Positions 1-33,865 of a stretch of DNA of 33,865 bases are shown in pieces. Under the pieces are notes generated by a model, which saw nothing but the letters and a program-made list of their open reading frames with translations, searched no databases and was not told the origin of the DNA. Origin of the DNA: Buttiauxella izardii (lineage in GTDB: Bacteria; Pseudomonadota; Gammaproteobacteria; Enterobacterales; Enterobacteriaceae); NCBI RefSeq assembly GCF_003601925.1, contig NZ_QZWH01000026.1, positions 1-33,865 on the forward strand, given 5' to 3'. The translations under genes and the position numbers were made by a program. Position 1 is the stretch's first letter; each line of letters opens with the position of its first letter.

Positions 1-27
1 GAGGTTCGAATCCTCTCTCGCCGACCA
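1..27 (+). tRNA. 3' end of a proline tRNA (partial)
   Basis: The window opens inside a tRNA gene. Visible are the T-arm (GAGG, loop TTCGAAT, CCTC), the 3' acceptor strand CTCGCCG, discriminator A and an encoded CCA. The implied acceptor CGGCGAG and T-arm are those of enterobacterial proline tRNAs. In E. coli the tRNA next to dppA is proK (CGG anticodon), so by synteny this is probably proK. The visible acceptor bases look more like proM, and the anticodon lies outside the window, so no symbol is assigned. Confidence 0.85.
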
Positions 28-35
28 AATTCAAG

Positions 36-64
36 AAAACCCAATCGAAAGATTGGGTTTTTTT
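36..64 (+). terminator. Rho-independent terminator of the tRNA
   Basis: A perfect 9-bp stem AACCCAATC/GATTGGGTT (38-46 and 51-59) closes on a GAAA tetraloop and runs into a T-tract to position 64. It starts nine bases after the tRNA CCA, so it ends the tRNA transcript. The A-rich left flank means it could also end the convergent lipoprotein gene at 85-750. Confidence 0.9.
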
Positions 65-84
65 ACGTCTGAAGTTTGGCAAAA

Positions 85-750
85 TCAGTGAATGAGCTGA
101 TTAAAATCATCGATCACTTTGTTGTACGCACGGATAACCTTTCCCGCCGAACCTTTCACCATCCATTCTGACATCCCACCGATTTGAGTTTTCTCGCTTT
201 GGCTGTATGGAGTTTTATCCCAATGACGCTGAATGCGTTCTTCCACAAACCGGCTGTATTCATTCGCCGCGTCCAGCATGAAGGAGTAACGCGTAAGCTG
301 GGTGTTACTTGATGGCGGCGCCGCTTTATAGCATTCCTGGGCGGCTGCAATAAGTGAATATAAAGCCGTTGCCTGGAGCTGGGCTTCTTGCGGAATAAAA
401 CTTTCCTCACTCAGAAGTTGTGTCGTTTTATTCGCCTGAATCACAATAGCGAGCGAATAGTATTTTAATGTTTTGCCCTGGTCTTTTTCTATCTTCGCAA
501 GCTCGTTAGTACGGTAATTAATATTTTCTGCCCCGTCACTTTGCGGCCATAACGGGTAGCGCCCGTTATTTTGATCAATGATAAATTCTGGCTGGCGCTG
601 ACATGGCTCGTTAGTGGATTGGGGAGCTGTAGCGAAGAGATCGACAGTTGGCGATTTATCATCACAACCAGAAAGAGATAAAACCAGGCAGAGGGCCGAG
701 AATACGGCGGGTAAAGCGTCCTTGCGTATAAACATAGTGATTACCGGCAT
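85..750 (-). CDS. Small lipoprotein of unknown function
   Basis: A 221-residue protein that I do not recognise. The N-terminus is a lipoprotein signal peptide: positive residues RK near 9-10, a hydrophobic stretch, then the lipobox LSGC with the lipidated Cys at residue 29. Residues after the Cys are Asp-Asp, and Asp at +2 normally keeps a lipoprotein in the inner membrane. The mature part is mostly hydrophilic and probably helical, with two further cysteines (CQRQ and QECYK). A second in-frame ATG at 735 (MFIRKD) gives a more typical signal-peptide length and may be the true start; neither start has a clear Shine-Dalgarno sequence. The gene sits alone, convergent to the tRNA and divergent from dppA. 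As far as I recall E. coli K-12 has no equivalent between proK and dppA, so it is probably accessory. Confidence 0.75.
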   Translation of the reverse strand: MPVITMFIRKDALPAVFSALCLVLSLSGCDDKSPTVDLFATAPQSTNEPCQRQPEFIIDQNNGRYPLWPQSDGAENINYRTNELAKIEKDQGKTLKYYSLAIVIQANKTTQLLSEESFIPQEAQLQATALYSLIAAAQECYKAAPPSSNTQLTRYSFMLDAANEYSRFVEERIQRHWDKTPYSQSEKTQIGGMSEWMVKGSAGKVIRAYNKVIDDFNQLIH

Positions 751-1026
751 AAAGATCTGACGATATTAATAATGCCCTGCGCAGGTCAATCATGGCCTAC
801 GTCGGAAATAGGACTTGTTAATTATTCATAATATGAGCGTTGTCGGCGGTATCGACCTCATGAGTCCGATTTTGTGACATATTCCATCGTATTTTGTTAT
901 GAAAAATAGTGGGTTAATTACCCATTGCTTATGTTTCGAGCCAGCATGATTCGCTGTGAGAGACTTAGATCACAAAATTAATCGTTCAGATAATCAGCAT
1001 TCGGCAAGAAATTTTTCAAAAATCGC

Positions 1027-1051
1027 GCAACCGATTACCGCTATCGGTTGC
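1027..1051. repeat. Perfect inverted repeat, 9-bp arms
   Basis: GCAACCGAT (1027-1035) and ATCGGTTGC (1043-1051) are perfect complements around a 7-base centre, TACCGCT. As RNA this is a stable hairpin; as DNA it could be a dimeric repressor site. Read on the minus strand the stem is followed after a few bases by TTTTTG, so weak minus-strand termination is also possible. Confidence 0.6.
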
Positions 1052-1099
1052 AAAATAAGCAGTGTAATATTCTGGTAACAACCCCGTAGCATAAATTTC

Positions 1100-1131
1100 C
1101 CTGCTGGAAATGGCATCGCAGGCTTTTTTTT
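1100..1131 (+). terminator. Orphan intrinsic terminator-like hairpin upstream of dppA
   Basis: CCTGC (1100-1104) pairs with GCAGG (1118-1122) and is followed at once by C and eight T residues (1124-1131). The stem is short and the loop 13 bases, so strength is moderate. No coding gene on the plus strand precedes it, so it would end either a small RNA starting somewhere around 900-1020 or read-through from upstream. Confidence 0.5.
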
Positions 1132-1338
1132 AACTTTGTTCGCCAATTCTCACCTCGGTTGTAAATCCCCGTTACCTATATTGACGTTTAACTCATCTAT
1201 TGACAGATTGTAGGGCGTGAGGGGCAATTTATGGACAGTCCGCACTATCACACAGCTAGCCTGACGAAAGGAATCCCTGGCCTCACCTCCGCCTCCGGGC
1301 ATACCGAACGGACCGCACACAAATAACAAAGGTCTAAC

Positions 1339-1369
1339 GGAAAAAACAACACATCTCACAATGGAGCAG
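1339..1369 (+). promoter_or_regulatory. dppA translation start region with likely GcvB target
   Basis: The leader just before dppA is C/A-rich and contains ACAACACA (1346-1353), complementary to the G/U-rich seed region of the small RNA GcvB, a known repressor of dppA in E. coli and Salmonella. The ribosome binding site GGAG (1363-1366) lies seven bases before the ATG at 1374. Pairing at 1346-1353 would be close enough to block ribosome entry. The GcvB gene itself is not in the window. Confidence 0.55.
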
Positions 1370-1373
1370 AAGA

Positions 1374-2981
1374 ATGAGTCTTTCCTTGAAGAAGTCAGGG
1401 ATGCTGAAGTTTGGTCTGAGCCTGGTGGCACTGACCGTAGCAGCAAGCGTTCAGGCAAAAACACTGGTTTATTGCTCAGAAGGTTCCCCAGAAGGTTTTA
1501 ACCCGCAGCTGTTCACCTCTGGCACAACGTACGATGCCAGCTCAGTGCCAATTTATAACCGTCTTGTCGAGTTCAAAACCGGCACCACTGAAATCGTCCC
1601 AGGTCTGGCTGAGAAATGGGAAGTCAGTGAAGACGGCAAAACCTATACCTTCCACTTGCGTCAGGGCGTGAAGTGGCAGGACAACAAAGATTTCAAACCA
1701 ACACGCGATCTGAATGCAGATGACGTGGTGTTCTCGTTTGATCGTCAGAAAAATGCAAACAACCCGTACCACAAAGTTTCTGGCGGCAGCTACGAATACT
1801 TTGAAGGCATGGGCTTGCCTGACCTGATCACCGAAATTAAGAAAGTGGACGACAAAACTGTTCAGTTCGTTCTGGCGCGTCCAGAAGCTCCATTCCTGGC
1901 CGATTTGGCGATGGACTTCGCGTCTATTCTGTCCAAAGAATACGCTGACAACATGCTGAAAGCCGGTACGCCAGAAAAAACTGACATGAACCCAATCGGT
2001 ACTGGTCCGTTCCAGCTGCTGCAATACCAGAAAGACTCGCGCATTCTGTACAAAGCATTCCCGGGCTACTGGGGCACCAAGCCGCAAATCGACCGCCTGG
2101 TGTTCTCCATCACGCCTGACGCTTCCGTGCGTTACGCCAAATTGCAGAAAAACGAGTGCCAGGTTATGCCGTATCCAAACCCGGCTGACATCGCTCGTAT
2201 GAAGCAAGACAAAAGCATCAACCTGATGGAACAGGCTGGCCTGAACGTCGGTTACCTGTCCTTCAACACCGAGAAGAAACCGTTTGATGACGTGAAAGTG
2301 CGTCAGGCGCTGACTTACGCGGTGAACAAAGAAGCGATCATCAAAGCGGTTTATCAGGGCGCAGGTACTGCGGCTAAAAACCTCATCCCACCAACCATGT
2401 GGGGCTACAACGATGACGTGAAGGATTACACCTACGATCCTGAGAAAGCAAAAGCGCTGCTGAAAGAATCCGGCCACGCTGACGGCTTCACCGTTGACCT
2501 GTGGGCGATGCCAGTACAACGTCCGTACAACCCGAACGCTCGCCGTATGGCTGAGATGATTCAGGCTGACTGGGCGAAAGTCGGCGTGACCGCCAAAATC
2601 GTCACCTACGAGTGGGGCGAGTATCTGAAGCGCGCCAAAGCGGGCGAGCACCAGGCTGTAATGATGGGCTGGACTGGCGACAATGGGGACCCGGATAACT
2701 TCTTCGCGACTCTGTTCAGCTGTGCTGCGGCGAAAGACGGTTCCAACTACTCTCGCTGGTGCTACAAGCCGTTTGAAGACCTGATCCAACCTGCGCGTGC
2801 GGCAGAAGACCACAACAAACGTATCGAGCTGTACAAACAAGCTCAGGTAGTGATGCATGACCAGGCTCCGGCGCTGATCGTTGCTCACTCCACCGTATAC
2901 GAGCCAGTGCGCAAAGAAGTGAAAGGTTATGTGGTTGACCCATTGGGCAAACACCACTTTGAGAACGTGTCAGTAGAGTAA
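1374..2981 (+). CDS. dppA: DppA, periplasmic dipeptide-binding protein
   Basis: This is the periplasmic binding protein of the Dpp importer. It captures di- and tripeptides (and heme in E. coli) and delivers them to DppBC; it also serves dipeptide chemotaxis through Tap where that receptor exists. The 535-residue length equals E. coli DppA and near-identity runs throughout. The signal peptide ends in SVQA with cleavage after Ala28; the mature protein starts KTLVYC and follows the SBP_bac_5 pattern (EGFNPQLF, then DVVFSFDRQ, then PIGTGPF). The GGAG ribosome site is well placed. It is first gene of the dppABCDF operon, followed by a repeat hairpin and then dppB. Confidence 0.98.
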   Translation: MSLSLKKSGMLKFGLSLVALTVAASVQAKTLVYCSEGSPEGFNPQLFTSGTTYDASSVPIYNRLVEFKTGTTEIVPGLAEKWEVSEDGKTYTFHLRQGVKWQDNKDFKPTRDLNADDVVFSFDRQKNANNPYHKVSGGSYEYFEGMGLPDLITEIKKVDDKTVQFVLARPEAPFLADLAMDFASILSKEYADNMLKAGTPEKTDMNPIGTGPFQLLQYQKDSRILYKAFPGYWGTKPQIDRLVFSITPDASVRYAKLQKNECQVMPYPNPADIARMKQDKSINLMEQAGLNVGYLSFNTEKKPFDDVKVRQALTYAVNKEAIIKAVYQGAGTAAKNLIPPTMWGYNDDVKDYTYDPEKAKALLKESGHADGFTVDLWAMPVQRPYNPNARRMAEMIQADWAKVGVTAKIVTYEWGEYLKRAKAGEHQAVMMGWTGDNGDPDNFFATLFSCAAAKDGSNYSRWCYKPFEDLIQPARAAEDHNKRIELYKQAQVVMHDQAPALIVAHSTVYEPVRKEVKGYVVDPLGKHHFENVSVE

Positions 2982-2998
2982 TTTTCTGACTTTAAGAT

Positions 2999-3056
2999 CC
3001 ACCCTCGCCTTGCTTTAAATCCCCTCTCCTTCAGGGAGAGGGTCAGGGTGAGGGGG
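2999..3056 (+). repeat. Palindromic repeat element A (single hairpin) between dppA and dppB
   Basis: The smallest member of the repeat family in this window. CCCTCTCC (3022-3029), loop TTCA, and GGAGAGGG (3035-3042) form a strong hairpin, flanked on the right by TCAGGGTGAGGG and on the left by a degenerate arm ACCCTCGCC. The right arm read in reverse is CCCTCACCCTGA, matching the TAA-type end of the other elements, so this copy lies inverted. A hairpin here can protect the dppA 3' end and favour binding protein over permease, as REP sequences do in malE-malF. Confidence 0.8.
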
Positions 3057-3126
3057 GTATCTTTTGATTTGTGAGCAATACATCCCGCCACTTTTTAGTG
3101 CCGGGAGATTACAGAGAATCCGGGAT

Positions 3127-4146
3127 ATGCTGCAGTTCATCCTTCGCCGTCTGGGGTTAGTCATCCCCACATTTATCGGTATTACCCTTCTTACCTTCGC
3201 TTTCGTGCACATGATTCCGGGTGACCCGGTGATGATTATGGCCGGTGAGCGTGGTATCTCTCCTGAACGTCATGCTCAGTTGTTGGCCGAACTTGGCCTC
3301 GACAAACCAATGTGGCAGCAATACCTCCATTATATTTGGGGTGTGATGCACGGCGACATGGGCATTTCGTTAAAAAGCCGTCTCCCTGTCTGGGACGAGT
3401 TCGTACCGCGCTTTAAAGCGACCATGGAACTCGGCGTTTGCGCCATGTTGTTTGCCGTTGCCGTGGGCATTCCGGTCGGTGTTCTGGCCGCAGTTAAACG
3501 CGGTTCAATCTTCGACCACACCTCGGTGGGCCTGGCGCTGACGGGCTACTCAATGCCTATTTTCTGGTGGGGTATGATGTTAATCATGCTGGTTTCCGTC
3601 TACTGGAACCTCACCCCCGTCTCCGGGCGCGTCAGCGACACGGTGTTCCTCGACGACACCTTGCCGCTCACCGGTTTCATGCTGATCGATACCGCCATCT
3701 GGGGCGAACCGGGCGACTTCATCGACGCCGTAGCGCACATGATTCTGCCTGCCGTAGTGCTCGGCACTATTCCGCTGGCGGTTATCGTGCGTATGACTCG
3801 CTCATCCATGCTGGAAGTATTGGGCGAAGACTACATCCGTACCGCTCGTGCCAAGGGCTTGACCCGCATGCGCGTTATTGTGGTTCACGCTCTGCGTAAC
3901 GCCATGCTGCCGGTTGTCACCGTTATCGGCTTGCAGGTCGGCACCTTGCTGGCGGGCGCGATTCTGACGGAAACCATCTTCTCCTGGCCGGGCCTTGGCC
4001 GCTGGCTGATTGATGCATTGCAACGTCGTGACTACCCGGTTGTACAGGGCGGCGTATTGTTGGTGGCGACGATGATTATCCTCGTTAACCTGATCGTCGA
4101 TTTGCTGTACGGCGTGGTGAACCCGCGTATACGCCATAAGAAATAA
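3127..4146 (+). CDS. dppB: DppB, dipeptide ABC transporter permease
   Basis: One of the two inner-membrane permease subunits forming the dipeptide channel. The start MLQFILRRLG at 3127 gives 339 residues, the E. coli length; the open frame extends 21 codons upstream to 3064 but that part is repeat flank. Six membrane segments are expected, the first at about residues 9-31 (LGLVIPTFIGITLLTFAF). The EAA loop that contacts the ATPases is visible in GEDYIRTARAKGLTRMRVI with HALRNAMLP after it. It is followed by dppC after nine bases. The ribosome site is weak (AGAGA), which fits lower expression than dppA. Confidence 0.97.
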   Translation: MLQFILRRLGLVIPTFIGITLLTFAFVHMIPGDPVMIMAGERGISPERHAQLLAELGLDKPMWQQYLHYIWGVMHGDMGISLKSRLPVWDEFVPRFKATMELGVCAMLFAVAVGIPVGVLAAVKRGSIFDHTSVGLALTGYSMPIFWWGMMLIMLVSVYWNLTPVSGRVSDTVFLDDTLPLTGFMLIDTAIWGEPGDFIDAVAHMILPAVVLGTIPLAVIVRMTRSSMLEVLGEDYIRTARAKGLTRMRVIVVHALRNAMLPVVTVIGLQVGTLLAGAILTETIFSWPGLGRWLIDALQRRDYPVVQGGVLLVATMIILVNLIVDLLYGVVNPRIRHKK

Positions 4147-4155
4147 GGGGCCATC

Positions 4156-5058
4156 ATGACGCAAATAACAGATAACAAAGTGGTAGCGGCGCCCGTCCCA
4201 ATGACGCCGTTCCAGGAATTCTGGCACTACTTTAAACGTAACAAAGGGGCGGTCGTCGGGTTGGTGTACGTCACCCTGATGATCCTGATTGCCATTTTCG
4301 CTAACGTCCTCGCGCCACACGGCCCGGCTGAACAGTTCCGTGATTCACTGCTGCATCCTCCGGTCTGGCAAGACGGCGGCAGCTGGCAGTTTATCCTCGG
4401 TACTGACGACGTAGGCCGCGACATCATGGCGCGCCTGATGTACGGCGCGCGTTTGTCGCTGCTGGTCGGTTGCCTGGTGGTTGTGCTGTCGCTGATTATG
4501 GGCGTGGTACTCGGCCTGGTGGCGGGCTACTTCGGCGGCCTTATCGACAACATCATCATGCGCGTTGTCGACATCATGCTGGCACTGCCAAGCCTGCTGT
4601 TGGCGCTGGTGCTGGTGGCGATATTCGGCCCGTCGATAGTCAACGCCTCGCTCGCATTAACCTTCGTCGCCCTGCCGCACTATGTGCGACTGACGCGCGG
4701 CGCGGTATTAGTGGAAGTGAATCGCGACTACGTGACCGCTTCGCGCGTGGCGGGTGCAAGCCCAATGCGCCAGATGTTCATCAACATTCTGCCAAACTGC
4801 CTGGCACCGCTGATCGTGCAGGCATCCCTTGGCTTCTCTAACGCCATTCTCGATATGGCCGCTCTCGGCTTCCTCGGCATGGGTGCACAACCGCCAACAC
4901 CGGAGTGGGGCACCATGCTCTCCGACGTGTTGCAGTTTGCCCAAAGTGCCTGGTGGGTTGTCACCTTCCCGGGTGTCGCAATCCTGCTGACGGTGCTGGC
5001 ATTTAACCTGATGGGTGACGGGCTGCGTGATGCGCTCGATCCTAAACTCAAGCAGTAA
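4156..5058 (+). CDS. dppC: DppC, dipeptide ABC transporter permease
   Basis: Second permease subunit, pairing with DppB. It is 300 residues, as in E. coli, and near-identical along its length. The cytoplasmic N-terminus (about 35 residues, with the OppC-N type [16 protein letters not shown]) precedes the first membrane segment. The EAA loop reads [18 protein letters not shown] followed by [11 protein letters not shown]. The C-terminus [14 protein letters not shown] is the family ending. A GGGG ribosome site lies just before the ATG, and dppD starts 12 bases after the stop, so the genes are co-transcribed and probably translationally coupled. Confidence 0.97.
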
Positions 5059-5069
5059 AGGGCGACGAA

Positions 5070-6053
5070 ATGGCGTTATTGAATGTAAACAAATTATCGG
5101 TGCATTTCGGCGACGAAAAGACACCGTTCCGTGCCGTAGACCGCGTGAGTTACAGCGTAAATCAGGGCGAAGTTGTCGGTATCGTTGGGGAATCAGGTTC
5201 CGGTAAATCCGTCAGCTCGCTGGCGATTATGGGGCTGATTGATTACCCAGGCCGCGTGATGGCAGAGAAACTGGAATTTAACGGCCAGGATCTGCAAAAG
5301 ATTTCTGAGAAAGAACGTCGCAACCTGGTCGGTGCCGAAGTGGCGATGATCTTCCAGGACCCGATGACCAGCCTCAACCCGTGTTACACCGTCGGTTTCC
5401 AGATTATGGAAGCCATCAAAGTGCACCAGGGCGGCAACAAAAGTACTCGTCGCCAGCGCGCTATCGACCTGCTGAACCTGGTGGGCATTCCCGATGCGGC
5501 TTCGCGTCTGGACGTTTACCCGCACCAGCTTTCCGGCGGTATGAGCCAGCGCGTGATGATCGCCATGGCGATTGCTTGTCGGCCTAAGTTGTTGATTGCC
5601 GATGAACCGACCACCGCGCTGGATGTGACCATCCAGGCGCAAATCATTGAGCTGTTACTGGAACTTCAGCAAAAAGAGAACATGGCGCTGATCCTGATCA
5701 CCCATGACCTCGCGCTGGTGGCTGAAGCGGCGCATAAAATCATCGTAATGTACGCCGGGCAAGTGGTTGAAACCGGGGCCGCGCACGATATCTTCCGTGC
5801 ACCGCGCCACCCATACACCCAAGCGCTGCTGCGTGCATTACCTGAATTTGCGCAGGACAAAGCCCGTCTGGCGTCACTGCCGGGCGTGGTGCCGGGCAAG
5901 TACGACCGCCCCAACGGCTGCCTGCTCAACCCGCGCTGCCCGTACGCCACCGACAGATGTCGCACTGAAGAACCTGAACTGAACATGGTGGATAACGGGC
6001 GTCAGTCCAAATGCCACTACCCACTCGATGATGCCGGGAGGCCAACGCTATGA
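5070..6053 (+). CDS. dppD: DppD, dipeptide transporter ATPase
   Basis: Cytoplasmic ATP-binding subunit that, with DppF, powers uptake. It has 327 residues as in E. coli. Walker A GESGSGKS lies at residues 40-47, the ABC signature LSGGM at 154-158, Walker B LLIADEP at 174-180 and the switch His in THD at 212. The oligopeptide-type C-terminal extension has cysteines spaced C-x5-C-x6-C ([15 protein letters not shown]) plus a later Cys before HYPL, the arrangement linked to a [4Fe-4S] cluster in Dpp/Opp-type ATPases. Its TGA overlaps the dppF ATG, indicating coupled translation. Confidence 0.97.
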
Positions 6054-7054
6054 GTACCGAAAAGGCCACTGCGCAACCTCTGTTGCGGGCCATCGACCTG
6101 AAAAAACACTACCCGGTGAAGAAAGGCTTTTTCGGCCAGGAACGCCTGGTGAAAGCGCTGGACGGCGTGTCGTTTGAACTGGAACGCGGCAAAACGCTGG
6201 CGGTGGTAGGCGAATCTGGCTGTGGTAAATCCACGTTGGGCCGCCTGCTGACGATGATCGAAATCCCGACCGGCGGTGAGCTTTACTATCAAGGCCAGGA
6301 TTTGCTGAAACCTGATGAAACCGCTGAAAAGCTGCGTCGCCAGAAAATCCAGATCGTGTTCCAGAACCCGTACGGCTCCCTGAACCCACGCAAAAAAGTG
6401 GGGCAAATTCTGGAAGAGCCGCTGCAAATCAACACTAGCCTGAGCAAAGCCGATCGCCGTGAAAAAGCGCTGGCGATGATGGCGAAAGTTGGCCTGAAAA
6501 CCGAGCATTACGACCGTTATCCGCATATGTTCTCCGGCGGCCAGCGTCAGCGTATTGCTATCGCCCGTGGCCTGATGCTCGATCCGGACGTGGTGATTGC
6601 CGATGAACCGGTATCCGCGCTCGACGTTTCCGTGCGCGCGCAGGTGCTGAACCTGATGATGGATTTGCAGCAGGAAATGGGGCTGTCGTATGTGTTCATC
6701 TCCCACGATTTGTCGGTGGTGGAGCACATCGCCGACGAAGTGATGGTGATGTATTTGGGCCGCTGCGTAGAGAAGGGCACCAAAGACCAGATCTTCTCCA
6801 ACCCGCGCCACCCGTACACCCAGGCGCTGCTTTCTGCCACACCGCGCCTGAATCCAGATGACCGCCGCGAGCGCATCAAACTCACCGGCGAGTTACCAAG
6901 CCCGCTGAACCCACCGCCAGGCTGTGCGTTCAACGCCCGCTGCCGCCGCCGTTTCGGGCCGTGTACGCAGTTGCAACCGCAGCTGAAAGAGTACGGCGGT
7001 CAACTGGTGGCGTGTTTCGCTGTTGATCAGGATGAGAACGGGGAAATTCGGTAA
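6050..7054 (+). CDS. dppF: DppF, dipeptide transporter ATPase
   Basis: Second ATPase subunit of the Dpp importer, 334 residues as in E. coli. Walker A GESGCGKS is at residues 54-61, signature FSGGQ at 161-165, Walker B VVIADEP at 181-187 and the switch His at 219 (ISHD). The C-terminal extension keeps a Cys pair, GCAFNARC, and a final Cys near VACFAV. It starts inside the dppD stop (ATGA overlap). It is the last gene of the operon; its stop is followed after nine bases by repeat element B, which may act as transcript end or mRNA stabiliser. Confidence 0.97.
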
Positions 7055-7063
7055 TTCAAAACG

Positions 7064-7145
7064 CCCTCACCCTAACCCTCTCCCCCAGGAGAGGGAATCT
7101 ACGGTTTTCCCCCTCTCCCTGGGGGAGAGGGCCGGGGTGAGGGGG
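7064..7145 (+). repeat. Palindromic repeat element B (two hairpins)
   Basis: The element begins CCCTCACCCTAACCCTCTCC and ends GAGAGGGCCGGGGTGAGGG; the ends are inverted repeats of each other except that TAA at the left faces CGG at the right. Inside are two CCCTCTCC/GGAGAGGG hairpins joined by a spacer with ACGGTTTTCC. It begins nine bases after the dppF stop. Two hairpins and one spacer make this the simplest complete member of the family. Confidence 0.9.
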
Positions 7146-7167
7146 ACCAACGCTTATCCTGTCGGCT

Positions 7168-7305
7168 CTATCCCTTTCTTCTTGAGTTCTTCGCGCGCCA
7201 GAGTCTTAAACCTTGTTCTGCGGCTTATACATCTAACTGTTCACGTAATGCAGGAGCAATGCGCATTTTAAAATGTGGGGATGGGTCGACGTCTTTTGTT
7301 TTTTT
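7168..7305 (-). pseudogene. Possible remnant of a ribbon-helix-helix (antitoxin-like) gene
   Basis: Read on the minus strand, codons upstream of a TAA at 7225-7227 give PSPHFKMRIAPALREQLDV; after the stop the same frame continues AAEQGLRLWRAKN to a TAG at 7168-7170. The pattern (F-K-M-R-I, then P-ALREQL, then AAEQG) resembles the start of Arc/HicB-type ribbon-helix-helix proteins, where a Gln codon CAA instead of TAA would restore the frame. No good start codon is visible. Similarity is judged by eye and may be chance. Confidence 0.25.
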
Positions 7306-7530
7306 ATCACGGCTGATGTTATATTTACCCCACAAACCCCATGGAAATATAAACCTCAAATTTAATGTTAATTTTCCACGCGAAATATTCGACTTAACCA
7401 AATACTATTTATGTGTGTGAAATCACAAACAAAAGCTGCTACCTTTTATTAGTTAGTATTAAATAGTGCTTAATTAAAAATTTAATCATCTTCATGCTTA
7501 GATGAGTGTGGATAAGAAAAAAAGATGGAG

Positions 7531-7560
7531 AAGCCCCGGCTAAAGCCGATATATTGGCTT
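7531..7560 (+). promoter_or_regulatory. Competing hairpins in the bcs upstream region
   Basis: CGGC (7537-7540), loop TAAA, GCCG (7545-7548) forms a tight hairpin, enclosed by AAGCC (7531-7535) and GGCTT (7556-7560). The same GGCTT can instead pair with AAGCC at 7543-7547, which breaks the inner hairpin. Two exclusive folds in an island of GC within AT-rich DNA suggest either a regulatory RNA fold or a protein site. It matters for bcs only if a promoter lies further upstream than 7685. Confidence 0.3.
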
Positions 7561-7684
7561 GAAATGCCATCATTTTACCCGCAAAAACAATAATAAAATA
7601 AGTAATGATAACGCCTGGCAATTAATAACGTTCTGTGAAGTCAATAGCCCATAATCATTATCCAAAAAACCTTTTTAATAGTAT

Positions 7685-7693
7685 TGGTATAAG
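7685..7693 (+). promoter_or_regulatory. Candidate extended -10 promoter of the bcs operon
   Basis: TGGTATAAG matches the extended -10 form (TG, one base, TATAAT-like hexamer at 7688-7693). No good -35 is seen 17-18 bases upstream, where the sequence is an A-run, as is common for extended -10 promoters. Transcription would start near 7700, leaving a leader of about 40 bases before bcsO. Confidence 0.35.
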
Positions 7694-7742
7694 CTTTGAA
7701 TAACTATCTCATCGAAACGTCTTATAAATCATGAGTGTCGCA

Positions 7743-8345
7743 ATGAAAAACTATGATGACTTGCAGCGATTCAAGGATAAGACCCGCACAGGCGCTATCG
7801 AATTCAAGGATATGTCGGCGCAAAACAAACAGTCAGATACCAGCAACTGGGCCATCATCAAACAGTTAATGAATACTGAAGATGACGGTTCGGTGTTGTC
7901 TCACGCCGGAAGTATTGCCGTTCCTGCGCCACAGGCGGCGAAGGCGGATGAATTTGATGCGAGTCATTTCCGGCCTCTGGCGGCGCAGCCTGTCAGCAAT
8001 GCGGCGTCACAAGGCTCGATTCTAAATAGCCTGAACAGCGCATTGCCGGCAGCTAAAACCGCGACTTTACCCACCGAGCCTGCGCAGCACAGCACCGCGA
8101 CGTTGTTTGAGCAACTGGCTCCCGCCGTGGAACCAGCGCAACCGGTACCAGAACCTATTCCAGAACCATTAAAAGACACCGTGAAACCTGCCGCCGTATT
8201 CGCGCCGCAGGCCCCTGCACCGCTCGCCAATGAGCCCGTGCGTTTTGACAAACTGTTCGCAGCCAAAGGGAACACGGCGCGGAGTCATCCCGCCAAAGAC
8301 TTGCCGCTGCAACCGTTGCTGGAGATGATTGCGTCATGCCGCTAG
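7743..8345 (+). CDS. bcsO: BcsO, proline-rich cellulose synthesis accessory protein
   Basis: First gene of the cellulose operon, about 200 residues. The N-terminal 45 residues (MKNYDDLQRFKDK, then FKDMSAQNKQ and WAIIKQL) are conserved-looking; the rest is low-complexity and rich in Pro and Ala, ending in a short segment, LPLQPLLEMIASCR. This matches BcsO of Klebsiella/Enterobacter-type operons, whose role is not well defined. The start at 7743 (MKNYDD) is preferred over 7731 (MSVAMKNYDD) because a GAGTG lies seven bases before it and related proteins begin MKNYDDL. No signal peptide, so cytoplasmic. The 3' end overlaps the bcsQ start by ten bases, implying coupling. The N-terminal motif resembles the BcsR/BcsP peptide that partners BcsQ. 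Confidence 0.8.
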   Translation: MKNYDDLQRFKDKTRTGAIEFKDMSAQNKQSDTSNWAIIKQLMNTEDDGSVLSHAGSIAVPAPQAAKADEFDASHFRPLAAQPVSNAASQGSILNSLNSALPAAKTATLPTEPAQHSTATLFEQLAPAVEPAQPVPEPIPEPLKDTVKPAAVFAPQAPAPLANEPVRFDKLFAAKGNTARSHPAKDLPLQPLLEMIASCR

Positions 8346-9139
8346 TGTGTGTGTGCTCGCCAAAAGGCGGAGTAGGAAAAACCACGGTGACTGCTAACCT
8401 GGCGTATGCATTAGCACGCGCGGGTAGCAAAGTGTTAGCCATTGATTTTGATGTGCAAAACGCGCTGCGTCTGCACTTTGGTGTGCCGCTGTCAGATGGC
8501 CGTGGCTACGTGACAAAAGCCATTGAATCAGCCGACTGGAGCCAGTCAGTTTTGACGGCAGGAAGCAACATGTTTGTGCTGCCGTATGGCGACGTGAGCG
8601 AAGAACAACGCCTTGAATTTGAGCATCTTCTGGCAACCGACAGCCATTTTTTGCTGCGCGGATTAAGCACCTTGCTGAACTATCCAGGCCTCGTGATTAT
8701 TGCCGATTTCCCGCCAGGGCCGAACCCGGCGCTGAAGGCGGTTTCGCGCATTGCCGATTTGCATCTGGTGACCATGCTGGCGGATACCGCGTCGCTTTCG
8801 CTGCTCCCGCATATTGAAAACCATCGCTTAATTGGCGAGCCGCTAAATAACAAAGCGGGATATTACTTTGTGCTTAACCAGAGCGATAACCGCCGACATA
8901 TCAGCCGCGACGTCACTGCATTTATGCAGCAACGCCTTGGTGACCGTCTGCTTGGCGTTATTAACCGCGATGAAAGTGTGGCTGAAGCCAATGCCTCTCA
9001 GCAGTCGATATTTGATTTTAGTCCGGCTTCCGCAGCGGCTTTTGATATTGAACTTATTAGTAAACGAGTCGCCGCTATTCTCGGCATAAAAATTGGTGAT
9101 GGCGCGGTTCACACCGCCTTGAGAACGTCAAATTTCTGA
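8336..9139 (+). CDS. bcsQ: BcsQ, MinD/ParA-like ATPase of cellulose synthesis
   Basis: A 267-residue SIMIBI-class ATPase of the BcsQ/YhjQ family. In E. coli BcsQ is needed for cellulose output and sits at the cytoplasmic face of the synthase with BcsR. The deviant Walker A KGGVGKTT lies at residues 10-17; the switch aspartates in AIDFDVQNALRLHFG are near 37-39; the Walker B-type segment LVIIADFPPG follows around residue 120. The protein ends after the ATPase fold with no extra domain. The ATG lies within the last codons of bcsO. bcsA follows after 19 bases. BcsR is absent, so BcsO may replace it as partner. Confidence 0.92.
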   Translation: MPLVCVCSPKGGVGKTTVTANLAYALARAGSKVLAIDFDVQNALRLHFGVPLSDGRGYVTKAIESADWSQSVLTAGSNMFVLPYGDVSEEQRLEFEHLLATDSHFLLRGLSTLLNYPGLVIIADFPPGPNPALKAVSRIADLHLVTMLADTASLSLLPHIENHRLIGEPLNNKAGYYFVLNQSDNRRHISRDVTAFMQQRLGDRLLGVINRDESVAEANASQQSIFDFSPASAAAFDIELISKRVAAILGIKIGDGAVHTALRTSNF

Positions 9140-9158
9140 CAATCATCCAGGATGTCCT

Positions 9159-11279
9159 ATGAAAAAGGTCCTGTTTTATTTACTGCTATTGGTGTTAGCG
9201 CCAATAGCAGTGCTGATCATCATTACGCCTATGGACAGCCAGAAGCAGTATATCTTTGGCTTTATTAGCCTGGCGATTCTGTTTTTATTAGGCTTCAGCA
9301 AAAAGCACAGCGTGTCGATAATCATGATGCTGGTCTCAGTATTGATGTCCACACGTTATATTTATTTCCGTGCGACGCAAACCCTGCATTTTAATTCCGA
9401 AATAGAAGCCATTCTCGGAATAGGGCTATTTTTAGCTGAGCTGTATATCTGGGTGGTTTTATTACTGAGCTATCTGCAAACCGCGTTCCCATTAAAACGG
9501 GGGATCGTGCCGTTGCCGGAAGATACGTCGACGTGGCCGACGGTGGATGTCTACATTCCCAGTTATAACGAAAGCCTCGAAGTGGTGCGCGATACCGTGC
9601 TCGCCGCGCAATGTATCGATTACCCGCGCGACAAAATTAAAATCTACCTGCTCGATGATGGTAAACGCCGTGAATTTGCGGTGTTTGCCGCAGATGCCGG
9701 TGTGGGTTACATCACGCGTAACGATAACTCCCACGCCAAAGCCGGTAACCTTAACCACGCCATGAAACTCACCAAAGGTGAGCTGATCACGGTCTTTGAC
9801 TGCGACCACGTGGCGACGCGTATTTTCCTGCAAGCTACGGTCGGTGCGTTCCTGAAAGACCCGAAACTGGCGCTGCTGCAAACGCCGCACTACTTCTATT
9901 CGCCCGATCCGTTCGAGCGTAATTTATCGGGCGGCAAAAACATTCCCAACGAAGGTGCGCTGTTCTACGGCCCGATTCAGCAGGGTAATGACAACTGGAA
10001 TGCGACATTCTTCTGCGGTTCCTGCGCCGTCATTCGCCGTAGCGCGCTGGAAGAAATCGGTGGTTTTGCGGTAGAAACTGTGACCGAAGATGCCCACACC
10101 GCGTTGAAAATGCAGCGCCTGGGCTGGAAATCTGCATTCCTCGATATCCCGCTGGCGGCGGGTCTTGCGACCGAGCGTCTGGTTCTGCACGTTATTCAGC
10201 GAACCCGTTGGGCGCGTGGCATGACGCAAATCTTCCGCCTCGATAACCCGCTATTTGGCCGTGGCCTGAAATGGCAGCAACGCCTGTGTTATCTCAACGC
10301 GATGCTCTATTTCCAGTTCGCCCTGCCGCGCGTGGCGTTCGTCACCGCGCCGCTGGCGTATTTGCTGTTTAACCTCAACATCATCCACTCCTCGGCGAGC
10401 CTGATTTTTGCTTATGCGCTGCCGCATCTGATCTTGAGCATTTACCTCAACTCGCGCATGAATGGGCGTTATCGCTACAGTTTCTGGGGCGAAATTTACG
10501 ACATGGTGATGGCATTCCACCTGGTCTTGCCGACCGCTGTCACGATGCTATTCCCGAAACGCGGCAAGTTTAACGTCACCGATAAAGGTGCACTGCTGGA
10601 CGTCGGATACTTCGATTTCAGCGTCGTGCGCCCGCATATGATTGTCGCGGTTTTACTGGCGGTGGCGGTGGTTGCCGGGATTGTGCGCGCCTGTGCGCAT
10701 GATTACTTTGGCGTCGACCCGAACGTTATCGCACTCAACGTCGGCTGGGGTTTATACAGCCTGGTGTTCCTGCTGGCGGCGATTGCCGTGGCCCGTGAAA
10801 CGCGCCAGACGCGTAAAACCATCCGTATTGAGGTCGATGTTCCGGTGGTGATTCACTACGCCAGCGGCATTTCATCGCGCAGTAATACGCTCGATTTGTC
10901 GATGGGCGGTTGCCGAATTGCGGTGCCTGATGAACGCCATCTCACCGACGAAATTGAAGAAATCGAACTGCAATTAAAGTCAGGTTCTATCAGCATTCCG
11001 GTGCAAGTGATCGCTCATGACGAACAGGCGATTCGCCTGCAATTTGAAGAGATCCCACTCGACCGCCGCCGGGAACTGGTGCGTGTGGTTCTGGCGCGTG
11101 CTGATGCGTGGATCCACCCGCCGAAGCCGCAGGACAACCCGTTCCGTTCCCTGCTTATCATCATCCGTTGTGTGTTTGACTTGTTCTGGCTGACCTGGAA
11201 ATCGCGCCGCGAAAACCGCCGTCTGCGTCAGGCAGAAGCAAAGCGTATGGAAAGTGCCAGTGAGGACAACGTGACATGA
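9159..11279 (+). CDS. bcsA: BcsA, cellulose synthase catalytic subunit
   Basis: Inner-membrane GT2 synthase that polymerises UDP-glucose into beta-1,4-glucan and extrudes it through its own channel. The 706 residues lack the longer N-terminus of E. coli BcsA (872). Membrane helices occupy roughly residues 4-23, 30-64 and 85-106. Catalytic motifs: LLDDGK with DD at 166-167, DCD at 214-216, FFCG at 284-287, the catalytic-base motif TED at 309-311 and QRTRW at 347-351. After further helices (about 378-545), the PilZ domain has RKTIR (552-556) and DLSMGG (579-584), the c-di-GMP contacts, so activity should need c-di-GMP. AGGA ribosome site six bases before the ATG. Overlaps bcsB by ATGA. Confidence 0.98.
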   Translation: MKKVLFYLLLLVLAPIAVLIIITPMDSQKQYIFGFISLAILFLLGFSKKHSVSIIMMLVSVLMSTRYIYFRATQTLHFNSEIEAILGIGLFLAELYIWVVLLLSYLQTAFPLKRGIVPLPEDTSTWPTVDVYIPSYNESLEVVRDTVLAAQCIDYPRDKIKIYLLDDGKRREFAVFAADAGVGYITRNDNSHAKAGNLNHAMKLTKGELITVFDCDHVATRIFLQATVGAFLKDPKLALLQTPHYFYSPDPFERNLSGGKNIPNEGALFYGPIQQGNDNWNATFFCGSCAVIRRSALEEIGGFAVETVTEDAHTALKMQRLGWKSAFLDIPLAAGLATERLVLHVIQRTRWARGMTQIFRLDNPLFGRGLKWQQRLCYLNAMLYFQFALPRVAFVTAPLAYLLFNLNIIHSSASLIFAYALPHLILSIYLNSRMNGRYRYSFWGEIYDMVMAFHLVLPTAVTMLFPKRGKFNVTDKGALLDVGYFDFSVVRPHMIVAVLLAVAVVAGIVRACAHDYFGVDPNVIALNVGWGLYSLVFLLAAIAVARETRQTRKTIRIEVDVPVVIHYASGISSRSNTLDLSMGGCRIAVPDERHLTDEIEEIELQLKSGSISIPVQVIAHDEQAIRLQFEEIPLDRRRELVRVVLARADAWIHPPKPQDNPFRSLLIIIRCVFDLFWLTWKSRRENRRLRQAEAKRMESASEDNVT

Positions 11280-13681
11280 AACGGATGACCTTTAAGGTTT
11301 GCCAGGTATTGCTCGCAGTAACCGTTTTAAGCGCCCCCGTTATGGCTGAAGACACCACGGCGGTCGAGTCACAAATTCCACTGGATTTACCGGCACCTGC
11401 ACCAGAATCTACTCCGGACGCAACGCCGGATTCTGTTCCCGTGCCGGAAACGCCGCCAATGCAGGATGCGCTTCCAGAACCTGAGCCAACTCCGGCTCCG
11501 GTCGCGGCAACGCCTGCGCCCTCAACATTCACGCCAGGCAGCGCCAGCAGTATTACCGTGGCGCAAATGGGCCAACCGCGCGGCATTATGCTCAGCGGCG
11601 GCCAGTTGCAGGCGGGGATTGATTTTACCCTGCCCGCCGACCAGGTGATCACCAACGCGCAATTGCTGTTGAACCTGAAAGTTTCTCCGGCGATGGCGGC
11701 ACGCAACACCACATTGCAGCTGATGATGAACGGTCAGCCTCTGGGCACTGTGCCGCTCGGTTCTGCCGACAGCGATGTCTCGAATTACCAGCTGGAAATC
11801 CCGGCGGCGATGGTGGTGTCGAGCAACAACATCAGCTTTAAAATCAACGATGGCGATGCTTTGCTTTGCCTGCGTGACCTGTCTGATAAATATCAGGTCA
11901 CCATCATGCCGACCACGCGTCTGGATCTGGAAGGCCAGCAGCTGAATATCGGTGCGGATCTCAGCCATTTCCCGCGCCCGTTCTTTGACTCGATGCAGAT
12001 GACTCCGGCGTCTGTCGCGTTTGCTTTCCCGGCGAAAACGCAGCCAGAGCAAGTCAGCGCGGCAGCACTGGTCGCCTCCTGGCTAGGAATCGAAGCGGAT
12101 TATCGCGGCATTTCATTTAACGCGCTGACTGACAAATTGCCCGAGAAAAACGGCATTCTGTTTGGCAAACCCGGCGACCAAATCGGCGGCCTGACGCTGC
12201 CAGCTACGCAAAAGCCGATGCTGCAAATCATCGATAACCCCGGCAACCCGGTTTATAAATTGCTGTTGGTGGTCGGTAATTCAGACCAGCAACTGCGGGC
12301 GGCGGCGTGGCGTTTAACACAGGGTAAATTTGGCGGCCAGACTGCCAGCACCACCGTGGAAAACCAGGCGATTCCGGTCAGCAAAGCGTATGACGCACCG
12401 CGCTGGATTTCTACCGAACGCCCGGTGCGATTAACCGAACTGATGCGCAAAGACCAAAGCCTGACGGCGACGGGCATCTGGCACGAGCCGTTAAGCGTGG
12501 CCTTCCGCGCGGCACCGGATCTGTTCTTGTGGGATGGCAGCACCATTCCGATGAAAATCGGTTATCGCTTCCCGACGGAAAACTGGATTGATGAAGAACG
12601 CTCTTACCTTTCCATGACCTTCAACGGCACGTTCCTCAACAACTTGCCGGTGAACAAGCAGGGTGCGCTGGAAACCTTGTGGCGCAAAGTGGGCGGCGAT
12701 GCACGCCAGGAAACTTACAACCTCGCGCTGCAACCGTATCTGATTTACGGTGACAACCAACTGTCGCTGTATTTCAACATTCAGACCAAAGAAACCGCGC
12801 CGTGTAGCGTGTTGCTTAATAACAATATTAAGAGCCGTATCGACGAGGATTCGTGGATTGATTTGAGCAAAACGCGCCACTTCTCGCTGCTGCCAAACCT
12901 CTCTTACTTCGTCGGCGCATCGTTCCCGTTCTCTCGTTTCGCGGATTACTCGCACACCGTTCTGTTGCTGCCAGAAAACCCAGGCGAGGCTGAAATCAGC
13001 ACCCTGATGAATCTGGCGGCGCGTTCCGGGAATGCGACCGGCACTTCACTGAATAACAACGCGGTGATGTTTGGCTTGCCAACCGGTGGCGCGAACCTGC
13101 AACGCCTGGAAGACAGCCACGTGCTGGCGGTATCGACCATTAATCAAAACGCGTTTAACCGCACCTTACTGGCGCAGTCGCCGTTTACCAGCAACGAACA
13201 CGCGTTCGGCGTTCGTGAACGTTCTATCTGGCTAAAAATTCAAAGCTGGATAGAGGGCGACTGGGGTTCGACCGGCATCGCCGCTGACCGTTACTTCTCG
13301 TCTAACGAAGCGTGGCGCGGGTTTGTGAGCTTCCGCTCGCAGTGGAACCCGGATCGCGTGGTGGTGATGGCGATTGGCAGCACCGACGAACAGCTTGCAA
13401 GATTGCAGACGGATTTAGGCTCGGCACGCATTAACGCCAGCATTCGTGGCGATGCGGCGATTATTACCGATGAAAACGGCGTCCGCAGTTTCCGCGTCGG
13501 CCAGCAGTTCCCGAGCGGCCAAATGCCGTGGTACATGATGGTGGTCTGGTACGCCAACCAGCACTCCGCCTTCCTGGCCATTTTAGGTTTGTTGTTCGCC
13601 ACGGTAATCGGCCTGAGCTTGTATGCCTTACTGAAAAAACGCGCGCATAAACGTCTTAATCCTCAGGATGATGGTAAGTAA
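11276..13681 (+). CDS. bcsB: BcsB, periplasmic cellulose synthase subunit
   Basis: Partner of BcsA that guides the nascent glucan through the periplasm and is required for catalysis. It has 801 residues. A signal peptide ends near APVMA (about residue 25). Residues about 35-90 form a Pro-rich linker (PAPAPES, TPDATPDS, EPEPTPAP), longer than I would expect for the E. coli protein. The carbohydrate-binding/flavodoxin-like repeats follow (for example MLSGGQLQAGIDFTLP and FPRPFFDSMQM). A single C-terminal membrane helix (AFLAILGLLFATVIGLSLYA) and a basic tail anchor it next to BcsA. The ATG overlaps the bcsA stop, indicating coupled synthesis. Confidence 0.96.
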   Translation: MKRMTFKVCQVLLAVTVLSAPVMAEDTTAVESQIPLDLPAPAPESTPDATPDSVPVPETPPMQDALPEPEPTPAPVAATPAPSTFTPGSASSITVAQMGQPRGIMLSGGQLQAGIDFTLPADQVITNAQLLLNLKVSPAMAARNTTLQLMMNGQPLGTVPLGSADSDVSNYQLEIPAAMVVSSNNISFKINDGDALLCLRDLSDKYQVTIMPTTRLDLEGQQLNIGADLSHFPRPFFDSMQMTPASVAFAFPAKTQPEQVSAAALVASWLGIEADYRGISFNALTDKLPEKNGILFGKPGDQIGGLTLPATQKPMLQIIDNPGNPVYKLLLVVGNSDQQLRAAAWRLTQGKFGGQTASTTVENQAIPVSKAYDAPRWISTERPVRLTELMRKDQSLTATGIWHEPLSVAFRAAPDLFLWDGSTIPMKIGYRFPTENWIDEERSYLSMTFNGTFLNNLPVNKQGALETLWRKVGGDARQETYNLALQPYLIYGDNQLSLYFNIQTKETAPCSVLLNNNIKSRIDEDSWIDLSKTRHFSLLPNLSYFVGASFPFSRFADYSHTVLLLPENPGEAEISTLMNLAARSGNATGTSLNNNAVMFGLPTGGANLQRLEDSHVLAVSTINQNAFNRTLLAQSPFTSNEHAFGVRERSIWLKIQSWIEGDWGSTGIAADRYFSSNEAWRGFVSFRSQWNPDRVVVMAIGSTDEQLARLQTDLGSARINASIRGDAAIITDENGVRSFRVGQQFPSGQMPWYMMVVWYANQHSAFLAILGLLFATVIGLSLYALLKKRAHKRLNPQDDGK

Positions 13682-13693
13682 AGGTGGTGCTCA

Positions 13694-16600
13694 ATGACTT
13701 ATAAAAACAAAACTGCCCGGCACCTGTTAACTCTGTGCTTCTTTGGCGGCCTGACGTTTAGTGCGACGGCGGCGGATAACAACCCGGCGTTAAAAGCGTT
13801 GTTTGATCAGGCTAATTACTGGCACGAAAAGTCGCACGACGAGCTGGCAAAAGAAGCGCTGCAAAAAGTGTTAATGGTGGACGCCAACAACACGCAGGCG
13901 ATGTATTTGATGGCGTTGTGGTCGCAGCAGGCCGGAGATATTAAAGGTGCCGCGCAGTGGCGTGAACGCCTCGCGTCTGTTTCGCCGCAGGATAACAACT
14001 TGCAGGCGCTGGATAACGCGAAGCAAATTCAGCAAATCCCTCGCGGGCAGCTTGATTTAGCGCGTCAGCAAGCGCGCAGCGGCAACGTTCCCGCCGCTCT
14101 GGCGACCTGGCGTAATTTGTTTAACGGCGACCAACCGCCACCGAGTCTGGCACCAGAATATTATCTGACCATGGCCGGGGATAAATCGCTGTACCCGCAA
14201 GCGGTGGCCGGTTTACGCCAGTTCACTGCGCAAAACCCGCAGGACAATGGCGGGCGCATCGCGCTGGGCAAAGTGCTGACCTACCAGGAAGGCACGCGCC
14301 GTGAAGGCATGGATATCCTGCAAAATATGGCGAGTGGCAGCCAGGATGCGGACAAAGCCCTGCGCCAGGCGCTGCTGTGGCTTGGCCCAACGGCGAGCGA
14401 TGAACCCTATTATCAAACCTTTATGCAGCGCCATCCGAAAGACACGGCGGTGCAAGATCATTACCGTAAAAACATCGGCGGTGCGGCGAAAGGCGAAGGT
14501 TTTACCGCGCTGAACAGCGGCAATACCGACGCGGCGAAAACGCAGTTTGAACAAGTGCTACAAGCCAACCCGCAGGACGCCGACGCGCTGGCGGGCATGG
14601 GCTACATCGCGCAACGCAAAGGCGATTACACCGCCGCCTCGGAATACCTGAATCGCGCCGCCAGCCTCGGCGGTGACCAATCCGACGAGCGTAAACAACA
14701 GGCCGACGACGCCGCGTTTTACGGGCAACTGGCAAGCGCACAAGCGGCGTTTAAACAGGGCAACATCAGCCAGGCGCTGGCGCTTAGTGCGCCGCTGGCT
14801 GAGCAAAGCGGCGAGCGAGGGACGTCGGCAAAACTGTTCCGCGCCGATGTTCAGCGCCACAACAAAGATTACGCCGCCGCCGAGCAGACGCTGCGCAGCG
14901 TGCTGACCAATCAACCGAACAACGGCCCGGCGCGTGAAAACCTCTATTACGTTTTACGCGAGCAAAACAAAACGGCTGAAGCGCAGGAAGTTCTGCGCAC
15001 GTTGCCCGCCAGTTTGCAGGCCAAATTGCAGCCGCGCGTTTCTGGTGGCAACCCGGCGGACCCGGTACGCCGCCAGGCACAGCAAGCTGCGGCAAACGGC
15101 GATCCGCAACAGGCTATCGCAATTTTGCAACAGGGCGTGGCGCGTTACCCGTCCGACCCGTGGCTGCGCCTCGACTTAGCGCGGCAGTTGCAAAAACAAG
15201 GGCGTAGCGCAGAAGCCAGCAACGTGATGGCTCCGTCATTCCGCCCGAATGCGTCGAATACCGAACTGTACGCGGCTGCGCTGTTCGCCAGTGAAAACAA
15301 CGGCTGGCAGCAGGCGCAAACTCTGCTTTCGCGCATTCCGGCCTCCAGCCAGAACAGCGATATGCGCTCTTTGGCTTCGCGGGTGAACTACAACCTGCAA
15401 ATGTCCGTCGCCGAACGTTACCTGGCGCAGGGCGATACCGTTGCGGCGGCGAATACTTTAAAAGCGCTGGCGACGCGTCCACCGCAAAGCCCGGCAGATG
15501 CCGGGAAACTGGCGAAAATGCTGGCGCAGTCGGGCGATGTGACGACGGCAGTCGCCATTGTGCGTAACAACATGCGCCAGGGCGTGCAGGGCAACGCCGG
15601 AGATTACGGCGACCAGATTGCCGTGCTAAACCAGGCGGGACTCGGGCGTGAAGCGCAGGCGTTTCTCGCCAGTCCGGAATTGCAGTCACGCAGCACGCCG
15701 ACGCAGCTTGCCAGCATTCGCAATGGTTATGTGATCAACGAAGCCGATCAGCTGCGCACCCAGGGCAACTATGCGGCGGCGTATGACAAACTCATCCGCG
15801 CGATGCAAAACGACCCGCAAAACACCGACCTGATGTTTGCGATGGCGCGTCTGTATCAGTCCGGGAAAATGAACAAAGAAGCGGGTCTGGTTTACGACTA
15901 TCTGATGACGCGTGACACGCCGCAACAAGACGCGCGCGCGGGTGCGATTGACGTCGCGCTGGCGAATAAAGATGTCGATAAAGCGAAGCAGTTGTCTGCG
16001 GGTTTACGTAATGACGAATCCCCGGAACGCCTGCTGCTGCTGGCGCGAGTCGCGGAAGCCGATGGCAATCACCAACAGGCGATGAACTATTTGCGCACCG
16101 CACGCGGCAAACTGGTCGGCCTGCAAGGTGTGGAAAGCGGCACTGCGCCAACGCTCGGCGGCCTGGCGCTGGCCGATAACCCGTTCACGCCAAAAACCAC
16201 CGTCGCACCACAAACCACTGCATCCAATTCGTTGTATGGCGAAGCGATGCCGTGGCAGGTCGCACAACTGGCGCGTAACCCGCAAACCGCGCCTCCTGGC
16301 ACCATTCGCACCGACTTGCCGGTAGAAACCGCGCAGGCGGGCACGTTGCGCCAGGTGGATAACATGATGGAGCAACTCACCGAAAAAACCGCCACCTGGG
16401 CGCGTGGTGCGGTGGCGGTTCGTGGGCGTGATGGCGAAAGCGGCCTGAGTAAACTCACGGAAATCAAAGCGCCGTTGCAATGGTCAACGGTGCCGTTTGG
16501 CGACTCGCGTCTGGACCTGAACGTGACGCCAATCAGCCTGAACGCCGGGAGTTCGTCTGACGAATCCAGCCGCCGTTTTGGTACCGGCGCGTTGATTCAG

Positions 16601-17542
16601 GGGCAAGTGGGTGAGGAGCTGTATAACGCTTCAACCACCACGCCGCCTGAACTGCCAAACATCGACAAAATCACCGTTCCGTCTCAAGGCTCGCAAAGTG
16701 CGGCGGGTGTTGAAGTCGGAATGGCGTTAACCGGCGAGCAGTACAAGCTCGATATCGGTTCCACACCGCTGAGCCAGGATTTGAATACGGTCGTTGGTGG
16801 TGTGCAGTGGTCGCCACAACTGACTGATTATCTGAAATTAGTTCTGACCGGTGAACGCCGTGCGGTGGTCGATAGCCTGCTTTCTTACGTCGGCGTGGAA
16901 GACAAATACAGCGGCAAGAAATGGGGCCAGGTCACCAAGAACGGCGGCAGCGCACAGTTGAGTTACGACGATGGTGACGCCGGTTTTTATGCTGGTGTTG
17001 GCTTGTATAACTACCGGGGTGAAAACGTCCCGAGCAACGATAACTTCACCGGCAACGCGGGCGTTTATCTTCGTCCATACCGTGCTGACGACCGCGAACT
17101 GAAAACCGGCATCAGCATGACTTATATGGATTATTCGAAAAACCTCAGCTTCTTCAGCTACGGGCAAGGTGGCTACTTCAGCCCGCAAGATTATATCAGC
17201 GTCTCCTTCCCGGTGGATTACTCGCAGAAGTTTGATAACTGGACGATGTCCGTCGGCGGTTCGCTGGGTTATCAGTCTTACAGCCAGGACCAAAGCCCGT
17301 ACTTCCCGACCGATTCTGCCATGCAGGCGCAACTGGAAAACTACGTGGCTAACGGCTTCGCCAAAGAGGCGTGGTATAGCGGCAGCAGCGAAAACGGCAT
17401 GGGCTACAACTTGCGTGCCGCCGCCGATTACAAAGTTAACAAAGACATGACGATTGGTGGTCAGGTTGGCTATGACACCTTTGGTGATTACAACGAAAGT
17501 ACCGCGCAGCTCTACTTCCGTTATCTGCTGGGGAATAATTAA
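13694..17542 (+). CDS. bcsC: BcsC, outer-membrane cellulose export protein
   Basis: Exports cellulose across the periplasm and outer membrane. It has 1282 residues, larger than E. coli BcsC (1157) and closer to the Komagataeibacter form. A signal peptide ends near SATAA (about residue 27). A long TPR superhelix follows to about residue 800, with clear units such as DAAKTQFEQVLQANPQDADA and NYAAAYDKLIRAMQNDPQNT. A linker rich in Thr/Pro leads to the C-terminal BcsC barrel (about 930-1282) with alternating strands and a terminal aromatic strand (LYFRYLLGNN). It lies 12 bases after bcsB with a GGTGG ribosome site and two bases before bcsD. Confidence 0.96.
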   Translation: MTYKNKTARHLLTLCFFGGLTFSATAADNNPALKALFDQANYWHEKSHDELAKEALQKVLMVDANNTQAMYLMALWSQQAGDIKGAAQWRERLASVSPQDNNLQALDNAKQIQQIPRGQLDLARQQARSGNVPAALATWRNLFNGDQPPPSLAPEYYLTMAGDKSLYPQAVAGLRQFTAQNPQDNGGRIALGKVLTYQEGTRREGMDILQNMASGSQDADKALRQALLWLGPTASDEPYYQTFMQRHPKDTAVQDHYRKNIGGAAKGEGFTALNSGNTDAAKTQFEQVLQANPQDADALAGMGYIAQRKGDYTAASEYLNRAASLGGDQSDERKQQADDAAFYGQLASAQAAFKQGNISQALALSAPLAEQSGERGTSAKLFRADVQRHNKDYAAAEQTLRSVLTNQPNNGPARENLYYVLREQNKTAEAQEVLRTLPASLQAKLQPRVSGGNPADPVRRQAQQAAANGDPQQAIAILQQGVARYPSDPWLRLDLARQLQKQGRSAEASNVMAPSFRPNASNTELYAAALFASENNGWQQAQTLLSRIPASSQNSDMRSLASRVNYNLQMSVAERYLAQGDTVAAANTLKALATRPPQSPADAGKLAKMLAQSGDVTTAVAIVRNNMRQGVQGNAGDYGDQIAVLNQAGLGREAQAFLASPELQSRSTPTQLASIRNGYVINEADQLRTQGNYAAAYDKLIRAMQNDPQNTDLMFAMARLYQSGKMNKEAGLVYDYLMTRDTPQQDARAGAIDVALANKDVDKAKQLSAGLRNDESPERLLLLARVAEADGNHQQAMNYLRTARGKLVGLQGVESGTAPTLGGLALADNPFTPKTTVAPQTTASNSLYGEAMPWQVAQLARNPQTAPPGTIRTDLPVETAQAGTLRQVDNMMEQLTEKTATWARGAVAVRGRDGESGLSKLTEIKAPLQWSTVPFGDSRLDLNVTPISLNAGSSSDESSRRFGTGALIQGQVGEELYNASTTTPPELPNIDKITVPSQGSQSAAGVEVGMALTGEQYKLDIGSTPLSQDLNTVVGGVQWSPQLTDYLKLVLTGERRAVVDSLLSYVGVEDKYSGKKWGQVTKNGGSAQLSYDDGDAGFYAGVGLYNYRGENVPSNDNFTGNAGVYLRPYRADDRELKTGISMTYMDYSKNLSFFSYGQGGYFSPQDYISVSFPVDYSQKFDNWTMSVGGSLGYQSYSQDQSPYFPTDSAMQAQLENYVANGFAKEAWYSGSSENGMGYNLRAAADYKVNKDMTIGGQVGYDTFGDYNESTAQLYFRYLLGNN

Positions 17543-17544
17543 TC

Positions 17545-18012
17545 ATGAATGACGCGCAAGTATTGAAATACTTTCAGGAACAGCAGACGCCGCCGGGCTG
17601 GTTCTCTTTGCTCCACATTATGATTGAAAGCATGGTGGCGAATGCGGGCGAAGCGGAAAGCCGTCAATTTCTGGTGCAAATGGGCGACACGTTAGCCGGG
17701 CGTTTCCCATTACCTGTCGCCAGAACTGTGGGCGAACTCGAAACACAGATAAATGGCCGACTCGCCATTTTCAACTGGGGCTATATTGATATTGAAGCCA
17801 GCGAAACGGCGATGCTTATTCGCCATATGGCTTTACCTGTTCCTGGCGATGAAGCGCAGCAGACTTCCTGGAACCATGCTTTTAGCGCGGTTCTGGAAGG
17901 TGTCTATGCTCGTTGGTTACGCGATCAGGGCGGTAAACCGCACGTGTCGCTGTGGCGCGAATCATCTGAGTCGACAACAGTGGTACACTTCCGATATCAA
18001 ATTAGTCGATGA
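17545..18012 (+). CDS. bcsD: BcsD, periplasmic cellulose-ordering subunit
   Basis: A 155-residue protein matching the BcsD (AxCesD) family, about 156 residues in Komagataeibacter. There it forms periplasmic octameric rings that bundle glucan chains into crystalline ribbons. Features are FQEQQTPPGWFSLLHIM near the N-terminus, QFLVQMGDTLAGRFPLP in the middle and WNHAFSAVLEGVYARWL near the C-terminus. There is no signal peptide, so how it reaches its site is unclear, as for other BcsD proteins. Its presence classes the operon as type I and separates it from E. coli. It starts two bases after bcsC, so the two are coupled. Confidence 0.92.
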   Translation: MNDAQVLKYFQEQQTPPGWFSLLHIMIESMVANAGEAESRQFLVQMGDTLAGRFPLPVARTVGELETQINGRLAIFNWGYIDIEASETAMLIRHMALPVPGDEAQQTSWNHAFSAVLEGVYARWLRDQGGKPHVSLWRESSESTTVVHFRYQISR

Positions 18013-18021
18013 GGTGTTTCG

Positions 18022-19017
18022 ATGTGGCAGCGATACAAAACGCTGATAGTGGCAGTATTCGCCTTGATTTTCAGTCACTACGCGCTGGCTGACAGCGCAT
18101 GGGATAGCTACAAATCGCGGTTTTTAATGCCGGATGGGCGGATTGTCGACACCGGTAATAAAAACGTCAGCCACACCGAAGGCCAGGGCTTCGCCATGAT
18201 GATGGCGGTGCAAAACGATGACCGTGACAGCTTCGATAAGATATGGGGCTGGACGAACAAGACCCTGAAAAACCCTGAAAACGGGCTGTTCTACTGGCGT
18301 TATAACCCGGTGGAAGCGCAACCAATCACCGATAAAAACAACGCCACCGATGGCGATACCTTTATCGCGTGGGCGTTGTTAAAAGCCGGGGAAAAGTGGA
18401 GCAACAAAGATTATCTCAACGAGTCCGATGCCATCGCCAAAGCGCTGGTGGCGCGTAACGTGATTCGTTTTGCGGGCTACCAGGTGATGTTGCCCGGCGC
18501 CAAAGGCTTTAACCTCAACAGCTATGTGAACCTCAACCCTTCCTATTTCATCTTTCCCGCCTGGCAGGATTTTGCGAATCGCAGCCATTTAATGGTGTGG
18601 CGAGATTTGATTAACGATGGGCAGAAGCTGCTCGGGAAAATGCAGTTTGGTAATCCTCAACTTCCTTCGGATTGGGTTTCGTTATATTCCGACGGACGAA
18701 CCGTTCCGGCAAAACAGTGGCCTGCACGCTTTAGCTATGATGCGATCCGCGTGCCACTTTATGTGTATTGGTTTAATCACAGTAGCCCGCAACTCCAGAT
18801 TTATAAAGCCTGGTGGGGGCGATATGCCCGTGAGAAAACGCCAGCGTGGGTGAATGTGACAACGGGCGACCCAGCGCCATATATGATGGACGGCGGCTTG
18901 CTGGCAGTGCGTGATTTAGTGCTGCAACCGGCGAATGTTGCGCAACCGCAAATTACCGCGCAGGAAGATTATTATTCTGCGAGTTTGAAAATGCTGGTGG
19001 GGTTGGCGGTGAAGTGA
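18022..19017 (+). CDS. bcsZ: BcsZ, periplasmic endoglucanase (GH8)
   Basis: Family GH8 endo-1,4-beta-glucanase (CMCax/YhjM type) that trims cellulose in the periplasm and tunes output. It has 331 residues with a signal peptide ending ALA at about 23. The catalytic acid is Glu53 in SHTEGQGFAM and the likely base is Asp240 in SYDAIRVPLYVYW; NATDGDTFIAW (about 107-117) is the third conserved substrate-cleft motif. The length is shorter than E. coli BcsZ (368) but the domain is complete. AGGTG lies before the ATG, nine bases after bcsD. It is the last gene of the operon and is followed two bases later by repeat array C. Confidence 0.97.
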   Translation: MWQRYKTLIVAVFALIFSHYALADSAWDSYKSRFLMPDGRIVDTGNKNVSHTEGQGFAMMMAVQNDDRDSFDKIWGWTNKTLKNPENGLFYWRYNPVEAQPITDKNNATDGDTFIAWALLKAGEKWSNKDYLNESDAIAKALVARNVIRFAGYQVMLPGAKGFNLNSYVNLNPSYFIFPAWQDFANRSHLMVWRDLINDGQKLLGKMQFGNPQLPSDWVSLYSDGRTVPAKQWPARFSYDAIRVPLYVYWFNHSSPQLQIYKAWWGRYAREKTPAWVNVTTGDPAPYMMDGGLLAVRDLVLQPANVAQPQITAQEDYYSASLKMLVGLAVK

Positions 19018-19019
19018 CG

Positions 19020-19164
19020 CCCTCACCCTAACCCTCTCCCCCAGGAGAGGGGATAAACCGTTTTCGCCTTCACCCTCAGGAGAGAGGATAAACCGTTTTT
19101 TGCCTTCACCCTCAGGAGAGGGGATCGATCTCCTTCTCCCTCAGGGAGAAGGCCGGGATGAGGG
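19020..19164 (+). repeat. Palindromic repeat array C (four hairpin units) beside the nuclease gene
   Basis: It begins CCCTCACCCTAACCCTCTCC two bases after the bcsZ stop and ends GAAGGCCGGGATGAGGG at 19164. Between the ends, AGGAGAG units start at 19043, 19078 and 19114 (periods 35 and 36) with spacers GATAAACCGTTTT twice and a diverged GATCGATCTCC. The internal left arms have drifted to CTTCACCCTC. The right end lies directly against the longest open frame of the DUF559 gene (TTG at 19165) and 76 bases before its likely ATG. Confidence 0.9.
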
Positions 19165-19239
19165 TTGTTTTTCTCGAGCCACTTTCCAAAATTCCCCCCG
19201 CAATCTGACAACACCGAAAAACCTCGCCACCATCCCCCA

Positions 19240-19632
19240 ATGGATAAAAAACTCGTCACCTACGCCAAAACTCTGCGCCAGAACATGACACCGCAAGAAC
19301 AACTTCTGTGGCGGTTTTTGCGCAACCGACACTTTGCTCACTATAAATTCCGACGCCAACATCCTGTTGGCCCATTCATTCTCGATTTCGCCTGCCTACG
19401 CCCCAAAGTTGCCATTGAACTAGACGGGGGTCAGCATGATGAAAATAGACACTATGACGAAAACAGAACGCTGTGGCTCGAAAGCCGGGGTTGGGTCGTC
19501 TTACGCTACTGGAATAACGAATTAACAGAGAATACTGATGGAGTGCTGACGGCAATATTTGATACGTTGCGCGCCCAGTCGGTTTCGCACCCCCTAAAAA
19601 CCGCCACAATGCAGTATACTCAGCCTGCATAA
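19240..19632 (+). CDS. DUF559 domain protein, Vsr-like endonuclease fold
   Basis: A 130-residue protein of the DUF559 family, related in fold to the very-short-patch repair endonuclease Vsr and other PD-(D/E)XK-type nucleases. Visible: LRQNMTPQEQLLWRFLRNR (12-30), FRRQHPVGPFILDF with Asp49, KVAIELDGGQH (56-66) with Glu60 and His66, and GWVVLRYWNNEL (84-95). The ATG at 19240 gives the usual family length; the frame could extend to a TTG at 19165, but those residues look like translated spacer. No clear ribosome site. It is inserted between bcsZ and hmsP, absent at that place in E. coli, and its 5' side is bounded by repeat array C. True substrate and role are unknown. Confidence 0.85.
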   Translation: MDKKLVTYAKTLRQNMTPQEQLLWRFLRNRHFAHYKFRRQHPVGPFILDFACLRPKVAIELDGGQHDENRHYDENRTLWLESRGWVVLRYWNNELTENTDGVLTAIFDTLRAQSVSHPLKTATMQYTQPA

Positions 19633-19672
19633 GAATATGTCTACCAGGGCACAGTAATTGCGGAGAGTTAGT

Positions 19673-21667
19673 TTGCGAGTCAGTCGTTCGTTAACGATTA
19701 AACAGATGGCGATGGTGTCAGCCGTTGCCGTGTTGTTTATTTTCATTTTTATCGTGGTTCAGCTTTTCCACTTTGTTCAGCAAAGCCGCTACGACACCGC
19801 CAGCCAGATGGAGAAAATCGCCCATTCGGTGCGTATTCCGCTGTCTGCTGCCATTCTGAAAGCGGACATTCCCCAGGCTGAGTCCATCCTTAATCAAATT
19901 CAACCTTCCGGCATTATCAGCCGGGCGGATGTGGTATTGCCGAACCAGTTCCAGGCATTACGCCAGAGCTTTGCGCCGGAACGCCCGATTCCGGTGTGGA
20001 TCGCGCGCCTGTTTGAGTTACCGGTTCAAATCTCGTTACCGCTGTATTCCCTGGAGCGCCCGGCAAATCCGCAGCCGCTGGCTTACCTGGTGCTGCAAGC
20101 GGATTCCTGGCGGATGTACAAATTCATCATCAGCACTATTTCGACGTTGCTGACGACCTATCTTTTGCTGGCGCTGATTTTGTCGGTTGCGATTAGCTGG
20201 TCGATTAACCGTTTAATCATTCATCCGATACGCAAGATTGCGCGGGAACTCGACAACCTCAGCCCGCATGACGCGGCGAGCCATCAGCTCAAGCTGCCTG
20301 CGCTGCATCATGATGATGAGATTGGCATGTTGGTGCGCAGCTATAACCGTAACCAGCAAATGACGCTGCGCATGCAGGATGAAATGAGCGCCATGAGCAC
20401 GCGCCATGTGGTGTCAGAGCTGCCAAACAAAGCGCTGTTGCTGGCGTTGCTCGAACAGCTTACGGCAGAAGATAAGAAAAGTGCGCTGATCGTGATTGCC
20501 AGCGAAACCTTGCAAGACGCGGCGGGCGTGCTCAACGAAGAGCAGCGCGAAATGCTGCTGCTGACGCTGGTAGAAAAAATCAAAAGCGTGTTGCCGCCGA
20601 ATATGTTGCTGGCGCAACTGAGCAGCAACGACTTTGGGATTATCGCGCATGGTGTGCAAGACGCCTGGGCCGCGATGGCGCTGGCGAAGCAAATTCTCGC
20701 GGTGCTGAACGAAAAGCTACCGATTCAGACCATCTCCCTGAAACCCACGGCGAGCATCGGCATTGCGATGTATCACGGCGATTTGACGGCGGAACAGTTG
20801 TATCGCCGTGCGGTATCGGCGGCATTTTCAGCCCGTCGCCACGGTAAAAATCAGGTTCAGTTCTTTGACCCGGAACAGATGGAAATCGCCCAGCGCCATC
20901 TGACTCAGGAGCATGATTTACTCGCCGCTTTAGACAACCAACAGTTCGCGATCTGGCTGCAACCGCAGGTCAATATGCGCACTCGTGAAGTGGTCAGTGC
21001 GGAAGTGTTGCTGCGTATGCAGCAGCCGGATGGAAGCTGGGCGCTGCCTGAAGGTTTGATTGCCCGTATCGAAGATTGCGGCCTGATGTTCACGATTGGT
21101 AACTGGGTGCTTGAAGAGTCTTGCCGCGTGCTGGCGGGCTGGCAAAGCCAGGGCATCACCATGCCGTTGTGCGTGAATATCTCGGCGCATCAATTGCTGC
21201 ATGAAGAAATGGGTTCGTCGCTGCTGGAATTGCTGGCGCGTTATCGTATTCAGCCGGGCATGTTGATTCTTGAAGTCACCGAAAGCCATCGTATCGACGA
21301 TCCGAAAAAAGCGGTCAGTATTTTGCGCCCGCTGCGTAAAGCCGGAGTGCGCATTGCACTGGATGATTTCGGCATGGGTTACGCCAGCCTGCGCCATTTG
21401 CATCACCTGAAAGCGCTGCCGGTGGATGTCCTGAAACTCGACAAAAGCTTTGTGGATGCTCTGCCCGAAGACAACACCATGGCCGGCGTGATTATCGGTA
21501 TGGCAAAAACCCTCGGTCTGAAACTGGTGGCGGAAGGCGTGGAAAACGAGGCGCAGTGCGACTGGCTATTAAGCGAAGGCGTGACGCTGGCGCAGGGCTA
21601 TTTATTCTCCAGAGCGCTGACTCTTAAAGAGTTTGATGCTCAATATTTATCCACCGCTAAGCAGTAA
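19673..21667 (+). CDS. hmsP: HmsP/PdeK-type c-di-GMP phosphodiesterase
   Basis: Membrane c-di-GMP phosphodiesterase (YhjK/PdeK in E. coli), 664 residues from the TTG at 19673 ([11 protein letters not shown]), chosen because GGAG lies seven bases upstream and E. coli begins identically; an upstream TTG at 19658 is weaker. Membrane helix 1 is about 12-34, then a periplasmic sensor region, helix 2 about 150-178, and a HAMP-like linker. The GGDEF domain is degenerate (SSNDF at 317-321), so no cyclase activity is expected. The EAL domain is complete: EVLLR 444-448, Asn502, Glu534, DD 564-565, Lys588, Glu621 and Gln641. It should lower c-di-GMP next to the cellulose operon. Confidence 0.95.
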
Positions 21668-21720
21668 AACATTTGTTGCAAATGTTATTGAGCTGGCGCG
21701 AGTCAGCTCAATTATTTAAC
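21668..21720 (+). terminator. Two tandem hairpins after hmsP
   Basis: Hairpin 1 is AACATTTG (21668-21675), loop TTG, CAAATGTT (21679-21686), starting right at the stop codon. Hairpin 2 is ATTGAGCTG (21687-21695), 8-base loop, CAGCTCAAT (21704-21712), followed by TATTTAAC. Both stems are perfect. The second with its T-rich tail is a plausible intrinsic terminator separating hmsP from dctA. Confidence 0.6.
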
Positions 21721-21783
21721 AATTATGTTTACAAATTAGCGCTGTATCACTTTTGAGTGTTTTTGTGGGTGTTATTTTTGGTG

Positions 21784-23117
<1,334 letters not shown>

Positions 23118-23129
23118 TCCCCTTCAATT

Positions 23130-23158
23130 GCCCACAGCGACTTGCCCTCGCTGTGGGC
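23130..23158 (+). terminator. Strong hairpin after dctA without a T-tract
   Basis: GCCCACAGCGA (23130-23140) and TCGCTGTGGGC (23148-23158) form a perfect 11-bp, GC-rich stem with a 7-base loop, 12 bases after the dctA stop. The sequence after it (TACTGCGCATAATTG) is not T-rich, so it may protect the mRNA 3' end or act with a downstream signal instead of ending transcription alone. Confidence 0.55.
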
Positions 23159-23333
23159 TACTGCGCATAATTGACCCTTGAGCCATTTTTTTGGCGTTTT
23201 TTAGTTTTTAAAAGTGACGTTTTCGCGAACATGCGGTCAAACGAAGTGGTGATACGCCGCCTGTGGTGGCTTTATTGCGTAATGCTATGTCGCCATTACA
23301 CTTTTTAATCAGGATTGTTTTCCAGGGGTTAAC

Positions 23334-24818
23334 ATGCAGGGCACCAAAATTCGACTCTTAGCTGGCGGATTGCTGTTGGTCGCCGCCGCCAGTAATGTGC
23401 AGGCAGAAGCACTTCAGCCCGATCCAGCCTGGCAACAAGGCACGCTCGCCAACGGTTTACAATGGCAAGTCCTGGCCACACCTCAGCGTCCTAGCGATCG
23501 CATTGAAATTCGGCTGATGGTGAACACAGGCTCATTGACTGAGACAACTCAACAGAGCGGCTACAGCCACTTTTTACCTCGTCTGGCGCTGACACAAAGC
23601 GGCAGCTTGCAGCCTGTACAGGTGCGTTCTTTATGGCAGCAAAGTGTGGACCCGAAGCGTCCGCTGCCACCGGTTATCGTCTCTTATGACTTCACGCTGT
23701 TTAATCTCAGCCTGCCTAATAACCGCAATGATTTACTCAAAGAAGCCTTAACCTATCTTTCCGAAAGCAGCGGAAAAATGGCGATTACCCCAGAAACGGT
23801 AAACGTCGCGCTGCAAACCCCGGATATGGTTGTCACCTGGCCGATGGACACCAAAGACAACTGGTGGCGCTATCGTCTGCAAGGCTCGACGCTGTTGGGC
23901 CATGACCCGGCAGACGATCTCAAGCAGCCGGTTGATCACGAACAACTGAAAGCGTTTTACCAGAAATGGTACACGCCGGATGCGATGACGCTGATTGTGG
24001 TGGGTAACGTCGACAGCCGCAGCGTTGCTGATCAAATCAACAAAACCTTTGGCACGCTTACCGGTAAACGTGAAACGCCTGCACCGGTCGCCACACTTTC
24101 TCCACTCAAGCGTACGCCGGTCAGCTTAATGACCGACAGCGTGCGTCAGGATCGCCTCTCACTGACGTGGGACAACGCCTGGCAGCCGATTCGTGAGTCT
24201 TCCGCGCTGTTGCGTTACTGGCGTGCCGACCTCGCCCGTGAGGCGCTGTTCTGGCATGTGCAGCAAAATCTCAGCAAGCAGAATATCCAGGATTTGAATC
24301 TCAGCTTCGATTGCCGCGTGCTGTATCAGCGTGCGCAGTGCGGCATCAACCTGGAATCACCAAACGCCAAACTGGACGCGAACCTGGCGACGGTCGGGAA
24401 AGAGTTGGTGAACGTGCGTGATAAAGGGCTGTCGCAAGAAGAGTTTGATGCCTTAATCGCGAAGAAAAAAGCCGAACTGGCGGGGCTGTTTGCGACCTAC
24501 GCCCGCACCGACACCGATGTGTTGATTGGCCAGCGTCTGCGTTCGTTCCAGAACCAGGTCGTGGATATCGCGCCGGAGCAGTATCAGAAACTGCGTCAGG
24601 ACTTCCTGAACAGTTTAACGCTGAGCGGTTTGAACCAGGATTTGCGCCAGCAGCTTTCGCAGGAAATGGCGTTAGTATTGCTGCAGCCGAAAGGCGAGCC
24701 TGAGTACAACATGAAGGATCTGCAAGCGACGTGGGATAAAGTGATGGTGCCGTCTAAGACGTTGCCGTTAACGGATGAGCCGAAGCAGGACGTGTCGGAT
24801 ATTCCGCCAGCGCAGTGA
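23334..24818 (+). CDS. yhjJ: YhjJ, M16 peptidase-like periplasmic protein
   Basis: Periplasmic protein of the insulinase (M16) family, 494 residues against 498 in E. coli. The signal peptide ends near NVQA (about residue 24). The N-terminal M16 domain begins LANGLQWQVLATPQRPSDRIEIRL, and the second domain includes WRADLAREALFWHVQQNLS. The zinc-binding HxxEH motif of active M16 enzymes is replaced by GYSHFLPRLAL, so the protein is probably not a working peptidase. The C-terminus ends DIPPAQ as in E. coli. It stands alone downstream of dctA, and repeat array D starts six bases after its stop. Function remains unknown. Confidence 0.93.
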   Translation: MQGTKIRLLAGGLLLVAAASNVQAEALQPDPAWQQGTLANGLQWQVLATPQRPSDRIEIRLMVNTGSLTETTQQSGYSHFLPRLALTQSGSLQPVQVRSLWQQSVDPKRPLPPVIVSYDFTLFNLSLPNNRNDLLKEALTYLSESSGKMAITPETVNVALQTPDMVVTWPMDTKDNWWRYRLQGSTLLGHDPADDLKQPVDHEQLKAFYQKWYTPDAMTLIVVGNVDSRSVADQINKTFGTLTGKRETPAPVATLSPLKRTPVSLMTDSVRQDRLSLTWDNAWQPIRESSALLRYWRADLAREALFWHVQQNLSKQNIQDLNLSFDCRVLYQRAQCGINLESPNAKLDANLATVGKELVNVRDKGLSQEEFDALIAKKKAELAGLFATYARTDTDVLIGQRLRSFQNQVVDIAPEQYQKLRQDFLNSLTLSGLNQDLRQQLSQEMALVLLQPKGEPEYNMKDLQATWDKVMVPSKTLPLTDEPKQDVSDIPPAQ

Positions 24819-24824
24819 TATTTG

Positions 24825-24966
24825 CCCTCACCCTAACCCTCTCCCCCAGGAGAGGGAATCGACCAGCTTTCTCTACAGGAGAGGGAATTGACCGGTTTTC
24901 TCTACAGGTGAGGGAATTGGTCGGTTTTCTCCCTCTCCCTGAGGGAGAGGGCCGGGGTGAGGGGGG
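24825..24966 (+). repeat. Palindromic repeat array D (four hairpin units)
   Basis: It begins CCCTCACCCTAACCCTCTCC six bases after yhjJ and ends GAGAGGGCCGGGGTGAGGG plus extra Gs, three bases before the kdgK stop, so it fills the gap between two convergent genes. AGGAGAGGG-type units start at 24848, 24877 and 24906 (period 29), then the last full hairpin at about 24931-24950. Spacers read AATCGACCAGCTTTC, AATTGACCGGTTTTC and AATTGGTCGGTTTTC. The shorter period reflects internal left arms reduced to CTCTAC. Confidence 0.92.
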
Positions 24967-24969
24967 TTA

Positions 24970-25902
24970 TTACGAAGGCATCGCTTCCTTAGGAATGATC
25001 GCCCCGCGATACTGAATCACAGTACTCGCAGTCAAATGCCCACGTTTCGCCGCTTCTTCAGCACTGCCGCCGGTCAAACGCACCGCCAGATAACCCGCGC
25101 TGAATGAATCACCCGCCGCAGTGGTATCGATAACCTTTTCTTTCGGTAATTTCACCGCCGGCACTTCCAGAGTTGATTCACCCTGAATCGCCACCAGGCA
25201 AGAATCCGCGCCACGTTTGATCACCACTTCGCGCACGCCAGCCGCCTGAGTACGGTGAATCACTTCTTCAACCGGCTTCTCGCCCCACAGCAAATCTTCG
25301 TCATCCAGCGTCAGGAACGCGATGTCAGTGCAAGTCAGCATTTGCTGATACACGCGCTGCGTCTCTTCACGGCTCGCCCACAGGCGCGGACGGTAGTTGT
25401 TATCAAAGATAACTTTGCAGCCGTTTGCGCGGCACTGAGTCAGCAGCGCCATCAGTTTTTCACGGCTTGCGGCGTTCAGAATCGCGAGGCTGATTCCGCT
25501 CAGATACAAATAATCGAACTGCGCCAGTTCGGCACAAATCGCCTGCGCTTGATCGCTCTCCAGCCAGAAACGGGCTGCGGCTTCGTTGCGCCAGTAGTAG
25601 AAAGTGCGCTCGCCGGTTGAGTCAGTTTCGATGTAATACAGACCCGGTAAACGGTGCTCCAGGCGCTGTGTCAGTTCGGTGTGAACGTTCTCTTGCTGCC
25701 ATGCGTCGAGCATTTGTTGGCTGAAGTTATCTTCACCCAGTGCCGTCACGTAATGGACTTCAAGATCGGCCGCGTTAACCTGGCGGGCGATATAAACGGA
25801 AGTGTTAAGCGTGTCGCCACCAAAGCCGCGGCTAACTTCCGCACCTTTTTGCGACAGTTCAATCATACATTCACCGATAACGGCGATTTTGCGCGTTGGC
25901 AT
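24970..25902 (-). CDS. kdgK: KdgK, 2-keto-3-deoxygluconate kinase
   Basis: Cytoplasmic sugar kinase of the PfkB/ribokinase family. It phosphorylates 2-keto-3-deoxygluconate to KDPG, linking pectin and hexuronate breakdown to the Entner-Doudoroff pathway. The 310 residues compare with 309 in E. coli. Motifs: the N-terminal GGDTLN (28-33), DSTGERTFYYWRNEAAA (94-110) typical of KDG kinases, NNYRPRLW (168-175) and the ATP/anion-hole motif DTTAAGDSFSAG (259-270) with catalytic base Asp265. It is a single-gene unit, convergent with yhjJ. A KdgR-like operator lies 66-84 bases upstream of the start. Confidence 0.97.
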   Translation of the reverse strand: MPTRKIAVIGECMIELSQKGAEVSRGFGGDTLNTSVYIARQVNAADLEVHYVTALGEDNFSQQMLDAWQQENVHTELTQRLEHRLPGLYYIETDSTGERTFYYWRNEAAARFWLESDQAQAICAELAQFDYLYLSGISLAILNAASREKLMALLTQCRANGCKVIFDNNYRPRLWASREETQRVYQQMLTCTDIAFLTLDDEDLLWGEKPVEEVIHRTQAAGVREVVIKRGADSCLVAIQGESTLEVPAVKLPKEKVIDTTAAGDSFSAGYLAVRLTGGSAEEAAKRGHLTASTVIQYRGAIIPKEAMPS

Positions 25903-25967
25903 AGCAGTAGACCTGAATTAATGAAATTACCGATAGTTTGATGGTCGGCTAAAAACGAGTCAAACAA

Positions 25968-25986
25968 TTTAAAACGATGTTTCGGA
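25968..25986 (-). promoter_or_regulatory. Candidate KdgR operator upstream of kdgK
   Basis: Bases 25972-25983, AAACGATGTTTC, fit the core of the KdgR consensus (AAAYNNYRTTTY) exactly, while the outer ATT arms match poorly. KdgR represses kdgK in E. coli and pectinolytic relatives, and the position 66-84 bases before the start codon suits repression. Judged by eye against a remembered consensus. Confidence 0.4.
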
Positions 25987-26060
25987 AAACTTTGAGCTAA
26001 GGCAGTTTATTGACGATGTGAAGCAACTCTCCTTCATTGCAGTTGTACTGAAAGCGAACA

Positions 26061-26087
26061 TAAAGTTCTCATGCGCTACGCCGATAA
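26061..26087 (+). promoter_or_regulatory. Flagellar sigma-28 (FliA) promoter of pdeH
   Basis: TAAAGTTC (26061-26068), exactly 11 bases, then GCCGATAA (26080-26087). This matches the enterobacterial FliA consensus TAAAGTTT-N11-GCCGATAA at 15 of 16 positions with ideal spacing. It lies 45 bases before the pdeH start. E. coli yhjH is a known class 3 flagellar gene, so the gene's position supports the call. Confidence 0.92.
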
Positions 26088-26131
26088 CTTGACGATGAGC
26101 CATGCGAGTTATCAAGGTAAACAGGACGTAC

Positions 26132-26908
26132 ATGATGAAGTTTAAGCAGATCACTCACCGGCTAAATACGCTTGAGGCGAGTGTCGAAAGTTTGCAGGAA
26201 CGGCGGTTCTGGCTGCAATGCCAGCGGCAGTACACCTTCCAGCCGATCTATAAAATCGACGGCCATTTAATGGCGATAGAGCTGCTGACGGTGGTGACTC
26301 ACCCGGATGAGCCGGAAATTCGCATTCCGCCGGATCGCTACTTCACGTCCATATCCAGCCGCTCACGCCTGATGGTTATTGAAGAGCAACTGAATCTGCT
26401 GGCGCAATGGGAATCTATTTTCCTCGGTTATGGCATTTTGGCCTCGGTTAACGTAGATGGCCCAACGCTGCTGGCGATGAAACAACATCAGCCGATTCTG
26501 GCGCTGATCAACAAAATGCCGTGGGTGCGCTTTGAACTGGTTGAACACATCACCCAGCCTCAGGCCATCACGCTGGCGGGAATGCACGAATTTGGCCCAC
26601 TGTGGCTCGACGACTTCGGCACTGGCGTCGCCAACTTCTCGGCACTGAGCGAGATGCGTTATGACTACATCAAAGTCGCCCGCGACTTGTTCATCATGCT
26701 GCGCACCAGCGACGAAGGCCGCAATTTATTCACCATGTTGCTGCAACTGATGAACCGCTACTGCAAAGGCGTCATCGTCGAAGGCGTGGAAACAGAAGCG
26801 GAATGGCGCGATGTGCAAGAGTCTCCGGCTTTCGCGGCGCAAGGCTATTTTCTATCTCGCCCAATCCCGTTTGAACAGTTGGAAAATGTGCTAACTCGCC
26901 TCTCCTGA
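26132..26908 (+). CDS. pdeH: PdeH (YhjH), EAL-only c-di-GMP phosphodiesterase
   Basis: Cytoplasmic phosphodiesterase that degrades c-di-GMP and so frees flagellar rotation from YcgR braking and lowers matrix synthesis. From the ATG at 26132 (MMKFKQITHR) it has 258 residues; E. coli has 255. AGGA lies five bases before 26132 and eight before the next ATG at 26135, so either may be used; the frame extends to 26102 without support. The domain is complete: Glu50 (AIELL), Asn107, Glu135, DD at 160-161 (LDDFGTG), Lys181, Glu217 (VEGVE) and Gln237 (AAQGYFLS). There is no membrane segment or sensor domain. It is driven by the sigma-28 promoter just upstream. Confidence 0.96.
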   Translation: MMKFKQITHRLNTLEASVESLQERRFWLQCQRQYTFQPIYKIDGHLMAIELLTVVTHPDEPEIRIPPDRYFTSISSRSRLMVIEEQLNLLAQWESIFLGYGILASVNVDGPTLLAMKQHQPILALINKMPWVRFELVEHITQPQAITLAGMHEFGPLWLDDFGTGVANFSALSEMRYDYIKVARDLFIMLRTSDEGRNLFTMLLQLMNRYCKGVIVEGVETEAEWRDVQESPAFAAQGYFLSRPIPFEQLENVLTRLS

Positions 26909-26973
26909 TGCCCTTTTGGCCCCGCTCAACTATCTTTAGTTAAAGCGAGCCACATCAGGAAAGGGGGCAAGGC

Positions 26974-29040
26974 ATGACTAAAACTGGAAAAATTGTAAGC
27001 GGTGTCGTCGGGGTTTTATTGTTGTTGGTTGTGGTGGCAATCATCGTGATTGCGACGTTTGACTGGAATCGGCTCAAACCGACCATCAACCAAAAAGTCT
27101 CGACAGAACTTAACCGCCCGTTCGCTATTCGTGGCGATCTCGGCGTGGTTTGGGAGCGAAATAAAGAAGAAACCGGCTGGCGCAGTTGGGTGCCGTGGCC
27201 GCACGTTCATGCTGAAGATATTATTCTCGGCAACCCGCCTGAGATTCCTGAAGTGACGATGGTGCACCTGCCGCGCGTTGATGCCACGCTGGCACCGCTC
27301 GCGCTGCTCACCAAAACCGTCTATATCCCGTGGATTAAGCTCGTGCAGCCCGATGCGCGGATTATTCGTCTGTCGGAAAAAAACAATAACTGGACGTTTA
27401 ACTTAGCCTCCGACGGGACGAAAGATCCCAACCAGCCGCCGTCGGCCTGGTCATTCAAGCTGGACAATATTCTTTTCGATAAAGGCCGCATCGCAGTTAA
27501 CGACAAAGTCACCAAAGCGGATATTGAAATCCTCGTCGATCCGCTCGGTAAACCGCTGCCGTTTAGCGAAGTCGAAGGGAAAAAGCCCAAAGGCAAAGAC
27601 GCCGCGAAAGCCGGGGATTATGTCTTTGGCCTGAAAATGAAAGGCCGCTATAACGGTGCGCCGCTGGAAGGCAGCGGCAAAATAGGCGGCATGTTGGCGC
27701 TACGCAGCGAAGGTGAAACCGCCTTCCCGGTGCAGGCGGATGTGCATTCTGGCAATTCCCGCGTGGCATTTATCGGCACCATTAACGACCCGATGAAAAT
27801 GGGCGGCGTCGATTTACAGCTTAAATTCTCCGGCGACTCGCTGGGCAATCTCTACGATTTAACCGGCGTGCTGCTGCCGGACACGCCGCCGTTTGAAACC
27901 GACGGCCATTTGCTGGCAAAAATCGACACCGAAAAAGGCTCAGTCTTCCGCTATCAAAACTTTAACGGACGCATTGGCGACAGCGACATTCACGGTTCGC
28001 TGACCTACTCGCAGGGCAAACCGCGCCCGAAACTCGAAGGCGATCTGGAATCTAAACAGCTGCGACTTGCGGATCTCGGCCCTTTAATTGGCGTGGATTC
28101 GGGCAAAGGCGCGCAGCAAAGCAAAAAGTCAGAGCAGGCAAAAGGCGAGAAAACGAATCAGCCCGCCGACAAAGTCCTGCCGTATGACCGCTTCGAAACC
28201 GACAAATGGGATGTGATGGACGCCGACGTGCGCTTTAAAGGCGGGCGTATCGAACACAGCGGCACGCTGCCGCTGAGCAACCTCAACACTCATGTGATTC
28301 TCAAAGATGCCGACCTGCGTCTTGCACCGCTGAAATTCGGCATGGCGAATGGCACCATCAGCGCCAATATTCACCTTGAAGGAGACAAAAAGCCGATGCG
28401 CGGCACGGCGGATATTCAGGCGCGACGTTTGCAGCTCAAACAGTTAATGCCGAAAGTGGAGTCGATGCAGAAAACCCTCGGCGAGCTAAACGGTGATGCC
28501 GATTTGCGCGGGCGCGGTAACTCCGTCGCCGAGCTTTTGGGCACCAGCGACGGCAACCTGAAACTGCTGATGAACGATGGATTAATCAGCCGCAACCTGA
28601 TGGAAATCGTCGGCTTAAACGTCGGGAACTACATCGTCGGGCAAATCTTCGGTGATGACGAAGTGCGGATTAACTGCGCGGCGGCAAACCTTGATTTACG
28701 CGGTGGCGTGGCGACACCACGGATATTCGCATTCGATACCGAGAACGCGCTGATTAACGTCACCGGGACGACGAACTTTGCCACTGAACGGCTTGATTTG
28801 ACCATCGACCCGGAAAGCAAAGGGATCCGCATTATCACGCTGCGTTCGCCGCTGTATGTGCGTGGGACGTTTAAGAACCCGGATGCGGGGGTGAAAGCCG
28901 GGCCGCTGATTGCCCGTGGCGCGGTGGCTGCGGCCCTGGCGACGCTGGTGACGCCAGCCGCTGCGTTGCTGGCACTGATTTCGCCGTCAGAAGGCAGCGA
29001 TAATCAGTGCAGCCGTATTTTGGGGCAGATGAAGAAGTAA
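26974..29040 (+). CDS. yhjG: YhjG, AsmA-family inner-membrane protein
   Basis: AsmA-like protein of 688 residues (about 690 in E. coli). The N-terminal membrane helix (about 8-29, VSGVVGVLLLLVVVAIIVI) is followed by a short DWNRLKP segment and a long periplasmic region of beta-rich AsmA/TamB-like repeats; GLISRNLMEIVGLNVGNYIV and FKNPDAGVKAGPLIARGAVA near the C-terminus are typical of the AsmA C-terminal domain. AsmA-like proteins are implicated in phospholipid movement to the outer membrane; the exact role of YhjG is unsettled. A GGGGGCAAGGC leader precedes the ATG. Repeat array E begins two bases after the stop. Confidence 0.94.
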   Translation: MTKTGKIVSGVVGVLLLLVVVAIIVIATFDWNRLKPTINQKVSTELNRPFAIRGDLGVVWERNKEETGWRSWVPWPHVHAEDIILGNPPEIPEVTMVHLPRVDATLAPLALLTKTVYIPWIKLVQPDARIIRLSEKNNNWTFNLASDGTKDPNQPPSAWSFKLDNILFDKGRIAVNDKVTKADIEILVDPLGKPLPFSEVEGKKPKGKDAAKAGDYVFGLKMKGRYNGAPLEGSGKIGGMLALRSEGETAFPVQADVHSGNSRVAFIGTINDPMKMGGVDLQLKFSGDSLGNLYDLTGVLLPDTPPFETDGHLLAKIDTEKGSVFRYQNFNGRIGDSDIHGSLTYSQGKPRPKLEGDLESKQLRLADLGPLIGVDSGKGAQQSKKSEQAKGEKTNQPADKVLPYDRFETDKWDVMDADVRFKGGRIEHSGTLPLSNLNTHVILKDADLRLAPLKFGMANGTISANIHLEGDKKPMRGTADIQARRLQLKQLMPKVESMQKTLGELNGDADLRGRGNSVAELLGTSDGNLKLLMNDGLISRNLMEIVGLNVGNYIVGQIFGDDEVRINCAAANLDLRGGVATPRIFAFDTENALINVTGTTNFATERLDLTIDPESKGIRIITLRSPLYVRGTFKNPDAGVKAGPLIARGAVAAALATLVTPAAALLALISPSEGSDNQCSRILGQMKK

Positions 29041-29042
29041 CA

Positions 29043-29196
29043 CCCTCACCCTAACCCTCTCCCTGAGGGAGAGGGGATCGCCCGGTTTTTTCCCTATCCT
29101 GAGGGAGAGGGGATCGCTCGGTTTTCTCCCTATCCAGGGGGAGAGGGGATTGACTGGTTTTCTCCCTCTCCTTTGGGAGAGGGCCGGGGTGAGGGG
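29043..29196 (+). repeat. Palindromic repeat array E (four hairpin units)
   Basis: The most regular copy. It begins CCCTCACCCTAACCCTCTCC two bases after the yhjG stop and ends GAGAGGGCCGGGGTGAGGGG seven bases before the yhjE stop. The GGGAGAGGG units recur at 29067, 29103, 29139 and 29175, an exact 36-base period. Spacers are GATCGCCCGGTTTTTT, GATCGCTCGGTTTTCT and GATTGACTGGTTTTCT. It fills the space between convergent genes. Confidence 0.93.
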
Positions 29197-29203
29197 AAAT
29201 AAA

Positions 29204-30529
29204 CTAAAGCGACAAATGACGCGTCTCTTTCGACACCAACAGCGCAACCAGCGTAATCGCTGACATCGCCGCCAGATACAAGCCGACGTAGAACAAGCCG
29301 TAATTCGCCTGCAACCAGGTGGCGATATACGGCGCGACAGACGCACCCAGAATCGACGCCACGTTATAGGAGAACGACGCTCCGGTATAACGCACTTCGG
29401 TTGGGAACAACTCTGGCAGCAGCGCGCCCATTGGGCCGAAGGTCAAACCCATCAGGCTCAGGCCAATCAGCAGGAATGCCATTACCAGCGTCGGGTTACC
29501 GGAACCTAACAGTGGCTGGAACACCGCTAACGCGAACACAATCATCAGGCTGGTGATCACAATCATGCACTTACGGCGGCCAAATTTATCCGCCAGATAA
29601 CCGGCAATCGGCACCATCACGCCAAAACCAATCACCGCCATCATCAACATCCACAACACATCGTTGCGTGAGAATCCGAGGCCTTTAGGCACCGCAGCGG
29701 TGCTGAACGTCATGGAATAAACCGTCATGATGTAGAACAGCGTGTAAGTCGCCAGCATGATAAACGTGCCGATGATCGTTGCTTTCAGGTGTTTGGTCAG
29801 CAGCGTTCCCAATGGGATTTTCACCTGCTTGCCCGCTTTGGCTATTTTGGCGAACACCGGGGTTTCATGCAGCGAAACGCGCACATACAGGCCGATAATC
29901 ACCAGCACTGCAGAAAGAATAAACGGCACGCGCCAACCCCAGGACATGAACTGCTCGTCGGTCAGCAGCCAGGAAAGCAGCAGGAAAGTGCCGTTGGCAA
30001 AGAAGAAGCCGATGGGCGCGCCGAGTTGCGGGAATGAACCGTACAGCGCACGTTTGCGTGGTGGCGCGTTCTCGGTTGCCAGCAATGCTGCGCCGCCCCA
30101 TTCCCCGCCCAGACCCAAACCCTGGCCGAAGCGTGCCAGCGCCAGCAGCATTGGCGCCAGAACGCCGATGGTTTCATAGCTCGGCAGCAGGCCGATAACC
30201 ACGGTAGACACACCCATCGTCAGAAGTGATGCCACTAAAGTCACTTTGCGACCGACCCGGTCACCAAAATGGCCGAATAGCGCGGAGCCAATCGGACGCG
30301 CCACAAAGGCAATCGCGAAGGTGGCCAGCGACTGTAGCGTGGCGGCGGTTGGGTCACCTTGTGGGAAGAAAATATGCGGGAAGACGATTACCGCCGCAGT
30401 GGCATAAATATAGAAATCGAAGAATTCGATAGCGGTGCCGACGAGCGAGGCGACAACAACTTTTCCGCGTGAGTTGACGGGCGTGGCGTCAGTTTCGGTA
30501 TTGACTGGATTTGCGATGGTGGCTTGCAT
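29204..30529 (-). CDS. yhjE: YhjE, MFS transporter of the metabolite:H+ symporter family
   Basis: Twelve-helix inner-membrane transporter of the major facilitator superfamily, MHS group, 441 residues against 440 in E. coli, with close identity. The N-terminal IEFFDFYIYATAA starts helix 1. The MFS motif between helices 2 and 3 is GHFGDRVGRK (86-95). WGGAALLATENAPPRKRALYGSFPQLGAP is the MHS signature in the loop after helix 4, and ELFPTEVRYTGASFSYN marks the C-terminal half. The substrate is not known; relatives carry carboxylates, proline/betaine or alpha-ketoglutarate. The gene lies downstream of yhjD on the minus strand with a 320-base gap containing a REP element. Confidence 0.95.
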   Translation of the reverse strand: MQATIANPVNTETDATPVNSRGKVVVASLVGTAIEFFDFYIYATAAVIVFPHIFFPQGDPTAATLQSLATFAIAFVARPIGSALFGHFGDRVGRKVTLVASLLTMGVSTVVIGLLPSYETIGVLAPMLLALARFGQGLGLGGEWGGAALLATENAPPRKRALYGSFPQLGAPIGFFFANGTFLLLSWLLTDEQFMSWGWRVPFILSAVLVIIGLYVRVSLHETPVFAKIAKAGKQVKIPLGTLLTKHLKATIIGTFIMLATYTLFYIMTVYSMTFSTAAVPKGLGFSRNDVLWMLMMAVIGFGVMVPIAGYLADKFGRRKCMIVITSLMIVFALAVFQPLLGSGNPTLVMAFLLIGLSLMGLTFGPMGALLPELFPTEVRYTGASFSYNVASILGASVAPYIATWLQANYGLFYVGLYLAAMSAITLVALLVSKETRHLSL

Positions 30530-30849
30530 AATTTTTTCTTATTTTAGCGAACGAAGGGCCATATTACGCACAGCAAATAGCGCATTTCAACGCACGCTTA
30601 CGCGTGAAGCTGTGCGATTAACGAGCAATGAGAGGATAATTTTTAGTCCAGAAAATAAATGTCTATGTCGTGCTTCTCACTTTTAAAAATTCAGTGAATA
30701 AAACTGCTTTTAGGTTAAATAAAAGTTACAGGCTGGATTTATGTGCTGGAAGCGCGGGAGGGGGAAGTTTTCGTAGGGCGGATAAGCGCAAGCGTCATCC
30801 GCCGGAAAGTGTCGGATGACGCAGGCTTATCCGACCTACGGATTGCAGA
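30530..30849. other. Intergenic region yhjD-yhjE (320 bases)
   Basis: No gene is seen. It contains a REP-type palindrome (30772-30840) near the yhjD 3' end and an AT-rich stretch (about 30610-30735) that probably holds the yhjE promoter. Open frames across it are repeat translation or shadows. Confidence 0.6.
30772..30840. repeat. REP pair (BIME-like palindrome)
   Basis: Two REP-like units face each other: CGTAGGGCGGATAAGCG with GTCATCCGCC on the left, and GTCGGATGACGCAGG with CTTATCCGACCTACG on the right, separated by GGAAAGT. The outermost CGTAGG/CCTACG also pair. This is the enterobacterial REP core (GGATAAGCG/CTTATCC), placed ten bases after the yhjD stop on that gene's 3' side. It is unrelated in sequence to repeat family A-E. 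Confidence 0.85.
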
Positions 30850-31917
30850 TCATTTGTGCGTTTTACCCGGCATTCGTGGGTCGTCTTTATACTGCGCGGT
30901 GGCAATCCACGCGGCGCAAAACAGCGTCAGGCGGGCGAAGAAATAGAAGAACGCCATCAAACCGAGCACCGAACCAAACGCTGCGCCTGACGGCGAGCTC
31001 ACCAGTTTTGGCAGGCTGTAGGTCATGATGATTTTGATCACCTCAAAACCTATTGCGGCGATAAACGTGCCGCGAATCAGCGCTTTCTTGCGCGGACGAT
31101 GGCGCGGCAAGCGCCAGAAAATCCAGAAGAACAGCAAATAGTTAGCCAGAATAGAAATCGCCAACCCGACCAAATGCCACACCGGTTTGAGCCACTCAAT
31201 GCCGTCTAAATGCAAAAGCCCGATCAGCATGGTCTGCGCGGAACCGGCAATGGAGGTGATGGAAAGCGTCACAATCAGCGCAATCAGCAGGCCAATCAAC
31301 GAGATAAAATCGCGCAGATATTTGACCCAGAACTTTTCTTCATCCTTCGGATTGCGTTCCCATTTGTCACGCGACTGTGCGCGCACCGCTTCGCGCAAAT
31401 TCCCCATCCAGTTAATCCCGGAATAGAGCGCAATCAACAGGCCGACTAAACCGACCGTGGTGCGTTGTTGAATCGCGGTATTAATGGTGTTTTTAAGCGT
31501 GGCGGCCAGCGTCGGGTCGCTGACGTTCTCGAAGATTTTGTTGAAAATATCCTGCAATAGCGTCGGGTGTGAGGCCAGAATGAAACCGCCTGCGGCGAAC
31601 GCCACCATCATGATGGGGATCAGCGAGAGAAACGAGAAATAGGTAATTGCCGCACCAAACTGATTGCCGAGGCGGTCGTTAAAGCGCTCGGTGGCACGTA
31701 AAAGATGCGCCACCATTGGGCGCTGCGCGGCTTTATTGACGCTCTCTATCGTGTGGTTAACCGTCTCGTTGCGCGTTTTGATTTTTAACAGATCGTCCGA
31801 TTCATCGGGCTTCTCAGGCGCAATAATTTCGGGTTTCGGTTCCGTCTGAAATTTGGCGACAGGCTCATAATCAAGCGATTCGGTTGGGCGTTTCTCGACG
31901 TTTTCCGGTGGGGTCAT
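30850..31917 (-). CDS. yhjD: YhjD, inner-membrane protein of the YihY/BrkB family
   Basis: Multi-pass inner-membrane protein, 355 residues against 337 in E. coli; the extra length is in the charged N-terminal tail (first 75 residues). The family core begins RATERFNDRLGNQFGAAITYFSFLSLIPIMM and includes RTTVGLVGLLIALYSGINWMGNLREA and FWIFWRLPRHRPRKKALIRG. About six membrane segments are seen. In E. coli a point mutation in YhjD lets Kdo-deficient lipid A precursor cross the inner membrane, suggesting a role in lipid or LPS precursor export; the normal substrate is unproven. It starts 55 bases downstream of yhjC on the same strand, so the two may share a transcript. Confidence 0.94.
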   Translation of the reverse strand: MTPPENVEKRPTESLDYEPVAKFQTEPKPEIIAPEKPDESDDLLKIKTRNETVNHTIESVNKAAQRPMVAHLLRATERFNDRLGNQFGAAITYFSFLSLIPIMMVAFAAGGFILASHPTLLQDIFNKIFENVSDPTLAATLKNTINTAIQQRTTVGLVGLLIALYSGINWMGNLREAVRAQSRDKWERNPKDEEKFWVKYLRDFISLIGLLIALIVTLSITSIAGSAQTMLIGLLHLDGIEWLKPVWHLVGLAISILANYLLFFWIFWRLPRHRPRKKALIRGTFIAAIGFEVIKIIMTYSLPKLVSSPSGAAFGSVLGLMAFFYFFARLTLFCAAWIATAQYKDDPRMPGKTHK

Positions 31918-31972
31918 CAGCAGCGTTATCCTTTTAGTTTTGCTGGCTCGTAAAGAAATTATAGCCTGGTCG

Positions 31973-32872
31973 TCAGTCTACATAGCCTTTAACCAGCCCG
32001 GTCAGCCATTCCATAAACAAATGAACGCGGCGGGAAAGGTTGCGGCGATGCGGGTAAAGCAGCGAAACGGGCATCGGTTCGGCGCGATATTGCGGCAGAA
32101 TTTCTACCAGTTTTTTACTCTTGAGCAGATCTTTTACGCCAATGCGCGGCACCTGAATAATCCCCAGCCCAGCGAGGCACGCCGCCTGATAAGTCTCGGT
32201 GCTGTTGACGGTGATCACCCCGCCGGTTTTCACCCAGCGGGTGGTTTTATCCATCCACACTTCAAAGCCTTGCGGGCGGCTGCCGAGATTGAGGGCGTAA
32301 TGCACCACGGCGTGGGACGCCAAATCATCGAGGCTTTCCGGATAACCAAAACGCGCCAGATAATCGGGGCTGGCACAGTTAATTAAGGTGAGTTTCCCCA
32401 GCGGGCGCGCCACCAGGCCGGAATCTTTAAGCTGCCCAACGCGCACCACGCAATCAAACCCTTCCCGCACCACATCGACCATGCGGTCGCTGCTGCTGAG
32501 TTCAAGTTCAATGCCAGGATACTGCTGCAAAAACGCCGGGAGATTGGGGATCACCAGGTTTTTGGCGACACCAACAGGCATATCCACACGCAAACGCCCG
32601 CTGACACTTTTCGGATCGTGCAAAAAAAGACCATCCAGTTCGTCGAGGTTAGCCAGCAGATCGCGGCAGCGTTCGTAATACACCATTCCGTCCTGGGTGA
32701 GCTGCACGCGTCGCGTGGTGCGATGTAATAACCTTGTTTTTAGTAAGCCTTCAAGCGCCTGAATCTGGCGCGATACGCTACCTTTAGGAAGGCCCAGAGT
32801 ATCGGCGGCGCGGGAGAAACTCTCCAGTTCCGCCACTCTGATGAACAGTTGCATTGCGTGTATTTTATCCAC
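31973..32872 (-). CDS. yhjC: YhjC, LysR-type transcriptional regulator
   Basis: LysR-family regulator of 299 residues. The N-terminal winged helix-turn-helix spans about residues 1-60 (MQLFIRVAELESFSRAADTL, then PKGSVSRQIQALE and RLLHRTTRRVQLTQDG). The effector-binding domain follows (about 90-295), with GLVARPLGKLTLINCASPDYL. The CrgA/DsdC-like group shares these features, and E. coli YhjC aligns closely. It is transcribed divergently from the SDR gene with 119 bases between the starts, the normal arrangement for a LysR regulator and its target. The ligand is unknown. Confidence 0.92.
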   Translation of the reverse strand: MDKIHAMQLFIRVAELESFSRAADTLGLPKGSVSRQIQALEGLLKTRLLHRTTRRVQLTQDGMVYYERCRDLLANLDELDGLFLHDPKSVSGRLRVDMPVGVAKNLVIPNLPAFLQQYPGIELELSSSDRMVDVVREGFDCVVRVGQLKDSGLVARPLGKLTLINCASPDYLARFGYPESLDDLASHAVVHYALNLGSRPQGFEVWMDKTTRWVKTGGVITVNSTETYQAACLAGLGIIQVPRIGVKDLLKSKKLVEILPQYRAEPMPVSLLYPHRRNLSRRVHLFMEWLTGLVKGYVD

Positions 32873-32991
32873 TTTATTCCCGCATTGTTGTTAGTAGTGA
32901 AACAGTGATGCGCAATCAGCACTCTTTATTGATTTTGTAGCAGCTAATAAGCTTTACCTCAATCACCTGACAGCCATCAAAGGGGCAAAAC
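32873..32991. promoter_or_regulatory. Divergent promoter region between yhjC and the SDR gene
   Basis: 119 bases must hold both promoters and the likely LysR operator. The stretch 32921-32950 is AT-rich (CTTTATTGATTTTGTAGC). I cannot assign an unambiguous T-N11-A operator by eye. The SDR ribosome site is AAAGGGGC at 32979-32986. Confidence 0.45.
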
Positions 32992-33750
32992 ATGACTCAA
33001 ACAATCGCATTAGTGACCGGCGGCAGCCGTGGATTAGGTAAAAACGCGGCTTTGAAACTGGCGGCGCGCGGCGTGAACATTATTCTGACTTACAACAGCA
33101 AGCAGCAAGAAGCGTTCGATGTGGTGCGCGAAATTGAACTAATTGGCGTAAAAGCGGTGGCAATTCAATTGAATGTCGCCGAAAGCGCCACATTTAGCGC
33201 ATTTGCTAAAGAAGTGAAGCAACAGTTGCATGACGTGTGGCAGCGCGATTCGTTTGATTATTTATTAAACAACGCCGGAACCGGGCTGGATGCGCTGTTC
33301 GAAAAAACAACAGAAGAACAATTTGATGATTTAATGAACATCCATTTGAAGGGGCCATTCTTCCTGACGCAGCAACTGTTGCCGCTGATTAAAGACGGCG
33401 GTCGTATTCTTAACGTTTCTACCGGCCTGACGCGTTTTGCGCTACCAGGAAAAGCCGCTTACGCTGCGATGAAAGGGGCGATGGAAGTGCTGACGAAGTA
33501 TCAGGCCAAAGAGCTGGGTGCGCGTGGGATTTCGGTGAATATCATTGCGCCGGGGGCGATTGCCACTGATTTTGGCGGTGGTGTGGTGCGTGATAACGAA
33601 CAAGTCGGCAAGGCGATTGCCGCGCAAACCGCGCTGGGGCGTGTGGGTCAACCGGACGATATCGGCAACGCGATTGCGGTTCTGCTTAGCGACGAAAGCG
33701 GCTGGATGAATGCGCAGCGTGTTGAAGTTTCAGGCGGGATGTTCTTGTAA
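32992..33750 (+). CDS. Short-chain dehydrogenase/reductase
   Basis: Classical SDR oxidoreductase of 252 residues, cytoplasmic. The cofactor motif TGGSRGLG lies at 9-16, the structural NNAG at 93-96, and the catalytic Ser143, Tyr157 and Lys161 (YAAMK) are present. The C-terminus has the usual PGAIATDFGG and a final VSGGMFL. Arg13 after the glycine motif suggests NADPH preference. The substrate cannot be read from sequence; the family covers many ketone and aldehyde reductions. It is probably controlled by the divergent yhjC product. A GGGG ribosome site precedes the ATG, and a REP element follows the stop. Confidence 0.93.
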   Translation: MTQTIALVTGGSRGLGKNAALKLAARGVNIILTYNSKQQEAFDVVREIELIGVKAVAIQLNVAESATFSAFAKEVKQQLHDVWQRDSFDYLLNNAGTGLDALFEKTTEEQFDDLMNIHLKGPFFLTQQLLPLIKDGGRILNVSTGLTRFALPGKAAYAAMKGAMEVLTKYQAKELGARGISVNIIAPGAIATDFGGGVVRDNEQVGKAIAAQTALGRVGQPDDIGNAIAVLLSDESGWMNAQRVEVSGGMFL

Positions 33751-33763
33751 GGTATCGAGATAG

Positions 33764-33796
33764 TGCCGGATGACGCTGCGCTTATCCGGCCTACAA
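33764..33796. repeat. Single REP element
   Basis: TGCCGGATGACGCTGCGC followed by TTATCCGGCCTACAA is a classic enterobacterial REP palindrome; GCCGGAT (33765-33771) pairs with ATCCGGC (33784-33790). It lies between the SDR stop and the end of a convergent minus-strand gene, the usual place for REPs. Confidence 0.92.
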
Positions 33797-33823
33797 ATGC
33801 TGCGAGTCGGGAGACAGTTCCGT

Positions 33824-33865
33824 TCACCCGGTATTCAGTGTTTCATATAGCCACTGCACCGGTGA
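33824..33865 (-). CDS. C-terminal end of a further minus-strand gene (partial)
   Basis: Reading inward from the right edge on the minus strand gives SPVQWLYETLNTG and a TGA at 33824-33826. The frame is open to the window edge and a REP follows the stop, as expected for a gene end. Thirteen codons are too few to name the protein. Confidence 0.4.
   Translation of the reverse strand, partial: SPVQWLYETLNTG

Follow-up and report, generated by a model that had tools for sequence, protein, structure and literature searches.

A tract of short palindromic repeats and a small gene for a DUF559 nuclease lie side by side in the genome of Buttiauxella izardii. Do the two belong together? A sequence-only reading of the window (the whole stretch of DNA analysed, 33,865 nucleotides) had proposed that they are partners, as RAYT proteins and REP sequences are, with the repeat enriched beside DUF559 genes and more abundant in genomes that carry one.

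The array and the DUF559 frame sit between two genes that we take to be bcsZ and hmsP, the bcsZ-like stop codon being at 19017. Two units of the array (19020-19164) look intact, with degenerate ones in between (Table 1), and the frame follows directly, as the sequence-only reading had it: the product has 155 aa when read from an in-frame TTG at 19165 and 130 aa from the ATG at 19240. This is the only DUF559 match in the genome. The left unit consists of a head, CCCTCACCC (19020-19028), a TAA spacer (19029-19031) and a stem-loop (19032-19051); the right unit runs from stem-loop (19132-19152) through a CCG spacer (19153-19155) to a head, GGATGAGGG (19156-19164), directed toward the gene. The array is built on a CCCTCACCC/CCCTCTCC palindrome. 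Each unit comprises a stem-loop (e.g. CCCTCTCC..GGAGAGGG) and a head (GGGTGAGGG), the head being similar to a third copy of the arm. The same family does recur at four further sites in the window, as first read. A fixed rule detects nine polypyrimidine palindromes in the window, against none or one in each of 20 first-order Markov surrogates; no Rfam family matches the window at gathering score.

Table 1. Repeat units, arrays and the nuclease gene in the window.
Feature	Position	Strand	Basis
Solo right-type unit	3022..3058	.	Family D4; palindrome 3022-3042; single-hairpin fold, z -1.7
Minimal doublet of a TAA left unit and a CCG right unit with a short spacer between	7064..7144	.	Repeat families, doublet scan, fold
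Left (TAA-type) repeat unit	19020..19051	.	Sequence, repeat families D1/D5/D6, palindrome scan
Degenerate inner array units, ~36-bp spacing	19067..19131	.	Family D1 copies at 19067 and 19103
Right (CCG-type) unit, closest to gene	19132..19164	.	Sequence, repeat families, palindrome scan
DUF559 (PF04480) nuclease gene	19240..19632	+	Pfam, alignment of 63, AlphaFold2 model, Foldseek
Array, TAA-type left unit to CCG-type right unit	24825..24964	.	Repeat families, doublet scan, fold
Array, TAA-type left unit to CCG-type right unit	29043..29196	.	Repeat families, doublet scan, palindrome scan

The solo unit is placed between two genes that are presumably dppA and dppB, and the array at 24825-24964 lies downstream of what we take to be yhjJ. 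On the minus strand an open frame (28987-29346) runs through the array at 29043-29196, turning the repeats into tail-like peptides (PLTPALSQRRGRK, PLSLRERVRVR); repeats translated in this way may be a source of odd C-termini in protein databases. The window also holds an inverted pair (30770-30790 and 33777-33797) that, we assume, resembles the classical REP sequence of enterobacteria; the genome itself has no Y1_Tnp match.

Units often come as doublets. All 16 distinct doublets of the window's type (type A), from a scan that took only those fitting two fixed patterns, combine a T-type spacer (TAA, TGA or TGG) with a C/G-type one (CGG, CGA, CGC or GG), and doublets are therefore directional; a longer doublet list holds at least one exception with two C-type spacers (G001:C11:94056-94137). 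Folded as single-stranded DNA, the window doublet (7061-7147) gives one long hairpin with its heads paired (z -6.5), and z is -5.1 for the array at 24824-24966 and -3.1 for that at 19020-19166. An extra hairpin within the unit, in the order stem, hairpin, head, is seen at six loci elsewhere (L005, L110, L112, L118, L125 and L129).

How general is the pairing of gene and palindrome? DUF559 matches at E <= 1e-15 occur in 108 genomes of a phylum sample of 398, and 20 loci were hand-picked from this list, one per genome and without regard to score or flanks, at places not represented among the earlier loci and on contigs allowing 9.8 kb per side. In 19 of the 20 a palindrome lies no more than 150 bp from the gene, and the twentieth (L128) has imperfect ones. 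Density falls from 6.0/kb within 150 bp of the gene to 1.5/kb at 150-300 bp, 0.5/kb at 300-600 bp and 0 at 600-1200 bp, the outer bins (>1.2 kb) having 0.115, 0.060 and 0.052/kb. These loci hold 231 other open reading frames that reach 100 aa, and only 8 of them have a palindrome as close (Fisher 2.7e-21). None was found within 700 bp of a Vsr match at 29 loci of the phylum sample (one short locus was skipped), or within 1 kb of an IS200-like (Y1_Tnp) match at 14 loci, one of which has a palindrome at 1280 bp. The enrichment near DUF559 genes was thus as predicted, whether set against ORFs, Vsr or IS200-like loci. If sites were spread uniformly over the type A genomes, a small gene picked at random would have, on average, a 1.4% chance of a site no further than 250 bp away. 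Some genomes of the phylum sample (G230, G422, G524 and G457) hold seven or eight DUF559 matches each.

Other scans reached further. Nine loci from relatives came from Alpha- and Gammaproteobacteria, one Methylophilaceae bacterium and one planctomycete; GC-rich palindromes adjoin the gene in eight, seven by detector and the planctomycete by eye, and at several of these eight the palindrome is different in sequence but alike in build. The Azospirillum locus (L010) has no palindrome beside its gene, which looks degenerate. The 26 best new loci of a phylum-wide search all have palindromes near the gene (26/26). Of 83 pooled loci, 81 have a perfect palindrome no further than 150 bp from the gene, and imperfect ones are visible by eye at the remaining two. 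This pool left out L002-L010, L015, L016, L030, L038, L040-L044 and L090, among which L038, L040, L090, L002-L006, L008 and L009 are positive; imperfect units are seen, by eye only, at L007 and at L015 (ycjD of Escherichia coli K-12); and four weak PF04480 matches (L041-L044, in frames of 321, 600, 84 and 1985 aa) have no palindrome within 400 bp. Two more, L016 and L030, have a contig edge just behind the gene and no palindrome on the remaining side, and were left out of judgement; L003 and L035, on contigs of the same length, are probably one locus. The palindrome rule was relaxed between scans, from an arm of 8 to an arm of 7, and the fewest C allowed was 4 in the 26-locus, 20-locus and control scans and 3 for the 83-locus pool and the left-out loci.

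The units are also oriented. With the gene drawn at the right, the nearest unit mostly reads stem-loop, then G-rich head (GGGGTGAGGG, GGGGAGAGGG, GGGATGGGGG). Among 109 nearest palindromes the head is proximal to the gene in 83, distal in 21 and tied in 5, direction being judged only from G or C content in 16 bases per side.

Copy number was the second prediction, and within the window's family the gene-bearing genomes do hold more. We tabulated the family's genomes of at least 3.5 Mb (117 out of 198), transcribing the counts by hand. At least ten repeats are present in all 22 genomes with a type A gene and in 4 of the 95 without (Fisher 4e-20). In this comparison the type A boundary was set after the flanks were known, and there is some circularity in the label, G078 (E 1.7e-34) having been assigned to type B on account of its flanks. 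The 22 include G038, whose gene is split into two matches, and exclude G078, G136 and G178, which have lower scores, type B flanks (see below) and no type A copies; pooling all full-length DUF559 genes regardless of type, 22 of 25 genomes have at least ten type A copies. Twelve weak matches, with E-values from 1e-15 to 3e-4 and for the most part in long frames, were counted as 'without'. Copies of the pattern CCCTCACCCN{1,5}CCCTCTCC number from 10 to 208 in the 22 genomes, and the four repeat-rich genomes without a type A gene have 72 (G001), 33 (G088), 11 (G077) and 10 (G084). The reversed pattern, as a control, matches once over all 198 genomes. Within the genus (12 genomes) a palindrome pattern was also counted: the four carriers of a type A gene have 80, 49, 57 and 107, G005 with its divergent gene has 4, and the genomes that lack the gene have 33, 7, 8, 3, 89, 5 and 7, the 89 belonging to G008.

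A second family of the order, probably the Pasteurellaceae (140 genomes, 1.6-2.9 Mb), has a different palindrome, CCTCTTT..AAAGAGG. There the prediction held in part: at least five copies are found in 52 of 69 genomes with DUF559 against 16 of 71 without (p 5e-10), and this did not carry over to the level of the genus, where 1511 of 10000 within-genus shuffles scored as high, which is not significant. The association in this family rests mostly on differences between genera. Of the 69 carriers, 17 have fewer than five copies of the single pattern tested; with no significant contrast inside genera, common descent may account for part of the association.

A further result goes beyond what had been predicted: the type of repeat follows the type of nuclease. 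Five genomes of the window's family (G005, G078, G136, G158 and G178) have divergent, lower-scoring DUF559 genes (E 2.9e-28 to 1.7e-34), and these are flanked by CCCTCCCC/CCTCCCCC-like palindromes (type B), that beside the G158 gene, CCCCTCC, being detected only under the relaxed rule. We ran the type B pattern on 80 genomes: 12 make up the genus, 25 have a full-length gene and 43 are larger genomes without one, the last taken roughly in the order of our genome numbering. The type B pattern occurs 85, 53, 132, 28 and 30 times in the five genomes (in the order given), 35 times in G045, which is without a DUF559 match, and 0-3 times in the other 74; reversed, as a control, it is found 9 times in G078 and 0-2 times elsewhere. 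Type A copies number 0 in G078, G136, G158 and G178 and 4 in G005. Types A and B thus show a double dissociation. At the bcsZ-hmsP site itself, G005 has a type B repeat where its congeners carry type A. All 30 counted genomes of the window's family with a full-length gene have the matching repeat, the 30 being the 22 tabulated as type A, three more from the genus (G002, G003 and G009) and the five of type B.

In the protein tree, three of the divergent proteins, L014 (G005), L037 (G136) and L039 (G178), share a separate branch (SH-aLRT 99); L036 lies elsewhere, and the assignment of its genome, G078, to type B therefore rests on score and flanks; the G158 protein is absent from the tree. Mapping stem classes on the tree requires 19 changes against a shuffled mean of 27.6 (the class of L128 was assigned by eye), and so they are clustered overall; the same classes recur on the tree, which does not fit one origin per class. 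Protein and repeat similarity are correlated (Mantel r 0.35), as linked DNA would be anyway.

Both adjacency (19/20) and copy number (22/22 against 4/95) came out in favour of the proposed partnership. We consider it likely that DUF559 genes and polypyrimidine palindromes form one system, laid out like RAYT and REP and built around a nuclease of the PD-(D/E)XK type (Vsr-like, EDxHD-like). The main rival is that another enzyme moves the repeats, and that DUF559 genes travel with them as passengers or gather beside them in composite elements. Repeat-rich genomes without the gene (G001, G088, G077, G084, G045 and G008) are what such an arrangement would produce. However, the matching of nuclease and repeat types, the presence of the matching repeat in every one of the 30 genomes just described and the absence of Y1_Tnp from 11 of 14 genomes all speak against it, and we think it unlikely.

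What kind of enzyme is encoded? The window protein matches PF04480 (DUF559) with an E-value of 3.7e-40 and 136.6 bits (cut-off 20.6), and also MTES_1575; PF03852 (Vsr) gave no match at E 0.001. It scores 141.7 bits, below the cut-off of 218, against the YcjD equivalog NF007294, which to judge from its name and length is presumably the model of YcjD. R13, E20, W24, Q40, E60, D62, G63, H66, D73, R76 and R89 (window-protein numbering) are invariant in an alignment of 63, and the conserved E20, D49, E60, D62, H66 and D73 are intact in the 130-aa form. The invariant E20, D62, H66 and D73 may correspond to the EDxHD motif. According to a review, EDxHD enzymes form a family of homing endonucleases whose mechanism depends on metal and resembles that of restriction enzymes (PMC3943268). 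An AlphaFold2 model of the window protein (pLDDT 88) has three PDB matches at E <= 0.001 in Foldseek, namely 3hrl, which is an uncharacterised endonuclease-like DUF559 structure, and two chains of the I-Bth0305I catalytic domain (3r3p, 1.8e-4). A sequence profile finds the same structures in the PDB (3hrl at 2.4e-39, 3r3p at 7e-5), the other 17 listed having E-values of at least 0.29.

The likeness to Vsr raises the prospect that DUF559 proteins are repair endonucleases for deaminated methylcytosine, with the repeats incidental. This draws on Caulobacter VsrA, a DUF559 protein: deletion of vsrA is reported to abolish the SOS response of a methyltransferase mutant, and the authors propose VSP mismatch repair and call for more data (PMC12907096). 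That report is the sole in vivo study of DUF559 that we found, and Vsr is detected by a YcjD profile according to another paper (PMC1189080). Against this, the window protein matches PF04480 and MTES_1575 rather than PF03852, a separate Vsr gene lies on contig C37 of the window genome, and true Vsr genes of the phylum sample are without palindromes (0/29). We judge a pure repair role very unlikely.

We give still less credence to a role in palindrome surveillance, whereby the nuclease would trim or resolve hairpins and cruciforms for genome maintenance and spread nothing. The adjacency and type-matching data fit this too, and cruciforms could plausibly form at the repeats (three window arrays fold with z from -3.1 to -6.5); surveillance alone, however, leaves the much higher copy number of gene-bearing genomes unexplained. 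A cis-regulatory reading, with the palindromes serving the DUF559 gene as terminators or operators, is hardly credible: they adjoin it, and on both sides in 28 of 83 loci, but tens to hundreds of copies lie elsewhere in the genome and the units have a polarity.

The gene had been labelled a foreign insert in the sequence-only reading, and that label has to be withdrawn. Among the 12 genomes of the genus, four (G000, G002, G003 and G009) have the DUF559 gene at the bcsZ-hmsP site, and G011 keeps a 3' remnant next to hmsP with a different upstream neighbour. A solo repeat occupies the site in G004, G007 and G010 and a decayed one in G008; in G001 other genes follow a truncated repeat head, and G006 has neither repeat nor gene. 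Because relatives retain the gene, a remnant or a solo repeat, the gene is no recent foreign insert and looks like an old resident that has been lost several times.

Other insertions are visible in these intervals. Directly behind the truncated head in G001 (L069/L047), at the position of the DUF559 gene in relatives, lies an insert of ~2 kb with several open frames. Within the yhjJ-kdgK interval of G003 (L072) an insert with a CTGTCTCTTATACACA end, which we take to be Tn5/IS50-like, splits a palindrome repeat, and G004 (L060) has partly the same insert sequence in place of the repeat.

E. coli offers a view of the element within one species. Type A-like units adjoin both ycjD and fepB in K-12, which therefore has both partners; ycjD, itself a DUF559 gene, has two imperfect units on its 3' side. 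Neither megablast nor blastn found closer DNA relatives in E. coli genomes, though K-12 has ycjD. At least 80% of the ycjD region is covered in 3333 of 5426 genomes, and at least 80% of the fepB-entC region in 2752 of 5426. In strains R12 and A4 (L152 and L153), which lack a ycjD match next to fabI, TetR-family and RND-efflux genes occupy the place. Of 40 fepB-entC matches listed, 20 are whole and 19 are at 76-77%, in two pieces that lie ~186 bp closer together; in three of the 76-77% strains the doublet is cleanly absent and the site shorter. One fepB-entC element is thus a presence/absence polymorphism within E. coli. The sequence at this site suggests a duplication of TAA, and a single site is too little to claim target-site duplication.

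How might such a system work? By analogy with RAYTs and homing endonucleases, we hypothesize that the nuclease cuts and mobilises its repeats. It would recognise its own unit, probably as a hairpin or cruciform plus head, and cut this unit or a similar target hydrolytically. Repair of the break from another copy would then spread or expand the unit, as in homing. A hydrolytic nuclease forms no covalent intermediate and does no rejoining of its own, and so host recombination would have to complete the strand joining. Once the gene is lost the repeats would remain and decay, and repeats without a gene are to be expected.

A bolder version of this proposal, to which we give roughly even chances, is that DUF559 nucleases, including YcjD of E. 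coli, are dedicated to mobilising a large class of bacterial palindromic repeats hitherto without an owner, acting by hydrolytic cutting and host repair in a homing-like manner, with no transposase, and hence a second, independently evolved counterpart of the RAYTs. This would provide a testable function for a widespread protein family of unknown function (108 of 398 genomes in the phylum sample) and a candidate owner for palindromic repeats present at tens to hundreds of copies per genome. If the nuclease does move the repeats, dispersed repeats can be sustained by an enzyme that hydrolyses DNA and has no strand-transfer chemistry, with a bearing on the origin and persistence of REP-like sequences.

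The closest parallel among known systems is that of RAYT with REP, REPIN and BIME sequences ('REPtrons'). Both comprise a single small nuclease gene flanked by palindromic units, both have dispersed units that often form inverted doublets folding into one hairpin, and in both enzyme and repeat co-vary between lineages. The RAYT side of this likeness follows in part two reports (PMC8266576, PMC3733652). The DUF559 enzyme differs in being of the PD-(D/E)XK type and not an HUH Y1 transposase, and its units, by reading, have CCCTCACCC/GGGTGAGGG heads and no GTAG tag, the tag that defines REPs according to PMC3733652. As the transposase and the tag are both defining and both missing, we do not class the DUF559 system as RAYT/REP. 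A RAYT was itself considered as the mobiliser and rejected, PF01797 being absent from the window genome and from 11 of 14 repeat-rich genomes. Of the three positive genomes, one has 3 and another 9 copies of an IS200-like gene of 171 aa; the single gene of the third is in two pieces, which makes 14 match loci for 13 genes.

After 3hrl, the closest characterised fold belongs to I-Bth0305I (PDB 3r3p), an EDxHD homing endonuclease. Unlike these homing endonucleases, DUF559 genes have no intron or intein in view at their loci; most of the loci read encode just one short domain, and dispersed palindromes flank the gene and match it in type. Vsr (PF03852) and DUF559 belong to a common broad nuclease superfamily, and such palindromes set the DUF559 genes apart from the Vsr genes. 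The window's list of open reading frames shows no evident cytosine methyltransferase gene of the kind linked to Vsr.

On the side of the repeats, the type A-like units of K-12 and the BoxC intergenic repeats are both short palindromic E. coli repeats of similar size, BoxC having 56 bp and 32 copies (PMC2267715). We would guess, by description and not by sequence, that they are the same. Palindromic repeats said to be without a dedicated transposase, the CGTC-tagged REPs, are also reported (PMC3733652); their tag differs from that of the DUF559 units, and the main text of that paper contains neither the string CCCTC nor GGGAG. Among the matches listed in a search of open-access titles and abstract beginnings, none linked DUF559, COG2852 or YcjD to dispersed palindromes. 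A dedicated nuclease with palindromes of its own has a precedent in RAYT and REP; the parts found here are neither the one nor the other.
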